Below, in pieces: positions 1 through 64,000 of a DNA stretch of 64,000 nt. Both the position numbers and the translations under genes were made by a program. The notes beneath the pieces are model-generated. The model had not been told where the DNA came from. It was given only the letters and a program-made list of their open reading frames with translations, and ran no database searches. This stretch comes from an uncultured Gemmatimonadales bacterium (GTDB lineage Bacteria; Gemmatimonadota; Gemmatimonadetes; JACCXV01; JAHWKZ01): positions 277,271 to 341,270 of the forward strand of contig CAMYLR010000006.1 in NCBI GenBank assembly GCA_947259315.1, in the 5' to 3' direction. Numbering within the stretch: the stretch's first letter is position 1; the number at the start of each line of letters is the position of its first letter.

Positions 1-1555
<1,555 letters not shown>

Positions 1556-1559
<4 letters not shown>

Positions 1560-2674
1560 CTCGCAGACGCGTCGCGCAACTCGACACCGGTATAGCACTC
1601 GCCGCGTAAAGACAGGACGTCGATTCCACTCTCGGTGACGAGCACGTCATCCTCCCACCTCACACCAAACCGTTCGGGCAGGTAGACACCGGGCTCGACC
1701 GTCACCACATCGCCCGGGGCAACGACAGTCTCGCTATCGGCTACCAGGTACGGAGGCTCGTGAATCTCGCGACCGAGGCCGTGACCGAGGCGATGCGTGA
1801 AGTGTTCTCCGTGACCCGCCTCGCGGATCACCGAGCGCGCAACTTCATCCACATCCCCGGCGATCGCTCCCGGGCCGAGCGCCGCTAGACCGGCCTCCTG
1901 CGCTAGACGGACGAGCTCGTGGATAGCCCGATAATCCGCCGGCGCATCAGCGACCGACACGATCCCATCCTCCCACCAGAAAGACCGCGTCAGGTCGGCG
2001 CTAAAACCGTCCAACCAGCCGCCCCAATCGATGAGCACCGATTGGCCCGGTGTGAGCGCACGTTCGCTCGGCTCCCCATGCGGAACGGAGGAGCCAGGCC
2101 CGAACTGCACCAACGCCCAACCCTCAGCATGATGTTGCCGGAACCCGTCGATAAACCGGTCGCCGACGACGTGTTCGGTAAGACCCGCTTCGAGCGTCCC
2201 TAAGACCTCGCCAAAAACGGTCCAGGCGATCTCGATCGCGCGTTCGAGTAACGCCACCTCTTCTCGATCCTTCGAGCGGCGTAACCGTTCGAACAGCGGG
2301 GCACCGTCAACCAATCGCGCCGACGTGGCAGCGGCCAACCGCTCGGCGTCGTGGAACGCAGTCGATGGCTCGACGGCCCAAGTACCGCCGTTGCCAGCTT
2401 CGATCTGTTTCGCGGCGATCGCGAACGGGGCTTCGGTTTCCTCCCAACCGAGCACGTTCGCCCACTCGATCTGCGAGGCCAGATGATCTCGCTCGAACGC
2501 AGGGCATACGATCCAAGGCTCACCATCGCGTGGCACGCCGAGACACGTCAGTCGCTCGGTCCGCCACAACGACACCCCGGTCAGGTAGGTGAAGTTGACG
2601 CCCGGGGTAGCGAGCAAGCCGTCACAACCGTGCTCAATCAATCCATCCCGAGCTCGTATCCACCGCTCGCTCAT
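1556..2674 (-). CDS. M24 family Xaa-Pro-type aminopeptidase
   Basis: A 372-residue protein with an N-terminal creatinase/prolidase domain and a C-terminal pita-bread metallopeptidase domain. The dinuclear metal ligands are recognisable in order: Asp in DWGG, Asp in SADLTR, His in HRLGHGLG, Glu in VTVEPGVY and Glu in RWEDDV. The family removes N-terminal residues preceding proline or cleaves X-Pro dipeptides; which of the two is not decidable here. No signal peptide, so cytoplasmic. The ATG overlaps the stop of the upstream glutaredoxin gene by four bases (ATGA, 2671-2674), so it is the last gene of a three-gene coupled operon. Confidence 0.93.
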
Positions 2675-2949
2675 GGCTTGAGTCCCGCCAGTTTTCCTTC
2701 GCGATCATAAACCACCAGCTCGCGGTATCCGCCGATGAGCTCACCGTTGACCACGATCTGGGGAAAAGTGCGGGCGTCGGGCGCCACCTCGGCTAGACGC
2801 GCTCTTCCCTCGGGAGTGCGCAAAAGGTGCTCCTCGTGGTATGGGATTCCGCGCGCTTCCAACAACAGCTTAGCCCGGATACAAAACGAGCACGGATCGG
2901 TCGTGTAGACGACGACCCGGATGGCGTCTGCGTCGTTGGCGCCCGTCAC
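2671..2949 (-). CDS. grxC: Glutaredoxin, dithiol CSFC type
   Basis: A 92-residue thioredoxin-fold glutaredoxin with redox motif CSFC at residues 20-23, cis-Pro segment TFPQIVV and the C-terminal GGYREL glutathione-binding segment. It is expected to reduce protein or mixed glutathione disulfides in the cytoplasm. The frame is open far upstream, but a GTG at 2947-2949 overlaps the TGA of the preceding fusion gene (GTGA), which gives a normal glutaredoxin length, so I chose it. CSFC replaces the commoner CPYC; both cysteines are kept, so dithiol chemistry remains possible. Confidence 0.9.
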   Translation of the reverse strand: MTGANDADAIRVVVYTTDPCSFCIRAKLLLEARGIPYHEEHLLRTPEGRARLAEVAPDARTFPQIVVNGELIGGYRELVVYDREGKLAGLKP

Positions 2950-4745
2950 GAAGGCGCTCGCAAGTACCCGACCGCCACCGCGCCAGGACCCGCGTGGACA
3001 CCCAGAACGGGTCCCACCTCGACGACGTCGAACTCGCTCTCCGGCGCCAGTTCGGCGAGCTCTGACCGGTAGGCGTCGGCGACCCCTGGAGCGCCCGCGT
3101 GGGCGATCCAGATTCGATCGGGACGCGGGGACTCGCGTTTTAGCGTCTTGCGGGCTCGATCGAGAATGTTCAGATGGATGCGCCCTCGGCGCGCGACACC
3201 GATCACCTTGGGTGCCCCTCGTGCGATCGGGACCGTAATCACCGGGACCAGCCCGAGTCTTTCGGCGACGCGGATCTTCCAACCCCCAACCCGTCCACCG
3301 CGCGCGAGAAACTCCAGCGTCGGGAACCCGACCCACATCCGAACGCGCTCACGAGCGTCTTCGGCGGCTGCCACCACATCCTCAACCGAGCCACCTTCTA
3401 ACGCGCACTCGGCGGCGGCCTGAACGATCAACCCTTGGGCGACCGATGCGGTGCCGGTATCGACCACCGTGACGCGACCATCACCCACGAGCTCGCTCCC
3501 CTTCCGGGCGGCATTCATCGTTCCGCTAAGAGCTGCCGACAACGACACCACGACGATCGACGTGTAGTGCTCGAATAAGTACTTGTATAGAGCGGCGTAA
3601 TCGCCCGGGGGTGGCTGGGACGTTCCAACTGTCTGCTCGCCACGTCGCAACCGTTCGTAGACCTCATCCGGATTGAGTGTCTGTTTGTCGAGATACGCAG
3701 CCGATCCGAGAAGCACGCGCAGAGGCACGACGTGGATGCGGAGATGCTGCTGATCCCGTTCCGGCAGATCTGCTGCAGTGTCCGTCACCACCGCCACCCT
3801 CTCACGACCGAATTGCTCAACGTGCTGAATCCGCATGTCGTCGGCCTTTGTTCTGACGACCTCTCCGAACTCGGCGACCGCACCAAAGACCGCCTCAGGA
3901 TCGTCAGAGTGAACGTGGACCCTCAGCCTGTGCGGTGAACCGGCGACTACCAGTGAGTCGCCAAACCGTCCGATCGCAGCGCGCACGGTCGCCAAATCGA
4001 GCCCTCGCCCCTCGACCAGACACTCGGTGCAGTAGCGGTAGGTGATCTCCTCTGGACTCTCGACGATCGCGGCGCGTTCGAGAGGTGCCGCGTGGTCGCC
4101 CTCTTCAATCACCGCGCCCGCCAATCGTCCTTCGGCGAAATGGTTGATCCCCTCGAGGAAATACACGAACCCCTGTGCGCCGGCATCCACGACACCGGCG
4201 CGAGCCAGGACCTTGAGTTGTTTCGGAGTTTCAGCGAGTGCGTCGCGCGCGGCTGTCAACGCCCCGCCGAAGACCTGCAGCAGGTCCGCACCATCCCTTG
4301 CGCTGTCGGCAGAAAACCGATCTGCCCACACCCGCATTACACTTAGGATCGTTCCCTCTCGAGGTTCCTCGAGCGCTTGTTGGGCGGCCCGGTTGGCGTT
4401 CGTGACCGCTCGCGCCAATCCCTGGCCGTTGGCTCTCTCCCAACCATCCAGAGCGGCCGCAAAACCTTCAAAGAACTGGGCTACGATCGCACCGGAGTTA
4501 CCGCACGCACCAAACAGCGCGCCGTCGGCCAACGCCCGACTGACTTTCCCGATGCTGCGGCTCCGGACCCGCTGTGCCTGCTCGACGGCGCTGACCAGGG
4601 TCGCCGCCATGTTCGTGCCGGTATCTCCATCCGGGACGGGAAACACGTTGATTCCATTGAGGTTCTCTTGCCGCTGGCTGACCCAGCGCGCAGCCGCTCG
4701 CGTCGAGCGTCTGAGCCGCACCCCATCGAGATAATGAACCGCCAT
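2946..4745 (-). CDS. DAK2/DhaL-DegV fusion, FakA-FakB-like fatty acid kinase
   Basis: A 599-residue natural fusion. Residues 1-205 are a DhaL kinase domain with the nucleotide/metal motif PDGDTGTN at 38-45; residues about 230-310 match the FakA middle domain (RVHVHSDDPEAV); residues about 316-599 are a complete DegV/EDD lipid-binding domain (VTDTAADLP at the start, TSQPPPGD at 375-382). In Firmicutes, FakA (kinase) and FakB (DegV acyl carrier) are separate proteins that phosphorylate fatty acids for phospholipid synthesis. Here the DegV module occupies the place of FakA's C-terminal domain, so I infer a self-contained acyl kinase. ATG is preceded by a GGAG-containing leader. First gene of the grxC/peptidase operon. 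Confidence 0.88.
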   Translation of the reverse strand: MAVHYLDGVRLRRSTRAAARWVSQRQENLNGINVFPVPDGDTGTNMAATLVSAVEQAQRVRSRSIGKVSRALADGALFGACGNSGAIVAQFFEGFAAALDGWERANGQGLARAVTNANRAAQQALEEPREGTILSVMRVWADRFSADSARDGADLLQVFGGALTAARDALAETPKQLKVLARAGVVDAGAQGFVYFLEGINHFAEGRLAGAVIEEGDHAAPLERAAIVESPEEITYRYCTECLVEGRGLDLATVRAAIGRFGDSLVVAGSPHRLRVHVHSDDPEAVFGAVAEFGEVVRTKADDMRIQHVEQFGRERVAVVTDTAADLPERDQQHLRIHVVPLRVLLGSAAYLDKQTLNPDEVYERLRRGEQTVGTSQPPPGDYAALYKYLFEHYTSIVVVSLSAALSGTMNAARKGSELVGDGRVTVVDTGTASVAQGLIVQAAAECALEGGSVEDVVAAAEDARERVRMWVGFPTLEFLARGGRVGGWKIRVAERLGLVPVITVPIARGAPKVIGVARRGRIHLNILDRARKTLKRESPRPDRIWIAHAGAPGVADAYRSELAELAPESEFDVVEVGPVLGVHAGPGAVAVGYLRAPS

Positions 4746-4773
4746 GGGTCCACTCTACTCCCGTTTGAACCTA

Positions 4774-4801
4774 AACAAAAGGCATCCGCGTCCGGATGCC
4801 T
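4774..4801 (-). terminator. Intrinsic terminator of the HU gene
   Basis: Bases 4780-4788 and 4793-4801 form a perfect 9-bp inverted repeat (AGGCATCCG / CGGATGCCT) with a 4-base loop. Read on the minus strand, the hairpin is followed by TTTTGTTTAGG. It lies 33 bases past the HU stop codon and before the start of the fusion gene. Confidence 0.88.
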
Positions 4802-4834
4802 CTTGCTGCCGTTTCTTTGGCCTGCCAGCGGGAA

Positions 4835-5125
4835 TTACTTGTCTACTCGGTCCTTGAGGCCCTTGCCAGCCTTGAAAGCCGGGTAACGGGCAGCAGAAAT
4901 CTTAATCGTCTCACCCGTCTGCGGATTACGCCCCGTGCGGGCTTTCCGCTTCCGTTGCTCGAAAGTCCCAAACCCAGTGATCTGGACCCGACGTCCAGCT
5001 CTTAGCTCGCTAGAGATGATCCCCCCTCGCTCGGTGGAAAACAACGCGTTAAGCGTGTCCTCCGCGTCTCTCTTGGTGAGACCCGTCTTGCGGGCCAAGG
5101 CGTCACGCAACTCGGTTTTGTTCAT
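4835..5125 (-). CDS. hup: HU/IHF family nucleoid DNA-binding protein
   Basis: A 96-residue histone-like protein of full family length: N-terminal helical dimerisation segment, GFGTFEQRKRKARTGRNPQTG in the beta-arm region, and the terminal AARYPAFKAGK motif typical of HU. It bends and compacts DNA as a dimer in the nucleoid. The ATG is preceded by GGAGG. It stands alone, bounded downstream by an intrinsic terminator and upstream by about 60 bases. HU versus IHF cannot be decided from this copy alone; HU is more likely. Confidence 0.96.
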   Translation of the reverse strand: MNKTELRDALARKTGLTKRDAEDTLNALFSTERGGIISSELRAGRRVQITGFGTFEQRKRKARTGRNPQTGETIKISAARYPAFKAGKGLKDRVDK

Positions 5126-5185
5126 GCGAACTCTAACCTCCAGGTCAAGATTCTTGTCTGCGGGGAAAGGCGTTACTATCGGACA

Positions 5186-6004
5186 TTACGCTTCTGTGGC
5201 GGGGGTGTCAACAGCCGTTCGGCCAGCAATCACGCGGCGGAGCCGTTCCGGGAAGTCCGAGATCAGCCCATCCACTCCGAGGTCGAGAAGCGCGTTCATC
5301 TCGTCGACCTCATTCACGGTCCAGACAAACACTTCGCGATCGATCGCGTGAGCGGCCCGGACAAAAGCCTTGCTAAGGACCGGAATCCCGTTCCAGTTGA
5401 CCGGTACCGCGAACGCCGCACCGGGAGGTTCATACCCGTTCCAGCGCTTGGAGACTACCCGGCGCATGAACCCGGCCACGTCGTTGGGTCCAAACCCCGT
5501 TTGATGCTCTGGCACGAGCTCACGATATCGATTGAGCGGGCCCTGCTTTAGTGAGAACACGAGCACCCTCGACTGGGCATCCATCGCCTGCAAGACCGTG
5601 CTCAGCTGAGACTCCAGCGGCGGGTCGTCCTGCTTGATCTCAACGATGATCGAGACATCGGGAAACGTCTCCAGCACTTCGGCCAGCGTTGGGATCCCAA
5701 GTCCATGCCCGCGAAACGGAAAAGTCTCGCCGTCATCGAGCGTGAAATTGTAACCCGCATCGAGCGCCCTGAGCTTTTCCAGTGACAGGTCACGAACCTT
5801 CCCGCGACCGTTGGTCGTCCGCTCGAGAGTCGAGTCGTGGATTACGACAACCTCGCCTTCAGCAGAGGTATGAACGTCGAGCTCAAATGCCTCGGCTCCC
5901 ACTTCCAGGGCCGCCTCGAAGGCAACAAGGGTGTTCTCGGGGTGGGTGCCGCGCGCCCCGCGATGCGCGAACTGGCGCGGCTTGGGTCCATCAAAGAAAG
6001 TCAT
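5186..6004 (-). CDS. Glycerophosphodiester phosphodiesterase
   Basis: A 272-residue GDPD-family TIM barrel. The start HRGARGTHPENT carries the catalytic His and the NE metal/substrate motif, ELDVHTSAEGEVVVIHD carries the second histidine, and IVEIKQ the later Glu/Lys. It hydrolyses glycerophosphodiesters to glycerol-3-phosphate and an alcohol. No signal peptide, so a cytoplasmic UgpQ-like enzyme rather than a periplasmic GlpQ. It begins 9 bases after the HAD gene on the same strand, so the two are probably co-transcribed in phospholipid or phosphate scavenging. Confidence 0.95.
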   Translation of the reverse strand: MTFFDGPKPRQFAHRGARGTHPENTLVAFEAALEVGAEAFELDVHTSAEGEVVVIHDSTLERTTNGRGKVRDLSLEKLRALDAGYNFTLDDGETFPFRGHGLGIPTLAEVLETFPDVSIIVEIKQDDPPLESQLSTVLQAMDAQSRVLVFSLKQGPLNRYRELVPEHQTGFGPNDVAGFMRRVVSKRWNGYEPPGAAFAVPVNWNGIPVLSKAFVRAAHAIDREVFVWTVNEVDEMNALLDLGVDGLISDFPERLRRVIAGRTAVDTPATEA

Positions 6005-6013
6005 GCAGCCAGT

Positions 6014-6742
6014 CTAGGATCGGTCCGTCAGCCGCGCCAAGTCAGCCACGTCTCGCAAGTCCGTGACTCGTTCCGCGCCCTCGGGGAGTTCACCACCGCG
6101 ACCACCACGATCGAGCCAAATCGCTTTCCAGCCTGCATCGAGAGCAGGCTGGATGTCGTGATCGATCTGATCGCCGACCATGATCGGCGCACGATGATCA
6201 ACAAGCGGGCCGAGTGCGCGGTGCGCTGCGTCGAATGCTTCCCGTCCAGGCTTGGCCGCGGGTAAACGTCCCGAGACGAGCACCTGAGTAAAAAAACCCC
6301 CGAGTCGCAGTTGTTCGAGCAGCGGCTCGAGTCGACTGTCCCAGTTCGACAAAACGGCCAGTGGAAACCCCGCCCGCCGCAGTCGGCGCAGAGCGGGCCT
6401 AACGTCGGCCGGCACCCGCCAAGCGCACTCAGTCGCGAACCAATCGTAGGCGTGATCGAAAAAGCGCTCAAAATCAAACCCGGTAGGCAACGGACCCGCC
6501 GCGGTGATCGCACCCTCGGCGACTCGACGCCACCAATCGCGTTCCGATGTTGGATCGTAGGTGCCAAATGCAAGCGGCGGCGCAGCACCAAACGCCCTTC
6601 GAAACCCAGCCTCGAGGGCGACCGGATCGAGCGAAGCGCCCTCACGCTTGGCCAGTTCGGCGTAGGCCTCGCCAACGCCGGACTGCATTTCGACCAGTGT
6701 CCCGGCGGCGTCAAGAACGACAGTCTGCATCGCGGTCGACAA
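6014..6742 (-). CDS. HAD superfamily hydrolase with DxA nucleophile motif
   Basis: A 242-residue Rossmannoid HAD protein with an alpha-helical C1-type cap. Motif I reads LDAAGTL: D11 is the expected nucleophile but the general acid/base Asp two residues later is Ala13. Motif II is LSNWD, motif III the Lys in AAKPGREAF and motif IV GDQIDHD. Loss of the second Asp is seen in REG-2/HDHD3-like HADs, so classical phosphatase activity is doubtful. Located just upstream of the GDPD gene. A start at the internal Met5 is also possible. Confidence 0.9.
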   Translation of the reverse strand: MSTAMQTVVLDAAGTLVEMQSGVGEAYAELAKREGASLDPVALEAGFRRAFGAAPPLAFGTYDPTSERDWWRRVAEGAITAAGPLPTGFDFERFFDHAYDWFATECAWRVPADVRPALRRLRRAGFPLAVLSNWDSRLEPLLEQLRLGGFFTQVLVSGRLPAAKPGREAFDAAHRALGPLVDHRAPIMVGDQIDHDIQPALDAGWKAIWLDRGGRGGELPEGAERVTDLRDVADLARLTDRS

Positions 6743-6754
6743 CGTCTCCTCCAG

Positions 6755-6783
6755 TTGTGCGTGGCACAGAGCGTGCTTAGATA
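6755..6783 (+). promoter_or_regulatory. lemA promoter region: sigma54-like -24/-12, overlapping sigma70-like boxes
   Basis: TGGCAC at 6762-6767 and GTGC at 6773-6776 match the sigma54 -24/-12 pattern with the obligatory GG-N10-GC spacing; only one base differs from TGGCAC-N5-TTGC. The same stretch can be read as a weak sigma70 promoter, TTGTGC (6755-6760), 17 bases, TAGATA (6778-6783). The lemA ATG is at 6794 with no visible Shine-Dalgarno, so either reading gives a very short or absent leader. Confidence 0.4.
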
Positions 6784-6793
6784 CTGTCTAACC

Positions 6794-7375
6794 ATGTCCA
6801 GCGCCATTCTCATCCCGATCGTCGGAATCGGCATCGTCGCGCTCTGGGTAGCGTGGCTATTCAATAGCCTGGTCGGGCTCAGAAACCGACTCCGGGGCGC
6901 GTGGGGAGACATCGACGCTTTCCTCAAGCGCAGAGCCGATCTCATCCCCGGCGTCGTGGCTGCGGTCCGCGGGTACGCCGCGCATGAGGAACGCACGTTG
7001 GAAGGCGTCACGGCAGCGCGAACGACAGCGATGCTGGCCGGCGGCGGGCCCGAGGGAACGGCATCACGAGCTGCCGCCGAGAACACACTCACGCAGCGCT
7101 TGAATCAACTGATGGCGCTGGTTGAGGATTACCCCGATCTGAAGGCGAGCACGAACTTTCTTCAGCTGCAAGAGGAGCTGACCGAGACCGAGAACCATAT
7201 CGCCAACGCTCGACGCTATTACAACGCGGTAGTGCGCGACTACAACACGCGTCGTGAGACGTTCCCCAACGTCTTGATCTCGGCGCTGCTAGGGTTTGCG
7301 CCGGGTGAGTTTTTCGAGCTCACGGATTTGGCCCAGCGCGAAGCTCCGGATGTGGGAACCACGGAGCCGGAGTGA
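6794..7375 (+). CDS. lemA: LemA family membrane-anchored protein
   Basis: A 193-residue LemA protein: one N-terminal transmembrane helix (about residues 4-24), then the characteristic long helical bundle with VGLRNRLRGAWGDIDAFLKR, an RRADLIP segment, and the closing FPNVLISALLGF and EFFEL. The frame extends upstream, but ATG 6794 gives the family's normal short N-terminus. The role is uncertain; LemA genes often neighbour DUF2207/TPM-type membrane proteins in envelope-stress loci, and here the next gene is a DUF2207 protein with a GTGA overlap (7372-7375). Confidence 0.93.
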   Translation: MSSAILIPIVGIGIVALWVAWLFNSLVGLRNRLRGAWGDIDAFLKRRADLIPGVVAAVRGYAAHEERTLEGVTAARTTAMLAGGGPEGTASRAAAENTLTQRLNQLMALVEDYPDLKASTNFLQLQEELTETENHIANARRYYNAVVRDYNTRRETFPNVLISALLGFAPGEFFELTDLAQREAPDVGTTEPE

Positions 7376-9168
7376 CCGTCCGCTGTGTGAGCTCGCTCGC
7401 GATCGTAGCCTTCTCATTCGCTCTCGCTTTACCCACCCAGGCTCAAGACACCGGCTGGACGATTACCCGTTTTCACGCCGATTACACCATACTCCCTGAT
7501 CGTTCGCTAGTTGTCGTCGAGACGATCGCGGTCGATTTCAACGAACTCAATCGACACGGCATCTACCGCGATATCCCGGTGAGGTACAAACGCCTCGTTG
7601 GCGATCGTGGAGTCGTGCAAGCCGGGCGGATGACCCTCGATCTCGACGTTCAGCAGGTCACCGACGGAAGTGGCAAAGAGCGGCAAACAAAGGTCAGCCG
7701 TGAGGGCAACGACCTCCGAATCCGAATCGGCGATCCCGATCGCACTGTCTCCGGCCGGCAGACCTACGTCATTGAATACACGCTTTCCGGTGGGTTGGGG
7801 TTTTTTGATGAGCATGACGAGCTGTATTGGCAGGTGACCGGCACGCGCTGGCCAGTCGAGATCGAGCGCGCATCGGCTACCGTGATGCTGCCCCAGGCCT
7901 CGGCTCGCGCACACGCCGATGCTGAAGGTTGGTCGGCTTACTGCTACGCTGGGTGGGCGGAGAGCACGAGCAACGCCCGCTGTAGCGCCGAATACGTGGG
8001 CAACGGCCAATACACATACTCGTCACAACGGCTCGGCGCCGGCGAAGGGTTGACGCTTGTGGCGGCATTTCCAAAGGGCTTAATCGCCCCGCCGACAAGA
8101 GCCGAACAAACGGGCGAGTGGCTCGTCCGTTGGGGTCCAGCGCTCTCACCGTTGTTTGCGATCGCGTTCATGTTTCAACTGTGGCAGCGCCGCGGCCGTG
8201 AGCCCGATGCGGGTAGCGTGGTTGCGACCTGGGAACCGCCAGAGGGAATTCGGCCCGGCCCAGCAGGGACACTCGTCGATCAGCGCGCCGACATGGACGA
8301 TGTCGTCGCCACGGTACTCGATCTCGCGGTCCGCGGGTACGTGGAGATCCGCGAAGTTCCACCGGATGGCATTCTAGGGCAGGTTGACGCCAATTCGTTC
8401 GCTGGGCGAGCACTGAGAACTTTGGGGCTGTCAGAGAACGACTGGCAACTCATCCAAGTCCGGGCCGACACCGACGAGCTCAAGCCGTTTGAGAAGCGAG
8501 TACTCACCGGGATCTTCGAAGGTGAATCCACGCGTCGGATGTCTGACCTCCACAATGAGTTCTACACGCGGCTGCCACAGATCCACGAGTCGCTGTATGC
8601 AGATTTGGTTCGGCAACGGTTGTTTCCAACCAGCCCACATCGCACCCGCGTCAAGTACCTCTGGATCGGTGGCGCGATCATGGCTGCGGGTGTGGCGATC
8701 GGAGCGGTGCTCAGCCATATCGTCTTGCTCATCGGCGTCGTGTTGTCTGGACTCGTGGTGCTGCTGTTCTCGTTTGCGATGCCGGTTATGACGCCGAAAG
8801 GCGCCCGGGTGAGGCGCCAACTCAAGGGGCTCGAGGAATACATACGCCGCGTCGAGAAGGCCGAGATGGAGTTCCGACATGCGCCGGAGAAAACCCCCGA
8901 GTTGTTCGAAACGCTGCTCCCATTTGCCGTGGCACTCGACGCAAGCGACATCTGGGTCAAGCAGTTCGAAGGTGTGCTCACAGCCGCGCCGGCCTGGTAC
9001 GGCAGCGATCTGTCGAATTGGAATTCGAACGCGTTCGGATCACAGATGGCGGGGTTTCAGAGCGCCGCAACACGTACGTTAGGATCCGCTCCGGGATCAA
9101 GCTCGGGTGGCGGCGGTGGCGGTTCGGTCGGCGGTGGTGGTGGTGGCGGCGGTGGTGGGAGCTGGTAG
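7372..9168 (+). CDS. DUF2207 domain membrane protein with Gly-rich C-terminus
   Basis: A 598-residue envelope protein starting at GTG 7372, coupled to lemA. It has an N-terminal signal peptide (cut near AQA-QDTG), an extracytoplasmic DUF2207 beta domain (about 30-235), a transmembrane segment, a soluble middle domain, two more hydrophobic segments (about 425-465) and a tail rich in Gly/Ser ending SGGGGGGSVGGGG-type runs. Gly-rich tails are usual in this family. Function unknown; the lemA-DUF2207 pair is recurrent in bacteria. Confidence 0.9.
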   Translation: MTVRCVSSLAIVAFSFALALPTQAQDTGWTITRFHADYTILPDRSLVVVETIAVDFNELNRHGIYRDIPVRYKRLVGDRGVVQAGRMTLDLDVQQVTDGSGKERQTKVSREGNDLRIRIGDPDRTVSGRQTYVIEYTLSGGLGFFDEHDELYWQVTGTRWPVEIERASATVMLPQASARAHADAEGWSAYCYAGWAESTSNARCSAEYVGNGQYTYSSQRLGAGEGLTLVAAFPKGLIAPPTRAEQTGEWLVRWGPALSPLFAIAFMFQLWQRRGREPDAGSVVATWEPPEGIRPGPAGTLVDQRADMDDVVATVLDLAVRGYVEIREVPPDGILGQVDANSFAGRALRTLGLSENDWQLIQVRADTDELKPFEKRVLTGIFEGESTRRMSDLHNEFYTRLPQIHESLYADLVRQRLFPTSPHRTRVKYLWIGGAIMAAGVAIGAVLSHIVLLIGVVLSGLVVLLFSFAMPVMTPKGARVRRQLKGLEEYIRRVEKAEMEFRHAPEKTPELFETLLPFAVALDASDIWVKQFEGVLTAAPAWYGSDLSNWNSNAFGSQMAGFQSAATRTLGSAPGSSSGGGGGGSVGGGGGGGGGGSW

Positions 9169-9172
9169 GCTC

Positions 9173-9643
9173 CTACGCCTGATCCTCACAAGCGTCCGGA
9201 ATCGCTTCGGGGTCGATCAAACACGGCTGACACAGCTCCAGCACGATCGAGGTCGTCGACTGTATTCGAGGATCCAAGGGCGCGCTAGCGCCGCACAAGA
9301 ACGGAACGACCGGCGAGAACGTGATCTCCTCCAATCTCAACGTCCCCGTCTGATCTGGAACGATCACCTCGTCGGTGGCCGTCCGCTGGCCAGCCGGCAA
9401 CACCACCGTCCCGGCCGGAGTCTCCCCTATGAACGGCGACGACAACATGTAAAACGCCTCCATCCGCCCATCGACCTTGAAGGGCTCGAGGTCGCCGGCG
9501 AGTGAGAGCTGCACGGTGACCACCGAGGTGGCAGCGCCCACTCCCTCAGGTCCAGCCGGCTCGTCGTCGCCACACGCGATCAGAATCGCGATCGCCAAGC
9601 CAAGCGAGCCGAGTCTCAGACGGTGCCACAGCGGGCCACTCAT
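9173..9643 (-). CDS. Putative lipoprotein, function unknown
   Basis: A 156-residue protein with a lipoprotein signal peptide: hydrophobic segment ending ILIAC, the lipid-bearing Cys at about residue 24, then acidic GDDEPAGPEG. The mature part is beta-rich and contains four further Cys in a C-terminal cluster (FLCGAS, ELCQPCLI, DACED), which could form disulfides. I do not recognise the family. Its ATG overlaps the stop of the DUF72 gene (ATGA, 9640-9643). Confidence 0.75.
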   Translation of the reverse strand: MSGPLWHRLRLGSLGLAIAILIACGDDEPAGPEGVGAATSVVTVQLSLAGDLEPFKVDGRMEAFYMLSSPFIGETPAGTVVLPAGQRTATDEVIVPDQTGTLRLEEITFSPVVPFLCGASAPLDPRIQSTTSIVLELCQPCLIDPEAIPDACEDQA

Positions 9644-10563
9644 GACCCTCCAACGTCGAACAAACCCGGTTGCGCTGGTCGCTCTGCAGCGACATCCGCC
9701 AACGCTTCAGGGTATGCAGCGAGCAGGGATTGAGGCACCGTCACTCGTTTGCCACTAGCCCAAGCTTTGAGCTGCAATGCGTTGACGACGCCTTGACCCT
9801 GATAGTGGTTGTTGGTTATCGCGATCACCTTCTCGACGGTCGAATCGTCTGTCGCCCGCTGGATCCGTTCGACCCACGGCGCGAGCTCGTCCCTATCGTA
9901 GAGATAGTCATATCTCTCGCTCGATGGCCGTCCTTCCGCGAACCACGCATCGAAATTTCGTCCGTGGAGGCGAGCGTACGAGATCGGACCGGTACGCCGA
10001 TCCACCGCCTCTAGCGAGCCGGCGTGGAGCGGCTGGTCGATCATCGCCAGGCTGACCCCGCGCTCACCCAGCCACTGGAGCGTATCTCTATCATCCCACG
10101 ATTCGTGGCGGACTTCAAGCACCAGCGGATAGTCATCGAACGTGGCGACGACGTTCTCCAGCCATTGACGCTCTGGCGACCGGTTGCGGAACGACCACGG
10201 GAACTGTACGAGCACGGCGAGCAACCGGTCCTCTTCCGCAATCACGTCGATCCCTTCACGGTAGTCCCTGACATCGACTTGGGCCGGCGGCGCGTCGCGT
10301 TCGTGAGTGAACCGACGCCACAACTTGGCGGTGAATTGGAAGTGGGGGTGATCTCCCAGTCGTTCCACCCAAGCCCTTGTCCACGCTTTGGGCGGTGGAC
10401 GGTAGAACGACGTGTTGATCTCGATCACGTTGAAGTACTTGGCGAGATAGTCGAGGGGGTCGAAGTCGCGCCCGGCACCACTCGGGTAAACAACCCCTTT
10501 CCAATCCGCGTACGACCACCCGGCGGGGCCGATGTACAACTTGGGGTCTGCGCGCTCATTCAT
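9640..10563 (-). CDS. DUF72 (YecE-like) TIM-barrel protein
   Basis: A 307-residue DUF72 protein, recognisable from YIGPAGWSYADWKGVVYP near the N-terminus, IEINTSFYRPP, FTAKLWRRFTH and FPWSFRN. DUF72 proteins adopt a TIM barrel resembling AP endonuclease/xylose-isomerase folds; biochemical activity is not established. It lies between dinB (18 bases upstream) and the lipoprotein gene, all leftward, and the dinB link makes a nucleic-acid role conceivable but unproven. Confidence 0.9.
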   Translation of the reverse strand: MNERADPKLYIGPAGWSYADWKGVVYPSGAGRDFDPLDYLAKYFNVIEINTSFYRPPPKAWTRAWVERLGDHPHFQFTAKLWRRFTHERDAPPAQVDVRDYREGIDVIAEEDRLLAVLVQFPWSFRNRSPERQWLENVVATFDDYPLVLEVRHESWDDRDTLQWLGERGVSLAMIDQPLHAGSLEAVDRRTGPISYARLHGRNFDAWFAEGRPSSERYDYLYDRDELAPWVERIQRATDDSTVEKVIAITNNHYQGQGVVNALQLKAWASGKRVTVPQSLLAAYPEALADVAAERPAQPGLFDVGGS

Positions 10564-10581
10564 CGGGTTACCCTGACCTGC

Positions 10582-11778
10582 CTACTCGGCTGGATCCCGA
10601 TCGCGGAGCGTCAACGTTGGACCGCTGCGAACAACGCCGGTTCCGTATCGCTTTCGTAATCGATCGATTGGGTCCATCAGTCGATCCCACGCCCGCGCCC
10701 GGGGAGAAGCGAACAACTCGAGCTGCGGGGCCGCCATGACGAGGTTCGAAACACCCACGCCCAACAGTCGGATGTTCGGTCGAGGTCCACATGCCACACG
10801 GAAAAGTTCACGTGCCGCTTTTGCAACCGTTCGATCGCTGTCGGTGGGTGACGACAGTGTGATGCTTCGTGCGAGGGTCGTAAAATCGTGGTGTCGGAGC
10901 TTTAGTGTCACTGTTCGAGCGGTCAAACGTTGAGCCCGCAAATCGTGACACACGCGCTCGCTCAGATAGAACAACATCGCCTCGCAGAACTCGAGATCCG
11001 TCGTGTCGATATCGAAAGTGCACTCGCGGCTCACGGACTTGGGATGTTCACGACTCGCGACCCGCGTCCCACCACCACCGGTGGCACGGGCTAGAAAATG
11101 CGAGCCATGCTCACCCAGGGCACCGGTCAGAACAGCTTGGTCGAGTCGCGCCAAATCACCCACCGTCTTCAGATTGTACTTGACCAATCGCTCGCGCGTA
11201 GCCGGTCCGACACCCGGTAGACATCGCAACGGGAGTGGCGCCAGAAACACCGCCTCGCGGCCAGGCAGCACGTGCAAGAGACCCTCCGGTTTCGCGAGGT
11301 CGGATGCGATCTTGGCGATCGTCTTTGTGGTGCCGAGCCCCATCGAGACCGGCAGCCGCGTCTGCTCGAGAATCGCCGAACGAATGCGCTCGGCTGTCTG
11401 CGCCGGCGGCCCATGGAGGCGCTCAGTGCCAGTGAGATCGAGGTACGCTTCATCGATCGAAACCGGTTCGACTGCCGGGGTGAATTCGACGAACACGCGC
11501 CGCACCGCGCGCGCTGCACGCGCATACAGGTCACGATGTCCGGCCACGTACACACCGCCGGGACAGCGGCGGTACGCTTCGCCGATCGGCATCGCGGAGT
11601 GGATCCCAAAAGCCCGTGCTTCATAAGACGCAGCGGCGACAACACCGCGACCGCGGCCTCCCCGTGGGTCAGCGCCCACGACGACGGGCTTGCCGACCAG
11701 CGAGGGGTCACGCAACCGTTCGACCGCTACATAGAAGGCATCGAGATCAACGTGAAGGATCGATCGCGGATCGGGCAC
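10582..11778 (-). CDS. dinB: DNA polymerase IV (Y family)
   Basis: A 398-residue translesion polymerase. ILHVDLDAFYVAVE carries the first catalytic Asp pair, VSIDEAYLDLTG the second (SxDE), LPVSMGLGTTKTIAKIASDLAKP is characteristic of the palm/thumb region, and CLPGVGPATRERL is the helix-hairpin-helix. A little-finger domain follows. The C-terminus lacks a recognisable QLxLF beta-clamp box, although LELFASP near residue 370 may serve. Start is GTG 11778. No LexA box was identified upstream. Cytoplasmic; operon head for DUF72 and a lipoprotein. Confidence 0.95.
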   Translation of the reverse strand: MPDPRSILHVDLDAFYVAVERLRDPSLVGKPVVVGADPRGGRGRGVVAAASYEARAFGIHSAMPIGEAYRRCPGGVYVAGHRDLYARAARAVRRVFVEFTPAVEPVSIDEAYLDLTGTERLHGPPAQTAERIRSAILEQTRLPVSMGLGTTKTIAKIASDLAKPEGLLHVLPGREAVFLAPLPLRCLPGVGPATRERLVKYNLKTVGDLARLDQAVLTGALGEHGSHFLARATGGGGTRVASREHPKSVSRECTFDIDTTDLEFCEAMLFYLSERVCHDLRAQRLTARTVTLKLRHHDFTTLARSITLSSPTDSDRTVAKAARELFRVACGPRPNIRLLGVGVSNLVMAAPQLELFASPRARAWDRLMDPIDRLRKRYGTGVVRSGPTLTLRDRDPAE

Positions 11779-11858
11779 GATGATTAAACTCTACCCGAAC
11801 AAAAACCGAACGTCAACGCTATGCTGTCTCTTGGTCCCGCAACCGGTATCATCGACGC

Positions 11859-12197
11859 ATGAAACACGTGATCCACGTCGCCTGCGATGACCTCTTCTTC
11901 CGGGCCAAGATCGAGGCCACCGCGCAAGCGGCCGGTACCGAAGTCGTATTCGTCGACAGCATCGATGGTCTCGAAGGCGATGGAATGGTGTTGGTCGATC
12001 TCAATTACCACACCATCGATCCGATCGCTGCGATCCGACGGCTGAAGTCCAGCTCGGCGACGATGCAAGTGGTAGCGTTCGGCTCACATACGGCCCGGGA
12101 AGGGCTTAAGGGCGCCCAGAGCGCCGGGGCGGACCAGGTCATGGCCCGGTCTACATTTGTCGATCGGTTACCAAAACTGTTGCAGACGCAGGGCTAA
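11859..12197 (+). CDS. Receiver-like (pseudo-receiver) single-domain protein
   Basis: A 112-residue protein with the alternating beta/alpha pattern of a CheY-type fold: VIHVACDDLFF, VLVDLNYH (the Asp in the phospho-acceptor strand position), VVAFGSHT in the switch Thr/Ser strand and a final SAGADQVMARS segment where the conserved Lys would be. The acidic pair is reduced to CDD and the Lys is not in the usual KP context, so phosphorylation is doubtful. No partner kinase is adjacent. Divergent from dinB. Confidence 0.7.
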   Translation: MKHVIHVACDDLFFRAKIEATAQAAGTEVVFVDSIDGLEGDGMVLVDLNYHTIDPIAAIRRLKSSSATMQVVAFGSHTAREGLKGAQSAGADQVMARSTFVDRLPKLLQTQG

Positions 12198-12210
12198 AGC
12201 CTGCCGCGGT

Positions 12211-12918
12211 TCAGCGTTCGAGGGTCATCGCCAAACCCAGCACCGAGCTCTTTCCCGGGGTCGGTCCGCCGCCAGAAATCTCCAGCAGCTCATCGCGGTA
12301 GCGCGCGGCAAGGTCCAGGTTGGCTTGGGGCACGGCGCGGTCGATTCCTTGCGGACTCCGGCCCGACTCCTCCAAGGCACGGTAAGCGCGCGTCAAGGCG
12401 AACCCAACCCACACGTACTCACTTACCGGCATCTCGTGCTCATCGAGCGCCTCGGCGATCGCGGTCCTAGCATGGGTCAACCCTCGAACGCCAGCGATCA
12501 CATCCCCAACGCTGGCTTCACCGCCACGGTCGCCGATCTCACGGCCGCGCTCCTCCAGATCGTCCCACTCCGGCTCGATCTTTCTCCACGCGAGATCGGT
12601 AACGGCGAGAAACCGCTCGGCGCGAGCAGGACCAACCACCCCATCGGCGGGTGGTGAGAAAGGATAGTCGGTCTCCAAACGGTCGATCACCGCGCTGGTC
12701 TCGGCCTGACCTTCGATGTCACCCGACCATTCCTGAGCCTTGCGACGCAGGAACATTCCGCCAGCGATGCTGGCGATGACGATCCCCACGACCACCACTA
12801 CCACCAGCACGCCGCAACCAATCGCGACTTTCACGCCAGTCGACATCCCCTTCTTCGGCGGAGCGGGCGAGGCTGGCTCCTCGGGTGATGACGAACTCGA
12901 AGGCGGTATGTCGGTCAT
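12211..12918 (-). CDS. Single-pass membrane protein, unknown
   Basis: A 235-residue protein with a Ser/Pro-rich cytoplasmic N-terminus (1-25), one transmembrane helix (about 30-55, Val/Ile rich) and a helical extracytoplasmic domain of about 175 residues with many Arg/Glu. No catalytic motif is visible and I do not recognise the family. It starts at ATG 12918, convergent with the pseudo-receiver gene and 48 bases downstream of the next leftward gene. Confidence 0.65.
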   Translation of the reverse strand: MTDIPPSSSSSPEEPASPAPPKKGMSTGVKVAIGCGVLVVVVVVGIVIASIAGGMFLRRKAQEWSGDIEGQAETSAVIDRLETDYPFSPPADGVVGPARAERFLAVTDLAWRKIEPEWDDLEERGREIGDRGGEASVGDVIAGVRGLTHARTAIAEALDEHEMPVSEYVWVGFALTRAYRALEESGRSPQGIDRAVPQANLDLAARYRDELLEISGGGPTPGKSSVLGLAMTLER

Positions 12919-12966
12919 GGGATATCCGTGTCCGAGAAAGACAGCTGTGTCGGTTCAGGAAAAACG

Positions 12967-13662
12967 CTAGAAGCTGGTTGCTTTCGGTGGCCGGCCGATA
13001 AACCGGTTCACCGCATCCAACACGGCCCGCACCGCAGCTTCGTGCGGATCGTCGCCGATAAGCGCGGTGCCCAGCATTCGCTCTTGATGCAGCTCGTGCC
13101 GGCCCTCGACCAGTACGACCATCACGTCGCGCTGGAACACGCTCAACAACTCGAGTCCAGCAACGTAAAACGCCATCTCCTTCTCAACCAGATAGTCGAG
13201 CGCCTCTATGACCGCGCGTGCAGCGGAGTACAAGCGCCCCTTTGGCGTGTCGGTGTCCCGATGGCTGCCCTCGAAGATGACGTCACCGAGCTTCAGCTCG
13301 ACGTGCGCGGTACACTTGAGCGGCTCCTCTTGGGTGACCGTCAAACGTTGAAAAACGAGGCGTGGGGCGCGCTTCTTCTTTGGTTTTTCCGTCGCCGCGG
13401 GTTCGACCTCGCCCTGGGCGAATGGCGCGCCTTCTTTGAGGACTGCGATCGACACGATCCGGTGATCGATCGTAAGCTCGAATGCGGTTTTGAGAAGTGT
13501 TTCGATGTTGCGCACGATCTGCTTGGGAGGCAGCGCGCCATCGCTGAGGATGTGAATCTCCGACAACCCAGATCCGTCGCCGTTCGTGCGCACCCTGGCG
13601 CGAACGACCCCGGTTAGGGTCTGGAGAAGTTGATCGACTCGTACAGCGTCTAGTTCCGGCAT
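12967..13662 (-). CDS. Conserved-looking cytoplasmic protein, unknown
   Basis: A soluble protein of 231 residues from ATG 13660-13662, chosen because GAAGGTGA sits at the right distance upstream; an in-frame TTG at 13722 lacks such a site. Two alpha/beta modules are joined by a Lys/Pro-rich linker (KPKKKRAPR). The first has a DGSGLSEIHIL strand and a helix, the second a strand-helix repeat with regularly spaced DDPHEAAVRAVLDAVNR. No catalytic motif, no signal peptide. It resembles a small-molecule-binding or dimerisation domain, but that is only an impression. Divergent from the ferredoxin gene. Confidence 0.65.
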   Translation of the reverse strand: MPELDAVRVDQLLQTLTGVVRARVRTNGDGSGLSEIHILSDGALPPKQIVRNIETLLKTAFELTIDHRIVSIAVLKEGAPFAQGEVEPAATEKPKKKRAPRLVFQRLTVTQEEPLKCTAHVELKLGDVIFEGSHRDTDTPKGRLYSAARAVIEALDYLVEKEMAFYVAGLELLSVFQRDVMVVLVEGRHELHQERMLGTALIGDDPHEAAVRAVLDAVNRFIGRPPKATSF

Positions 13663-13699
13663 CCGCTCACCTTCGGCGGCCTGAAGGTATTGAGTATAT

Positions 13700-13740
13700 G
13701 GCCGGGGCCCGCCGAGGGGCAAGATTCCCGGGCCCCGGCC
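13700..13740. repeat. 11-bp perfect inverted repeat between divergent genes
   Basis: Bases 13700-13710 and 13730-13740 are perfect inverted copies (GGCCGGGGCCC / GGGCCCCGGCC) separated by 19 bases, in the divergent space between the unknown gene (start 13662) and ferredoxin (start 13834). There is no T-run on either side, so a terminator is unlikely; a dyad operator or a 5' leader hairpin is possible. Confidence 0.6.
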
Positions 13741-13833
13741 CTTGCTGGAATGGGTTCCAAAAGCGACCTTTAGTGGTCATCGAATTGCCGATACATCTGA
13801 TAACGATCCACGATTGAAAGGAAGGTTCGCTCA

Positions 13834-14070
13834 GTGACATACGTCATCACCGAGCCTTGCATCGGCCTCAAGGATGCCAGTTGCGTAGAAGTCTGTCCGG
13901 TGGATTGCATCTACGAGGGCGAAGACATGTACTACATCCATCCTGATGAGTGCATCGAATGCGCCGCTTGCGAACCGGAGTGTCCGGTCGAGGCGATCTT
14001 CGCTCTGGAAGATGTGCCGCCGGAGATGACGAAGTTCATATCTGTCAACGCCGACTTTTTCAATCAATAA
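13834..14070 (+). CDS. fdxA: Ferredoxin with two iron-sulfur cluster sites
   Basis: A 78-residue bacterial ferredoxin. The N-terminal set C-x7-C-x3-CP ([14 protein letters not shown]) is the spacing associated with a 3Fe-4S or modified 4Fe-4S site, and the second set [12 protein letters not shown] binds 4Fe-4S. It carries low-potential electrons in the cytoplasm. Start is GTG 13834, placed 9 bases after a good AGGAAGG ribosome site. bioY follows 4 bases later; a metabolic link, for example biotin synthase electron supply, is possible but not shown. Confidence 0.95.
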
Positions 14071-14074
14071 GACG

Positions 14075-14632
14075 ATGAGCGCACACTCGACGTCAACGGC
14101 TGTCGGTCTTTCGGGTTGGGTTCGAGCGCAGCCCTCGCACCGCGTGTTGGGGATCGCCGCGTTCGCCATGCTAACCGCGGTTGGCGCCCTGATTCGGATC
14201 CCGCTGCCGTTCACACCGGTTCCGATCACACTGCAGACTCTGTTCGTACTGCTGGCGGGTGTTTACCTCGGCGGCCGCGACGGCGCCCTGAGCCAGCTCG
14301 CCTACCTCGGTCTCGGGGCGATCGGCCTGCCGCTTTTTGCCGGTAGTGCTGGGTTATTCGGCGCGACCGGTGGTTTTCTGCTCTCGTTTCCGATCGCGGC
14401 CTTGCTCGTCGGCTCGTTGCTGAAGCCCGGCGACTCGGCGTGGCGGGCGATTCCGGTACTTGTCGCCGCCAATCTCGTGATCTTTGGTCTGGGTGCTTCG
14501 TGGCTCGCGCGAACGCTCGACGTGAGCGCGGCACAAGCACTATCGCTGGCCGTGGTACCGTTCCTGCCCGGCGCAGCTTTGAAGCTCGCCATAGTGACCG
14601 GGCTCGTCGCCCGCCCACCGTTCACCCGCTAG
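14075..14632 (+). CDS. bioY: Biotin transporter BioY (ECF S component)
   Basis: A 185-residue, six-helix integral membrane protein with the BioY hallmarks PFTPVPITLQTLFVLLAG, YLGGRDGALSQLAYLGLGAIGLPLF and GATGGFLLSFPIAA. It captures biotin and works with a shared ECF energising module or alone. No ecfA/T genes are in the window. It follows fdxA closely and is convergent with aspA. Confidence 0.95.
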   Translation: MSAHSTSTAVGLSGWVRAQPSHRVLGIAAFAMLTAVGALIRIPLPFTPVPITLQTLFVLLAGVYLGGRDGALSQLAYLGLGAIGLPLFAGSAGLFGATGGFLLSFPIAALLVGSLLKPGDSAWRAIPVLVAANLVIFGLGASWLARTLDVSAAQALSLAVVPFLPGAALKLAIVTGLVARPPFTR

Positions 14633-14644
14633 CGCGACCCCGGA

Positions 14645-16045
14645 CTAGTTCCCTTCCCGTTCCAGCTGCCCGGTCAGGTTCTCGGGTGACAGGATCTCGT
14701 TCAGCTGCTCCTCGCTCAAGTCGCTCCGTTCCCGGGCGACCTCCATGATCGTGCGGTTGGTAGCCAACGCCTCCTTCACGATCTCAGCCGCTGCGGAGTA
14801 GCCGAGCACCGGGTTGAGCGCGGTCGCGAGCGAAGGGCTCTTGTGGGCGAACGACTCGGCTCGCTCGCGGTGAGCGACGATGCCCTCGATGCAACCGGTG
14901 CGAAAGACGGGCAGGAAGTTCTTCAGAATCTCCATCGAGAAGAGCAACTCCCAGATCATGATCGGCATCATGACGTTGAGCTCCAGCTGGCCTGCCTGGG
15001 CGCCCAGCGCCACGGCCGTATCGGCACCGATCACGTGGAACGCGATCTGATTGAGGCATTCCGGCATTACCGGGTTGACCTTACCGGGCATGATCGACGA
15101 ACCGGGTTGCCTGGCTGGCAGTGAGATCTCCGCCAGTCCGGTCAGCGGACCCGAGTCGAGCAGTCGCAAGTCGTTGGCGATCCGGGTCAGCTCGAGCGCC
15201 AGATTCCGCATGCCACCTGATACGGCGGCGATCGCCTGTCGACTCTGGATCTGCTCCCGCGGGTCGGTCGCCTTGGAGAGCTGAAACCCGGTCAGCTCCG
15301 ACATGTAACGAATGATCTTCGGTCGATACCCTGGCGGCAGATTTATCCCGGTTCCGGCCGCGTTACCCCCGATCGGAAGCTCGCCCAACTCCTCGACGGT
15401 GGTGGTGATCAACGCGACGCTCCGGTCGATCGCAGCACCCCAGGCGTCAAACTCTTGTCCCATCGTCACCGGCACCGCGTCCTGCAGGTGAGTACGACCC
15501 GATTTGACGATGTCGCCAAACTCATCACCCTTAGCGTGGAACGCGGCGGCCAGATCGGTTAGCACGGGCCGCAGATCACGCCACTGGAGCATCGCCGCCA
15601 GATGCATCGCGGTTGGAAACGTGTCGTTCGTCGACTGCGACATGTTGACGTGATCGTTGGGGTGGAGGCGCGAGTAATCGCCACGCTCAGCGCCAAGGAT
15701 CTCGAGCGCCCGGTTGGCCAGCACCTCATTCACATTCATATGGAATGAAACACCCGCTCCAGCCTGGAATACATCGACCACAAACTGGTCATGTAGCTCA
15801 CCGGCAAGCACATCGTCGGCGGCTTGTACGATCGCATCGGCACGCTCTTCGTCGAGCACCCCGATCTCGAGATGGGTCAGTGCAGCCGCCTTCTTGATAT
15901 AGGCGAATGCAGCGATCAGGTGCGGATGTTCGCGGAGTCCACTGACCGGGAAGTTCTCGGTCGCCCGTAACGTTTGAATACCGTAGTAGGCGTCAGCCGG
16001 GACTTCGCGCGTGCCGAGACTGTCTTTCTCACTGCGCGTTTGCAT
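14645..16045 (-). CDS. aspA: Aspartate ammonia-lyase
   Basis: A 466-residue fumarase/aspartase superfamily enzyme. The N-terminus EKDSLGTREVPADAYYG, the active-site segment SGRTHLQDAVP and the signature GSSIMPGKVNP all fit aspartase, which reversibly converts L-aspartate to fumarate and ammonia. I started it at ATG 16045, preceded by AAAGGGG and close to the length of E. coli AspA; the frame is open further upstream but overlaps the divergent gene's control region. Fumarase C is the alternative, less favoured by the N-terminus. Confidence 0.92.
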   Translation of the reverse strand: MQTRSEKDSLGTREVPADAYYGIQTLRATENFPVSGLREHPHLIAAFAYIKKAAALTHLEIGVLDEERADAIVQAADDVLAGELHDQFVVDVFQAGAGVSFHMNVNEVLANRALEILGAERGDYSRLHPNDHVNMSQSTNDTFPTAMHLAAMLQWRDLRPVLTDLAAAFHAKGDEFGDIVKSGRTHLQDAVPVTMGQEFDAWGAAIDRSVALITTTVEELGELPIGGNAAGTGINLPPGYRPKIIRYMSELTGFQLSKATDPREQIQSRQAIAAVSGGMRNLALELTRIANDLRLLDSGPLTGLAEISLPARQPGSSIMPGKVNPVMPECLNQIAFHVIGADTAVALGAQAGQLELNVMMPIMIWELLFSMEILKNFLPVFRTGCIEGIVAHRERAESFAHKSPSLATALNPVLGYSAAAEIVKEALATNRTIMEVARERSDLSEEQLNEILSPENLTGQLEREGN

Positions 16046-16142
16046 TGGACGGCCCCTTTGGGCTTTCAAGTTCATGTCGTGGGACGCAGGAAAGATACAA
16101 CCTTGTGCGCTCGACGTTGTACTCGTCATATTGCGATTTGAC

Positions 16143-17009
16143 ATGAGCGAACCCCTTTCGCCAGAACAGATAAAAGCGCTGATCCGGCTGCTCGACGACG
16201 ACGACGACAACGTCACGGATCACGTGCAGACCCAGCTCCGAACCGCCGGGCCGGTCGCCACTCCATACCTCGAGGCGGCCTCATCGGACCACCCCGTGCC
16301 GACGATTCGTAAAGCATCACGAGGGCTGCTTGACAGGATCCGCAGCGACGAGATCGAACACCAGTGGGTGACCCTGCAAACCGCGCCCGATGGCAACGCC
16401 CTCGAAGAGGGTGCCTTTCTGTTGGAGCGGTTGATCCATCCCGATCGGATCGCCGAACAGCAGCGCGCGCGGGCTGAGCTAGAGTTGCTATCGGCTGGCG
16501 CTCGCGAGGCGGTCTCAGCGCAGGCCGATATCGACATTCGCGTCGATGAGCTGCGTCGCTACATCCACGAGACGTCGCGCTTTCGAGGCAACACCGAGAA
16601 CTACTACGACCCCGAAAATTCCTTTCTGTCACAGGTTCTTTCACGGCGCACGGGGATTCCGATCACGTTGGCGCTCATCTACCTGTCGCTGGCACATCGG
16701 ATCGGAATTCCGCTCGTGGGCGTCAGTATGCCGATGCATTTCTTGGTTGGATACCAGCTCGATTCAACTTACCGGTATCTGGACCCGTTCTTCGATGGCC
16801 GTGAGGTCAGTCGCGGAGAGTGTATGGTGCTGCTCGAACGCGCCGGGTTCGATCCGGTCGATGACTATCTGAAACCGGCGCCGGTCGTAGCGACGCTGGA
16901 ACGGATGGCAAAGAACCTCATCGTCATCTACCAGCATACTGCGCACGAGCGAGAACTCAAGCTGGCACGGCGGTTCGTGACCCTTTTGACCGGTGAAACC
17001 GAGTCGTAA
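16143..17009 (+). CDS. SirB1-family transglutaminase-like protein
   Basis: A 288-residue cytoplasmic protein: an N-terminal helical, HEAT-like half, then a SirB1/transglutaminase-like region with NTENYYDPENSFLSQVLSRR, GIPITLALIYLSLA and GVSMPMHFLVG. In true transglutaminases a Cys precedes this His; here the Cys is not evident, so it is probably non-catalytic like other SirB1 proteins, whose function is unknown. ATG 16143 was chosen over upstream in-frame codons. It overlaps the dipeptidase gene by 17 bases. Confidence 0.85.
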   Translation: MSEPLSPEQIKALIRLLDDDDDNVTDHVQTQLRTAGPVATPYLEAASSDHPVPTIRKASRGLLDRIRSDEIEHQWVTLQTAPDGNALEEGAFLLERLIHPDRIAEQQRARAELELLSAGAREAVSAQADIDIRVDELRRYIHETSRFRGNTENYYDPENSFLSQVLSRRTGIPITLALIYLSLAHRIGIPLVGVSMPMHFLVGYQLDSTYRYLDPFFDGREVSRGECMVLLERAGFDPVDDYLKPAPVVATLERMAKNLIVIYQHTAHERELKLARRFVTLLTGETES

Positions 17010-17625
17010 CGCTCACCGCGTGCTGCTTGTCATCGCGCTGGCGATCACGGCAGCGTGCAGCGCAACCCGGCATTCGGGCACAGAGCTCGCCAACGAGCTC
17101 GTCGACGTCGGCATAACGTACCCAGACATTCAACTCGATATTCGCTACGCGAGTGCGGATAACTTCCTCGGGCGAGCGATGTACGCGGCTCCGCGGTGCT
17201 ATCTCGTGACCGATGCGGCCCAGCGACTCGCAGCCGCGGATACGGCGCTTCGCCCGGAAGGCTTGCGACTGATCGTCTGGGATTGCTACCGCCCGCGTTC
17301 GGTGCAGTACGCGATGTGGGAGATCCTTCCGGATCCGACCTACGTGGCCGACCCCGCTCGGGGCTCCCGTCACAATCGAGGCGCGGCGGTGGACGTGGGC
17401 GTGATCGGGCTAGACGGCGAGCCGGTGCCGCTCCCCACCGATCACGATGATTTTACCCCCGCCGCGCACCGCGACGCCGAAGACCTGCCGGCAGTGGCGA
17501 TCGCCAACCGTGAGCGGCTCGAACGCGTCATGGTGGAGGTGGGTTGGATACCGCTGGCCAGCGAGTGGTGGCACTTCGACGCCCCGAATTGGGAGCGATA
17601 CCCGCTGCGGGACGACCCGCTCTAG
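16993..17625 (+). CDS. ddpX: D-alanyl-D-alanine dipeptidase (VanX/DdpX family) lipoprotein
   Basis: A 210-residue M15D peptidase. The zinc and catalytic motif SRHNRGAAVD (Ser125, His127, Asp134) matches SxHxxGxAxD, and EWWHFD supplies Glu191 and His194; Arg100 is in the conserved CYRPRS. It hydrolyses D-Ala-D-Ala. A lipoprotein signal ending ITAAC (Cys22) places it in the envelope, consistent with murein turnover or peptide scavenging rather than cytoplasmic glycopeptide resistance; no vanHA genes are present. GTG start. Its stop shares CTAG with the convergent LOG-like gene (17622-17625). Confidence 0.92.
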   Translation: MKPSRNAHRVLLVIALAITAACSATRHSGTELANELVDVGITYPDIQLDIRYASADNFLGRAMYAAPRCYLVTDAAQRLAAADTALRPEGLRLIVWDCYRPRSVQYAMWEILPDPTYVADPARGSRHNRGAAVDVGVIGLDGEPVPLPTDHDDFTPAAHRDAEDLPAVAIANRERLERVMVEVGWIPLASEWWHFDAPNWERYPLRDDPL

Positions 17626-18155
17626 CGCGTTTGGCGCACCCCGGCGGTGATCGACGCGACCGCCGCATCGACGTCATCGATCCAGGTAATGTGCTCGGTC
17701 CCACCGTCGAGATAGGGCCCACCCGCAATCGCCTCGACGATCGGCCGCCAAGGATCTTCCCAGACCACGAGTGGACGCGGTTCGACGAGTCCCTTTCGCA
17801 GATGCTCCCAAGCCAGCGACAGCTCGGCCAGCGTGCCGTTTCCTCCCGGGAGGACAACGTAGGCGTCCGCTCGCCGAATCAAGTGTGTCAGTCGCTCGGT
17901 CAGGATTTCGGCTTCGACGATTTCATCGAGATGTGGATTGGGACCGGCGCGCCCAAACTCAGCGCACGTCACACCCACCGTGGGCGCGCCGGTTGACTGA
18001 GCACCGGCAGCCGAGGCGCTCATCGTCCCGCCGTAGCCGCCGTTAATTACGCCGAATCCAGCGCGGCCGAGAGCGGTTCCAAGCGCGCGCGCGCGTGCTG
18101 CGTCCTCTGGCCGATCGGCACCACTGCCGAAGACGGCCACCAATGGGCGTGTCAT
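17622..18155 (-). CDS. LOG/TIGR00725-like Rossmann protein
   Basis: A 177-residue SLOG-superfamily protein with GYGGTMSASA near the nucleotide site and PGGNGTLAELSLAWE, the variant of PGGxGTxxE. LOG enzymes release cytokinin-type bases from nucleotide monophosphates; the TIGR00725 branch is of unknown substrate, and YGGxM replaces the classical residues. ATG 18155 fits the family N-terminus (MTRPLVAVFGSG). It lies 22 bases downstream of the anti-sigma gene and is probably co-transcribed. Confidence 0.88.
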   Translation of the reverse strand: MTRPLVAVFGSGADRPEDAARARALGTALGRAGFGVINGGYGGTMSASAAGAQSTGAPTVGVTCAEFGRAGPNPHLDEIVEAEILTERLTHLIRRADAYVVLPGGNGTLAELSLAWEHLRKGLVEPRPLVVWEDPWRPIVEAIAGGPYLDGGTEHITWIDDVDAAVASITAGVRQTR

Positions 18156-18177
18156 GTGGCAGAAAGTAGCTGTGGGA

Positions 18178-18897
18178 CTAGTGGATGAGCAGCAGCCGTT
18201 GGCCAGCGATCTCCGCCACCCGCCGCTCCAAATAACCGAAGCCACGGCGTTCGGCCTCGATCTCGCTGGTCAGCATCCCGAGAACGACCGTGCGCAGCTG
18301 CTCCCGCGCCTCTCGCTGGACCTCTAGCCGATCCCGCGCCGCTTCAGACGGCACACCGGGGCCGGCAACCATTGTCGACGGTAGCGATTGGCGGAACGTC
18401 TCCACCGCATCACCGTGGCGCGCGGCTTGATACGCAACCAGCAGCTCTTCGATGTCGTCCAGGTACGACTCCAGTCGCGCGTCATTGGCGAGCTCCGTCT
18501 GGAGTTCGGCCAGCAACTCGGCTCGCTCGGTAGCCGTCGTGGTCTGGTCGGGATTGCTGTCGCGCATCGCCAAAGTGCCAAGAGCGAACCCGAGCGCCAG
18601 CACGGCGGCAAACCCTACTGCCCGTTGACTCCAACGCTGCCACATTACCGGCTCAACGCGACCACTCAACCGCCGGTCCAACTCCTCTTCGAACCCATCC
18701 CAGATGTCGATCGGCGGAGCAGGATCTGGGATCATCCGACTGATGTCTATCAACTCGCGTACGGCGCGGCGCTCTGCTTGGCACTGCGCGCAGTTTGTCA
18801 AGTGATCGACAAGCGCTGGGGTCAGTGGCTCCGGCCCGGCACTGGCCGCCCGCTCCCACAACGCTTCACTAACCGTATTACAGTGCAGAGGACTCAT
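18178..18897 (-). CDS. Anti-sigma factor with zinc-binding ZAS domain
   Basis: A 239-residue single-pass membrane protein. The cytoplasmic N-terminus has the ZAS motif HLTNCAQC (His32, Cys36, Cys39), the transmembrane helix is at about 90-110 (VGFAAVLALGFALGTLAM) and the extracytoplasmic part is helical and charged, possibly a heavy-metal-sensor-like or coiled region. It overlaps the ECF sigma gene by 20 bases, so it is its cognate anti-sigma. Signal sensed is unknown. Confidence 0.88.
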   Translation of the reverse strand: MSPLHCNTVSEALWERAASAGPEPLTPALVDHLTNCAQCQAERRAVRELIDISRMIPDPAPPIDIWDGFEEELDRRLSGRVEPVMWQRWSQRAVGFAAVLALGFALGTLAMRDSNPDQTTTATERAELLAELQTELANDARLESYLDDIEELLVAYQAARHGDAVETFRQSLPSTMVAGPGVPSEAARDRLEVQREAREQLRTVVLGMLTSEIEAERRGFGYLERRVAEIAGQRLLLIH

Positions 18898-19489
18898 CTT
18901 CGTCGTTCTCCATTTCTATGCCGCCTTGCTCCAAGATCTGTCGCAGGCGACGAATAGCATGATAACCGTTCGCCTTCACGGTGCCTTCGGCGCATCCGAG
19001 CGCCGCGGCGGTTTCCTTCACTGATAGTTCTTCCCTGTACCGAAGTATGAATGTGGCACGCTGCATCTGTGGTAATTGTTCGATCGCATCCAGGACCCGC
19101 TGGCCGGCTTCCCTCAACGTGGCTCGATCGAGGGGAGAGAACTCCTCGCTTGGCGCGTCCGGATACGCCATCTCCTCGAGTGGCGAGACGACGTCGTAAC
19201 GACGCTGCTGTCGCTTCTTCCACCCCAGCGATTCGTTGACGGCGATCCGGTACAACCATGACCAAAAAGGTGCCCTCGGCTCCCAACGATCGATGTTCTG
19301 GTACACCTTGATGAATACCTGCTGCAGAACGTCGCGCGCGTCTTCGTAGTTGCCTACGAAACGATACGTCACCCGCAACAGGTCTTGTCGGTAGAAGCGG
19401 ACCACCTCGTTGAAAGCGATCCGGTCTCCGGCTTGTGCCCGGCTCAGTATGTCCGGTGCGATGTCCGCCAAGGCTCCCCCTTGTGTCAC
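18878..19489 (-). CDS. ECF-type RNA polymerase sigma factor
   Basis: A 203-residue sigma-70 family ECF factor. Region 2 spans about 25-95 (VVRFYRQDLLRVTYRFVGN, DARDVLQQVFIKVYQN, FWSWLYRIAVN) and region 4 about 145-195 (QLPQMQRATFILRYREEL, then the helix-turn-helix SVKETAAALGCAEGTVKANG). It is expected to direct polymerase to envelope-stress promoters and be held by the overlapping anti-sigma factor. GTG start at 19489. The order after the antiporter suggests readthrough from upstream plus its own promoter, which I could not locate. Confidence 0.95.
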   Translation of the reverse strand: MTQGGALADIAPDILSRAQAGDRIAFNEVVRFYRQDLLRVTYRFVGNYEDARDVLQQVFIKVYQNIDRWEPRAPFWSWLYRIAVNESLGWKKRQQRRYDVVSPLEEMAYPDAPSEEFSPLDRATLREAGQRVLDAIEQLPQMQRATFILRYREELSVKETAAALGCAEGTVKANGYHAIRRLRQILEQGGIEMENDEDESSAL

Positions 19490-19525
19490 GTCCCAACGGC
19501 CAAATGAGGCCTCGTCGGGTCGGGT

Positions 19526-21421
19526 TTAATGCGCCGGGGCGGTCGCCGACGGGTCCGGCTCCGCCTCGATGGCTGCCCCGAAGGCCGTCCCCAGCCGATC
19601 CTCGCCTTCCTGCGTGACGAGCACGACCACGCTGTCTCCCGGGCTCCACCGGGTGCCGCCGTGGCAGAGATAGGACCGATCATCACGCAAGGTCAGGACC
19701 GGCAATACCCCCGCCGGCAGGTCCAACTCACCAAGCGGACGCCCGGGCGGCGACTCGCCGAGCGACAACACGGCCTTGCGCGCCCGGTCCCGGGCGAGAT
19801 CTCGATTCCAATCTTCCACTTCGAGCGGCCGTCCGAAAGCCAGCTCGGCGCCCGCGTCCTCGAGCAGCCTGTCTCCGACCCCCTTCTCGGCATCGATCAG
19901 CACCGGGTATACCGCGGGTACGTGGTACTCATCGAGCGCCGCCTGACTCACCAGAAAGTTGACCTCCTGGTTCGGGGTCACTGCGATGAGCGCCGTCGCA
20001 CACTCCATTTGCGCCTCTTCCTGGACTTGCCGATCGAGGCTGTTACCGACGCGCGCGACGAGCCCCTCGGCTCGTGCCAACCGGACATTCCGAGGATTCG
20101 TATCGACCAACAAGGCGTCCCAACCGTTGTCGCGGAGAAGCGCGCCGACTCTGCGACCGAGAGGATTCGCGCCGACAATGATCGCATACCGACCGGCCTC
20201 GGCGTTGATTCCGAGCAGCCGCGCTATCGGACCGGCGGTCAATCCCTGAACGACAACCGTGATCGCGATCGTCAGAAACACCAGCGCCAGGAGGCGTTCG
20301 CCGTCGAGCGCCGTGAGCCCCACCTGGGCGAGCGCCGGCGATCCGGTCTCCATGCGTAAAGCGATGAAGGAAGCGATCGAGATCGCCACGACGCCGCGCG
20401 GCGAGATCCACATCAAGAACAACCGTTCTCGCCAGGTGACATCGCGACGCCAAGTGCACACCAACACCGAGGTCGTACGAACGACGAACATCAACACGAT
20501 GACGGTCCACACGCCGGACCAACCGACAGCGGCCAGCGTCGCCAGCGGAAGGTGCGCCGACAACATGATGAACAACATCGAGATGAACAGAACGCTGAGC
20601 TCGCCTTTAAAGCGGCGCAACTGATTCTCACGCGGAATCGACTCCCGCCGCACCGCCATGCCGGCGATCACGACTGCCGCCAACCCCGACTCGCTGGCCG
20701 ACGCCTCGGCGACAGCGAACAGAACCAGAACCCAGGCCAAGACGACCAAGTTCTTTATGTCATCAGCGAATACGCCTCGGATCCGGAGCACGCGCCCGAG
20801 CGACCACCCCCCGGCGAGACCGATCGCAACGCCGACCAAGAGCCGCGATACGAACTCGGTGAACCCCAGCCAAACTGACGTCTCGGCCGACAGGATGATG
20901 TCGAGCACCACAACGGTGAGGATCGCCCCTACCGGATCGATCAGGATCCCTTCGCCCCGCAGAATGGTGTCGACCCGTCGGGTGACGCGGACGCGGTCGA
21001 GTAGCGGCGTGATGACGGTTGGGCCGGTCACGCTGACGATGGCTCCAAAGAGAAACGCCAACGGCCAGGTGAAACCCGCCAGATAGTGGGCCGCTGCTGC
21101 CGCGCCAATGACGGTGATACCGGCCCCGATCGTGACCAGATTACGGATCGTGCCCCCGACCGCGGCCAGATCGAGCAGCCTCAGCTCGAGGCCGCCCTCG
21201 AATAGAATCAGCGCTACGGCAACGGTGACGATGGCTTGCAGGCCGATGCCGAAGGCGTCGGGCTCAATCCATCCCAGGCCATCCGGTCCCACCAGCACGC
21301 CGAACGCCAGCAAGAACACGATGCTCGGGAGCCGGGCCCGTCCGGCGACAACTTGAGCCAGAATCCCGACCCCGACGGCGACCGCAACCATGCGGACGAG
21401 AATGGGAGCGCTTTCTTGCAT
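19526..21421 (-). CDS. CPA-type cation:proton antiporter with RCK/TrkA-N domain
   Basis: A 631-residue inner-membrane protein. About 12 transmembrane helices cover residues 1-390, with VSVTGPTVITPLLDR and GEGILIDPVGAI matching the ion-binding regions of NhaP/CPA1 exchangers. A cytosolic TrkA-N (Rossmann) domain follows from about 405 (AIIVGANPLGRRVGALLRDNG), then a TrkA-C-like tail. It exchanges Na+ or K+ for H+, gated by nucleotide binding. It starts 12 bases after nth and precedes the sigma gene by 36 bases. Confidence 0.93.
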   Translation of the reverse strand: MQESAPILVRMVAVAVGVGILAQVVAGRARLPSIVFLLAFGVLVGPDGLGWIEPDAFGIGLQAIVTVAVALILFEGGLELRLLDLAAVGGTIRNLVTIGAGITVIGAAAAAHYLAGFTWPLAFLFGAIVSVTGPTVITPLLDRVRVTRRVDTILRGEGILIDPVGAILTVVVLDIILSAETSVWLGFTEFVSRLLVGVAIGLAGGWSLGRVLRIRGVFADDIKNLVVLAWVLVLFAVAEASASESGLAAVVIAGMAVRRESIPRENQLRRFKGELSVLFISMLFIMLSAHLPLATLAAVGWSGVWTVIVLMFVVRTTSVLVCTWRRDVTWRERLFLMWISPRGVVAISIASFIALRMETGSPALAQVGLTALDGERLLALVFLTIAITVVVQGLTAGPIARLLGINAEAGRYAIIVGANPLGRRVGALLRDNGWDALLVDTNPRNVRLARAEGLVARVGNSLDRQVQEEAQMECATALIAVTPNQEVNFLVSQAALDEYHVPAVYPVLIDAEKGVGDRLLEDAGAELAFGRPLEVEDWNRDLARDRARKAVLSLGESPPGRPLGELDLPAGVLPVLTLRDDRSYLCHGGTRWSPGDSVVVLVTQEGEDRLGTAFGAAIEAEPDPSATAPAH

Positions 21422-21433
21422 GTCGAACGGAAC

Positions 21434-22090
21434 CTAAAGGCGCTGGTAGTAGTCGCACCAGCGAGTGAGCGGGCATTGATCGCAAAGCGGACGTTGGGCC
21501 TTGCACGTTTGGCGGCCGTGCAGAATCAATCGATAGTGCGTCGATGACCAGGCGCTCTGCGGGAGGATATCCATGAGCTCCGTCTCGACCACCGCCGGTG
21601 TATCTCCGTGCGCCAGCCCCAAACGACGCGAGACTCGAAACACGTGCGTGTCAACGGCGATCGTATCGGCGCCAAACGCGTTCGCGAGCACAACGTTGGC
21701 CGTCTTGCGACCCACCCCGGGAAGGCGCATGAGCTCGCTCCTCGTGCCCGGCACCTGGCCATCGAACTCCTCGACCAGCATTCGACTCATGGCGAGCAGA
21801 TTGCGCGCCTTGCTCCGGAACAGACCACACGTCTTTATGTAGCGCTCGAGGGTGCGCTGCTCGAGCTTCAGAAACGATTCAACATCCGGATAGTCACGAA
21901 ACAGGACCGGTGTGACGGCGTTGACGCGAGCGTCGGTGCATTGGGCCGAGAGCACGGTCGCCACGACGAGCTGGAATGGAGAGTCGTAATGAAGCGCGGT
22001 CGTGACGTCGGAGTACTCCGCCTCCAACCGCCGCAGGATCGCCCTAACCGTGCTGTGATGTTTGCGGACCGGCGCCGCCGCGCGTGTCAC
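21434..22090 (-). CDS. nth: Endonuclease III
   Basis: A 218-residue base-excision DNA glycosylase/AP lyase. The helix-hairpin-helix LPGVGRKTANVVL holds the catalytic Lys, VDTHVFRVSRRLGL the catalytic Asp, and the C-terminal cluster CKAQRPLCDQCPLTRWC has the C-x6-C-x2-C-x5-C spacing for 4Fe-4S. It removes oxidised pyrimidines. The frame is open upstream into the preceding gene; I chose GTG 22090, which avoids overlap and gives a normal length, but no strong ribosome site is seen. Confidence 0.94.
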   Translation of the reverse strand: MTRAAAPVRKHHSTVRAILRRLEAEYSDVTTALHYDSPFQLVVATVLSAQCTDARVNAVTPVLFRDYPDVESFLKLEQRTLERYIKTCGLFRSKARNLLAMSRMLVEEFDGQVPGTRSELMRLPGVGRKTANVVLANAFGADTIAVDTHVFRVSRRLGLAHGDTPAVVETELMDILPQSAWSSTHYRLILHGRQTCKAQRPLCDQCPLTRWCDYYQRL

Positions 22091-22100
22091 TTGGAGGGGC

Positions 22101-22649
22101 CTATCGCCGCCGAACGCCTCGCTCAGCGCCTTCCCGCCGGGATCGATCTCGCACGTTTGTGGTGTCCGGTTCGATCGGTTCACTCGACCGGATTCCAAAG
22201 GGGTCGAGCTCTTGGAGGCTATCGGCGAAGGTCACCGTGGGGTCGCCGAGCTCGACGACCAATCCCGCGTCAGAGAACAGTGAATCCCCCGAGAACACCA
22301 GGCCGATGTTCTGGTCGACCTGGAACTCGCCGCTGGTCACTTCTTTGTACCCTCGCTCGTCGAGGACGGTGAACGCGTACTGGAAGCCATGGTAGAGGTA
22401 GAGGACCTTGATCTCACCGGGTCGGAGCCGGCCGGTAAACGTCGTCGCTGCACCAAGATGCTGGTCTGGACTCGGTTCTATCGTTAGCGTCTGAGGCTGA
22501 TCGGTGTCGTTTCTAACCTCGACGACTCTCAAATGGTAGGGGCTGCGCATCGTCGAGATCGGGCCGCTGCAAGCGATAGTGGCGGCAACAAGGGCCAATA
22601 CTAGCCAATTGAAACGTTTTGTTACCGGCTCTTGACGATCGATAATCAA
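22101..22649 (-). CDS. Putative lipoprotein, unknown
   Basis: A protein of up to 182 residues with a lipoprotein-like signal (NWLVLALVAATIAC) and a mature beta-sandwich-like domain. The annotated start is TTG 22649, which is weak; no better in-frame start precedes the signal segment, so the exact N-terminus is uncertain. No catalytic motif. The Arg-rich end (RDRSRREGAERGVRRR) is unusual for a secreted domain. It lies 10 bases upstream of nth on the same strand. Confidence 0.65.
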   Translation of the reverse strand: MIIDRQEPVTKRFNWLVLALVAATIACSGPISTMRSPYHLRVVEVRNDTDQPQTLTIEPSPDQHLGAATTFTGRLRPGEIKVLYLYHGFQYAFTVLDERGYKEVTSGEFQVDQNIGLVFSGDSLFSDAGLVVELGDPTVTFADSLQELDPFGIRSSEPIEPDTTNVRDRSRREGAERGVRRR

Positions 22650-22723
22650 CGCGCTAAGTTGATAGGCTGTCGAACGTTACCACCACCGTCTGACCCATCA
22701 TCCGCTCCGGGAGAGCGCTCTGC

Positions 22724-22894
22724 ATGGCCGAAATCCAAGTCCGCGAGGGTGAATCACTCGAAAGCGCGTTGAAGCGATTTCGAAGAGAGGTGAAGAAGTC
22801 AAACATCTTCTCCGAGCTCAAGCGGAAGCGACACTACGAGAAGCCTAGCGAGCGCCGGCAGCGCAAGTTACGCAGTCGAAACCGACGCAACTGA
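22724..22894 (+). CDS. rpsU: Ribosomal protein bS21
   Basis: A 56-residue small-subunit protein: MAEIQVREGESLESALKRF, FSELKRKRHYEKPSERR and an Arg-rich end RSRNRRN, all typical of bS21, which takes part in 30S initiation. Start is ATG 22724 and stop TGA 22892-22894. A weak promoter candidate, TTGACG (22632-22637), 17 bases, TAAGTT (22655-22660), lies upstream. The CarD-like gene starts 6 bases after the stop. Confidence 0.95.
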   Translation: MAEIQVREGESLESALKRFRREVKKSNIFSELKRKRHYEKPSERRQRKLRSRNRRN

Positions 22895-22900
22895 CCGAAT

Positions 22901-23461
22901 ATGGCTACGAAACAGTTTAAGGTCAACGACAAGGTCGTGCACCCCCAGTACGGGGGGGGCTACGTATCGGGTATCCGGACGATTACGGTCGGTGACGAGG
23001 AACTCGAGTGCCTCGAGATCAACTGTGTCTCCAAGGACCGGAAGATCTTCGTCCCCCGCAACAGCGTCGAGTTGTCGGCGATACGGCCACCGCTGAACCA
23101 GCGCCGGTTCACGGAGCTCAGGAAAACCCTTACGGGCAAGCCCGAGGACCTGAGCCGCAACTTCAACCGGCGTATGAAGCAAGTAAAGACCAAGCTGGAA
23201 TCGGGCGATCCGATGGAAGTCGGCGAGGTGCTTCGCGACCTCTACCCGAAGTGGGCGGAAAACGCCCTCTCCAGCTCCGATCAGCGGATCTTCGAGAAGT
23301 GCCGGGACCTGTTGGTGAGCGAAATGGCGCTCATCAAGGATTACACCTACGAGAAAGCCACCGAGTACTTCGACAAGACGATGGCCAACGGCCGCAAGAA
23401 GGCCAAGAATACGGCCAAGAAAAAGAGCGCGAAGAAAAGCTCAAAGAAGAAGAAGAAGTAA
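22901..23461 (+). CDS. CarD-like transcription regulator with Lys-rich tail
   Basis: A 186-residue protein. Residues 1-65 form the CarD/TRCF RNA-polymerase-interaction domain (FKVNDKVVHPQYGGGYVSGI), then a helical DNA-facing domain, then a basic tail of about 25 residues dominated by Lys/Ala/Ser (KKAKNTAKKKSAKKSSKKKK). CarD stabilises open promoter complexes, mainly at rRNA promoters. The histone-H1-like tail is an addition to the core and may strengthen nonspecific DNA contact. It follows rpsU by 6 bases, so growth-linked co-expression is likely. Confidence 0.9.
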   Translation: MATKQFKVNDKVVHPQYGGGYVSGIRTITVGDEELECLEINCVSKDRKIFVPRNSVELSAIRPPLNQRRFTELRKTLTGKPEDLSRNFNRRMKQVKTKLESGDPMEVGEVLRDLYPKWAENALSSSDQRIFEKCRDLLVSEMALIKDYTYEKATEYFDKTMANGRKKAKNTAKKKSAKKSSKKKKK

Positions 23462-23471
23462 GCCCCGCCTC

Positions 23472-24377
23472 CTAGATCCACTCCGGATTTCGAGCATCCG
23501 ATTCATTGCTGCGGGTCAGCGACTCGACCTTGCTGCCATCAGCTCCCATGACCCACAGGTTGTGTCGACCGTGTGGGCGGCGCGAGACGAACACGATCCT
23601 GTCGCCGCGGGGGTTGAACGAAGGCGCCGAGTCTTCGACTTCGTTGTCTGTGAGCCGAGTCACTTGCTTGGTCGACAAATCCACCAGCGCGATCTCGGCC
23701 CCGGATCCCGTACCGCGTTTGAAGACGATCCGGCTGCCGTCGAGGCTCCAGTTGGGGTCGCTCTGCGGGCCCGTCTCGGCGGGCGTCAGCGGTTCGGAAG
23801 CTCCGGTTCGCGCGTCGACGATAAAGATCCGCGTCACGCCGTCGCGCACACCCACGACCGCCAATGATCTTCCGTCCGCCGACCAACGGGGCTGACGCCA
23901 GGGCCCGCCGTCCTCCAACAAGATTCTCGGCTCGGAACCATCGATGGCGGCGATCTCGATGCTGGACTGGCCGCGCTGCGTGCGCGTGTAAGCGAGCTGT
24001 GTCTCGTCCGGACTCACCGATGGATCGCTGAACTCCTCGCCTATCGCCGAGAGCACGACGACCTCATCGCTGCCATCCAACCCAACCGACCAAATCTGCC
24101 TCGAGCCTGCCACCACACGGGTGTAGAAGACCTTTCTCAAGCCGGCCGAGAAATCGGGCGCGCCGTCAAACCCGTCTGCCCCGGTGAGCCGCAGCTCGTT
24201 CCCTGATCGCGCCACCAGGAAGTAGATGTCTTCGCTCTTGCCCAGGGAATCGTCGACCGCCTTCGAGTATATGACGCGCACCGACGACGGCAGGTTGGCG
24301 GGCGGGGTAGCGAGACAGCCGAAACCGACGACCATCAGTAGCGGCAACGCAGCACTCAATCCGAGCGATCTTCTCAC
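23472..24377 (-). CDS. TolB-like beta-propeller lipoprotein
   Basis: A 301-residue envelope protein with a lipoprotein signal (VVGFGC, Cys about 21) and five to six PD40/WD40-like blades, each marked by phrases such as DPSVSPDETQLAYTR, QPRWSADGRSLAVVG, DPNWSLDGSRIVFKR and APSFNPRGDRIVFVSR. It resembles TolB propellers but lacks the TolB N-terminal domain, so it is not the Tol-Pal TolB itself. GTG start with GAGGAGG upstream. Last gene of the comM-larE-dcd operon. Confidence 0.88.
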   Translation of the reverse strand: MRRSLGLSAALPLLMVVGFGCLATPPANLPSSVRVIYSKAVDDSLGKSEDIYFLVARSGNELRLTGADGFDGAPDFSAGLRKVFYTRVVAGSRQIWSVGLDGSDEVVVLSAIGEEFSDPSVSPDETQLAYTRTQRGQSSIEIAAIDGSEPRILLEDGGPWRQPRWSADGRSLAVVGVRDGVTRIFIVDARTGASEPLTPAETGPQSDPNWSLDGSRIVFKRGTGSGAEIALVDLSTKQVTRLTDNEVEDSAPSFNPRGDRIVFVSRRPHGRHNLWVMGADGSKVESLTRSNESDARNPEWI

Positions 24378-24387
24378 GGGCTCCTCC

Positions 24388-24942
24388 TCATACTCGGGGC
24401 AGGGTCAGGCCGCGCTGTGCCTGGTACTTGCCTTGACGATCGGCGTACGACGTGTCGCAAGGGTCGCTGGATTCGAAGAACAGCACCTGCGCGATCCCCT
24501 CCTCGGCGTAGATCTTGGCCGGTAACGGCGTCGTGTTCGAGATCTCGAGCGTCACATGTCCTTCCCATTCGGGCTCGAAAGGCGTCACGTTCACGATGAT
24601 TCCACAGCGGGCATAGGTAGACTTCCCTACACAAACTGTCAAAACGTTCCGAGGGATGCGGAAGTACTCGATCGACCTGGCCAGGGCGAACGAATTGGGC
24701 GGAACCACACATGTGGTGCCGGTCCAGTCGACAAACGAGCGCGGGTCGAACTGCTTGGGGTCGACCGTCGCTCCATAGACGTCGGTGAAGATCTTGAACT
24801 CGTCGGACACCCGCAGGTCGTAGCCGTAGGACGAGAGACCGTAGGAGATCACGCCCTCCCGTACCTGAGTCTCCTGGAACGGCTCGATCATCCCGTGCTC
24901 ACGAGCCATGCGGGCGATCCAATGGTCGGGGCGGATGCTCAT
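24388..24942 (-). CDS. dcd: dCTP deaminase
   Basis: A 184-residue trimeric dUTPase-fold enzyme: [63 protein letters not shown] and [11 protein letters not shown]. The Ser-Arg-Cys and the Glu of GHVTLE belong to the deaminase active site. It makes dUTP from dCTP for dTTP synthesis. ATG 24942 overlaps the larE stop (ATGA, 24939-24942); an in-frame upstream start would intrude into larE. Confidence 0.97.
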
Positions 24943-25772
24943 AGCGCCTCGTTCATGCTGCCGCTGCGGTACCCTTCGAGATCGCACGACACCCAGGTGT
25001 AACCGAGCTGCTTGAGCGCGGGCACGATCGCATCGACCGCCTCCAGCAGTCGGCGGCGGTCAGCGGGCGGGACCTCGATACGGGCCACGTCGCCGTGATG
25101 GCGGACCCGCACGACATCGAAACCGGCCTCGCGCACGATCCGTTCGGCTTTCCCGACGCGCTCGAGCTCCGGCACGGTGATCGGCTGTCCGTACGGGAAG
25201 CGCGAAGCCAGGCATGCGTTGGCCGGCTTGTCGGCGGTCGGTAACCCCAGCCGACGCGAGAGGGCGCGGATGTCAGCCTTGGTGAAGCCCGCCGCCTTGA
25301 GCGGGCTCAAGATCCCTCGTTCGTCGAGCGCCTTGAGCCCAGGCCGATAGTCGAGCGCGTCATCGGCGTGCGAGCCGTCGATAACGGTCTCGTAGCCGTG
25401 TTCCGCGGCCAGCCGCTGGAGATCACCATACAGGTCCGCTTTGCAGTAGTAGCAACGCTCGGGCGGGTTCTTGACAAACCCTTCGGCCTCGAGCTCGGTT
25501 GACTGAAGCCGCGCATGGCGAGCGCCCATACTGGCCGCCAACCGGGTCGCCTCGTCGACCTCGTCCGGGTCGTAGGTCGCACTGGCGGCGGTCACCGCCA
25601 GCACGCGGTCGGCGCCCAAGACGTCGATCGCCTTTTTCAGCAGCAACGTCGAGTCGACGCCACCCGAATAGCCGAGGACGACTGATTTGCAGTCGGCCAG
25701 GACAGTCTCGAGCTGACGTTCCTTGTCAGACAGACGGTCGCGGCCGGTAAGGGTCGGAGCAGGGTGGGTCAT
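24939..25772 (-). CDS. larE: LarE-type ATP-dependent sacrificial sulfur transferase
   Basis: A 277-residue PP-loop pyrophosphatase-fold protein: ATP-binding SGGVDST at residues 36-42, and PPERCYYCK with the Cys region donating sulfur in the family. LarE supplies the sulfurs of the nickel-pincer cofactor of lactate racemase. No larA, larB or larC is in the window, so it may act on another pathway or have distant partners. ATG 25772 gives the family length. Downstream of comM by 13 bases. Confidence 0.9.
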
Positions 25773-25785
25773 GCGAGGCCGGAAG

Positions 25786-27324
25786 CTAAGCCGACGGCCG
25801 AGCCGATGCATGCCGATCGAGAACTCGGAACTGGATCGCTTCGGCGACGTGCGCCGGTTCGATCGCGTCCGCCCCAGCCAAGTCGGCGATCGTGCGCGCC
25901 ACGCGCAGGATTCGTACGTGTGCTCGTGCCGACAGCCCGAGCCGATCGTAGGCCGCCTCGAGCAATCGCTCTCCCTCGGTATCGAGCTCACACCAACGCG
26001 TCGTCTGACGTCCATTGATCTGGGCATTCAGAACGCTCGGACCCATCCGGTTGCCTTGTCTGCGGCGGGCGGCGGTCACCCGAGCCCGAACGATGGTTGC
26101 CGACTCGCCCGGCGCTTCACCCATCAGGTCTCCAAACGCGACCGGACGAACGCGGACATGGAGGTCGATTCGGTCGAGCAGCGGGCCGGACAGTCGAGCT
26201 CGATACCGCTGTCGAGCAGACGGTAAACACGTACACGGTTTGAGCGCCTCACCCCAATGCCCGCACGGACAGGGATTCATCGCACCCAAGAACATGAACC
26301 GCGCGGGAAAGCGGTGGCGACGATGAGCAACGCGTCCAATCACGATCTCGCCCTCCTCCAGCGGTTGCCGGAGCCCCTCTAGAGCATCGCGTCGATACTC
26401 GGGAAACTCGTCCAGAAACAGCACCCCTCGATGAGCCAGGCTGACCTCACCCGGCCGCGGGGGGCGACCACCGCCAAGCAGCGCTGCGGCCGAGATCGTA
26501 TGATGCGGAGCCCGAAACGGCGGCGCGTAAATGAGCGGTCGCTCTGGTGACAAGCGACCCCAGGCGGAGTGGATGGCGGTCACCTCGAGCGCCTCACCCG
26601 ACCCGAGGGGTGGCAGGATCGATGGAAAGCGACGCGCCAAGAACGTCTTGCCTACCCCTGGCGGCCCGATCAACAACGCGTTGTGCCCGCCAGCTGCAGC
26701 GATCTCAAGGGCGCGCCGGGCAACAACCTGACCCCTGACCTCTGACCAGCCGGAGCCACGACCAACCCGAGTAGGCAAACGCGCCGGCACCGCGACCGGT
26801 TGGATCGGATTCACGCCCGAAAGATGATCGACCGCCGCCGCCAGGGCTGGAACCGGAAGCGCCATCAACCCGTCGACGAGTGCCGCTTCTGCGGCGTTCT
26901 CGGGGGCGACCAGAACTTCGCGCGCTCCCACCGCCTTGAGCGCGGCGGCTATCGGCAGAACGCCCCGTACCGGCTGCACCCGTCCGTCCAAGCTGAGCTC
27001 GCCGAGCGCCGCCATCGGTGGATGATCGGTCGGCGCAGCGATGGTACGCGAAGCCTTGAGGATCGCCAGAGCGATCGGCAAATCGAACCCGGTCCCGCTC
27101 TTGGGTTCATCGGCTGGGGCAAGATTGACGGTGATTCGACGCAGCGGGGCCTCGAATCCACTGTTCGAGAGCGCCGCCATGACTCGTTCTTTGCTCTCAC
27201 GGACCGCGCCGTCGGGGAGGCCGACCAAGTGAAAGGCAGGGAGACCGCGCGCGAGATCGACTTCGACCGTGATCGGTCGTGCGGTAAACCCAGCCAGAGC
27301 AGCCGTGAAGACGCGCGCCAGCAC
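25786..27324 (-). CDS. comM: YifB/ComM family Mg-chelatase-like AAA+ ATPase
   Basis: A 512-residue protein with an N-terminal Lon-protease-like/ChlI domain (ARVFTAALAGFTARPITVEVDL), a AAA+ core with Walker A GPPGVGKT and Walker B GVLFLDEFPE, and the C-terminal Mg_chelatase_C region. Cysteines in NPCPCGHWG and KPCTC are conserved in the family. ComM is a branch-migration helicase that extends recombination during natural transformation. GTG start. A diverged copy of its last 30 or so codons lies just upstream (27418-27533). Confidence 0.96.
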   Translation of the reverse strand: MLARVFTAALAGFTARPITVEVDLARGLPAFHLVGLPDGAVRESKERVMAALSNSGFEAPLRRITVNLAPADEPKSGTGFDLPIALAILKASRTIAAPTDHPPMAALGELSLDGRVQPVRGVLPIAAALKAVGAREVLVAPENAAEAALVDGLMALPVPALAAAVDHLSGVNPIQPVAVPARLPTRVGRGSGWSEVRGQVVARRALEIAAAGGHNALLIGPPGVGKTFLARRFPSILPPLGSGEALEVTAIHSAWGRLSPERPLIYAPPFRAPHHTISAAALLGGGRPPRPGEVSLAHRGVLFLDEFPEYRRDALEGLRQPLEEGEIVIGRVAHRRHRFPARFMFLGAMNPCPCGHWGEALKPCTCLPSARQRYRARLSGPLLDRIDLHVRVRPVAFGDLMGEAPGESATIVRARVTAARRRQGNRMGPSVLNAQINGRQTTRWCELDTEGERLLEAAYDRLGLSARAHVRILRVARTIADLAGADAIEPAHVAEAIQFRVLDRHASARPSA

Positions 27325-27344
27325 GCGATCACCGATTGCAAGTC

Positions 27345-27417
27345 GTACACCGCCGGATTTGGAGGATCAGAAGCGCCAGTTTTTGGGCCGATGACTGCGC
27401 CGTGCACCCGCTTGGTT
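27345..27417 (-). pseudogene. Remnant of a DUF2490-type gene 3' end and its 3' flank
   Basis: On the minus strand this stretch is clearly similar to the end of the DUF2490 gene at about 30738-30802: both carry a ...VHG-VIG...NWRF-stop reading, continued with similar sequence beyond the stop. Here the frame is broken by an extra base near the ATCGGCCC segment. It abuts the comM remnant directly. Function is not expected. Confidence 0.6.
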
Positions 27418-27533
27418 CATGCCGATCGAGAACCCGGAACTGGATCGCTTCGGCGACGTGGACCGGTTCGATCGCGTCCGCTCCAGCCAAGTCCGCGATC
27501 GTGCGCGCCACGCGCAGAACCCGCCCGTGCGCG
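27418..27533 (-). pseudogene. Remnant of a comM 3' end
   Basis: Bases 27418-27517 match 25809-25908 (the comM 3' end) with 5 differences in 100 that I counted, and the similarity weakens but continues to about 27533 at protein level (AHGRVLRVARTIAD versus AHVRILRVARTIAD). No start codon, no stop in the corresponding place and no upstream part of comM are present. It sits between comM itself and the stop of the next gene. Confidence 0.75.
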
Positions 27534-27547
27534 ATGGTTCGGCTTCG

Positions 27548-29884
27548 TCAGAGCCTGCGAAGGATCGCGCCCGCGACGAGGTAGAGGACGATCGAGAGAA
27601 CGAGGACCCCGCGGAACCCGACGCGCAACGCGAACAGCGGAGCAGCGGCGGCGGCGATCACTGACAGGAAGCCGTTTACGCCCCAGCACCAGGGCATCCA
27701 TGCCGGGCGATGGTCGGCCACGCGCTGCAAACCCAGCGGAAACGGAAGCCCCATCACAAACGCGAGTGGTGCGAGCACCGCCACCGCGAGAAATGCGCGC
27801 AGCGCGATCGGTGTCGCGGCCGCAACTTCCCATAGACCCAGTTCCGCCGCGTACGCGACGATGGCGAGTACGGCGATCGCGACAAACGGGGTCCAGCTCG
27901 GGATTCGTTTGGCGATTCGATGGGCACAGGCGCTGCCGAACCCCGCGAATACGAGAAACGTGACGAGCACGACGGTCGTCGCGTAGATCGGCTCGCCGAG
28001 GAGCAGGACGAGACGTTGAATCGCCGAGATCTCGAGCAGCATAAAGGCGAGCCCGAGGGTGGCAAAGTAGATCGCAAGCGAAAGGTGACCGACGGCCGGT
28101 GTCGGTATCGACTCGCTCTTGCGTTCCGCTCGAGGCAGGACGAGCAGCGGAAGGAGGATTAGGAGCGCCGCGATCGGTATCGCCTGCATGAGCGCTACAA
28201 CGTGTGCCACGATCCCCCACTCGAAGTATGGGAGCGAAAGCCGACCCTCCCCCCGCCAAAGGCGGAGTAGCTGGCCGGCGTCGAGAAAGTGGAAGAAGAA
28301 GGGGGAGTCGTCGGAGACAGGGGCGATGCGAAACGGATAGGTCGCGATGAACCGCTGGTCATCGGGGCCGAGGAGCCCTTCCGCGCCAAGCCAGAAGCGG
28401 TCGGGATCGAGCACGTTGAATCGATTCGCCTCGGCTGCGGTCACGCCGGGAGCCCAGGCGATGTCGAACCACCGCTCAGCCGCCCACGCTCGCAGGGCAG
28501 CGACCTCGTCGTTTGTGAACGGCGATCGGCTCGCGAGGATCGTCACCGTACCCCACCCGCGGATCAGGGCGACGCGCGAAGCGGGTGTTTGCCCACTGTC
28601 CTCGATAACGACGCGGATCGTCGCCAGCAGCCGAAGGACATCACGCGGGGGGTCCAGCGTCCAGCGTGTGATCGCCACGACCCCGTCATCGCTGAGGGCT
28701 CGCCACATGTCCCGGACGCCCTCGTAGGTAAAGACGTAAGAGACGCCGGCAGCGCCCATCCCAGCTGCTCCCGCATGGAGCGAGCCGATCTCGCTAATCG
28801 TGATCAGGTCGTAGGCCTCACGGCTGGAGTGAACGAACGCGCGCGCGGTCTGAGTGGAGCGGGTGTCGGACGGGGTGATCGTGCCCGGTGCGAGGAGACG
28901 ATCGATTCGTGGATCAGGGTCGACGATCGTCAGCGCGCGGGGGGCTTGAGCGCGCGCGAGCCGCGTTGCTCCGCCTCCACCGAGGCCGATGACGAGAATC
29001 GATGGCTTCGAGACCCGGTTGATCGCGAACGGTGCCGCGGCCGTCGTCGCGGACAACAGCGCGGTATCCGCCGCCGTTGAGCGAGATCCGAGCGGCTCGC
29101 CGTTGAGGTACAGAACCGGCCTCGCGGGCACCGGCTCCGTCAAGGCGAGGCTCGTCCCTGGCGAATACCTCAAGGATGGGCTGGTGATCACTTCGAGACG
29201 GCCCAGCGGGCCGTCGTTGGTCGCTACGAGGCGGGCTCCCGGCAAACGCATCGCGATGCTCGACTCCTTATAGGCGGAGACAGGGATCGTGGCCGGCGGC
29301 GCGAACAAGGCGAACCCGAGGACGGCCGGGACCGCGATCCATACCCATCGGGTGAGCGGGATCACCGCGGCGAACGCCAGCAGCCCGACCGCGGTTGGCA
29401 ATCGCTCAGCGGGGAGCGAGACAAGCATCGTCAGACCCACTAAAGCACCGAACCCGGAGCCGCCGAGGTTGGCCGCATAGACGTGGCCGATCCGTTCGGG
29501 CCGAGCGAGGAAAGCGACCGCCACTGCCGCGCCGGTGAAGAGAAACGGCACACTCAAAACGACGTAGGTCAACGCCAGATGCAGGAACTGTCGTCGCACC
29601 GCCAGCAATTCGAACGCGTCAAAGGGGATCACCCCCGCGGCGCGATAGGCGGGGTCGAAAGTGATCGCCGCCAGCACGACGAGGATGATGAAAGCGCGCT
29701 TTTCGCGACCCTCGATCCAGGGGCGGAACAGCGTGACCAAGCTGCCGCTCGCGCCGAAGCCGAGCATCGCGAGGCTAATCACCAGGGTGGCAAAGTGGGC
29801 CCAGTGTGTAACCGAGAAGAGGTGGACGAGGATGATCTCGTAGGCCAGCGCCGCGGCGGAGAGGACGGCCAGGGCGAAGAGCAT
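27548..29884 (-). CDS. Polytopic membrane protein with spermidine-synthase-like domain
   Basis: A 778-residue protein: six or so N-terminal transmembrane helices (1-210), a soluble Rossmann domain with the SAM-type loop VIGLGGGGATRL and VDPDP (about 300-330), and seven or so C-terminal helices (about 545-775). The arrangement matches membrane spermidine-synthase-like proteins seen in many phyla, whose substrates are unknown. Aminopropyltransfer residues cannot be assigned with confidence. It begins 10 bases after the PCMT gene, so the two probably share an mRNA. Confidence 0.88.
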   Translation of the reverse strand: MLFALAVLSAAALAYEIILVHLFSVTHWAHFATLVISLAMLGFGASGSLVTLFRPWIEGREKRAFIILVVLAAITFDPAYRAAGVIPFDAFELLAVRRQFLHLALTYVVLSVPFLFTGAAVAVAFLARPERIGHVYAANLGGSGFGALVGLTMLVSLPAERLPTAVGLLAFAAVIPLTRWVWIAVPAVLGFALFAPPATIPVSAYKESSIAMRLPGARLVATNDGPLGRLEVITSPSLRYSPGTSLALTEPVPARPVLYLNGEPLGSRSTAADTALLSATTAAAPFAINRVSKPSILVIGLGGGGATRLARAQAPRALTIVDPDPRIDRLLAPGTITPSDTRSTQTARAFVHSSREAYDLITISEIGSLHAGAAGMGAAGVSYVFTYEGVRDMWRALSDDGVVAITRWTLDPPRDVLRLLATIRVVIEDSGQTPASRVALIRGWGTVTILASRSPFTNDEVAALRAWAAERWFDIAWAPGVTAAEANRFNVLDPDRFWLGAEGLLGPDDQRFIATYPFRIAPVSDDSPFFFHFLDAGQLLRLWRGEGRLSLPYFEWGIVAHVVALMQAIPIAALLILLPLLVLPRAERKSESIPTPAVGHLSLAIYFATLGLAFMLLEISAIQRLVLLLGEPIYATTVVLVTFLVFAGFGSACAHRIAKRIPSWTPFVAIAVLAIVAYAAELGLWEVAAATPIALRAFLAVAVLAPLAFVMGLPFPLGLQRVADHRPAWMPWCWGVNGFLSVIAAAAAPLFALRVGFRGVLVLSIVLYLVAGAILRRL

Positions 29885-29894
29885 GAGCGACCGA

Positions 29895-30653
29895 TTAGTG
29901 GCCGACGAGCGGTACGAACGTCACCGGGGCGATCGTGCGCGTCATGACCGTCCCGTCCGCATGCTTGACGACGAGAACCAGATGCTGCACCTGAAACGGG
30001 GCACCCACCGGGATGATCATTCGGCCGTCGGTCGCGAGTTGTCGTACGAGCGGTGGTGGGATGTGACCCGCGGCCGCGGTTACGATGATCGCGTCGAACG
30101 GCTCCCACTCAGGCCAACCGTAATAGCCGTCGGCGTGGCGCGACACGACGTTGCGATACCCTAGCCGCTCGAGGCGTTGCGCCGCGCTCTCGGCGAGGGT
30201 CTCGATGATCTCGATCGAGAAGACCGAATCGGCGAGCAGGCTCGCGACAGCGGCTTGATACCCGGATCCGGTGCCGATCTCGAGCACTCGATCGCTCGGT
30301 TCGAGCTCGAGCAGCTCAGTCATCAGGGCAACGATGTAGGGCTGGCTGATCGTCTGCCCCGCTCCGATCGGGAGGGGATGATCGCCGTACGCCTCGCGCT
30401 GATATGCTGCGGGTACGAACTCGTGGCGGGGGGCGGTGAGGAGAGCGTCGAGAACGCCCTGGTCGGAGATCCCCCGGTCCCGGATCTGCTGCCGCACCAT
30501 CACTGCCCGCTCTGCGACGCGCTCGGCGCGTGGCGACCCCGTCGGAGGCTGGGTCTCGAGGACTTCCTCCTGGGCTTGAGCCGGTGCGCTCACGAAACCG
30601 GTCGCGATCGACAACAGCGCGGTCGCGTAGAGGGTGAAGCGCCCAAAACTCAC
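29895..30653 (-). CDS. pcm: Exported protein-L-isoaspartate O-methyltransferase
   Basis: A 252-residue PCMT: VMVRQQIRDRGI, PRHEFVP, YGDHPLPIGAGQTISQPYIVA and the SAM motif VLEIGTGSGYQ. It repairs isoaspartate by methylation. Unlike cytosolic Pcm it has an N-terminal signal peptide ending APAQAQ. I chose GTG 30653, which gives a compact signal sequence; an upstream in-frame GTG at 30710 would add 19 residues. Export of a SAM-dependent enzyme is odd because SAM is cytosolic; it may be retained at the membrane. Confidence 0.88.
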   Translation of the reverse strand: MSFGRFTLYATALLSIATGFVSAPAQAQEEVLETQPPTGSPRAERVAERAVMVRQQIRDRGISDQGVLDALLTAPRHEFVPAAYQREAYGDHPLPIGAGQTISQPYIVALMTELLELEPSDRVLEIGTGSGYQAAVASLLADSVFSIEIIETLAESAAQRLERLGYRNVVSRHADGYYGWPEWEPFDAIIVTAAAGHIPPPLVRQLATDGRMIIPVGAPFQVQHLVLVVKHADGTVMTRTIAPVTFVPLVGH

Positions 30654-30755
30654 AAGCCTAACATACCGCGACGGGACCCCTAGACTCCACAACGAGGCGC
30701 ACGTCAGCACGCGAGCGACCGCTGCTAGACATACACATCGCCGCTGTTGGAAATC

Positions 30756-31415
30756 TCAGAAGCGCCAGTTCTGACCGATGACGAGGCCGTGTACCCAGCC
30801 GCCTGCAGGCAGGTCGTTCGAGAAGACCATCGTGTACACGTCGACCCATCCGCTGCCGACCGCCAGCGTTGCGCCGATCGGGTAGAAGCGATTCTGGAAC
30901 AGCCCGTCGAGGTTTTTTCCCCACAGCAACTCGTTGCCGAAGAACAGCGACTGTGCGGGACCTGTGCCACTCAACTGGAAGACAAACCGTGGATAGACGC
31001 GGTACAGGATATCGTCGGCAACGTCGCCCTCACGCCACCACAGCTCGAGCTGGTTGCGGACGTCGAAGTGAGCCCGCTCGCCTATCTTCCATCGCGGGGT
31101 AAGCGCAAGCTCGCCCCGAACGTTGTCGATCTCGGGTCCGTGCAGCAACCGCTGTCGCATGTACGAGACGTTGCCGTCAAAGGCTAGGTTGTCCCGCCAC
31201 TGGTAGCGCGCCATGTGCGTCGCTCGGATGAACCACAAGTGAGACGAATCGTCATCGAAGCGCAGCTCCCCCGCGACTCCCAGCGTCCACTTCCCGGTCT
31301 GCGAGTACCGCCCGTTGACCGCGTGCCATGTCTGGAGGTCGTCCTGAGAGAAGGCCGTAGCCGGGTAGAGCGGGCAAGCGAGCAGCGCCGCACAGATGAG
31401 GGTCGGGATACGCAT
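30756..31415 (-). CDS. DUF2490 outer-membrane beta-barrel protein
   Basis: A 219-residue protein with a signal peptide cut after TAFS-Q and alternating amphipathic strands ending in a terminal Phe (NWRF), as in outer-membrane barrels; strand phrases include WHAVNGRYSQTGKW and FDVRNQLELWWREG. DUF2490 proteins are of unknown role. Single gene. Its last codons and 3' flank recur as a broken copy at 27345-27417. Confidence 0.85.
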   Translation of the reverse strand: MRIPTLICAALLACPLYPATAFSQDDLQTWHAVNGRYSQTGKWTLGVAGELRFDDDSSHLWFIRATHMARYQWRDNLAFDGNVSYMRQRLLHGPEIDNVRGELALTPRWKIGERAHFDVRNQLELWWREGDVADDILYRVYPRFVFQLSGTGPAQSLFFGNELLWGKNLDGLFQNRFYPIGATLAVGSGWVDVYTMVFSNDLPAGGWVHGLVIGQNWRF

Positions 31416-31553
31416 TTCTGCTCAGTCTGACTCTAACATGGGCGGGATTTGAACACTGTCAGGAAGCGACTGCGACCGCCGTCAGGGAAATCCTGAGACC
31501 ACGTCCGTCGATCTCCTGACCCCGGTGGCGTGGGGCTCGGAGGTGGGGTGGTC

Positions 31554-32675
31554 CTAATCCGACGGCTTTGAGTCGGTCTCGACGTCCGTAATCGTGTCCA
31601 GTGTCACACCCACCGGCAACACGTCCTTGAACGTGTCCCCGTAGATCTCCCACACAGCGACGAATAACGCCGCTACGATCGGCCCTACGACCAAGCCGAA
31701 AGCCCCGAACATCGTCAAGCCACCAAGCGTGCTCAGCAGGATCAGTAGGTCCGGCATCTCCGTGTCCCGACCGACCAGCCAGGGGCGGAGGAAATTGTCC
31801 GCCGTACCGACTACGGCGACGCACCAGATCGTGAGCCCGACCGCCGGACCAACATGTCCGGTGACCCCCAACCAGATCGCCGCCGGCGCCCAGACGAGCC
31901 CGGTGCCGAGCGCGGGGATGATCGAGAGGACGGCCATCACGGTGCCCCAGAAAGCCGCGCCCGGGATGCCGACGACCGCGAAAGCGAGCCCGGCGAGCCC
32001 GCCCTGAACGACCCCGATGACGAACGTGCCCTTGATCGTCGCCCGCGAGACCGACACGAACTTGTCCACCATCCGCATCTCGTCCTCGGCCTCCAGGGGC
32101 ATGTAGTAGACGATCTTGTCCAGCAGCTTCCGCCCGTCCTTCAGAAAGAAGAACATCGAGTAGAGGAGTATGAACAGCAGGAAGAAGAACACCACGGTCC
32201 CGCGCGCAGCCTGGGCGATGAGCCGGGCTACAATAGCTCCGACGCTCCCGGCGAGCTGGCCCGCCTTGGCGAGGATCTCGTCCTTGTAGGGCGCCAGACT
32301 TTCGGCGAACGGCAGCCGACCGATCCACCGATCGAACGGGTCGGCTTGAGCCATCCGCGCCTCGATCCATGGACCCACTGAGGTACTCACGTCCAACGCC
32401 TGCGCAAACACGATACCGAAGAAGGCGCTGAGCGGGATCACCAACACGAACAAAAACAGCAACACCGTGAGCGCCGCCGCCCACGACTTGTGACCTCCCA
32501 CGCGGCGAGCGATCCGCTCGTAAGTCGGATGGAACAACCCGGCGAAGATCCCGGCCAGTAGCACTGCCATCAGGAACGGGCGAATCATCGCGAAAAAGAG
32601 CAGCGAGACCGCGATAACGAACAGCAGCAGGAACGCGCGCTGGAACTTCCTGGCATCGCTCGGCTGGTCAGCCAT
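31554..32675 (-). CDS. AI-2E family transporter
   Basis: A 373-residue polytopic protein (PF01594 type): paired N-terminal helices (LLLFVIAVSLLFFAMIRPFLMAVLLAGI), a central extracytoplasmic segment, then GTFVIGVVQGGLAGLAFAVVGIPGA and the conserved P-G-LGT segment before the last helices. Members have been linked to AI-2 export or Na+/H+ exchange; substrate unknown here. ATG 32675 is preceded by GGAGG at the correct distance; the upstream open frame is unlikely to be coding. Confidence 0.9.
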   Translation of the reverse strand: MADQPSDARKFQRAFLLLFVIAVSLLFFAMIRPFLMAVLLAGIFAGLFHPTYERIARRVGGHKSWAAALTVLLFLFVLVIPLSAFFGIVFAQALDVSTSVGPWIEARMAQADPFDRWIGRLPFAESLAPYKDEILAKAGQLAGSVGAIVARLIAQAARGTVVFFFLLFILLYSMFFFLKDGRKLLDKIVYYMPLEAEDEMRMVDKFVSVSRATIKGTFVIGVVQGGLAGLAFAVVGIPGAAFWGTVMAVLSIIPALGTGLVWAPAAIWLGVTGHVGPAVGLTIWCVAVVGTADNFLRPWLVGRDTEMPDLLILLSTLGGLTMFGAFGLVVGPIVAALFVAVWEIYGDTFKDVLPVGVTLDTITDVETDSKPSD

Positions 32676-32924
32676 CGGGCGCCCTCCAGAGTTGCGGGTC
32701 GTTCGCAAAGGCTTGGGTCCGCGCATGGCGGAGCCTGTGGATTGGCATCGTTGCCCAAGCTCGCGGAGTGAACAGCCGACCGCCAGCCCACGGAGAATGT
32801 CCGTCGACCCGACTCCCCTTGGCGTCACAAACCCTCCTCCTCACGCGCTCCCATTACAACAACCCGACCGGAGCGCGCGCCGGCTACTGGTACAGACAAC
32901 CGTGGAGAGGAGCCGGTCAGCCCG
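32676..32924. other. Intergenic space, no feature seen
   Basis: About 250 bases between the divergent AI-2E gene and the FN3-like gene. No tRNA, strong hairpin or convincing promoter pair was found. Open frames here on the plus strand have no RBS and continue out of frame with the FN3-like protein. Confidence 0.5.
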
Positions 32925-33596
32925 GTGGCAACGCTGGCCGACGATACCCCCAGCTCCGAGTCGGACCTGGATCTGTTCGGGTTCGGCGGTGCGGCGATGG
33001 ACTTTGCCGATCTCGCGATGTTCTTCGAGTTCAACTCAACCGACAACGACCTCGGCGTGCAGGTATTCCTCGACGCCGAGGGGTGGGACATCGTACAGGC
33101 CCGGGATCCGGGTGGAAAGAAGATCCTCGACATCCGCGCCAAAAAGGCGCTCGGGAGTTTGGGCATCACCGAGCTGCGTTTCGAGAGTGCGGAGCCATCG
33201 CCGGGTGAGGTCCTGGCGCTGTTCTCGGATGGTGTTTACGAGTTCCGTGGACGCACGGTCGAGGAAGCGTTTACGCTCGGAGGCTTGGCGACGCTATCCA
33301 CCGTCCTGCCGGACGCACCCGTCTTTACGAACCCCTCGGATGGCGACGGCGACGTGGACCCCGACAACCTCGTCATCACGTGGAACGCGATCGGCGGACT
33401 CGATGGCTACGAGGTCATCGTCGAGAACGAAGACGCGGAGGTCGCTCTCAGCGCCGAGCTTGGCCCCGATGCCACGAGCCTAACGGTGCCAAGCGAGTTC
33501 ATGGAAGGTGACTCGGACTACAAAGCCGAGATACTGGCCATCGCCATGAACGGAAACAAGACGATCACCGAGATCGAGTTCAGCACCGCGGACTAG
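32925..33596 (+). CDS. Acidic protein with fibronectin-III-like C-terminus
   Basis: A 223-residue very acidic protein from GTG 32925. The C-terminal 90 residues (from TVLPDAPVFTNPSDGDGDVD) resemble a fibronectin type III fold (VITWNAIGGLDGYEVIVE). The N-terminal part is unrecognised. No signal peptide in this frame although the FN3-like end suggests a secreted protein, so the true start may lie elsewhere or the 5' part may be damaged. Convergent with a secreted-protein gene. Confidence 0.6.
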   Translation: MATLADDTPSSESDLDLFGFGGAAMDFADLAMFFEFNSTDNDLGVQVFLDAEGWDIVQARDPGGKKILDIRAKKALGSLGITELRFESAEPSPGEVLALFSDGVYEFRGRTVEEAFTLGGLATLSTVLPDAPVFTNPSDGDGDVDPDNLVITWNAIGGLDGYEVIVENEDAEVALSAELGPDATSLTVPSEFMEGDSDYKAEILAIAMNGNKTITEIEFSTAD

Positions 33597-33624
33597 GAGG
33601 TAATCTGCGGCTCACCCGCGGACG

Positions 33625-33655
33625 CGAGCTGGTCGAGCACTACTCGACCAGCTCG
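33625..33655. terminator. Strong hairpin between convergent genes; loop holds a stop codon
   Basis: Bases 33625-33637 and 33643-33655 form a perfect 13-bp inverted repeat (CGAGCTGGTCGAG / CTCGACCAGCTCG) with a 5-base loop. The loop contains the minus-strand stop codon at 33640-33642, and the right arm encodes the last residues of that protein. No T-run is present on either strand, so it is a likely bidirectional hairpin-type terminator or mRNA 3' stabiliser. Confidence 0.75.
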
Positions 33656-34467
33656 ATCGTCTCGCTTCTATTCTGCACGATCGGGATCAGCAGGTTCTGC
33701 CCGCCGGCCACCACAAACGCATCCATCTTGATCTCGCTCGACTCAGATCCGCCGAGGAACTTCCCGCCGCCGGCGTCAAAGTAGATCGTCCCCGATCCTG
33801 TACCGCCACCGCTGAGCGAGATTTCGTTCCCCATCTGGTTCCCGCTGCCCTCGAGCTCGATATCACTCGTGAACTCGATCTGAACCGCGTCGTGGCCGGC
33901 GTGCTCGGCGTTGCCGATCGCGGTGTACGTGCTGATGCGGTGCACGTCCATGTCGATTCCGTTCTGGTTAGTCTGCACGGAGATCGTGTCGGTCCAGGTG
34001 GTACCGGCGCTGATCTCGTCTTCCGGTAGGCTCGGGAAAAACGCTCGGTACGTCGTCACCAGGTCGAGCCGGTCGAGCTCCGCGGGCAACGATTCCGGCA
34101 CCGCGATATCGCTCACCTCACCGCGCGACCCGAGGGTCACCACGACCGGTTCTCCGTAGAGTGCTGAGAAGTCGAGCTCACCACCACCCGGCATGCCGAC
34201 CATGCTCACCGAATCGTGAACGATCTCGACCGTGACGTGATCGTCTGATACGTCGCGGAGCGTCGTCGTGAACCGCCAATAGCTTTCGATATCGATGTTC
34301 TGCTCGGTGCCGCTGACCGTCTGCGCGACGTGATCCTCCTGCGTGCGCGTGTAGGTGTGCGACTCTCCCGACTCCCCACCGTACCTGAGAACCTGGGCCA
34401 TGGAAATCCCCGGCACAGTGAGCAGCGCCGTCAACCCGACGATCGCCAATAAAATCTTGATCGACAT
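33640..34467 (-). CDS. Secreted beta-rich protein (DUF6263-like)
   Basis: A 275-residue exported protein: signal peptide MSIKILLAIVGLTALLTVPG...MAQ, then a beta-sandwich or lipocalin-like domain with regularly spaced strands and a Gly/Ser segment (SLSGGGTGSGTIYFDAGGG). It resembles the DUF6263 family, of unknown function. ATG 34467 was chosen because AGGAGAGG precedes it; an upstream in-frame start has no ribosome site. Ends inside the 33625-33655 hairpin. Confidence 0.75.
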   Translation of the reverse strand: MSIKILLAIVGLTALLTVPGISMAQVLRYGGESGESHTYTRTQEDHVAQTVSGTEQNIDIESYWRFTTTLRDVSDDHVTVEIVHDSVSMVGMPGGGELDFSALYGEPVVVTLGSRGEVSDIAVPESLPAELDRLDLVTTYRAFFPSLPEDEISAGTTWTDTISVQTNQNGIDMDVHRISTYTAIGNAEHAGHDAVQIEFTSDIELEGSGNQMGNEISLSGGGTGSGTIYFDAGGGKFLGGSESSEIKMDAFVVAGGQNLLIPIVQNRSETIELVE

Positions 34468-34611
34468 TGTTTGACCTCTCCTGATACTGAATGAGTACAA
34501 CGATACGCGACTTGGCATGATCCGTGCGGCGAGAATTTAGACCGATTCCCGGGTCCGGCCATGGCCCGTACCCCGTGGCTCCAAAACACGTTCCGCCAAG
34601 GGACTAGTCCG

Positions 34612-36900
34612 ATGATGATCACTCGGAGCTGGAACAAGAAAGCCACGCTGATCGCGTTGCGTCTTTGCATCGCGGCGGCGACCGGCGCGCTGCTGATCCT
34701 CTACCCGCCCGCGGCCGGGCTCACCGGCTGGCTCCTCGGTACGTGGGCGCTCTACGTCGCTACCACATTCATCTATTTGGTACTCCCCGCGCACTGGTTC
34801 CGGCGCCGGCGGTTCGACGTCACGTTCGTGGCAATCGAGATAGCTTTGCTCGGCCAGATGTTCGCCTTCTACGGCGGTCCCGAATCGTGGTTCGTCTATC
34901 CGTTGTTCCTTCTGACGATCTTGTTGGCCGCCCTTGCGCGACGCGTGGCTTGGGCGCTCGGACTCGGGTTTGCCGTCGCGGTCGCACTGGCGCTGATGCT
35001 GATCGATAGCGGTACGACCCAGATCGGAGCGATCATCCTCCAGGTCGGGGCACTGCTCACGACCGCCGGCATCGTCGGCTACCTGACCGAAGAGCTCGGT
35101 CACGAGGAAGTGCTATCGAGCCAGTTCGAGAGTGCACTCGAAGTCTCGACGCTGTTGGCCGAGGCGATCGAGGTGGAGAGCGTGTACAGACGGTTGACCG
35201 AGGTGTTGGGACATCTTTTCCAGGCCAACCGGGTGGCGGTCATTCTAGCCGAGCCCGGCGAAGCGACCGGCCGAATCGTGTCGGCGATCGACGCCAGCGA
35301 AGTGGTCGAAGACCTCGAGATCCAGCTCGACCGGTACCCCGAGATTCAGATAGCGATCGACGAGCATCGGACGGTTGTCATCGAGCGGCCGGAGAAAGAC
35401 CCCAACTTCGAACGCGTCAAGCGGCACCTGACACCGCGGGCGGCGGGAGCCACCATCCTGGTGACACCGATTCGCCGAGGGAACGATGTCCACGGTGTCG
35501 TGTTCGTCCGACTCGAGAAATCGTACCGAGTGTTCAGCGATCAGGAGATCCGGTTCTGCCAGATCATGGCCGACATCGCCGGGAAGGCGATCCAGCGTGC
35601 GGGCCATCTAGCCGAAGTCTCCGAGGCCGCGCGCCGTGATCCACTGACCGGGCTTTACAACGTCCGCGCACTCCAACAGGCGCTGACGGATGAGATCGTG
35701 AGATCGGAGCGCACCGGTGCCGCCTTCAGCCTGGTAATGATCGACATCGATTTCATGAAGCACATCAACGACACCTACGGTCACCCGACCGGAGATCAAG
35801 TTCTGCGCAACGTCGCTAACACGTTGACCGAGCAGGTGCGGCAAGTGGACGTTGTTGCGCGCTACGGCGGCGAGGAGTTCGGCATTCTACTGGCCGAGGC
35901 GAGTGGACCGCGAGCCATGATCGTGGCCGAGCGGATCCGACAGCAAATCGAGGCTCGGCACCATGACGGTGTGCGCGAAGCGGTTACCGTGTCGATGGGT
36001 CTCGCGGCGTACCCTGATGACGCATCATCGAGCACCGACCTGATCCGTGCGGCCGATCAAGCGTTGTACGCGTCCAAGCACCAGGGCCGTAACCGGATCA
36101 TGCGCTACAACGACACCAACTGCATAAGCGCGAACGAAGACGCCGAGGCGTTCGACTTGGCGCGTCAGCCGAGACCGCACGACTCGACCGTGATACGTAC
36201 GGTGCGCGACGCACTCGACGGGCTGCACACCAATCAGCAGATCATGCGCCAGGTGGGCGCTGTCGCGAGCCTAGTGACGCTCATGCAGGCCCGCGACCCA
36301 TCGGCTCTCGAGCATCTGAGCGACACCGCGACGCTCGCCAGGCTGTTTCTATCGCACTTGACGGTCGACGAGCGCGAGCGCGCGACGATCCACTTGGCGT
36401 GTTTGCTGCGCGACATCGGTCAAGCAGCGGTCGGGAGCGCGATTCTCAACAAGCAGGATTCGCTGACTCGCGAAGAGTACGAGGCGATTCGCGAACACCC
36501 CGTGATCGGCGCGCAAATCGTGGCTCCACTGCGGGGGTTGGACCCGATCGTGCCGTTTATACGCCACCACCACGAGCGGTGGGATGGCCAGGGTTACCCC
36601 GACGGCCTGACCGGCAGTGCGATCCCCTACGGCGCGCGGGTAGTCGGCCTCATTGATGCGCTATACGCGATGCTGTTGACGGGTCCTGGTGCAAGTCGAT
36701 CGCACGGTGTCGACTACGCTCGCGAGGAGATCGCTCGCAACGCCGGCACGCAGTTCGATCCCGAGTTGGCCAAGCGGCTGGTGTTCGTGATCGATTCGAA
36801 TCAGGACGCGATCGAGGCCCTGGGCGTCACGCTCGACGCGGAAGCACCTGGCGTAATCGTGGGCGCGGTCCGCCAACCTGACGCCGCCGAGTCTTCCTAG
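34612..36900 (+). CDS. Membrane diguanylate cyclase with degenerate HD-GYP domain
   Basis: A 762-residue protein: about five transmembrane helices (1-165), a GAF-like domain (about 185-325), GGDEF (about 345-500) and an HD-GYP-like domain (from about 550). The active loop is GGEEF at 419-423, and RQVD five residues upstream is an intact I-site, so c-di-GMP synthesis with product inhibition is expected. In the HD domain the first HD is RD (Arg600-Asp601), but HHHERW (from 652) and GQGYPDG are kept. ATG 34612 follows AAGGGA. Phosphodiesterase activity is doubtful. Confidence 0.92.
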   Translation: MMITRSWNKKATLIALRLCIAAATGALLILYPPAAGLTGWLLGTWALYVATTFIYLVLPAHWFRRRRFDVTFVAIEIALLGQMFAFYGGPESWFVYPLFLLTILLAALARRVAWALGLGFAVAVALALMLIDSGTTQIGAIILQVGALLTTAGIVGYLTEELGHEEVLSSQFESALEVSTLLAEAIEVESVYRRLTEVLGHLFQANRVAVILAEPGEATGRIVSAIDASEVVEDLEIQLDRYPEIQIAIDEHRTVVIERPEKDPNFERVKRHLTPRAAGATILVTPIRRGNDVHGVVFVRLEKSYRVFSDQEIRFCQIMADIAGKAIQRAGHLAEVSEAARRDPLTGLYNVRALQQALTDEIVRSERTGAAFSLVMIDIDFMKHINDTYGHPTGDQVLRNVANTLTEQVRQVDVVARYGGEEFGILLAEASGPRAMIVAERIRQQIEARHHDGVREAVTVSMGLAAYPDDASSSTDLIRAADQALYASKHQGRNRIMRYNDTNCISANEDAEAFDLARQPRPHDSTVIRTVRDALDGLHTNQQIMRQVGAVASLVTLMQARDPSALEHLSDTATLARLFLSHLTVDERERATIHLACLLRDIGQAAVGSAILNKQDSLTREEYEAIREHPVIGAQIVAPLRGLDPIVPFIRHHHERWDGQGYPDGLTGSAIPYGARVVGLIDALYAMLLTGPGASRSHGVDYAREEIARNAGTQFDPELAKRLVFVIDSNQDAIEALGVTLDAEAPGVIVGAVRQPDAAESS

Positions 36901-36903
36901 GCC

Positions 36904-37290
36904 TTACCTGTTCAGTCGAAACGCGTCTTTGATGTGCTCGATCTCCGGTCGAGGCTCGCGTCCCGGCCCTCCGCTCGTTAGCTCGACGGTCACAACGTCG
37001 AAGCGATAATCACAAGCGCCGTCACCCCAATCGGTCAGCGCGGCGTTCGCCGCGGCGGCAACCTGTCGCTGCTTTCTCCAATCGACAGCCGTGGCAGGCG
37101 GTGCGAGCGAGCCGGTGCGACGCGTCTTGACCTCGACAAAGGCGACGGTTCCGTCCTTCTCGATAACCAGATCGATCTCACGACCGACAGCGCGCCAGCG
37201 GCGCGCCAGAATCGTGTAGCCGCGATCTTCCAAGTACTCGGCCGCGAGCTGCTCGCCGGTTCGGCCGAGCGCCTGACGAGCGTGGGTCAG
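36904..37290 (-). CDS. yraN: YraN/UPF0102 family nuclease-fold protein
   Basis: A 128-residue protein: GRTGEQLAAEYLEDRGYTILARRW, REIDLVIEKDGTVAFVEVKTRR with the Asp/Glu/Lys triad of the restriction-endonuclease fold, and FDVVTVEL. Predicted Holliday-junction resolvase-related; function unproven. The only start that gives the family length is CTG 37288-37290, overlapping the upstream TGA (CTGA, 37287-37290). Downstream GTG/ATG/TTG codons would remove conserved residues. Confidence 0.88.
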   Translation of the reverse strand: MTHARQALGRTGEQLAAEYLEDRGYTILARRWRAVGREIDLVIEKDGTVAFVEVKTRRTGSLAPPATAVDWRKQRQVAAAANAALTDWGDGACDYRFDVVTVELTSGGPGREPRPEIEHIKDAFRLNR

Positions 37291-38084
37291 AGATCGATCT
37301 CCATGCCGTCGGCGCCGAGCTCGATCGGTCCGGTGTGGTAGGCTTCGCGGATGCGGCGTTCGATCTCGTCCCAACCGAGCGCCAAAACCGACGGATAGAA
37401 GTGGCCGACCGCAAGCCGCTTGACCCCAGCTGCAGCGGCGACCCGACCGACCGCGCGCGGGCTCATGTGGCCGGGCACCTGCAGTCCGTCGGCGACCGAG
37501 CACTCGGCGATCAAGAGATCAGCCTCCTGAGCCAACGCGATCACTTCTTCGCTCTCCTCGGTGTCGCCGGTATAAGCCACGATTACTTCGCGACCGGCAA
37601 CGCCTAGCGTGATCCGAAAACCAACCGCCTCCGGTGAGTGAACGACCGGGTAGGCGTCGATATTGACCTCGGCATCGTCGCGTTCGACCTCGACCGGCGT
37701 GTCAGCCGCTTCCCAGATGTCGAGCGGGAACCCCGGCTCGCTGACCCAATCGCCAAAGATGTATTCGAGCCGGTCCAGGTCGGCCCCGAAATCGGGATAG
37801 CCGATCAGCGCCAGCGGCTCGACGCGGCGTTCGCCGGGCATGTGACGCAACGTAAAGAGAAGCGGCAGGAGATCCGCGAGGTGGTCCTGGTGGCGGTGTG
37901 ATATCGCCACCACGTCGAGCGCGTTCAGGGATAACCCGAGGCCGGTCATCCGGCGCAGTGTGCCAAAGCCCAGGTCGACCAGGACGTGGATGTCACCGCA
38001 CTGCAGGTGGTGAGCCGCCGCGCCGCGCTCGATGTCGGGCACCAGCGTCCCGCTGCCGATCATCGTATAGCGGATCGGTTTCAT
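37287..38084 (-). CDS. MBL-fold hydrolase (RNase Z-like)
   Basis: A 265-residue metallo-beta-lactamase-fold protein. Zinc ligands appear in the order SHRHQDHLADL (HxHxDH), VVHSPEAVGF, TGDTEES and GHFYPSV. It is similar to ribonuclease Z, but the tRNA-binding arm is not evident, so it may be a phosphodiesterase of other kind. ATG 38084 chosen; the frame is open upstream into pilD. Coupled to yraN by the CTGA overlap. Confidence 0.88.
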   Translation of the reverse strand: MKPIRYTMIGSGTLVPDIERGAAAHHLQCGDIHVLVDLGFGTLRRMTGLGLSLNALDVVAISHRHQDHLADLLPLLFTLRHMPGERRVEPLALIGYPDFGADLDRLEYIFGDWVSEPGFPLDIWEAADTPVEVERDDAEVNIDAYPVVHSPEAVGFRITLGVAGREVIVAYTGDTEESEEVIALAQEADLLIAECSVADGLQVPGHMSPRAVGRVAAAAGVKRLAVGHFYPSVLALGWDEIERRIREAYHTGPIELGADGMEIDL

Positions 38085-38088
38085 CGTG

Positions 38089-38856
38089 CTACGCGAACCC
38101 GCGCAGGTACCAATCGAGAAGCCATTCCCCCCAAACAAACGTCACCGCGCCACCGATCGCCAGAAAGATGCCGAACGGGACCAACTTCTTTGAGCGCAGG
38201 TTGATCGGCACGAACACGATCGTCGCTAGGATCGCGCCGATGAACAGCGTGAGTAGCGTCCCCTGCCATCCGACGAACGCACCGATCATCGCCATCAGCT
38301 TGATGTCGCCACCCCCCATCGCGTCCTCGCCAAACATCTTGGTGCCGATGACGGCGATGACCCACAAGACCCCGCCACCTACCAGTACGCCAATCAACGA
38401 ACCGACCGGCGTCGGCGTGCCTGGCAGGAACGACATCGCCAGTCCGGCGATCACGCCGCCCAGCGACAGCTCGTCGGGGATCACGTACTCCCGCCCGTCG
38501 GTGATCGCCACCGCGAGCAAGATGCTCATCATGACGACCGCTTGCGCAGCGTGTGGTGTGAACCCGAACGCGTACACGCTGCCCGCCCAGATCCCCGCCG
38601 TTGCCAACTCGACGATCGGATACTGAACGCTGATCCGTTCCCCGCAGAAAGCGCAACGACCTCGCAGCGTCAGCCACGACACGACCGGGATGTTGTGGTA
38701 CCACTTGAGGGTCCCACCGCACCGGGGGCAGTGGCTCCGCGGTCGCACGAGCGACATGTCGGCCGGCAGGCGCAGGATCGCTACGTTCAGAAACGAGCCG
38801 ACGAGAAGGCCCAAGAGGCCCGCGAGGATCACCCACTGGGTCGGTGGAGGGGTCAA
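38089..38856 (-). CDS. pilD: Prepilin peptidase
   Basis: A 255-residue A24 aspartic membrane protease. N-terminal GSFLNVAILRLP precedes a four-cysteine zinc ribbon (CPRCGG and CAFCGE), VELATAG follows, and the catalytic aspartates are in ITDGREYVIPDELS and GGGDIKLMAMIG. It cleaves and N-methylates type IV pilins and pseudopilins at the inner membrane. TTG start 38856 overlaps the stop of the sigma54 activator (TTGA), so it is translationally coupled to that regulator. Confidence 0.94.
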   Translation of the reverse strand: MTPPPTQWVILAGLLGLLVGSFLNVAILRLPADMSLVRPRSHCPRCGGTLKWYHNIPVVSWLTLRGRCAFCGERISVQYPIVELATAGIWAGSVYAFGFTPHAAQAVVMMSILLAVAITDGREYVIPDELSLGGVIAGLAMSFLPGTPTPVGSLIGVLVGGGVLWVIAVIGTKMFGEDAMGGGDIKLMAMIGAFVGWQGTLLTLFIGAILATIVFVPINLRSKKLVPFGIFLAIGGAVTFVWGEWLLDWYLRGFA

Positions 38857-40976
38857 GGCTTCGAAGACTCCTTCCTTGAATCGTTAATCCCTTCTGTCCC
38901 CTCCTGATCGGCTACCGATTGAGAGGTCGGACGCTGGCGTCGATCCTGGCCTTGAAAGGCAGGATCAAAATCGGGTCGCTCGATGTCCAACAACTTCAGC
39001 TTATAGATCAGGGTAGTACGGTTGACACCCAGCAGCTGTGCCGAGCGACTAACGTTACCTCGGCACATGCGAAGAACCTTGAGGAGATGCGTGCGACGCA
39101 CCGAATACCAAGAGAGGTCTTCAGAATCCAAACTCGTTGTCGACAATCCGAGGCCCAGGTCGTCAACACCGATTCGACGACCCGCTGCCAAGTGAAAGCC
39201 ACGTTCGAGCGTAGCATTGAGCTCGCGCACGTTACCAGGCCACCGATATCTCGCAATCGCGTTCCACGTCTCAGCCTTGAGTGCTTTCTTACGCCCGTAC
39301 CGCTCGTTGAGCGTCGTGATCTGGTGTTCAGCCAGTGGGGCAATGTCTTCTCGTCGTTCCCTCAGCGGTGGCAACTTGATCCGGCATCCAGAGAGCCGAA
39401 AGAAGAGGTCCTCACGAAGCTGCCCGGTCTCGAGCATCTGGTCGATGTCACGGTTGGTCGCCGCTAGCACCCGAAACTCGGCCGACTTCTCCACTCGCGA
39501 GCCTACCGGGCGGTAACGCTGCTCTTCGATCGTATATAACAACTTGGCCTGAATCGCAGGAGGAAGTTCACCAAACTCATCAAGAAACAGTGTGCCTTTG
39601 TTGGCCTCTTCGACCAGACCCACCCGATTCGACACAGCCCCCGTAAACGCTCCCCTCAGGTGTCCGAAAAGCTTTGACTCAAACAAGTTCTCTTCCAGAT
39701 TCGTACAATCGACGACTACGAACGGTGATTTCCTACGTCGACTTGCTTCGTGGAGCTGCCTTGCAAGAAAGGTCTTTCCCGTTCCCGACTCCCCCTCCAG
39801 CATGATACGCACCTCAGTGTCGATTAACCGCTTCAAGCGGTCTTTTAGTGTGAGGATCGCTGGTGCCTGTGTCAGAAACTGCGGGAACGACTGCTTTGGG
39901 CGCCGCCGTGACTGGCCAAGGGCACCCATGATACGTGTGTAATGAGCCTCCAGAAGCTGAGCTTCGGGATTATTCCGAAAAATCGTGTACGCCTTTGCAA
40001 GCAGCTGTTCGTATGGAACGTCGCTGGTGAACCGGGCCCATGTTCCAGTCATCAGAAGTACTATCGCGCTTTCGGTTTCCAGGCACTGCGCGCGAAGATC
40101 CGAGGCTGCCGCACTGAACTGTGACGCGATTTCACTATCGGCAGTCTGACGGTTTATGATCGACTTCCAGACCAGAATCCGCGTGCGAAGCGCACCATGC
40201 GAAACCATCGCAGCAAGTCTCTCGGCGGTCTTAAACTCCATAAGTGCGGCTTCCGTATTCCCGGTCAGCAGTTCCAGCTCGGCGCGACCGAATGTCACAA
40301 GTAAGTTCAGGTGTAGGTTGTTGGCGAATTCCGCTTGGGCCTCGCTCCGCTCATACAATTCGTACGCGTGATCATATTTGCGCAGACGGACTGCGTCCCA
40401 AGCCATGTTGCACAAGGTCATTCCGAGATGTCTTGAGCTTCCCAACTCTTCGAATTTTGCGGCCGCGTCACCGCTCAGTCGGTTTGCTTTTTCGTAGTCC
40501 CCGAGGGTGAACATGGCACTTGCCCAGTTTCCCAAAGCGCATGCTTCTAGATGTCGATCGCGTCCTTTGTTTGAGACGAGGCTTGCTCGTTCGAGATTTC
40601 GCGCCGCTAGTTCGGGCAGGCACATTTTTTGAAGGACCCCTCCCAGGACATTGTGGGCACGCGCTGTATCAATTCCAACGCTTCCCACGAGCGGGCGCAT
40701 AAGCGCAAGGATGTCATTGTGAGATCTGTCCAGCATCGAGCAGGCTAGATCCAGGCGGATACGAGCGGCCCGACTCTCATCGTTGCGTTCTACTGCACGT
40801 TCGTAGGCAACGCGCAAGCAGCTTTCAGCTTCCCCAAGATGACCGCTGTTGAAGAGTCTAATCCCGATCGTCCTTCTCAACGGAGTAGAGTTCTTCGATA
40901 AGGTGTCGAGCGGTCTGAGTGATTTGATAAGACACTCGGTTTCAGGATCTAGTACAAAGCGGTCGGGACGGGGCAT
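38853..40976 (-). CDS. TPR-containing sigma54-dependent transcription activator
   Basis: A 707-residue regulator: N-terminal tetratricopeptide-like repeats (about 40-330), the AAA+ sigma54-interaction domain (about 365-600) with Walker A GESGTGKT and an intact GAFTGA loop, and a C-terminal Fis-type helix-turn-helix (NVSRSAQLLGVNRTTLIYKL). No receiver domain, so the input is protein-protein through the TPR part. ATG 40976 follows TTGAGG; an in-frame TTG at 40988 is less likely. It overlaps pilD by four bases, which suggests pilus control. Its codon use and base composition look less GC-rich than the neighbours, hinting at transfer. Confidence 0.9.
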   Translation of the reverse strand: MPRPDRFVLDPETECLIKSLRPLDTLSKNSTPLRRTIGIRLFNSGHLGEAESCLRVAYERAVERNDESRAARIRLDLACSMLDRSHNDILALMRPLVGSVGIDTARAHNVLGGVLQKMCLPELAARNLERASLVSNKGRDRHLEACALGNWASAMFTLGDYEKANRLSGDAAAKFEELGSSRHLGMTLCNMAWDAVRLRKYDHAYELYERSEAQAEFANNLHLNLLVTFGRAELELLTGNTEAALMEFKTAERLAAMVSHGALRTRILVWKSIINRQTADSEIASQFSAAASDLRAQCLETESAIVLLMTGTWARFTSDVPYEQLLAKAYTIFRNNPEAQLLEAHYTRIMGALGQSRRRPKQSFPQFLTQAPAILTLKDRLKRLIDTEVRIMLEGESGTGKTFLARQLHEASRRRKSPFVVVDCTNLEENLFESKLFGHLRGAFTGAVSNRVGLVEEANKGTLFLDEFGELPPAIQAKLLYTIEEQRYRPVGSRVEKSAEFRVLAATNRDIDQMLETGQLREDLFFRLSGCRIKLPPLRERREDIAPLAEHQITTLNERYGRKKALKAETWNAIARYRWPGNVRELNATLERGFHLAAGRRIGVDDLGLGLSTTSLDSEDLSWYSVRRTHLLKVLRMCRGNVSRSAQLLGVNRTTLIYKLKLLDIERPDFDPAFQGQDRRQRPTSQSVADQEGTEGINDSRKESSKP

Positions 40977-41074
40977 GGTGAACCTCAACGCGCTTGAGTT
41001 TTACGACCGATGATCGGCGGGAACGGTTACTTGTTAGTGGCCTGTGCCCAGGCTGTCAACTCGATTCTGCGTCA

Positions 41075-41088
41075 GCAAGAAGTACGCC
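41075..41088 (-). promoter_or_regulatory. Weak sigma54 -24/-12 candidate upstream of its activator
   Basis: Read on the minus strand, GGCGTA, four bases and TTGC give the GG-N10-GC spacing (41075-41088). The -12 box is perfect; the -24 box matches only in GG. It lies about 100 bases before the activator ATG at 40976. The rest of the 220-base space 40977-41200 holds nothing I can support. Confidence 0.3.
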
Positions 41089-41200
41089 GACGGAGAGGCA
41101 GGTACACGATAGTGATCCGGACTTGGAAAGCGGATACAAGTGTCAACATACCGACAATTCTCTTGTGGAAAACCGGCTACAGAGGTCGTCGCATACGGTT

Positions 41201-42196
41201 CTAAGTGAGGGCTTGACTCGCGGCGACATCAAACTCCCCGAACCCGACCGCTTCGTCTGCTCGCAGCACGGCGGTTCTCGCGATCATCGCTCCGTTGTCG
41301 GTGCAGTTGATCGGTTGGGGCCAGAGGACTCGTGCTCGATCGGCGATCTGATCGCGCAGCGCCTCTCGCAACGCGTTGTTGCACGCGACACCGCCGGCGA
41401 GCAACACGGTGTTGACGTTTTTCTCTGCCGCCGCGCGAGCGGTCTTCTCGACCAATACCTCGACCACCGCGGCCTGAAACGACGCGCAGACGTCCGTCAG
41501 TTGCTCTTGCACACCTTCCGGGCCGGTCTGCTCGACCCACCGGACGACGGCTGTCTTGAGCCCCGAGAACGAGAAGTCGAAATCTGCGGTTGCCAACATC
41601 GGGCGCGGGAACGGGATCGCGGCGGGGTTGCCCTCGAGTGCCAACCGCTCGATCTCGGGTCCGCCCGGGAACCCGAGGCCCAGGAGCTTGGCCACCTTGT
41701 CGAACGCTTCACCGGCGGCGTCGTCGCGGGTCGTGCCCATGACTTCGTACTTCCGCCACTCGCCCACGTAAATGAGTGACGAATGGCCGCCGGAGACGAC
41801 CAGTGCTACCGCGGGCAACTCGAGATCCGGGTACTCCAACAAACAGGCCACGATGTGGGCTTCGATGTGGTGAACGGGGACGATCGGCAGCTCGAGGGCG
41901 AGCGCCAACGCTTGCGCGAACGCGCCGCCGACCATCAACGAGCCGATCAACCCGGGCGTGTTCGTCACACCGATGAGGTCCAGCTCTTCCGGTTCCACGC
42001 CGGCCTCACCGAGCGCCCACCGAAAGACGGGCACGATGTTCTGGACGTGCGCCCGGCTCGCCAGCTCGGGCACGATCCCGCCGTACTCTGAATGCTCGAT
42101 TTGCGAGCTGACGACGTTCGACAACAGCTCGTTCTCGTCCCGCAGCACGGCCATCGACGTGTCGTCGCAGGAGGTCTCGATACCGAGCGTCAACAT
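41201..42196 (-). CDS. tsaD: tRNA N6-threonylcarbamoyladenosine transferase TsaD
   Basis: A 331-residue ASKHA-fold enzyme: N-terminal LTLGIETSCDDTS, HVQNIVPVF (metal His in the HxxxH motif), VALVVSGGHSSLIYV, and PGGPEIERLA, then GGVACNNALR. It transfers threonylcarbamoyl to A37 of ANN-reading tRNAs with TsaB and TsaE. Last gene of the long leftward array; 12 bases after the YbbR gene. Confidence 0.97.
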   Translation of the reverse strand: MLTLGIETSCDDTSMAVLRDENELLSNVVSSQIEHSEYGGIVPELASRAHVQNIVPVFRWALGEAGVEPEELDLIGVTNTPGLIGSLMVGGAFAQALALALELPIVPVHHIEAHIVACLLEYPDLELPAVALVVSGGHSSLIYVGEWRKYEVMGTTRDDAAGEAFDKVAKLLGLGFPGGPEIERLALEGNPAAIPFPRPMLATADFDFSFSGLKTAVVRWVEQTGPEGVQEQLTDVCASFQAAVVEVLVEKTARAAAEKNVNTVLLAGGVACNNALREALRDQIADRARVLWPQPINCTDNGAMIARTAVLRADEAVGFGEFDVAASQALT

Positions 42197-42208
42197 CGTC
42201 GGGTGGGG

Positions 42209-42925
42209 TTAGTTCTCGGCGATCTCTTCGACTGGCGGCGGCGGTTCCGGTTCCTCGATCGGAACCACGACGCCTTGAATGCGCACGCTGTCGGGCGTGA
42301 CGGTCACCGTCCGGAACTTTTCGGGGACGGCGATCGCGAGGTGCTGATCGAATCGCCCTGGGCCACGCGAGAGCTGCGTCAGATCGAGCGATAGCGACCC
42401 GATGTCACCGAGCTCGGCGGTCACCCCGCGCAACACGACCCGGGTCGGCTCGACCGTGACGTCGACGACATGGAACCCCTCGCCGCGAGCCTGTGGCGAC
42501 CCCTCGGTCTGGAGTGGGACCGTCTTCTCGACGTAGCGATCGGTGACGACTTCGATCGAGCCGGGCGCGATCCCGACCGGGGTGACCGGGAGATCCGCCG
42601 GTCGCTGGACGTCTTGCAGATCCAGGTTGACGACCAACGTATCGTTGTCACCGCCCTGCACGTCCTTCTGGATGCTCAGCGACTCCTTGTCGAGCGCCAA
42701 CAGGTCGCGACCGGTACCCGAGAAGCTGACCTCGACCTCGGATGGCGGATCGTTGGTGATCGTCATCTCATCGCCCACCAGCGACAGCGTCACCGGCACC
42801 GGGTAATCGATGACGGTCGTCTTCTCGGTGCGGACATCGAACCACAGCAGCAGCGCCAGCAACAGCGCGATCAGCTTGTAGCCGAGATTGTTGGTGAAAA
42901 GGTCTTGGATTGTGCGTCGCGCCAT
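42209..42925 (-). CDS. YbbR/CdaR-like domain protein
   Basis: A 238-residue protein with an N-terminal transmembrane helix (about 13-32, LGYKLIALLLALLLWF) and YbbR-type beta repeats (DYPVPVTLSLVGDEM, VDVTVEPTRVVLRG) ending in a Pro/Glu tail. In Firmicutes, CdaR modulates the membrane cyclase CdaA, but no cdaA is in the window, so the partner is unknown. ATG 42925 is preferred to an upstream in-frame Met because the helix follows directly. Confidence 0.82.
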   Translation of the reverse strand: MARRTIQDLFTNNLGYKLIALLLALLLWFDVRTEKTTVIDYPVPVTLSLVGDEMTITNDPPSEVEVSFSGTGRDLLALDKESLSIQKDVQGGDNDTLVVNLDLQDVQRPADLPVTPVGIAPGSIEVVTDRYVEKTVPLQTEGSPQARGEGFHVVDVTVEPTRVVLRGVTAELGDIGSLSLDLTQLSRGPGRFDQHLAIAVPEKFRTVTVTPDSVRIQGVVVPIEEPEPPPPVEEIAEN

Positions 42926-43001
42926 CGCTCGCTCCCGGTGGACAGCCAAACTAGCCCCGACCGCGCAATGTATGGAGCGGTCTAGAGCCGGGCCAGCGCG
43001 G

Positions 43002-43754
43002 TTAGATGCGGTTTTCGATAAACGAGAACAGCGGGACGATCCGGTTGAGCCACGCGGCGAGAATGGCGAAGTAGTTGGTGAAGATCAGAATCCCGACGAT
43101 GACCAGCACCAAACCGCTGACGATCTCGATCGGCCGCAGCCAGTGGCGGATCCGCTTGAACGCCGAGAGGAACGAGCTGAACCCGACCGAGGCGGCGAAG
43201 AACGGCACCCCCAGCCCCGCGCTGTACGCAAACAGCAGGGTCACGCCCTGACTGACGTCACCGGTGGTCCCGGCCATCGTCAGGATCGTGCCCAGCACCG
43301 GGCCGATGCACGGCGTCCAACCGGCGCCGAACGCGAAGCCGACCAGCACCGAGCCCAGAAAGCCGGCCGGTCGCTGGTTGAGGTGCACCCGACGCTCGCG
43401 CTGCAGGAACGGGATATTGAGCAGCCCCGTGATGTGGAGCCCAAAAACGACGATCAACGCACCAGCGACGCGCCGGATCCACACCTGGTTGTAGCGCATG
43501 AACTGCCCCAGCGCGGTGGCCGAAGCCCCGAGCGAGATAAACACCAGCGTGAAGCCGAGGATAAACAACAGCGAGTGGATGATCGCCAGCCGTCTCACCC
43601 GAGCCCGCGCCTCGGGCCCCGGATCGCTGAGCTCATCGAACGTCAGCCCGGTCACGAACGACAGGTACGACGGGAACAGCGGCAGCACGCACGGGCTCAA
43701 AAACGAGGCGACGCCTCCGGCGAACGCCACCGCGATCGACAGCTCACTGGTCAT
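43002..43754 (-). CDS. ccdA: Cytochrome c biogenesis/thiol transporter CcdA
   Basis: A 250-residue integral membrane protein with six helices. The paired redox cysteines are in FLSPCVLPLFPSYLSF and GAGWTPCIGPVLG, the CcdA/DsbD hallmark. It carries reducing equivalents from cytosolic thioredoxin to the periplasmic face, here presumably to the TlpA-like lipoprotein encoded 2 bases upstream. Start is ATG 43754. Confidence 0.95.
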   Translation of the reverse strand: MTSELSIAVAFAGGVASFLSPCVLPLFPSYLSFVTGLTFDELSDPGPEARARVRRLAIIHSLLFILGFTLVFISLGASATALGQFMRYNQVWIRRVAGALIVVFGLHITGLLNIPFLQRERRVHLNQRPAGFLGSVLVGFAFGAGWTPCIGPVLGTILTMAGTTGDVSQGVTLLFAYSAGLGVPFFAASVGFSSFLSAFKRIRHWLRPIEIVSGLVLVIVGILIFTNYFAILAAWLNRIVPLFSFIENRI

Positions 43755-43756
43755 AA

Positions 43757-44344
43757 CTAGGGTGTTTCGGTATCAGAGACGCTGTGGAGGACGTCACCAA
43801 TCGGCGGGGCCAGCCCGAGCGCGACCCGGATCGGGTACTCGAGATCGGACCGGATCTTGGGCCCGACCCACTCTTCGACGATCTGCCCGTCGACGACCAG
43901 CAGCGTGGTCGGCAGCCACGGTGAGAGGCCGAACTCCTCGAGCATCTTGGGCGTTCCGATCGCCAGCGGGTACGGCATCTCCATGTCGGTGGCGAACTCA
44001 CGCGAATCGCGCGGCAGGTCGTTGACCGACACACCCACCAGTGCCAGCCCGCGATCGTGGTACTCGTCCCAGATCTCGATCAGCTCCGGTATCTCGGCGC
44101 GGCACGGTGCGCACCACGACGCCCAGAAGTTGATCAGCACCACGTCCTGGGTAATGTCGGTCGATAGGAGCGAGTCGCCGTCGAGTGTGGCGAGCGCGAA
44201 CGGGGCCGCGGCCCTGATCGGCTCGAGCATGGGCGTCCCGCCCTCGCTCTTGGCGGCGGACTCGGCTCGACACCCCAAAGCGCCCACGCTCGCGGCGATC
44301 AGCGTAAGGGTGAGGGCCGCTCGTATCGTCATCGGTTTTTGCAT
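43757..44344 (-). CDS. TlpA/ResA-like thioredoxin lipoprotein
   Basis: A 195-residue envelope thiol-disulfide oxidoreductase with lipoprotein signal (SVGALGC, Cys about 25), thioredoxin active site WCAPC inside FWASWCAPCRAEIPEL, and cis-Pro segment WLPTTLLV. It reduces apocytochrome or other disulfides, receiving electrons from CcdA, whose gene follows by 2 bases. An AT-rich palindrome lies just before its start. Confidence 0.95.
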   Translation of the reverse strand: MQKPMTIRAALTLTLIAASVGALGCRAESAAKSEGGTPMLEPIRAAAPFALATLDGDSLLSTDITQDVVLINFWASWCAPCRAEIPELIEIWDEYHDRGLALVGVSVNDLPRDSREFATDMEMPYPLAIGTPKMLEEFGLSPWLPTTLLVVDGQIVEEWVGPKIRSDLEYPIRVALGLAPPIGDVLHSVSDTETP

Positions 44345-44349
44345 GCTTA

Positions 44350-44361
44350 ATCTTATAAGAT
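44350..44361. promoter_or_regulatory. 12-bp AT-rich palindrome upstream of the TlpA gene
   Basis: ATCTTATAAGAT is a perfect palindrome 5 bases upstream of the ATG at 44344, in the 49-base gap after agmatinase. It is strikingly AT-rich for this region. It may be part of a promoter -10 region or an operator. Confidence 0.45.
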
Positions 44362-44393
44362 AAGTACGTAGAGCCCTGAGTGACTATTCCGCC

Positions 44394-45263
44394 TCACGCA
44401 CCCCACTCATGGAACCGGTACCCGATCGCCCGGTAGACCAGCCGTGCGGCCACGAAGTCGGGGGCGTGGAGCCTCTCGATCGGCGCCAGCTCTACGACGT
44501 CCATGCCGACCACTCGACGGTGAGCGAACACCTTGGCCAAAAAGCGCATCGCGCCGTGCCAATCCCCGCCCCCCGGCTCTGGCGTTCCGGTCGACGGCAT
44601 GATCGCCGGATCGAAGAAATCGACGTCGAACGTCACGTAGACGTTGTCGCTCAGCGCTTTGATCGCCGTTTTCATCCATTCGTCACCGTGCGCGATCCGG
44701 TGGGACCAGAAGACCGGGATATCGTTGACATGAATCAGCTCGGCTTCTTCGGGTGACACAGCACGCACGCCGACCGAAACGACAGGCACGCCGAGCTCCA
44801 TGACCCGCCGCATGACGCACGCGTGTGACCACGGCGTTCCGTGGTAGGTGTCTCGCAGGTCCGCATGCGCGTCGAGCTGGAGAACGGTCAGATCGTCGAA
44901 CGCCGCGTGGGCCGCCCTAACCGGACCTGTCGTGAGCCCGTGCTCGCCACCCAAAAACACCGGAAACTTGCCATCCGCGAACAGCTGGCCGGCGGTCGAT
45001 TCGAGGTCGGCGAGGAACTGCTCGGGGCCGGGTTGATCGACCGCTACCGGCGGCGCGGTGTGGATCCCCACTCGCCACGGCTCTTCGTTCAAGATCTCGT
45101 CGTGCAGCTCCACGTAGTCCGATGCGGTCAGGATCGCCGCCGGCCCGTTGGCTGTTCCCTCACCCCACGACACCGTCCGCTCGTATGGGACCGGTACGAT
45201 CACCGCGGCGCTATCGTCGTAGCCGCACTCGGCGTCTTTCAACCCGAGGAAGTTCGGTTGCAT
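44394..45263 (-). CDS. speB: Agmatinase
   Basis: A 289-residue ureohydrolase. Binuclear manganese ligands are in GGEHGLT (His), LDAHADLRD (Asp-x-His-x-Asp) and FDVDFFDPAIMP (Asp-x-Asp). Agmatinase converts agmatine to putrescine and urea. The gene for pyruvoyl arginine decarboxylase, which makes agmatine, lies 3 bases upstream and supports agmatinase over arginase. GGEHG replaces the usual GGDHS. Confidence 0.93.
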   Translation of the reverse strand: MQPNFLGLKDAECGYDDSAAVIVPVPYERTVSWGEGTANGPAAILTASDYVELHDEILNEEPWRVGIHTAPPVAVDQPGPEQFLADLESTAGQLFADGKFPVFLGGEHGLTTGPVRAAHAAFDDLTVLQLDAHADLRDTYHGTPWSHACVMRRVMELGVPVVSVGVRAVSPEEAELIHVNDIPVFWSHRIAHGDEWMKTAIKALSDNVYVTFDVDFFDPAIMPSTGTPEPGGGDWHGAMRFLAKVFAHRRVVGMDVVELAPIERLHAPDFVAARLVYRAIGYRFHEWGA

Positions 45264-45266
45264 GCC

Positions 45267-45815
45267 CTACTCGAGGAGGACGGCGGCCGAAATGACGGTG
45301 GTCCACTTCCCGTCCCTAGCACCGACCGCTGATTGCGTCTTGTTGCGGGTGGTCACGATTTCGCCCGAGATGCGCCAGAACTCCCTGCGCTCGTCCCACG
45401 CGGCGTCCGGATCGAAGTCGACCCCGAGCACGGTGGCCAACATCTCCGCTGCCAGATCCTCGGCGTAGTCGCCGGCGCGCTGCTCCTTCTGACCGTGCGC
45501 GTGGTGCTCCGAGAGAAAGCCGTAGTGGCTGCGATCACGCGGAATGGCGACTCCGATCGACGAAGCGATCAGCCGGTGCGGCTCGTTGGTCGCGGATTCG
45601 GCCAGTACCGAAAAAAGGATCTGCCCGGGCGTCAGCTTGGCCAATCCGTTTGTACGAGAGATCAGCTTGCAATGTGGTGGGAAGATGCTGGAGACCCGAA
45701 CGAGGTTGAACTCGGCGATACCCGCGTCACGCAGCGCGAGCTCGAATGAAGCCAGCTTTTCCCGATGCCGCCCGACACCGCTGGTGAGAAACATCTCTTT
45801 GGCGACGAACGACAT
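45267..45815 (-). CDS. pdaD: Pyruvoyl-dependent arginine decarboxylase
   Basis: A 182-residue PvlArgDC proenzyme. The self-cleavage site is the Ser-Ser of [11 protein letters not shown] (Ser42-Ser43); cleavage makes a pyruvoyl group on the beta/alpha subunits. Other conserved parts: [21 protein letters not shown] and the catalytic Glu of SEH. It decarboxylates L-arginine to agmatine. It is 12 bases after the PorV-like gene and 3 bases before agmatinase, giving a two-step putrescine route. Confidence 0.95.
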
Positions 45816-45827
45816 CGCCGCGTCAGC

Positions 45828-46886
45828 CTAGAAGCGCCAACCGACAGCGAAGTGGGTCTCGTCGCCCAGCTCGCTGACCGACACCTCGCGCGCGATGTCA
45901 GCCTCGAAACCCTCATAGTAGATGCCGATTCCGAAGGTCCCGCCGATCTGGCGATTGCCGTCCCCATCGTCGACAAACGGGTTGTCGATCGAAACGATCC
46001 CACCGCGTACGGTCACCACGTCGCGGAACGTGACAGCTCCCCCGAAGTGTTGGCTCGCCGTGGAGATCTCCCGGGCGTCGGTCTCGACGTCAAACAACAC
46101 GCGCGCTGCATACCCCTCCGGGATGCTGAGGAGATCGTTGAGGTTGACCCCGACCCCGATCCGGATCCGCGTCGGAAGCTGCTCCTGGCGATCGCTGCTC
46201 GACGACCCGCCTCCCGGAACGGCTACGCTACCGTCCTCGAGGTCGAGATCGGGTCCCATGTTCCTCACCGCCGCGGCCAGCTGCACCGGCACATCCAGCG
46301 GCGCGTACAAGACACCAAAATCGAACGCCGGTCCACTCGCCTCGACGACCCCGAGGTCCGAGCTGTACCACTTGAACGTGACCCCGTAGTCGAACTCGTC
46401 CCGCCACTGATTGGCGTAGGTGACACCGATCACCGACTCGTTGAGGTCGATGCTGCCAATCTCCGTCGGCGAAGTGTCGGTCAACGGCACGTCTCCAAAA
46501 TCGTGATAAACGAAATGCGCGCCGATCGTACCCCACGTCGCGACGTAGGCGCCGGCGATGTAGTTGCTGTTGAGATCCGCGATATCGGCACCCTCGAACC
46601 GGCTGTAGGTCAGAGCACCACGCTCGATTCCGCTCTGGGTTGCCGGGTTGTACGGGACACCCTGCAACTCACCGCGGACCGCCGCGACGGCACGACCTTG
46701 ACCCAACGGCCGCGCACCGAGTGGGAGCGTGAGACCTACCAGGCCACCGTTTTCGCCGTTGTCCTGACCCCGGACGGGTGCCGGGGCGATCAGCGTGACG
46801 AGAACCAGTGCCGTCAGGCATGAGAAGATGACGGGTCGCATTGAGACCCGAATCTCTCCGCCGGGGCTGCCCGTTGCAAGGATCAT
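45828..46886 (-). CDS. PorV/PorQ-like outer-membrane beta-barrel protein
   Basis: A protein of up to 352 residues. After the signal peptide come LPLGARPLGQGRAVAAV and VPYNPA, the N-terminal pattern of PorV/PorQ-type proteins, followed by alternating strands ending in WRF. PorV shuttles type IX cargo and binds its C-terminal domain. ATG 46886 overlaps the stop of the cargo-like gene (ATGA, 46883-46886); ATG 46841 gives a shorter signal peptide and is possible. Confidence 0.82.
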   Translation of the reverse strand: MILATGSPGGEIRVSMRPVIFSCLTALVLVTLIAPAPVRGQDNGENGGLVGLTLPLGARPLGQGRAVAAVRGELQGVPYNPATQSGIERGALTYSRFEGADIADLNSNYIAGAYVATWGTIGAHFVYHDFGDVPLTDTSPTEIGSIDLNESVIGVTYANQWRDEFDYGVTFKWYSSDLGVVEASGPAFDFGVLYAPLDVPVQLAAAVRNMGPDLDLEDGSVAVPGGGSSSSDRQEQLPTRIRIGVGVNLNDLLSIPEGYAARVLFDVETDAREISTASQHFGGAVTFRDVVTVRGGIVSIDNPFVDDGDGNRQIGGTFGIGIYYEGFEADIAREVSVSELGDETHFAVGWRF

Positions 46887-48382
46887 CGCGCCTTCAACCC
46901 CCGCACCGTAGATGTGCCCGCCGGGGTGACGAGTTGAATCACGTAGACGCCAGCTGGCACATCGACCCCCTGGGTCGAGCGACCGTCCCAGTTAGCGGAG
47001 TACTCACCGGGCTCCAAGAAACCATCCGCCAACGTCGTCACCTCGCGGCCGGCGATGTCGAACACCTTGAGCTGGACGTTGGCCGCATCGATGATCGAGT
47101 ACCGGATCGTCGTCTGGTCAGTGAACGGGTTGGGGAAGTTCTGGAGCACCACGCCGGGCTCGCCGGGCCCCGGGCCGGGCCCAGGGTCTCCGGGGAAGTC
47201 GAGCAGCGCAGGCAGCCCGGCCAACCGCTGATCGTAGGCTTGCCGCACCGACCGAACCGCGGCCACTAGATCGCTCAGCAGCGGCAGGTCCTCATCGAGC
47301 GCCGGGTCGAGCGGTGACAGAAACGATGGCGGGTCCCCGTCGGCGTCGGCCCATACGAAAGCCGCTGCTGTGCGATGCACCGCACCGGGAGCGAGGTCGA
47401 TCGCACCCCAACTGATCAGCGCCCGTAGATCGAACCCCGGCTCGACGATCGTCGGGTCGCGCGGAGCGATGCCCGCCATCGTGTCGTACTGGTCGGCGTC
47501 GTTCGTGGGGACGATCCGCACATTGGGACCAAATTGCGACGTCATCTGGGTAATCGTGGTCTGTCCACCGGGATTCACAAGCGGCACTATCGCCATCAAC
47601 CCCGGCGCACCCTCGAAGGCGGGCTCGGAGAAATCGCTATCCCAGATCAGCAGGACCTCTTCCCCGTCGACCGCCAGCGGCGCCGCCGTATCGTCCAGCA
47701 CGCTGCCAACCGGCGAGACCTGGATGTCGGGATCGAGCACAATCCCGGTCCACAGATCTTCGATCGTGTACCCGGTGTTCCGGATCTGATCCGAGATGTT
47801 CAGAAAATCCCATTGGAAGATCACCGCCGTGTTCAGATCGGCCTCGGCAAACGCAAACGATCGCTGCCGAACCTCGACGCCGAGCGGTACGGAGGCCTGG
47901 TCAGTTCCAAATGTGCTGAATCGATCGCCGTAGACCGTAAAGAGTTCCTGGGTGGCGACCGGTGTGGCGGGGAAGTCGTTCTGATCATCCGGGTTCGTGG
48001 AATCGAGCACCCGAAACCGGGAATCGTTGCGGCCGAACCCGACCGTGCCCTCGATCCACTCAAGATCCGACAGGTTCGATGGGTTGTAGCCGATCGTCGT
48101 GATTCGATCGGGTTGCCCGTTACCGTCTACGTCCCCGATACCACCGATCCACAGGCCGGCACCAAAGATGTACCGGTTCATAGTGCCCCGCGGGAAGTTC
48201 CCGGCATCAGCGTCGCCCAGGGCGAGCCCAAACCCACCCCGGTTGGACACCCTGAGAAACGCTTGGTTGGTGTCGTGGGCGACCAGCGAGTTGAACGACA
48301 TGGTGAGCTTCTGCGCTCCCGCGGTGGCTGGAAGCGCGAACAACAACCCGCAGAGGATCCCGATCTTGCTCAGTTGTGGCAC
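46883..48382 (-). CDS. Secreted protein with FlgD-Ig/type-IX-like C-terminal domain
   Basis: A 499-residue exported protein: signal peptide MPQLSKIGILCGLLFALPATAGAQ-type, a long beta-rich body of unknown function, a Gly/Pro linker (GDPGPGPGPGEPG) and a C-terminal FlgD-Ig-like domain (VVLQNFPNPFTDQTTIRYS, VFDIAGREV, WDGRSTQGVDVPAGVYV). Such domains act as sorting signals in type IX-like systems. GTG 48382 overlaps the fur stop by 13 bases. It is coupled to the PorV-like gene. Confidence 0.8.
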   Translation of the reverse strand: MPQLSKIGILCGLLFALPATAGAQKLTMSFNSLVAHDTNQAFLRVSNRGGFGLALGDADAGNFPRGTMNRYIFGAGLWIGGIGDVDGNGQPDRITTIGYNPSNLSDLEWIEGTVGFGRNDSRFRVLDSTNPDDQNDFPATPVATQELFTVYGDRFSTFGTDQASVPLGVEVRQRSFAFAEADLNTAVIFQWDFLNISDQIRNTGYTIEDLWTGIVLDPDIQVSPVGSVLDDTAAPLAVDGEEVLLIWDSDFSEPAFEGAPGLMAIVPLVNPGGQTTITQMTSQFGPNVRIVPTNDADQYDTMAGIAPRDPTIVEPGFDLRALISWGAIDLAPGAVHRTAAAFVWADADGDPPSFLSPLDPALDEDLPLLSDLVAAVRSVRQAYDQRLAGLPALLDFPGDPGPGPGPGEPGVVLQNFPNPFTDQTTIRYSIIDAANVQLKVFDIAGREVTTLADGFLEPGEYSANWDGRSTQGVDVPAGVYVIQLVTPAGTSTVRGLKAR

Positions 48383-48816
48383 TCTTCGCACTCGCCGTAG
48401 ATCTCCACTTTGTGATGGGAAGGCTCGAACCGATGCAGGGTGGCGACCTCCGTTTGCAGCCGCTCGAACGCTGCCGACTCGAACTCGATCACCTTGCCGC
48501 AGCGGACACACACCAGGTGCTCGTGATGCGGGCGTGCCGGACACGGCTCATAGCGTCGGAACCCCTCCCCAAAGTCATGCTCTCGAATCAGACCGGCCTT
48601 CAGCAGCAGGTCGAGCGTTCGGTAGACCGTTGCCTTTCCAACCGCATCTCCGCTGACCCTCAACCGTTGGACGATCTCGTCCGCTGATATGTGGTCGTGG
48701 GTCCCGAACAGGAGCGCGGCGACCCGTAAACGTTGCGGGGTGACCGGATGGTTGTACTCGTTCAGAAATTCGCGAAAACGCTCAACCCCGGGAACGCTCC
48801 CGGTGCGCGAGCTCAC
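48370..48816 (-). CDS. fur: Fur family metalloregulator
   Basis: A 148-residue Fur-family protein: winged-helix segment VTPQRLRVAALLFGTHDHISADEIVQRL and GKATVYRTLDLLLKAGLI, then HHEHLVCVRCGKVIEF and a C-terminal CEEC, giving two CxxC zinc pairs. It represses metal or peroxide genes; which metal is not decidable. GTG 48816 overlaps the preceding stop (GTGA, 48813-48816). It heads the cargo/PorV operon, so iron control of secretion is a possible inference. Confidence 0.93.
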   Translation of the reverse strand: MSSRTGSVPGVERFREFLNEYNHPVTPQRLRVAALLFGTHDHISADEIVQRLRVSGDAVGKATVYRTLDLLLKAGLIREHDFGEGFRRYEPCPARPHHEHLVCVRCGKVIEFESAAFERLQTEVATLHRFEPSHHKVEIYGECEECHN

Positions 48817-49241
48817 TGAGCCCGGGACGGCTCGGCATCCGGACGCGGCGATACCAGCGCTGCCAACTCCGAGAGTTGTTCGGACGGGTCCTGGTTCTCG
48901 AAGTGCACCTCCCTGTAGGACGCGCCCTCGACGCCACACCGATCGATGAACTCCTCCAGAATCAGCGGCAAGATCTCCGCTGGGAAGCGGGCCCGCCGGA
49001 TAAAGTCCCTGGCCGGGCTGGCCGCACCAACGGAGCGTTCACCGATTGCCACCATTTCGAGCCGTTGGTCGTCGACCCGTTTCGTTATCAGGGCCAGCGA
49101 GAATGCCGTCTCGCGCCTCACAACCGGGTCAAACACGTAGACGCACTCCAACCGCTCCCGGTTCTTGAGCTGAACCGCCGCCTCCAATTGCGCCATCGTC
49201 TCTTCTTCGGTGCTCGTTTCGGGGATCGACTCTTCGTTCAT
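48813..49241 (-). CDS. Small acidic cytoplasmic protein, unknown
   Basis: A 142-residue soluble protein, acidic N-terminus (MNEESIPETSTEEE), one alpha/beta core with strand YVFDPVVRRET and ARFPAEILPLILEEF, and a charged tail. No signal peptide, no catalytic motif, family not recognised. It is the first gene of the fur operon and overlaps fur by four bases (GTGA). Confidence 0.7.
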   Translation of the reverse strand: MNEESIPETSTEEETMAQLEAAVQLKNRERLECVYVFDPVVRRETAFSLALITKRVDDQRLEMVAIGERSVGAASPARDFIRRARFPAEILPLILEEFIDRCGVEGASYREVHFENQDPSEQLSELAALVSPRPDAEPSRAQ

Positions 49242-49353
49242 GTGCCTTGTCGGGTTTACCGAGAACAGTGAGTTTGGCAGCGACGGACCCGAATCTGGCC
49301 GCCACCCCTAGACTCGTCAACCGGAGACAGCGGGGTACGGCATCGGAGGCCCA

Positions 49354-49710
49354 GTGAGCGAAAACGGCCCTTCACCCACCAACCGGATGGCAGCGCTGGC
49401 CTACCCGTTCAGCGTCGCGAGCGGCATAGCTTGCCTGATAGTCGGTAGGCGCCACCCTTTCGTCCGTTTCCACGCCTGGCAATCGATCCTGCTCGGCGTA
49501 GCCCTCGTGGTCGCGATCCTGGCGCTGGAGCAGGTTCCGATCGTCGGCTTCATGATGGCTTTGGGCGCCGTCGGGTTGTGGGCTGTCGCGACGCTGTTCT
49601 TGACCTGGCGGGCCCTGCGGGGTCACTGGTCGGCTCTGCCACTGATCGGCGACATCGCCGCCGAACGGGTACCCGCCGACTCGATCTCACCGCCTTGGGG
49701 TTCGAGCTAG
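49354..49710 (+). CDS. DUF4870-like small membrane protein
   Basis: A 118-residue protein with three predicted transmembrane helices (about 14-30, 42-62, 65-88) and the phrase RHPFVRFHAWQSILLG, the DUF4870/Tic20-like signature. Function unknown. GTG 49354 follows GGAGG by five bases. It faces the fur array divergently and ends four bases before the smc stop. Confidence 0.85.
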   Translation: MSENGPSPTNRMAALAYPFSVASGIACLIVGRRHPFVRFHAWQSILLGVALVVAILALEQVPIVGFMMALGAVGLWAVATLFLTWRALRGHWSALPLIGDIAAERVPADSISPPWGSS

Positions 49711-49714
49711 TCGG

Positions 49715-52700
49715 CTAGCCCGCCGCGAGCAGTGCCTCTTCGGGCTCGGGCTCCTCGACGGGTGCGTCGACGCTCTGCCGCGCACCGTCGAGCGATACCG
49801 AGACCAGCGCCGAGATTCCTGGCTCCTCCATCGTCACGCCGTACAGATAATCCGCCGCCTCCATCGTCCGCTTGTTGTGGGTGATGATGACGAACTGACT
49901 ATCGTCGCTGAAATGGCGAATCATCTGTAAGAAGCGGCTCACGTTGGCATCGTCCAGCGGGGCGTCGACCTCGTCCAAGATGCAGAACGGACTCGGCTTG
50001 ACGCGATAGATCGCGAATAGCAACGCGAGCGCGGTGAGAGCCCGCTCACCGCCGGACAGCAGATTGATCGAATGGACGCGCTTGCCGCGCGGGCTGGCGA
50101 CGATCTGGATCGGCGTCTCGAGGGGATCGTCGGGATCCTCCAAGTGGATCTCGGCAAACCCACCCTCGAACAGCGTCTGGAAGGTGTAGTCGAAGCTCTC
50201 CTTGATCTTTCCGAATGTCTCTACGAACAGCTCGCGGGCGGTGCGGTTGATCTTGCGGATCGCCTCCTCGAGCTGACGCCGGGCGACCACCAGGTCATCC
50301 CGCTGCTTGACCAGAAACTCGAGCCGCTCCGACTCGCGCTCGAACTCCTCGACCGCCAGCATGTTGACCGGGCCCAGGTTGGCGCGCTTGCGCCGCACCG
50401 CCTCGAGCCGAGTCTTGAGTTCGTCCAACTCCACCGTTTTCTCTTCATCGTCGAGCGGGTGCTCGGCCACCAGCGCCGCCAACCCGGTCTCGTACGTCTC
50501 CTCGATATGACCGGCTACCGTTTGGTGACGGTGCTCGATGTCTTGAAGCGTCAGCTCACATTGGTGACGTCGCTCCAGCGCCGCGTCGTGTTCGCGCCGC
50601 AAACCTCTTACTTCGTTATCGTGCCCCGATCGCTTCTCCTCGATCGCTGCCAAGGTCTCGCGATGTCCACGCAACCCGACCTCGACCGTCTCGAGCTCGA
50701 CGTAGAGCGCTTCGATCTCATCACCCGCGGTCTTGGCCTCAGCTTCGAGCCGCCTGCACTCGTCCTCGAGCCGAGCGCGTTCACCGGCTCGACCACCGCG
50801 GGCCTCTTCCAGGGCTGACTCGGCCGCACCCAGGTGTTCGAGTTCCCGCTCGACGAGACTCAGATCGGCCTCCGCGGCGGTTCGCTCGAGTTCGACCGCG
50901 TGGCGGGCCGAAATCCTCTCCGTGCGCACCTCATCGTACCGTTCGAGCGCAGTGCGAACGGCGGCCAGCCGCTCGGTCGCGCGGGTGGTATCAATCGATA
51001 GCTCGGCATGGGTCTTCGCGACCGCTTCCTGTGCCTGAAGGGCTCGATCGCGGGCCGCCTTTTGCTCGCCGATCTCAGCTTCGAGCTCAGCTCGCCGCCG
51101 AGCCGCGTGCGTGGCCGCTTCTTCGGCCGCGACCAGGGACTCGCGCCCGGCCCAGTAGGACCCGTCCGCCTCTCGCCATTGATCGCCGGCCGCACTCATG
51201 GCCGCGTTGTGTTCCGCCAGCTCGCCCTCGACCCGATCGAGCTCTTCGGCCAAGCCGGCGACATCGGCCCGCCGCCCCTTGAATTCGGTCTCGGCTTCCG
51301 CCAACTGGCGGCGGCGGGACAACAACCCATGGCCGTTCTCGGACCCGGCCGTACGCCAGCGGCCCACCGGCTCCAACAGCGTGCCGTCCAATCCGGCGAT
51401 CGTGTAATAGCCGGCTGCCTGTGGCTCGCTACCGAGCGCCGAACGACAACCAAAGCAGGCCGCCGCATTGGCGACGATCAGCAGCCGCTGGAACAGCGGC
51501 TCGAACCGCTCGGGCAGCTTGCGAGGACCGGTCCACCGCACAACATCCGAGCCGCGCGCCAACACATGCGCGGCGGCGGCATCAGGTATGGGAGGTGGAT
51601 CAGCCGCGCTGATTAGCTCCGGAATCAGAAAATCGGCCCGGCCGCCGCTCTTTCCGTCCAGCTGCTCGGCCGCTGCTAGCGCCGACTTTTGGTCCTTCGC
51701 CAGCAACCCATGGCCAAGGCTCTCAAGGTAGCGCTCGAGCGCTTTCTCGAAGCGACGATCGACGGGCTCGAGGACCTGGGGTAGCGCACCATACACGCCG
51801 CGCACGCGTTTCGACGCGCCAAGCAGCGAGCGGGCGCCCGACGCGTACCCTTCGAACCGCGCCTCAAGATCGGTCAGCGCGCTCTTGCGACCGGCTGCTG
51901 TCTGTTCGGCAGCCCGAGCTGTCTCCAATCTCTCTCGGATCGCATTGACCGTTGACGACAGCATGTCCGCCGCTGACTTCGCGATCTCACGGGCCTGGTC
52001 CGCTTCCGTCCGCTGCGCCTCGGCGGCCTCGACTGCAGCCCGGGCCCGATCAACGGCGGTCCCTGATTCACCCGCTTCGCGTTCCCGCAACTCGAGTTCG
52101 GCACTTAAAGCCGCTAAGCGCTCTTCTGCGCTCTCGGCCGCCGTGGCCTGACGAGCCCGGGCTTGGTCGACCTCTGCCAACCGCTCGCGCAGTGACTCGA
52201 GTCGTTCGGTGAGACGCCGCTGTTCAGCCATGAGGTCGGCCCGGCGTTCCTCCTCATCGGCGGTTTCGGACGGGGCCATTCGTTCGGCGATCCGGTCGAC
52301 TTGCTCGCGCGCCGCGGCCAGATCCACATCCAAGTTGGCTCGCCGTTCCGCCAGGTCATCCGACCGGATGCGCGCTTGCTCCGCCTCGGTGGCCAGCTCC
52401 TCCAACCGTTGCCGGTGGTGCTTGAGCGTCTCGCCGTTTACGAGTCGAACTTCCTCGCGACGCGCGATACGGCTGCGCACCGCCTCGACCGAACCACTGG
52501 TGGTCTGCTCCTGCTGGCGCAGCTCGATCAGCTCGATCTCCATCGTCTCGACACCGGCTTCGCGTTCGGCCAAGCGAGCCGCCAGCTCCGACTCCTTCTC
52601 CTGCAATCCGCGAAACTCCTCCGTCAATGGCGCCCGCTGTGTCTCCAGCGTCTCCAACTCGCACGCCGCCAAATGCACATCCAGCCGAGTCTCCTCGGCC

Positions 52701-53356
52701 TGATACTTCAGGAACCGGCGGGCCTTGCCGACCTGGCGTTTTAGCGAGGCGACGTTCCGATCGACCTCGGCCACGACGTCCTCGACGCGGTCGAGATCGA
52801 TCGTCGTCGCCTCGAGCTTCCGTTCCGTAGCCCGGCGCCGGTTCTTGTAACGCGTGACACCAGCCGCCTCCTCGAAGATCGTCCGCCGCTCCTCGGGCCG
52901 ATCCGACAACAGGCTGTCGACCATTCCCTGTTGAATCAGGGTGTACGAATGAGTACCGATCCCGGTACCCATCAGCAGATCCTGAATATCCTTAAGCCGA
53001 CACGGATGGCGGTTCAGCAGATAGTCGCTGTCACCATCCCGAAAGACGCGCCGAGCGATCGCGACCTCGGTGTACTCGATCGGCAGCAAGCCGTCCTCGT
53101 TCGAGAAGTGGAGCGCGACCTCGGCCAGATTGATCGGCTTGCGGTGCCGACTGCCGCTGAAGATCACCTCGTCCATTCGCGAACCGCGGACGAGCGTGGG
53201 CCGCTGCTCGCCCAGCACCCAGCGGATGGCGTCCGAGATGTTGCTCTTGCCACAACCGTTGGGACCGACGATCGCGGTGATCCCCGGATTGAACTCGATT
53301 GCAACGCGATCAGCGAACGACTTGAAGCCGAAGAGTTCCAGGCGCTGGAGTTTCAC
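49715..53356 (-). CDS. smc: Chromosome segregation ATPase SMC
   Basis: A 1213-residue condensin SMC: N-terminal Walker A GPNGCGKSNISDAIRWVLGEQ-type segment, two long coiled coils (rich in Glu/Arg/Ala) separated by a hinge (about 500-640), then signature LLSGGERALTALALLFAIY and Walker B FCILDEVDAPLDD. It compacts and separates chromosomes with ScpAB. GTG start at 53356, preceded by GGAGGT. It follows the SPOR protein gene by 15 bases, so the two are probably one operon. Confidence 0.97.
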   Translation of the reverse strand: MKLQRLELFGFKSFADRVAIEFNPGITAIVGPNGCGKSNISDAIRWVLGEQRPTLVRGSRMDEVIFSGSRHRKPINLAEVALHFSNEDGLLPIEYTEVAIARRVFRDGDSDYLLNRHPCRLKDIQDLLMGTGIGTHSYTLIQQGMVDSLLSDRPEERRTIFEEAAGVTRYKNRRRATERKLEATTIDLDRVEDVVAEVDRNVASLKRQVGKARRFLKYQAEETRLDVHLAACELETLETQRAPLTEEFRGLQEKESELAARLAEREAGVETMEIELIELRQQEQTTSGSVEAVRSRIARREEVRLVNGETLKHHRQRLEELATEAEQARIRSDDLAERRANLDVDLAAAREQVDRIAERMAPSETADEEERRADLMAEQRRLTERLESLRERLAEVDQARARQATAAESAEERLAALSAELELREREAGESGTAVDRARAAVEAAEAQRTEADQAREIAKSAADMLSSTVNAIRERLETARAAEQTAAGRKSALTDLEARFEGYASGARSLLGASKRVRGVYGALPQVLEPVDRRFEKALERYLESLGHGLLAKDQKSALAAAEQLDGKSGGRADFLIPELISAADPPPIPDAAAAHVLARGSDVVRWTGPRKLPERFEPLFQRLLIVANAAACFGCRSALGSEPQAAGYYTIAGLDGTLLEPVGRWRTAGSENGHGLLSRRRQLAEAETEFKGRRADVAGLAEELDRVEGELAEHNAAMSAAGDQWREADGSYWAGRESLVAAEEAATHAARRRAELEAEIGEQKAARDRALQAQEAVAKTHAELSIDTTRATERLAAVRTALERYDEVRTERISARHAVELERTAAEADLSLVERELEHLGAAESALEEARGGRAGERARLEDECRRLEAEAKTAGDEIEALYVELETVEVGLRGHRETLAAIEEKRSGHDNEVRGLRREHDAALERRHQCELTLQDIEHRHQTVAGHIEETYETGLAALVAEHPLDDEEKTVELDELKTRLEAVRRKRANLGPVNMLAVEEFERESERLEFLVKQRDDLVVARRQLEEAIRKINRTARELFVETFGKIKESFDYTFQTLFEGGFAEIHLEDPDDPLETPIQIVASPRGKRVHSINLLSGGERALTALALLFAIYRVKPSPFCILDEVDAPLDDANVSRFLQMIRHFSDDSQFVIITHNKRTMEAADYLYGVTMEEPGISALVSVSLDGARQSVDAPVEEPEPEEALLAAG

Positions 53357-53371
53357 GGGCAGGACCTCCGA

Positions 53372-55174
53372 TTACTGGCGTTTGATCATCGAAATGGGTT
53401 CGGCCGCCTCTTCGAGTGCGCGCCGAAGAACTCTTGCCTCATCTTGATTGCGGAATGCGCCCGCATATACGCGGTATGGACCGGCACCAACGACGTAGGC
53501 GGAGATCCCCCGGCTAGCGAGGTCGCGCTTGCGGACGTTGGCTTGATCGCGCGAGTCGAATATCCCCAGGTCGAACGCAAGCGGTGTCGATTGAACGAGG
53601 GCGTCATCGACTACGCCACGCCGCAGCAAGGTCTCACGCGCGGTGCGCGCACCGACCGAGTCTGCAAATGTCCCCGCGAACACGCGATACCACCGGCCAC
53701 GATCGGGGATGTCTACTGGGGTGACGAACGCCGTAAACCCGGCGGCTTCGATGCGACCGGCAACCCGACGCGCCGAGCGATTGTCCTGATACGACCCGGC
53801 GTGAACGGAGTACGGTGTCGGCGACGGGGGTGCAGTTGAAGGCTTGGGTGCCGGCTCGGCCGGGGGTTCCTCGACCACCGGCTCCTCGGTCGAACCGGTC
53901 GGCCCCACCGGGTCAACCAACGGAACCAACTCTCCGGGCGCCGCCGCAGGATCGGTTCCCTGGATCGCGTTCCCTTCGACATCGACCCGCGCCACCAATT
54001 GATCCGGGGAATCGCCGCCGTCTCCCAACCAGCCGCTGAGAACCGGCGCCATCATGCGACCAGCCAGAACACCCACCAGAACCACGAAACCACTCGCCAC
54101 GGCCAACCCCAGCCACCGGCGCCGCGGTGGTGTAACCCTAACCGCTGGCAATATCCGGCTGCGGGCCATCTTTGAGCGGACCGCTTTCAACCGATCGTCG
54201 ATCTGTGCCTCGGGTTCGAACTCGTTCGGCGTCACCCGGTCGCTTTCGAGCTTGTCCAAGAACGCCAGATCGTCCCCATCGGCAGTTGGCGGCGCGTCTT
54301 CCAGAGGCTGATCGCTATCTGTCATTGGACCGTCATCGTGCAACTCGACGTCATCGAGCCACCCATCGTCCACCGGCAACGAATCGGTGTCGGACAAGCC
54401 ATTGTTGTTGGCCAGGGCGAAGATGTGATCCGGCGGGCCGGCCGGTGGAGGCGAACCGGTGCCGCGCTTCGCACCGACAAGCACGTCCGGTAGTGGTCCC
54501 AGAAAACGGTGGGTCAGTTGACCGAGTTCGTCAGCCGCCTGCGGATCACCGCCAAGACGAACGATCCAGCGTTCGCTACCGATCAGATCGGTGCTCGACT
54601 CCTCGGCCTCGATCGCGAAAACGGCGTCACATATCGCCAGCACCCCGGCGGCATCGGCATCGCCGTTGCTCCCTGGCAAGGTCACCACCAGCACCTTGTA
54701 GTGTTGCCGCAACCGGTCGAGGGCGGCCCGAAACGCCGGCCCGTCGTCGAGCGCCGACCCACCCAGCAGGTTCGCTCCGCTGGTCAGCACGTCCATGTTC
54801 GGGATCGCTGTATTGCGCACGCATTGCTCGAGCGGCACGCCGTACTGAAGGTGATCGATCATCCCCTCCTTGAGATCGCGGCCCAACAACCGCTCGAGCC
54901 ACCGAAACTCGGGGCTCAGATCGACCAGCAGCGTGCGTAACCCGGCGCGAGCCAGAAACGCGGCCGACACGAACGACAATAGCTGCGGGTTGTGACCACC
55001 TCCCGTGAGTCGAGCGCCGACCAACATCGCGTCGCGGGTAGCGTCGGCCTCGATTTCGGTAAGCAGTTGGGCGTAGTCGGGATAGCTGCCCGAGAGCGCC
55101 GAGGCGCGCGATCCCTCGCGGACCGCGGTTAGCGCCTCGCGCCAGAATCGATCGTCTAGCTCAAAATCGCGCAT
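53372..55174 (-). CDS. P-loop-less CpsD/ParA-like ATPase fold fused to tandem SPOR domains
   Basis: A 600-residue protein. Residues about 45-235 keep the shape of a CpsD/ParA ATPase (TLLVDLSPEFRWLERLLG at 81-98, SGANLLGGS where CpsD has a ...PAGPxPPNP loop), but the P-loop is GARLTGGGHNP (53-62), without the GKS/T. An acidic linker (255-320), one transmembrane helix (about 353-372) and two SPOR domains follow (about 455-600), which bind denuded septal glycan. So the protein likely ties a nucleotide-independent cytoplasmic domain to the division septum. Immediately upstream of smc. Confidence 0.8.
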   Translation of the reverse strand: MRDFELDDRFWREALTAVREGSRASALSGSYPDYAQLLTEIEADATRDAMLVGARLTGGGHNPQLLSFVSAAFLARAGLRTLLVDLSPEFRWLERLLGRDLKEGMIDHLQYGVPLEQCVRNTAIPNMDVLTSGANLLGGSALDDGPAFRAALDRLRQHYKVLVVTLPGSNGDADAAGVLAICDAVFAIEAEESSTDLIGSERWIVRLGGDPQAADELGQLTHRFLGPLPDVLVGAKRGTGSPPPAGPPDHIFALANNNGLSDTDSLPVDDGWLDDVELHDDGPMTDSDQPLEDAPPTADGDDLAFLDKLESDRVTPNEFEPEAQIDDRLKAVRSKMARSRILPAVRVTPPRRRWLGLAVASGFVVLVGVLAGRMMAPVLSGWLGDGGDSPDQLVARVDVEGNAIQGTDPAAAPGELVPLVDPVGPTGSTEEPVVEEPPAEPAPKPSTAPPSPTPYSVHAGSYQDNRSARRVAGRIEAAGFTAFVTPVDIPDRGRWYRVFAGTFADSVGARTARETLLRRGVVDDALVQSTPLAFDLGIFDSRDQANVRKRDLASRGISAYVVGAGPYRVYAGAFRNQDEARVLRRALEEAAEPISMIKRQ

Positions 55175-55184
55175 ATTAGTCCCA

Positions 55185-55214
55185 AAGATACCCTGGTGGG
55201 TCGTTTCGAGTCAA
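55185..55214 (-). promoter_or_regulatory. Candidate sigma70 promoter of the SPOR-smc operon
   Basis: Minus-strand TTGACT (55209-55214), 18-base spacer, TATCTT (55185-55190). The start of transcription would fall only about 4 bases before the ATG at 55174, and no Shine-Dalgarno precedes that ATG, so translation may be nearly leaderless. Confidence 0.45.
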
Positions 55215-55365
55215 TCGTAAACCACTATATCTAGGGTCGCACCTGGATCGGGGTACGAGGGGTTGTATCTGCTGTCGACCCAAGCACATCGATGCAAGTC
55301 GCCTGACCACCGGACTCAAGTTGGCTGTTATGGATGGGGCTTTCTGGCTGCGGATGGGGTGGCCA

Positions 55366-55396
55366 GAGGCGCTAACCAACGGAACAGTAGCGCCTC
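55366..55396 (-). terminator. Hairpin after the protease-propeller-barrel gene
   Basis: Bases 55366-55373 and 55389-55396 form an 8-bp perfect inverted repeat (GAGGCGCT / AGCGCCTC) with a 15-base loop, beginning 22 bases past the stop at 55419. There is no T-run, so termination is only a possibility. The rest of 55175-55418 shows no gene. Confidence 0.35.
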
Positions 55397-55418
55397 AGGC
55401 CTCGAGGATCAACCGGGG

Positions 55419-58400
55419 TTAGAACTCCGGCGCTAGAGTGAATACCCAGCGGCCGGTCTTGAGCTCGGCCATATCGGTCTGCTGCGCGTAGTCAACGCGG
55501 ATCACGGCGAACCCGAACATGTTCATCCGGACACCTGCACCAAACGAGGCGCGGGCGTCAACCAGTCGGAAGCCAAAGGGGCCTCCGTCTTGGCTGGTCG
55601 AGAACTTGAACGACTCACGCAGCTCGCCTGTCTCGTCAAGCACTTCCGCTTGCTGGTGCTGACACAGCTCGTTGCCACAACTCGCAAAGCCGAGATCGTA
55701 CCATATGGCACCGCGGATCGGTGGGAACGCTGACGTTCCAAGCCGCGGACGCTCGATAATCGGGAATCGAAACTCGAGGTTGAAGAGTCCCACACCCGTC
55801 CCGACCAGGAAGTCATCTTCATCGAAGTCGAAGCCACGCAGCAGTGTCGGGCCTCCGATGCCTTGGAACCGCAGCTCGTCCTCCTGCTGGCCAAACGTGC
55901 CGAGGTACAGCAGCCGCGATGCGATCGTGTAGCGGCGACCGAGCAACCAGTACTTTCTGACGTCGCCGTAGAACTGTGTGAAGTCGCGATCGCCAAACGC
56001 CCTCTGAATGTCGAAGCGCCGCCGCGCCCCACCAATCGGCCCGGTGGACCCGAAGAAGCTGTTGTCGAACGCCCAACCGATCGACGGCGCGATGTAGGTG
56101 TCGCTGCCTAGCTCATCGACGATCTCGGGCGTCGGGTCGAAGAAGTCAAACCGTGCCCGACGACGCGAGATGTGCGTCGCATTTATAGACAGCTCCAACC
56201 TCCGGAAGCGGCTGAACGGGTAGGCAGTGGTCGCCTGCACGCCGCGATAGATGTCGCTTCGGAACAACAGGTCATCGCTTCGACCAGTGGACGTCGAGAG
56301 CGAGGCGAAGTCGCTTCGGAACTGATACGCCGACGTAGCCCAGTTCCAACGGCCCTTCCGATTCAGGTACGTGAAGAAGAGATCGCTGTCTGAAATCGAG
56401 CCGAACACCGACGCCGCTATGTACAGGTTGTGATCCCCCATCAGATCGCTGAACGCCAACTGGGACGCACCGAACGCACCCACCCCACTGGCGAAGCCCA
56501 CTGACGGCTGCGCGATCAGGTCGGGCTGGAACTTGACCTTGTAATCACGAGACCTGAAGGCGGTCGTGTCGCGAGGCAGACCGATCGTGGGATCCTTGAG
56601 TAAGGTCGCGATGTCGACCGGCTCGTTGAACGATGGCAAACGACGACCGGGCGCAGCGGCAACCGGGCGACGGCCTCCTCCCTGATCGGGCTGCTCACCC
56701 AGGTAGTACGAAACCGCGTCCGGCTGAGCGGGCTCTTCTGCCGCAACTTCTTCCCCGTCGGCCGGTTCAGGCTCGGCTACCTCGCCGTCGGCGGGCTCTT
56801 CAACCGCGTCGTCCGCCTCCCCGTCGATCGGTTGGGCGGGCACATCCGGCGCCTCGTCCGCGACCTCATCATCGGCCAACACCTCCTCGGCGGCTACCGG
56901 CTCTTCGACCACCGGCGGTTGTGGCGGGGCCACCGGCCGTGCCGGTTCGACGAACGCGCGGTCCGCCAAGTCGAACTCGCCCCGGTCCGGAGCCACGTAC
57001 GGCTCGGTCGCCAGCGACAACGGATCATCCAAGCGGTACAGATCCCAGCCCGCGTCGGCGAACGCGCTGAACACGATCCGGCTGCCATCGCGTGACCAAG
57101 CCATCGCCGGGCTCGATTCAATGATCCCGCTTACGCCGGTCAGCATGTTGGTCAGCTGATACGTCTCGTCTTTCTCTAGATCGTATAGAAAGATGTTTGT
57201 GATTCCAGTACGGTCAGAGAGATACGCAAGCGTCTTCCCGTCCGGACCCCACTGTGGGTTGATGCTCTTCCCTTCTTGGGCCGATATGTCTGACATGAAC
57301 CTCACCTCGCCGGAGGTCAGGTCATACACACCGATTTGATATTCGTCGTATGAGAGCAGATCGAAGTCCGTACCCTCACCGAACTCCGTGGTGAAGGCGA
57401 TCCGATTGCCATCCGGCGACCAGACAGGATCGCGTTGGGCGTAGCGATCGTTGGTCAACCTTCTCAGATCGGTTCCGTCGCGGCGAACGATGTACAGATC
57501 GCTGGTCCCACCCTTCTGTCCGGTGAACACGAGCTCTTGCCCATCCGGTGACCAGGACGGGGTCTCGATCCCATCGAGGTCAAAGCGATGAGAGGCGACG
57601 ATCTTCTCGTTGTCGATGCGCATGATATAGAGCGCGTCCTGCTCACCGACTTTGCTCGAGAAGGCCAGGAACTTCCCGTCGGGTGAGAACGACATACCAA
57701 CGCGCAGAAACCGCAGACTCTCAAACGTCTCGGAGCGTTCCCCGTTGACGAGCTTGTCCACGTCGGAGCCGTCTTCCGCGTTCGCTATGTACAGGTTGCT
57801 GAAGAACTCTCGGTTGGAGACAAACGCCACCTTGCTGCCGTCGGGTGACAGCGCCGGTCCGATGTTGATCGAGGCGCCCTCCTTGACGTGGTTGGTGAGC
57901 CGCACCGCGACCTCTGAGGCCGGCGGGTATAGAACAACCTGCGGCAGGTACGTGAGCCGAACCGCCTCGAGCCAATCTTCCGACAGGTCTTCGAGTCGCA
58001 AGTTGATCGATGTCCGAAACGCCTCGCGGACGCCCAGCAACGGCGCCTTCTGCATGATCTCGCCGATCTTCTCGTCACCATACTTGACGCCGATGTAGTA
58101 CCACAGCGCCTGGCCAAAGCGATAAACGCGGATGTCCTGCGCGCGCGACAACTCATCAATCGTCGTCAGGTACCCCGATAACGAGCCATCCCGCAGCCAC
58201 ATCGCCGTCAACGGATCGATCTTCCCGGCCGTGAGATACTCTGCCATGCCCTCCGCAAACCACAACGGCATACGGAACGCAAACGGGTTACTACCCTGTG
58301 ACAGGGCCCCGCGCCGTAGGATGTCGAACTGGAAGGCGTGAACGAGCTCGTGGGTAAGCGTGTGCTCGAACTCTGGGTACGCACTCGGGAAGAAAAGCAC

Positions 58401-58790
58401 GATGCGGTTTCTCAACCCTTCGGTGATACCGCCGGTACCCTCTGAGATCTGGAAGCGAAAGATGTTCGTTTGCTGGAAGTCAGACTGCGACGCGTACAGA
58501 ATGAGTGGCTTACGCTCGTTCCACTCGTGGCGGAACACCTTGGAGAGCCTCGCGTACGAGCGCTCGGCCATGCGCGCCGCATCGAGGATGGCGTCCTCTG
58601 CCTCCGGGTAATAGTGGATATCGAAGTGCTCCGTCTCGAGCACCCGGAAGTCCAGATCCTTGTACTGGACTTTGTTCTGTCCGAACTGAGCGTACGCTGG
58701 GCTAGCGATCAACCCACCGATCAGAAGCCCGACGAGGACGACAACATTGCGGGTCACGGAGCGCGCCAAGAGGTCTCCCTTCACTTTCAT
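55419..58790 (-). CDS. Peptidase-MA/beta-propeller/BamA-type barrel fusion
   Basis: A 1123-residue exported protein. Signal peptide, then a gluzincin-like domain with HELVH at 147-151 (zinc His residues and catalytic Glu), a TolB/PD40-type propeller (about 300-600, blades such as GPALSPDGSKVAFVSN and WSPDGNRIAFTTEF), an acidic Pro/Glu/Ala linker, and a C-terminal BamA/omp85-type 16-strand barrel ending with a terminal Phe (LAPEF). Predicted outer-membrane surface protease or assembly factor. ATG 58790 follows AGGAAAGAG. Confidence 0.88.
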   Translation of the reverse strand: MKVKGDLLARSVTRNVVVLVGLLIGGLIASPAYAQFGQNKVQYKDLDFRVLETEHFDIHYYPEAEDAILDAARMAERSYARLSKVFRHEWNERKPLILYASQSDFQQTNIFRFQISEGTGGITEGLRNRIVLFFPSAYPEFEHTLTHELVHAFQFDILRRGALSQGSNPFAFRMPLWFAEGMAEYLTAGKIDPLTAMWLRDGSLSGYLTTIDELSRAQDIRVYRFGQALWYYIGVKYGDEKIGEIMQKAPLLGVREAFRTSINLRLEDLSEDWLEAVRLTYLPQVVLYPPASEVAVRLTNHVKEGASINIGPALSPDGSKVAFVSNREFFSNLYIANAEDGSDVDKLVNGERSETFESLRFLRVGMSFSPDGKFLAFSSKVGEQDALYIMRIDNEKIVASHRFDLDGIETPSWSPDGQELVFTGQKGGTSDLYIVRRDGTDLRRLTNDRYAQRDPVWSPDGNRIAFTTEFGEGTDFDLLSYDEYQIGVYDLTSGEVRFMSDISAQEGKSINPQWGPDGKTLAYLSDRTGITNIFLYDLEKDETYQLTNMLTGVSGIIESSPAMAWSRDGSRIVFSAFADAGWDLYRLDDPLSLATEPYVAPDRGEFDLADRAFVEPARPVAPPQPPVVEEPVAAEEVLADDEVADEAPDVPAQPIDGEADDAVEEPADGEVAEPEPADGEEVAAEEPAQPDAVSYYLGEQPDQGGGRRPVAAAPGRRLPSFNEPVDIATLLKDPTIGLPRDTTAFRSRDYKVKFQPDLIAQPSVGFASGVGAFGASQLAFSDLMGDHNLYIAASVFGSISDSDLFFTYLNRKGRWNWATSAYQFRSDFASLSTSTGRSDDLLFRSDIYRGVQATTAYPFSRFRRLELSINATHISRRRARFDFFDPTPEIVDELGSDTYIAPSIGWAFDNSFFGSTGPIGGARRRFDIQRAFGDRDFTQFYGDVRKYWLLGRRYTIASRLLYLGTFGQQEDELRFQGIGGPTLLRGFDFDEDDFLVGTGVGLFNLEFRFPIIERPRLGTSAFPPIRGAIWYDLGFASCGNELCQHQQAEVLDETGELRESFKFSTSQDGGPFGFRLVDARASFGAGVRMNMFGFAVIRVDYAQQTDMAELKTGRWVFTLAPEF

Positions 58791-58885
58791 TCCAGCTCTT
58801 TCCTGCGGCCGAAGAAACGCTATAACGCCCGCACGAGACGGGCAAATGCCCCTGTCCTAGGAAATAGACGCCTCAAACGCGCGGT

Positions 58886-59296
58886 TTAATCCCCCACGGG
58901 CGATTCACCGTTCTCCGAGAACGTCTCGATCGGCGCGTCGCCCCACAAACGCTCGAGCTCGTAATAGGCCCGCGTTTCGCGATGAAACACGTGCACAACG
59001 AAGTCGATATAGTCGAGCAGCACCCAGTTGCCCTGCCGGGCCCCTTCCACGTGCCAGGGACGAGCACCCTCGGTTTTCAATCGCTCTTCGATGCGATCCG
59101 CGATCGCCTTGACCTGGACATCGCTCTCGCCGCTGGCAAGAACGAAGTAATCGGTAGCGGAAGTCAGGCCCCGCAGATCGAGTAGTACCACATCCCGACC
59201 GCGACGGTCGACCGCTTCCTTGGCTGCCGCGGCAGCCAGGGCGTGAATCTCGGCGTCGCCGGAAGTGCGGCGCGCCCGGCGGCTCGGTGGGGTCAA
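58886..59296 (-). CDS. rsfS: Ribosomal silencing factor RsfS
   Basis: A 136-residue protein: DVVLLDLRGLTSATDYFVLASGESDVQVKAI-type core, W-HVEGARQGNWVLLDYIDFVVHVF and YYELERLWGDA. It binds bL14 to block subunit joining in starvation. TTG start 59296 overlaps the rplI stop (TTGA). Closing gene of the rpsF-rpsR-rplI cluster. Confidence 0.95.
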   Translation of the reverse strand: MTPPSRRARRTSGDAEIHALAAAAAKEAVDRRGRDVVLLDLRGLTSATDYFVLASGESDVQVKAIADRIEERLKTEGARPWHVEGARQGNWVLLDYIDFVVHVFHRETRAYYELERLWGDAPIETFSENGESPVGD

Positions 59297-59754
59297 CCCT
59301 GGTCTCGTGTTACGAGCACCCGGATCGGGACGCTGACTTCAGGATGGAGTCGGATCGAGACTTCGTAATCACCCAGCGTCTTGATTGGATTGTCCAGCCT
59401 CACGTGGCCTCGCGCCGCGACAAAGCCGCGCTCGACCAATCGCTCGGCGATGTCGGCGGTCGAAACCGAGCCATAGAGCTGGTCCTCGTCGCCGGCCATC
59501 ATCTGAAACTCGAGCACCAGACCCGCCATGGTCGCCGCAATTTCCTCGGCTTCGACCTGCTCCTCGCGCAGCTTTTGCTCGTACTTCTTGCGCTCCTGCT
59601 CGATGCGCCGCTTGTTGGCTGCCGTCGCTACGTAGGCCAGACGCTGCGGCAACAGATAATTGCGAGCGTAGCCGGCTGCGACCTCAACGACGTCGCCGGC
59701 GTGCCCGAGGTTCTCGACCTCAGCGCGCAAAACCACTTCGGTGTGCTTGCTCAT
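59293..59754 (-). CDS. rplI: Ribosomal protein bL9
   Basis: A 153-residue 50S protein: LRAEVENLGHAGDVVEVAAGYARNYLLPQ, the connecting long helix (KRRIEQERKKYEQKLREE) and the C-terminal domain with LYGSVSTADIAERL. It stabilises 23S rRNA near L1. ATG 59754 gives the family length; the upstream open frame runs into rpsR. Confidence 0.97.
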   Translation of the reverse strand: MSKHTEVVLRAEVENLGHAGDVVEVAAGYARNYLLPQRLAYVATAANKRRIEQERKKYEQKLREEQVEAEEIAATMAGLVLEFQMMAGDEDQLYGSVSTADIAERLVERGFVAARGHVRLDNPIKTLGDYEVSIRLHPEVSVPIRVLVTRDQG

Positions 59755-59791
59755 CGTTCGGTCCCTCGTTCGCTGATCCCGAGCCGCGATC

Positions 59792-60016
59792 TCAAAGCGC
59801 GTGATCCGGCAGATATGGAATGAGTGCCAGGAAGCGGCCCCGCTTGATCGCGGTTGCCAACTGACGCTGGTGGCTGGCACATGTACCTGTTACGCGTCGT
59901 GGCAGGATCTTCCCCCGGTCGTTGGTAAAGCGATCCAACATGTGCTGATCTTTGTAATCGATCGCCACTTTGTTCTCGCAGAAGTGGCACGTTTTCTTCC
60001 GCCTGTAGGCCGTCAC
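59792..60016 (-). CDS. rpsR: Ribosomal protein bS18
   Basis: A 74-residue 30S protein: [19 protein letters not shown], then [36 protein letters not shown]. The two N-terminal Cys of CHFC may bind zinc. It pairs with bS6. GTG start at 60016 overlaps the rpsF stop (GTGA, 60013-60016). Confidence 0.97.
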
Positions 60017-60450
60017 TTTTCTTCCTCCACACCGGTCTCCGCCGGCTCTTTCGCGCTCGTCACCGCTGGCTCACTGGGTGTCGTTGCCGGCTCCGTCGTC
60101 GTAACCGGTTCCACCGTCGCCGCCGGCTCTACTGTCGCGGCGGCCGGCTCAATCGTAGACTCGATCGGGTCGACGACGGTGAGCTGCCGCAACACCTGTT
60201 CGTCGAGCTTCGCCAAACGCTCGAACTCGACCAGTCGATCAGGCTCGGTGTCGTATCTAAGAATGATGTAGGTGCCCTGCTCCTTCTTGCCGATCGGGTA
60301 AGCGAGCTTGCGGGTGCCCCATTGAGTCACCGTCATCGATTCGTCGGCGTCGTCGACGAGCGCACCCTGGAGCCGACCCAGCTTCTGCTCGAGCACGGAT
60401 TCCTCGAGCGTGGAGTCGAAGATAAGAACGGTTTCGTAGGATCTTGGCAT
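60013..60450 (-). CDS. rpsF: Ribosomal protein bS6 with long low-complexity tail
   Basis: A 145-residue protein. The bS6 core is residues 1-95 ([54 protein letters not shown]). A tail of about 50 residues follows, built of EPA/EPV-T repeats ([19 protein letters not shown]). It works with bS18 in the 30S platform. ATG 60450 is chosen by homology; the frame is open upstream. First gene of the ribosomal cluster. Confidence 0.95.
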
Positions 60451-60587
60451 GCGATGCTCCCTTCGGTCTGGACGGTCCGCCCTCACAGGACGAACAGGGA
60501 TATTGGAAAGAGCCCAGAAACTATCGCCCGGGCGTTCCGCCGTCAACGCGTTTTGCCGCCGCGGAACGAGCCGCTATCTTCGGGCGA

Positions 60588-60836
60588 ATGGCGCTAATCC
60601 GCGAACAAGTGGCGGCCAAAATCCAGGCCGCGATCCCCGACGCCGAGGTTGAGGTCATCGACCTGACGGGGACCGACAACCACCTCGAGGCCCGCGTCAT
60701 TTCCCCGTCGTTCGTGGGAAGGTCACTGATCGAGAGACACAAAATGATCTATGCGGCGATTCAGGAGTGGATCGACGACGATACCGTTCACGCGTTGGCC
60801 ATCAAGGCCTGGACGCCCGAGGAGGGAGCGAAATGA
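60588..60836 (+). CDS. bolA: BolA family protein
   Basis: An 82-residue class-II KH-like protein: AAIPDAEVEVIDLTGTDNHLEARVISPSF, RHKMIYAAIQEWI and VHALAIKAWTPEE (family ending HALSIKT). BolA proteins bind a shared [2Fe-2S] cluster with a CGFS glutaredoxin, whose gene overlaps by four bases (ATGA, 60833-60836). The His in VHAL is the usual ligand. Confidence 0.94.
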   Translation: MALIREQVAAKIQAAIPDAEVEVIDLTGTDNHLEARVISPSFVGRSLIERHKMIYAAIQEWIDDDTVHALAIKAWTPEEGAK

Positions 60837-61183
60837 CACCCGAGATGAAGCAGAGGATCGAGGCTGAGATCCAGGACAATCCGGTGCTGCTCTACATGAA
60901 GGGTACCGAGATGTTGCCGCGCTGTGGTTTCAGCGCCGCGACCGTGGAGACCCTGCGCAACTCTGGAGCCGCGGGACGGATCCACGCGATCGATGTGCTG
61001 GCCGACCCTGAGCTGTGGCAAGCGATCCGCGAGTACAGCGACTGGCCGACGATCCCACAGGTATACGTCGGCGGCGAGTTCATCGGTGGCTGCGATATCA
61101 CGCGCGAGCTTTCCGACAGCGGAGAGCTCCAAGCCAAGATCGGCGCCGCCCTGGAAACCGCCGGTGCGGGGGCGGAAGAGTAA
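60833..61183 (+). CDS. grxD: Monothiol glutaredoxin, CGFS type
   Basis: A 116-residue Grx4-type protein: LYMKGTEMLPRCGFS (CGFS at 31-34), TIPQVYVGGEFIGGCDI, with WPT at the glutathione site. It carries and transfers [2Fe-2S] clusters, as dimer or with BolA. Coupled to bolA. The exported M28 peptidase gene starts 41 bases later. Confidence 0.96.
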   Translation: MTPEMKQRIEAEIQDNPVLLYMKGTEMLPRCGFSAATVETLRNSGAAGRIHAIDVLADPELWQAIREYSDWPTIPQVYVGGEFIGGCDITRELSDSGELQAKIGAALETAGAGAEE

Positions 61184-61224
61184 GAGCAACCAGCGATAAG
61201 CGAACAAGGGGTGAGTCCATCGTG

Positions 61225-62595
61225 ATGAGTCGCACATCGATCGCTCTCGCCCTTTCGCTCGCTGTCATCCAACCGAGCCGCGCCGGCGCGCAAGACCTAC
61301 CCCCCGCTCTTCCCGATCATGACGTGCGTCTGTACGAATTGATCGACTCAGTGTCCGCCGATCGGATCGAGCGCGACGTCCGGACCCTAGCCGCGTTCGG
61401 GACCCGACACACTCTCTCCGACACGCTGTCGGACACGCGCGGGATCGGCGCTGCCCGGCGCTGGATCAAGGCCGAGTTTGACCGGATATCGGCCGACTGC
61501 GGCGCGTGCCTCGAAGTGTCGTACCAGCGATCGCTGGTCCAGGGCGAGCGGCGGATCCCGGATCCAACGTGGGTGGTCAGCGTCGTCGCGATATTGCGAG
61601 GCACGAGCGACCCTAACCGTTACGTCATCATGAGTGGCGACATCGACTCGCGGATCTCCGACCCGATGAACGCTGTTGACGACGCGCCCGGAGCCAACGA
61701 CAACGCCAGCGGCATGGCGGGCGTGCTCGAAGCGGCGCGAGTCATCACGCGATCCGACCACGTCTTTCACGCATCGATCGTGTTCGCCGGACTATCCGGC
61801 GAGGAGCAGGGACTCTTCGGCGGCCGCCACATGGCCAACGTCGCTCGGGAAGATGGTTGGAACGTCGAGGCTGTGCTCAACAACGACATGATCGGGAACA
61901 CGGCCGGGATCAACAACGTCGTCGACAACTCGACCGCACGCGTGTTCTCCGAGAGCCCGGACGTGACCGCGACATCGGACGACTGGCGCCGGATGCGCTT
62001 CACTGGTGGCGAGGTCGACGGTCGTTCGCGACAGCTCGCCCGGTATGTCGACCGGGTCGCGGATCTCTATCTCGACGATCTCGACACGATCATGATCTAC
62101 CGATTGGATCGCTGGGGGCGTGGGGGTCATCACCGGCCGTTCAACGACGCCGGGTTTCCGGCTGTGCGGATCATGGAGACAAATGAGCACTACGATCGGC
62201 AACACCAGGACATCCGGGTCGAAGACGGGATCGCGTACGGTGACGTCGTCGATGCGGTCGACTTTGACTACGCGCGCAAGCTGACCGCGCTCAATGTCGC
62301 CGTCTTGGCGTCTTTGGCGTGGGCGCCCGCACCGCCGGAGAACGTCACCATCGAGGGCGCCGTCCAACCCTCTGCCGTGCTCCGCTGGACCCCCTCACTG
62401 GATCCGATCGTGGCCGGTTACAAGGTGTATTGGCGGGACACGACCTCACCGACGTGGGATCGGTCGCGCTGGGTCGGGCGTAACCACGAGATCGAGATGA
62501 CCGATCTCGTCATCGACAACTACTTCTTCGGCGTGGCCGCGGTGGGCCCGGGTGGCAACGAGAGCCCGGTCGTGTTCCCGGTGCCGGCGCGCTAG
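61225..62595 (+). CDS. Secreted M28 family zinc peptidase with FN3-like tail
   Basis: A 456-residue exported peptidase with signal peptide ending AGAQ. Zinc ligands: SGDIDSR (Asp, in place of the usual HxD-type ligand pair), GANDNASG (Asp), SGEEQG (catalytic Glu and ligand Glu) and ETNEHYDRQHQD (His). The C-terminal 90 residues resemble a fibronectin III domain. The first site has SGDID where M28 usually has SGHYD, so the first zinc ligand His is absent. ATG 61225 chosen; GTG 61222 possible. Confidence 0.85.
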   Translation: MSRTSIALALSLAVIQPSRAGAQDLPPALPDHDVRLYELIDSVSADRIERDVRTLAAFGTRHTLSDTLSDTRGIGAARRWIKAEFDRISADCGACLEVSYQRSLVQGERRIPDPTWVVSVVAILRGTSDPNRYVIMSGDIDSRISDPMNAVDDAPGANDNASGMAGVLEAARVITRSDHVFHASIVFAGLSGEEQGLFGGRHMANVAREDGWNVEAVLNNDMIGNTAGINNVVDNSTARVFSESPDVTATSDDWRRMRFTGGEVDGRSRQLARYVDRVADLYLDDLDTIMIYRLDRWGRGGHHRPFNDAGFPAVRIMETNEHYDRQHQDIRVEDGIAYGDVVDAVDFDYARKLTALNVAVLASLAWAPAPPENVTIEGAVQPSAVLRWTPSLDPIVAGYKVYWRDTTSPTWDRSRWVGRNHEIEMTDLVIDNYFFGVAAVGPGGNESPVVFPVPAR

Positions 62596-62604
62596 CGGCT
62601 TTCG

Positions 62605-63024
62605 TTAGGACCCCACCTCGCGCACACGCCCAGTCTCGATGTCGTAAACAAATCCGCGAATCGCGTCTACGTTCGTCAAGAACGGGCTCGCCCTAAGACG
62701 TGCGATCGATTCGCGGACGCTGTTCTCTAGATCCCTGAATGCTCCCATCGCAAAGGGTGGTCTCGTGCCAGTTTCTTTCTCGATCGTGTCCATCAGCTCG
62801 TCGTCGCTGAACTTCTGCATGCCACAATCGGTGTGTTGCAACACCACGATCTCACGCGTACCCAACAAACGCTGCGAGATCGTCAGCGACCGAATCACGT
62901 CGTCGGTGACGATCCCCCCCGCGTTCCGGATTACGTGAGCCTCACCGTCCGCTAGCCCAAGCACCTCACGGGGGTGTAATCGAGCATCCATGCACGCAAC
63001 GACGGCGACTCGCGGACCGCTCAT
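62605..63024 (-). CDS. Beta-class carbonic anhydrase
   Basis: A 139-residue compact beta-carbonic anhydrase: zinc ligands Cys11 (ACMDAR), His64 and Cys67 (QHTDCGM), with the Asp13-Arg15 dyad. HVIRNAGGIVTDDVIRSL is characteristic. It interconverts CO2 and bicarbonate. It is short, like minimal Rv1284-type enzymes. ATG 63024 overlaps the ychF stop (ATGA, 63021-63024). Confidence 0.93.
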   Translation of the reverse strand: MSGPRVAVVACMDARLHPREVLGLADGEAHVIRNAGGIVTDDVIRSLTISQRLLGTREIVVLQHTDCGMQKFSDDELMDTIEKETGTRPPFAMGAFRDLENSVRESIARLRASPFLTNVDAIRGFVYDIETGRVREVGS

Positions 63025-64000
63025 ACGTTGAACTTGATGTAAATGATATCGCCATCGGTGACGACGTAGTCGCGGCCTTCGCTACGCATCAACCCCATCT
63101 CGCGCGCGTGGTGCAACGATCGATCGGCGCGAACGAAGTCGTCGTAGTGAACCACCTCGGCACGAATGAAGCCGCGCGCCATGTCGGTGTGGACCTTTTC
63201 GGCCGCCTCGACCGCCGTGCCGCCGCGGGCCAGGGTCCACGCTCGCACTTCCTTGTCGCCGGTCGTCGTAAAGAAGGTCAGCAGATCGAGTAGATCGTAG
63301 GCCGCGTGGATGACCCGCCGCAAACTCGACTCCGGCAGCTCGAGGTCCGCCAGAAACTCCTGACGATCCTCCTGTGACAGGGTCGCCATCTCGGCTTCTA
63401 GCTCGCCGCATACCTCGACCAACGCAGCGCCTTCAGCCGCGGCGGCTTTCGCCAACGGCGCCACTTCGGGCACCGACATCGGATCGCGAACCGCGTCCGC
63501 CAAAACATCGTCACCGATGTTGGCGCAATAGATGATCGGCTTGCGGGTCAACAGACCGTAGGTCCGAACGGCCGGTTCTTCGTCGTCGGCGATCTCCACG
63601 GTCCGCGCCGGCTCGCCCGCCTCTAGCGCCGGCAGGAGCTTCTCCAGCGCCGATAGCTCGCTGGCGAACTCCTTTTTGCCCCCCTGCACCTGCTTTGCGA
63701 CTTGGGCGTGTCGCTTTTCGACCAGCGCTAGGTCGGCCAGCGCGAGCTCGGTATCGATGATCTCCTTGTCCCGCAGCGGGTCGATGTTGCCCAGTACGTG
63801 CACGACGTCGGCCGACGGGAAACAACGCACGATGTGGACGATCGCGTCGACCGTCCGGACGTGGGACAGGAATTGGTTCCCCAGCCCCTCGCCCTGACTC
63901 GCGCCTTCGACCAGTCCGGCGATGTCTACGAACTCGATCGTTGTCGGGGTGACCGTTTCCGGCTGGAGCGCCTCGCCGAGCACATCGAGCCGCTCGTCGG
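63021..64000 (-). CDS. ychF: Ribosome-binding ATPase YchF (5' partial)
   Basis: The C-terminal part of an Obg-family ATPase; the N-terminal P-loop lies beyond the window end. Visible: [24 protein letters not shown] (switch II), coiled-coil insert, [12 protein letters not shown] where the NxxE ATP-specificity motif resides (NIGD), and the TGS-like domain ending DIIYIKFNV. It is coupled by ATGA to carbonic anhydrase. Confidence 0.95.

Follow-up and report, generated by a model that had tools for sequence, protein, structure and literature searches.

A predicted BY-pseudokinase-SPOR membrane protein encoded next to smc in Gemmatimonadota

Several described systems resemble the protein discussed here in one part or another. 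DamX-like proteins display an AAA-TM-SPOR architecture, and CpsD is not known to carry a SPOR domain. The BY pseudokinases EcpK from Myxococcus xanthus and HfsB from Caulobacter have been proposed to be scaffolds that operate by contact alone (PMC12004946). In Streptococcus pneumoniae, CpsD has been linked, together with CpsC, to ParB (PMC4574921) and to RocS (PMC7022226). For RgsS, SPOR/AmiC targeting has been described (PMC7822825). Below, a gene located directly upstream of smc in a Gemmatimonadota genome is compared to these systems. The analysis covered a window of 64,000 nucleotides (the whole stretch of DNA that was analysed) and the related loci of the phylum.

The gene pair and the predicted fold of its upstream product

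In the window, a 600-aa open reading frame precedes smc on the same strand (Table 1). The first-pass annotation had placed this frame 15 bases before smc, and indeed 15 nt separate its stop from the GTG start of smc. The smc product itself is 89% identical to that of the nearest named relative, a Gemmatimonadota MAG. The 600-aa protein starts with a domain of P-loop fold that lacks the P-loop itself; from there, an acidic disordered linker leads to a single TM helix and a Pro-rich linker to two SPOR domains.

Table 1. Features of the smc locus in the window
Feature	Position	Strand	Basis
Putative BY-pseudokinase - TM - SPOR x2 protein, 600 aa	53372..55174	(-)	ORF; Pfam/NCBIfam/PDB matches; family of orthologs
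N domain, residues 1-215, predicted BY-kinase fold, predicted cytoplasmic	54530..55174	(-)	AF2 model, VIA, Foldseek
Position of the lost Walker A (RLTGGGHNP, residues 55-63)	54986..55012	(-)	CapB alignment; column counts, 85 sequences
Single TM helix, residues 351-375, Arg-rich N side	54050..54124	(-)	AF2 helix 353-374; sequence RRRWLGLAVASGFVVLVGVLAGRMM; family hydropathy scan
SPOR domain 1, residues 452-518	53621..53821	(-)	Pfam PF05036; model pLDDT ~95-98
SPOR domain 2, residues 532-598	53381..53581	(-)	Second Pfam stretch; model
smc, 1213 aa, full bacterial SMC	49715..53356	(-)	TIGR02168, 981.7 bits, E 5e-295
PD40 beta-propeller protein; C end outer-membrane-barrel-like by eye	55419..58790	(-)	Pfam PD40 x6
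rsfS	58886..59296	(-)	Pfam RsfS 4.2e-33; equivalent block in relatives
rplI-like	59293..59880	(-)	Named from sequence and context, without HMM; homologs beside rsfS in L190, L192, L194, L196, L197

The N domain matches TIGR01007 in the NCBIfam search (6e-8) and CapB in the PDB (4jlv, 1.7e-5). The 600-aa protein furthermore displays a weak similarity to the Ssd model TIGR03815 (4.7e-5). Its AAA_31 match in Pfam has an E value of only 0.12, below the cut-off, and the P-loop is absent, so that the AAA domain of the DamX-like proteins is not recovered. Structure prediction, which had been suggested as a check in the first-pass annotation, was performed with AlphaFold2 on an alignment of 75 sequences. 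In this model the pLDDT of the N domain is 78-97 in most 10-residue blocks and lower at the ends, both SPOR domains are modelled with very high confidence, and the linkers between the domains are disordered. For the N domain, Foldseek ranks BY-kinases first (4jmp, E 3e-7). VIA-align yields Z scores of 18.5 for VpsO, 18.2 for Wzc and 18.2 for CapA1B1, compared to 15.2 for MinD and 13.9 for ParA/Soj. Over residues 1-213, the values for VpsO, Wzc, CapB, Etk and BceF lie at 17-18.5, as expected for a BY-kinase fold. Judged from the model, the N domain falls within the ParA/MinD superfamily, where it stands nearer to the BY-kinases than to ParA/MinD and is best called BY-kinase-type. The ParA/CpsD-like ATPase fold proposed earlier is thereby retained in outline and narrowed down to its BY-kinase side. 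When the family profile was run on 11 named genomes outside the phylum, only Wzc-length kinases and other proteins matching the N domain, along with separate SPOR proteins, were found, and no pseudokinase-SPOR fusion. The Wzc-length kinases fit a BY-kinase ancestry of the domain.

The catalytic motifs of this fold have not been kept. The Walker A of CapB, GAGKST, pairs with GGGHNP in the 4jlv alignment, leaving no Lys and no Ser/Thr at the P-loop positions, just as had been claimed at first reading, and a Walker A is found at that position in 0 of the 85 aligned family sequences. A cryptic P-loop elsewhere in the protein had been named in advance as an observation that would speak against this loss. 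The possibility was rejected: a scan for G....GK[ST], GG.GK and G.GK[ST] returned none in the window protein and, across 85 relatives, a single chance GxxxxGKS (L144, another species) outside the Walker A position. Where the Walker B Asp would be expected, the window protein has Thr (residue 165), and most relatives in the 85-sequence alignment have V, Y, A or F. The Walker A' motif (two Asp and an Arg) is incomplete as well; its first Asp, D85, occurs in 71/85 sequences, and at residue 87 the window protein has Ser, with Asp seen in just 6/85. Elsewhere in the alignment Gly104 and Gly133 are invariant, and Asp107 is present in 68/85. The Tyr-rich C-terminal tail is absent from the window protein, which contains zero Tyr between residues 160 and 454. 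The deviant Walker A that defines ParA of ParABS systems, KGGxGK[ST], is also missing from the 600-aa protein, and parB was not an immediate neighbour in the inspected loci, where smc and PD40/rsfS or SPOR genes are found instead. By the features used for EcpK (fold kept, Walker motifs and Tyr tail lost), the N domain is a BY pseudokinase domain, and it is likely to be catalytically dead.

The TM helix and the two SPOR domains that had been noticed at the outset were both recovered. As RRR precedes the helix, an N-in orientation is predicted, which should put the N domain in the cytoplasm and the SPOR pair in the periplasm. Pfam assigns SPOR in two stretches with 67.7 bits (cut-off 21). The best NCBIfam match, TIGR02223 (FtsN), covers the SPOR part only and reaches 37.5 bits vs a cut-off of 107.65, too low for an FtsN equivalog. 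By eye, the usual SPOR Gln (Q270 in RlpA, PMC6895207) is a His in the first SPOR domain of the window protein.

Gene order around smc in the phylum

With the family profile at 1e-10, 260 of 298 Gemmatimonadota genomes give a match, some of these matches being kinases or other SPOR proteins. Among the 150 best matches listed, 121 come with a listed smc coordinate, and in all 121 the gene sits immediately 5' of smc and shares its strand. Random neighbour genes in relatives, the second observation that would have counted against the first-pass annotation, can thus be rejected. The stop-to-start gap was determined in 99 loci, which include a few genomes twice and in which the smc starts were assigned by homology: it is -4 in 41, -1 in 19 and 0 in 10, meaning that the two genes overlap or abut in 70/99. 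Most of the sampled families of the class have the pseudokinase-SPOR gene immediately before smc, often overlapping it. Since protein identity between families amounts to only ~20-25%, the pairing with smc appears to be old.

The pair belongs to a larger block. The common order is (rpsF, rpsR)-rplI-rsfS-[PD40]-[beta-propeller-SPOR]-pseudokinase-SPOR, followed by smc. In the window, rplI, rsfS, PD40 and the pseudokinase gene are present and the beta-propeller-SPOR gene is absent; relatives of the PD40 gene occupy the equivalent position in L189, L192, L193 and L199. The content of the rsfS-smc gap differs between families, and in several of them the beta-propeller-SPOR gene (a second SPOR gene) and the PD40 gene share it. 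The pseudokinase gene, where found in the class, was the neighbour of smc. Inherited gene order of the rplI-rsfS block could explain part of this adjacency, and the block is the main reason for caution because the translation genes in it are unconnected with SMC.

The domain composition of the smc-adjacent gene is less constant than its position. In family f6, the full form is found in G195 and G255. The SPOR domains have been lost in the genera g12, g16, g58, g59, g72, g79 and g111, leaving the pseudokinase domain and the TM helix. In g54 both TM and SPOR are gone, and a ~180-aa pseudokinase domain alone remains, with a gap of 3 nt to smc. These short forms are probably losses, because family f11 has the full form. 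At the end of the f6 series, in genera g8, g32 and g56 and in G146 of g69, smc is present with no such adjoining gene, which means that SMC functions without it. Several f5 genera also lack the pseudokinase gene, and there smc is abutted by the beta-propeller-SPOR gene. Of the parts of the protein, it is the pseudokinase domain that is constantly paired with smc, and the SPOR tether varies.

SPOR content was also compared to that of the denuding amidase. All 13 genomes without a full-length Amidase_3 have no SPOR match at all, compared to 1/17 of those with the amidase, although few lineages are represented. The link is one-way only: no amidase means no SPOR, and the reverse fails. The prediction that SPOR loss from the smc-adjacent gene follows loss of the amidase was rejected, as the g54, g58, g59, g79 and g111 genomes lack SPOR here and keep the full amidase.

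In family f11, which belongs to another class, a metH-like gene lies upstream of smc and other genes follow. A fusion of 957-1185 aa (pseudokinase, acidic linker, TM and SPOR) is nevertheless encoded ~4 kb from smc in convergent orientation, in 4/4 contigs that cover both genes. No P-loop is present in L181, L182 and L184, the three of these four fusions that were read. Because smc has a different neighbourhood in f11 and the fusion is still near, the co-location also occurs outside the ribosomal block.

Possible roles of the pairing

The reading favoured here is that of a bitopic membrane scaffold that ties SMC and nucleoid handling to septal peptidoglycan. The SPOR pair would bind denuded septal glycan, thereby placing the protein at the division site. 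There, the pseudokinase domain could act as a protein-protein contact platform for SMC or for an SMC/ParB-associated partner. Chromosome organisation or clearance would in this way be coupled to septal wall synthesis, as with CpsD/RocS and ParB in the pneumococcus, yet without phosphorylation. The physical link to SMC, the septal localisation and the glycan binding are all putative, and the chain as a whole, including the SMC-septum coupling, is put forward tentatively, as somewhat short of an even prospect. In its favour are the placement before smc in all 121 loci, the frequent overlap, the age of the pairing, the f11 co-location, the survival of the pseudokinase domain beside smc in g54, the BY-kinase fold with its lost Walker A, and the absence of SPOR from the 13 genomes without amidase. 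Weighing against it are the conserved rplI-rsfS block, the genera whose smc has no such neighbour, the beta-propeller-SPOR gene that takes its place in f5, the short forms that keep the amidase, and the His in the first SPOR domain. A scaffold had already been proposed in the first-pass annotation. This part of its claim agrees with the precedents of EcpK/HfsB (PMC12004946) and of CpsD-ParB (PMC4574921); the connection of SMC with septal peptidoglycan is one that we infer, and it is qualified by the conserved rplI-rsfS block around smc and by the inconstancy of SPOR and TM.

A bolder reading would make the pseudokinase domain a dedicated Gemmatimonadota SMC accessory factor, an inactive domain of ParA/BY-kinase fold in direct contact with the SMC complex. 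It would normally be held at the septal peptidoglycan by TM/SPOR, but would work also as a soluble domain of ~180 aa (g54) or in the TM-only form of the seven f6 genera named above. This proposal is rather unlikely as it stands. An equally doubtful one is that of a divisome or envelope SPOR protein (FtsN- or DamX-like) whose pseudokinase domain contacts division or wall-synthesis proteins. It would be unrelated to SMC, its adjacency arising from a rarely rearranged rpsF-rplI-rsfS-smc block. The conserved translation genes, functionally unconnected to SMC, the beta-propeller-SPOR and PD40 genes that also occur in the gap in several families, and the top rank of the FtsN model in NCBIfam, though far below cut-off, all agree with such a protein. 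However, the other gap genes are present in some families and absent from others, whereas the pseudokinase gene, where found in the class, adjoined smc; the sister class keeps the fusion and smc close outside the block; and the pseudokinase domain beside smc outlives the SPOR part.

The frequent overlap or abutment of the two genes would also be explained by a regulatory pairing, in which smc translation is coupled to that of an envelope protein to set SMC dosage and the two proteins never meet. This is improbable, since it leaves unexplained both the retention of the pseudokinase domain alone after loss of TM and SPOR and the f11 co-location on opposite strands. More improbable still is an EcpK/HfsB-type role in the export of capsule or exopolysaccharide, with the pseudokinase serving a polysaccharide co-polymerase. 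The fold and the loss of the BY-kinase motifs are as described for EcpK (PMC12004946), but the published description of EcpK includes no SPOR domains and the constant neighbour is smc. In the inspected smc neighbourhoods, moreover, ribosomal, rsfS, PD40 and smc genes were found, and neither a PCP-2 (Wzz/Wzc-type) partner gene nor a polysaccharide locus.

Returning to the membrane scaffold, the data suggest that chromosome handling is connected with the cell-division wall in a way not described before. For the question of how chromosome folding keeps pace with septum formation outside the model bacteria, the gene, which accompanies smc in most of the phylum, is a concrete candidate link, and its natural domain-loss series offers a way to test which part of the protein matters.

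Comparison with described systems

BY pseudokinases and bitopic SPOR proteins were both already known. For a fusion of the two, and for the association of such a fusion with smc, no description was found in the open-access literature.

Like FtsN, DedD and RgsS, the window protein is predicted to be bitopic, with a periplasmic linker and C-terminal SPOR. These proteins, however, are without a BY-kinase-like domain, and the window protein scores below the NCBIfam cut-offs and has two SPOR domains. The DamX-like proteins share the cytoplasmic P-loop-fold domain, one TM helix and SPOR domains. They are represented here by the f11 AAA_22-TM-SPOR proteins L187 (AAA_22 match at 5e-27) and L191, which differ in keeping an intact AAA-type P-loop (GDIGTGKT) and in adjoining a secretin-like gene, away from smc. 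These two are the nearest architectural relatives seen in this analysis. To Ssd (TIGR03815), a septum protein of the MinD/ParA superfamily, there is a weak sequence similarity and a related fold, but the domain in the window is predicted to be membrane-anchored with SPOR and has lost its P-loop.

CpsD offers the functional parallel: its BY-kinase/ParA fold is located at the division site and contacts the machinery of chromosome segregation (PMC4574921, PMC7022226). In contrast to the window protein, CpsD has kinase activity, a Tyr cluster and a role in the capsule, and its gene lies in a capsule locus. EcpK shares the BY-kinase fold from which the Walker motifs and the Tyr tail are missing (PMC12004946), as does HfsB. 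EcpK, however, is described as working together with EpsV, a co-polymerase, at a polysaccharide locus (PMC12004946), whereas the domain described here is fused to a TM helix and two SPOR domains and is linked to smc, which makes it an example of BY pseudokinases beyond polysaccharide export.

The smallest form of the pseudokinase family

The smallest form of the pseudokinase family is the stand-alone domain of about 180 aa in genus g54, whose gene ends 3 nt before smc. No Pfam match was obtained for the member tested (L210).

Coordinates of the features
Feature	Location	Strand
Stand-alone pseudokinase domain (g54)	L210:2229-2777; L211:2495-3043; L212:2138-2686	smc-oriented
PD40 beta-propeller protein	window 55419-58790	-
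Possible PorV-like protein	window 45828-46886	
Second SPOR protein	L189:5886-7457; L192:7193-8776; L196:7464-9083	
AAA_22-type domain, TM and SPOR domains (f11)	L187:2179-4083; L191:688-2553	

Possible envelope genes near smc

The PD40 protein, with a C end that appears barrel-like by eye, is possibly part of one envelope unit with the SPOR genes, since the place of its gene between these and rsfS is kept in several families. The protein at window 45828-46886 is possibly an outer-membrane beta-barrel of the T9SS PorV kind, to which it has a weak match (E 0.0039, under the cut-off).

A second SPOR protein was also observed at the smc loci of relatives (further loci: L035, L039, L042, L046 and L205-L209), its gene being absent from the window. 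A lipoprotein-like N end is followed by beta-propeller-like repeats (by eye) and a single C-terminal SPOR. The gene lies upstream of the pseudokinase gene or, where the latter is absent, directly before smc.

Absence of SPOR and an ATPase counterpart

Neither a SPOR domain nor a full-length Amidase_3 was found anywhere in 13 fairly complete f6 family genomes (G010, G034, G052, G031, G037, G040, G043, G046, G022, G058, G104, G115 and G016), which suggests that their daughter cells separate by a different route.

In the sister-class family f11, the AAA_22-TM-SPOR genes adjoin a secretin-like gene. With an intact P-loop, they form a counterpart, of the active-ATPase type, to the pseudokinase-TM-SPOR architecture.
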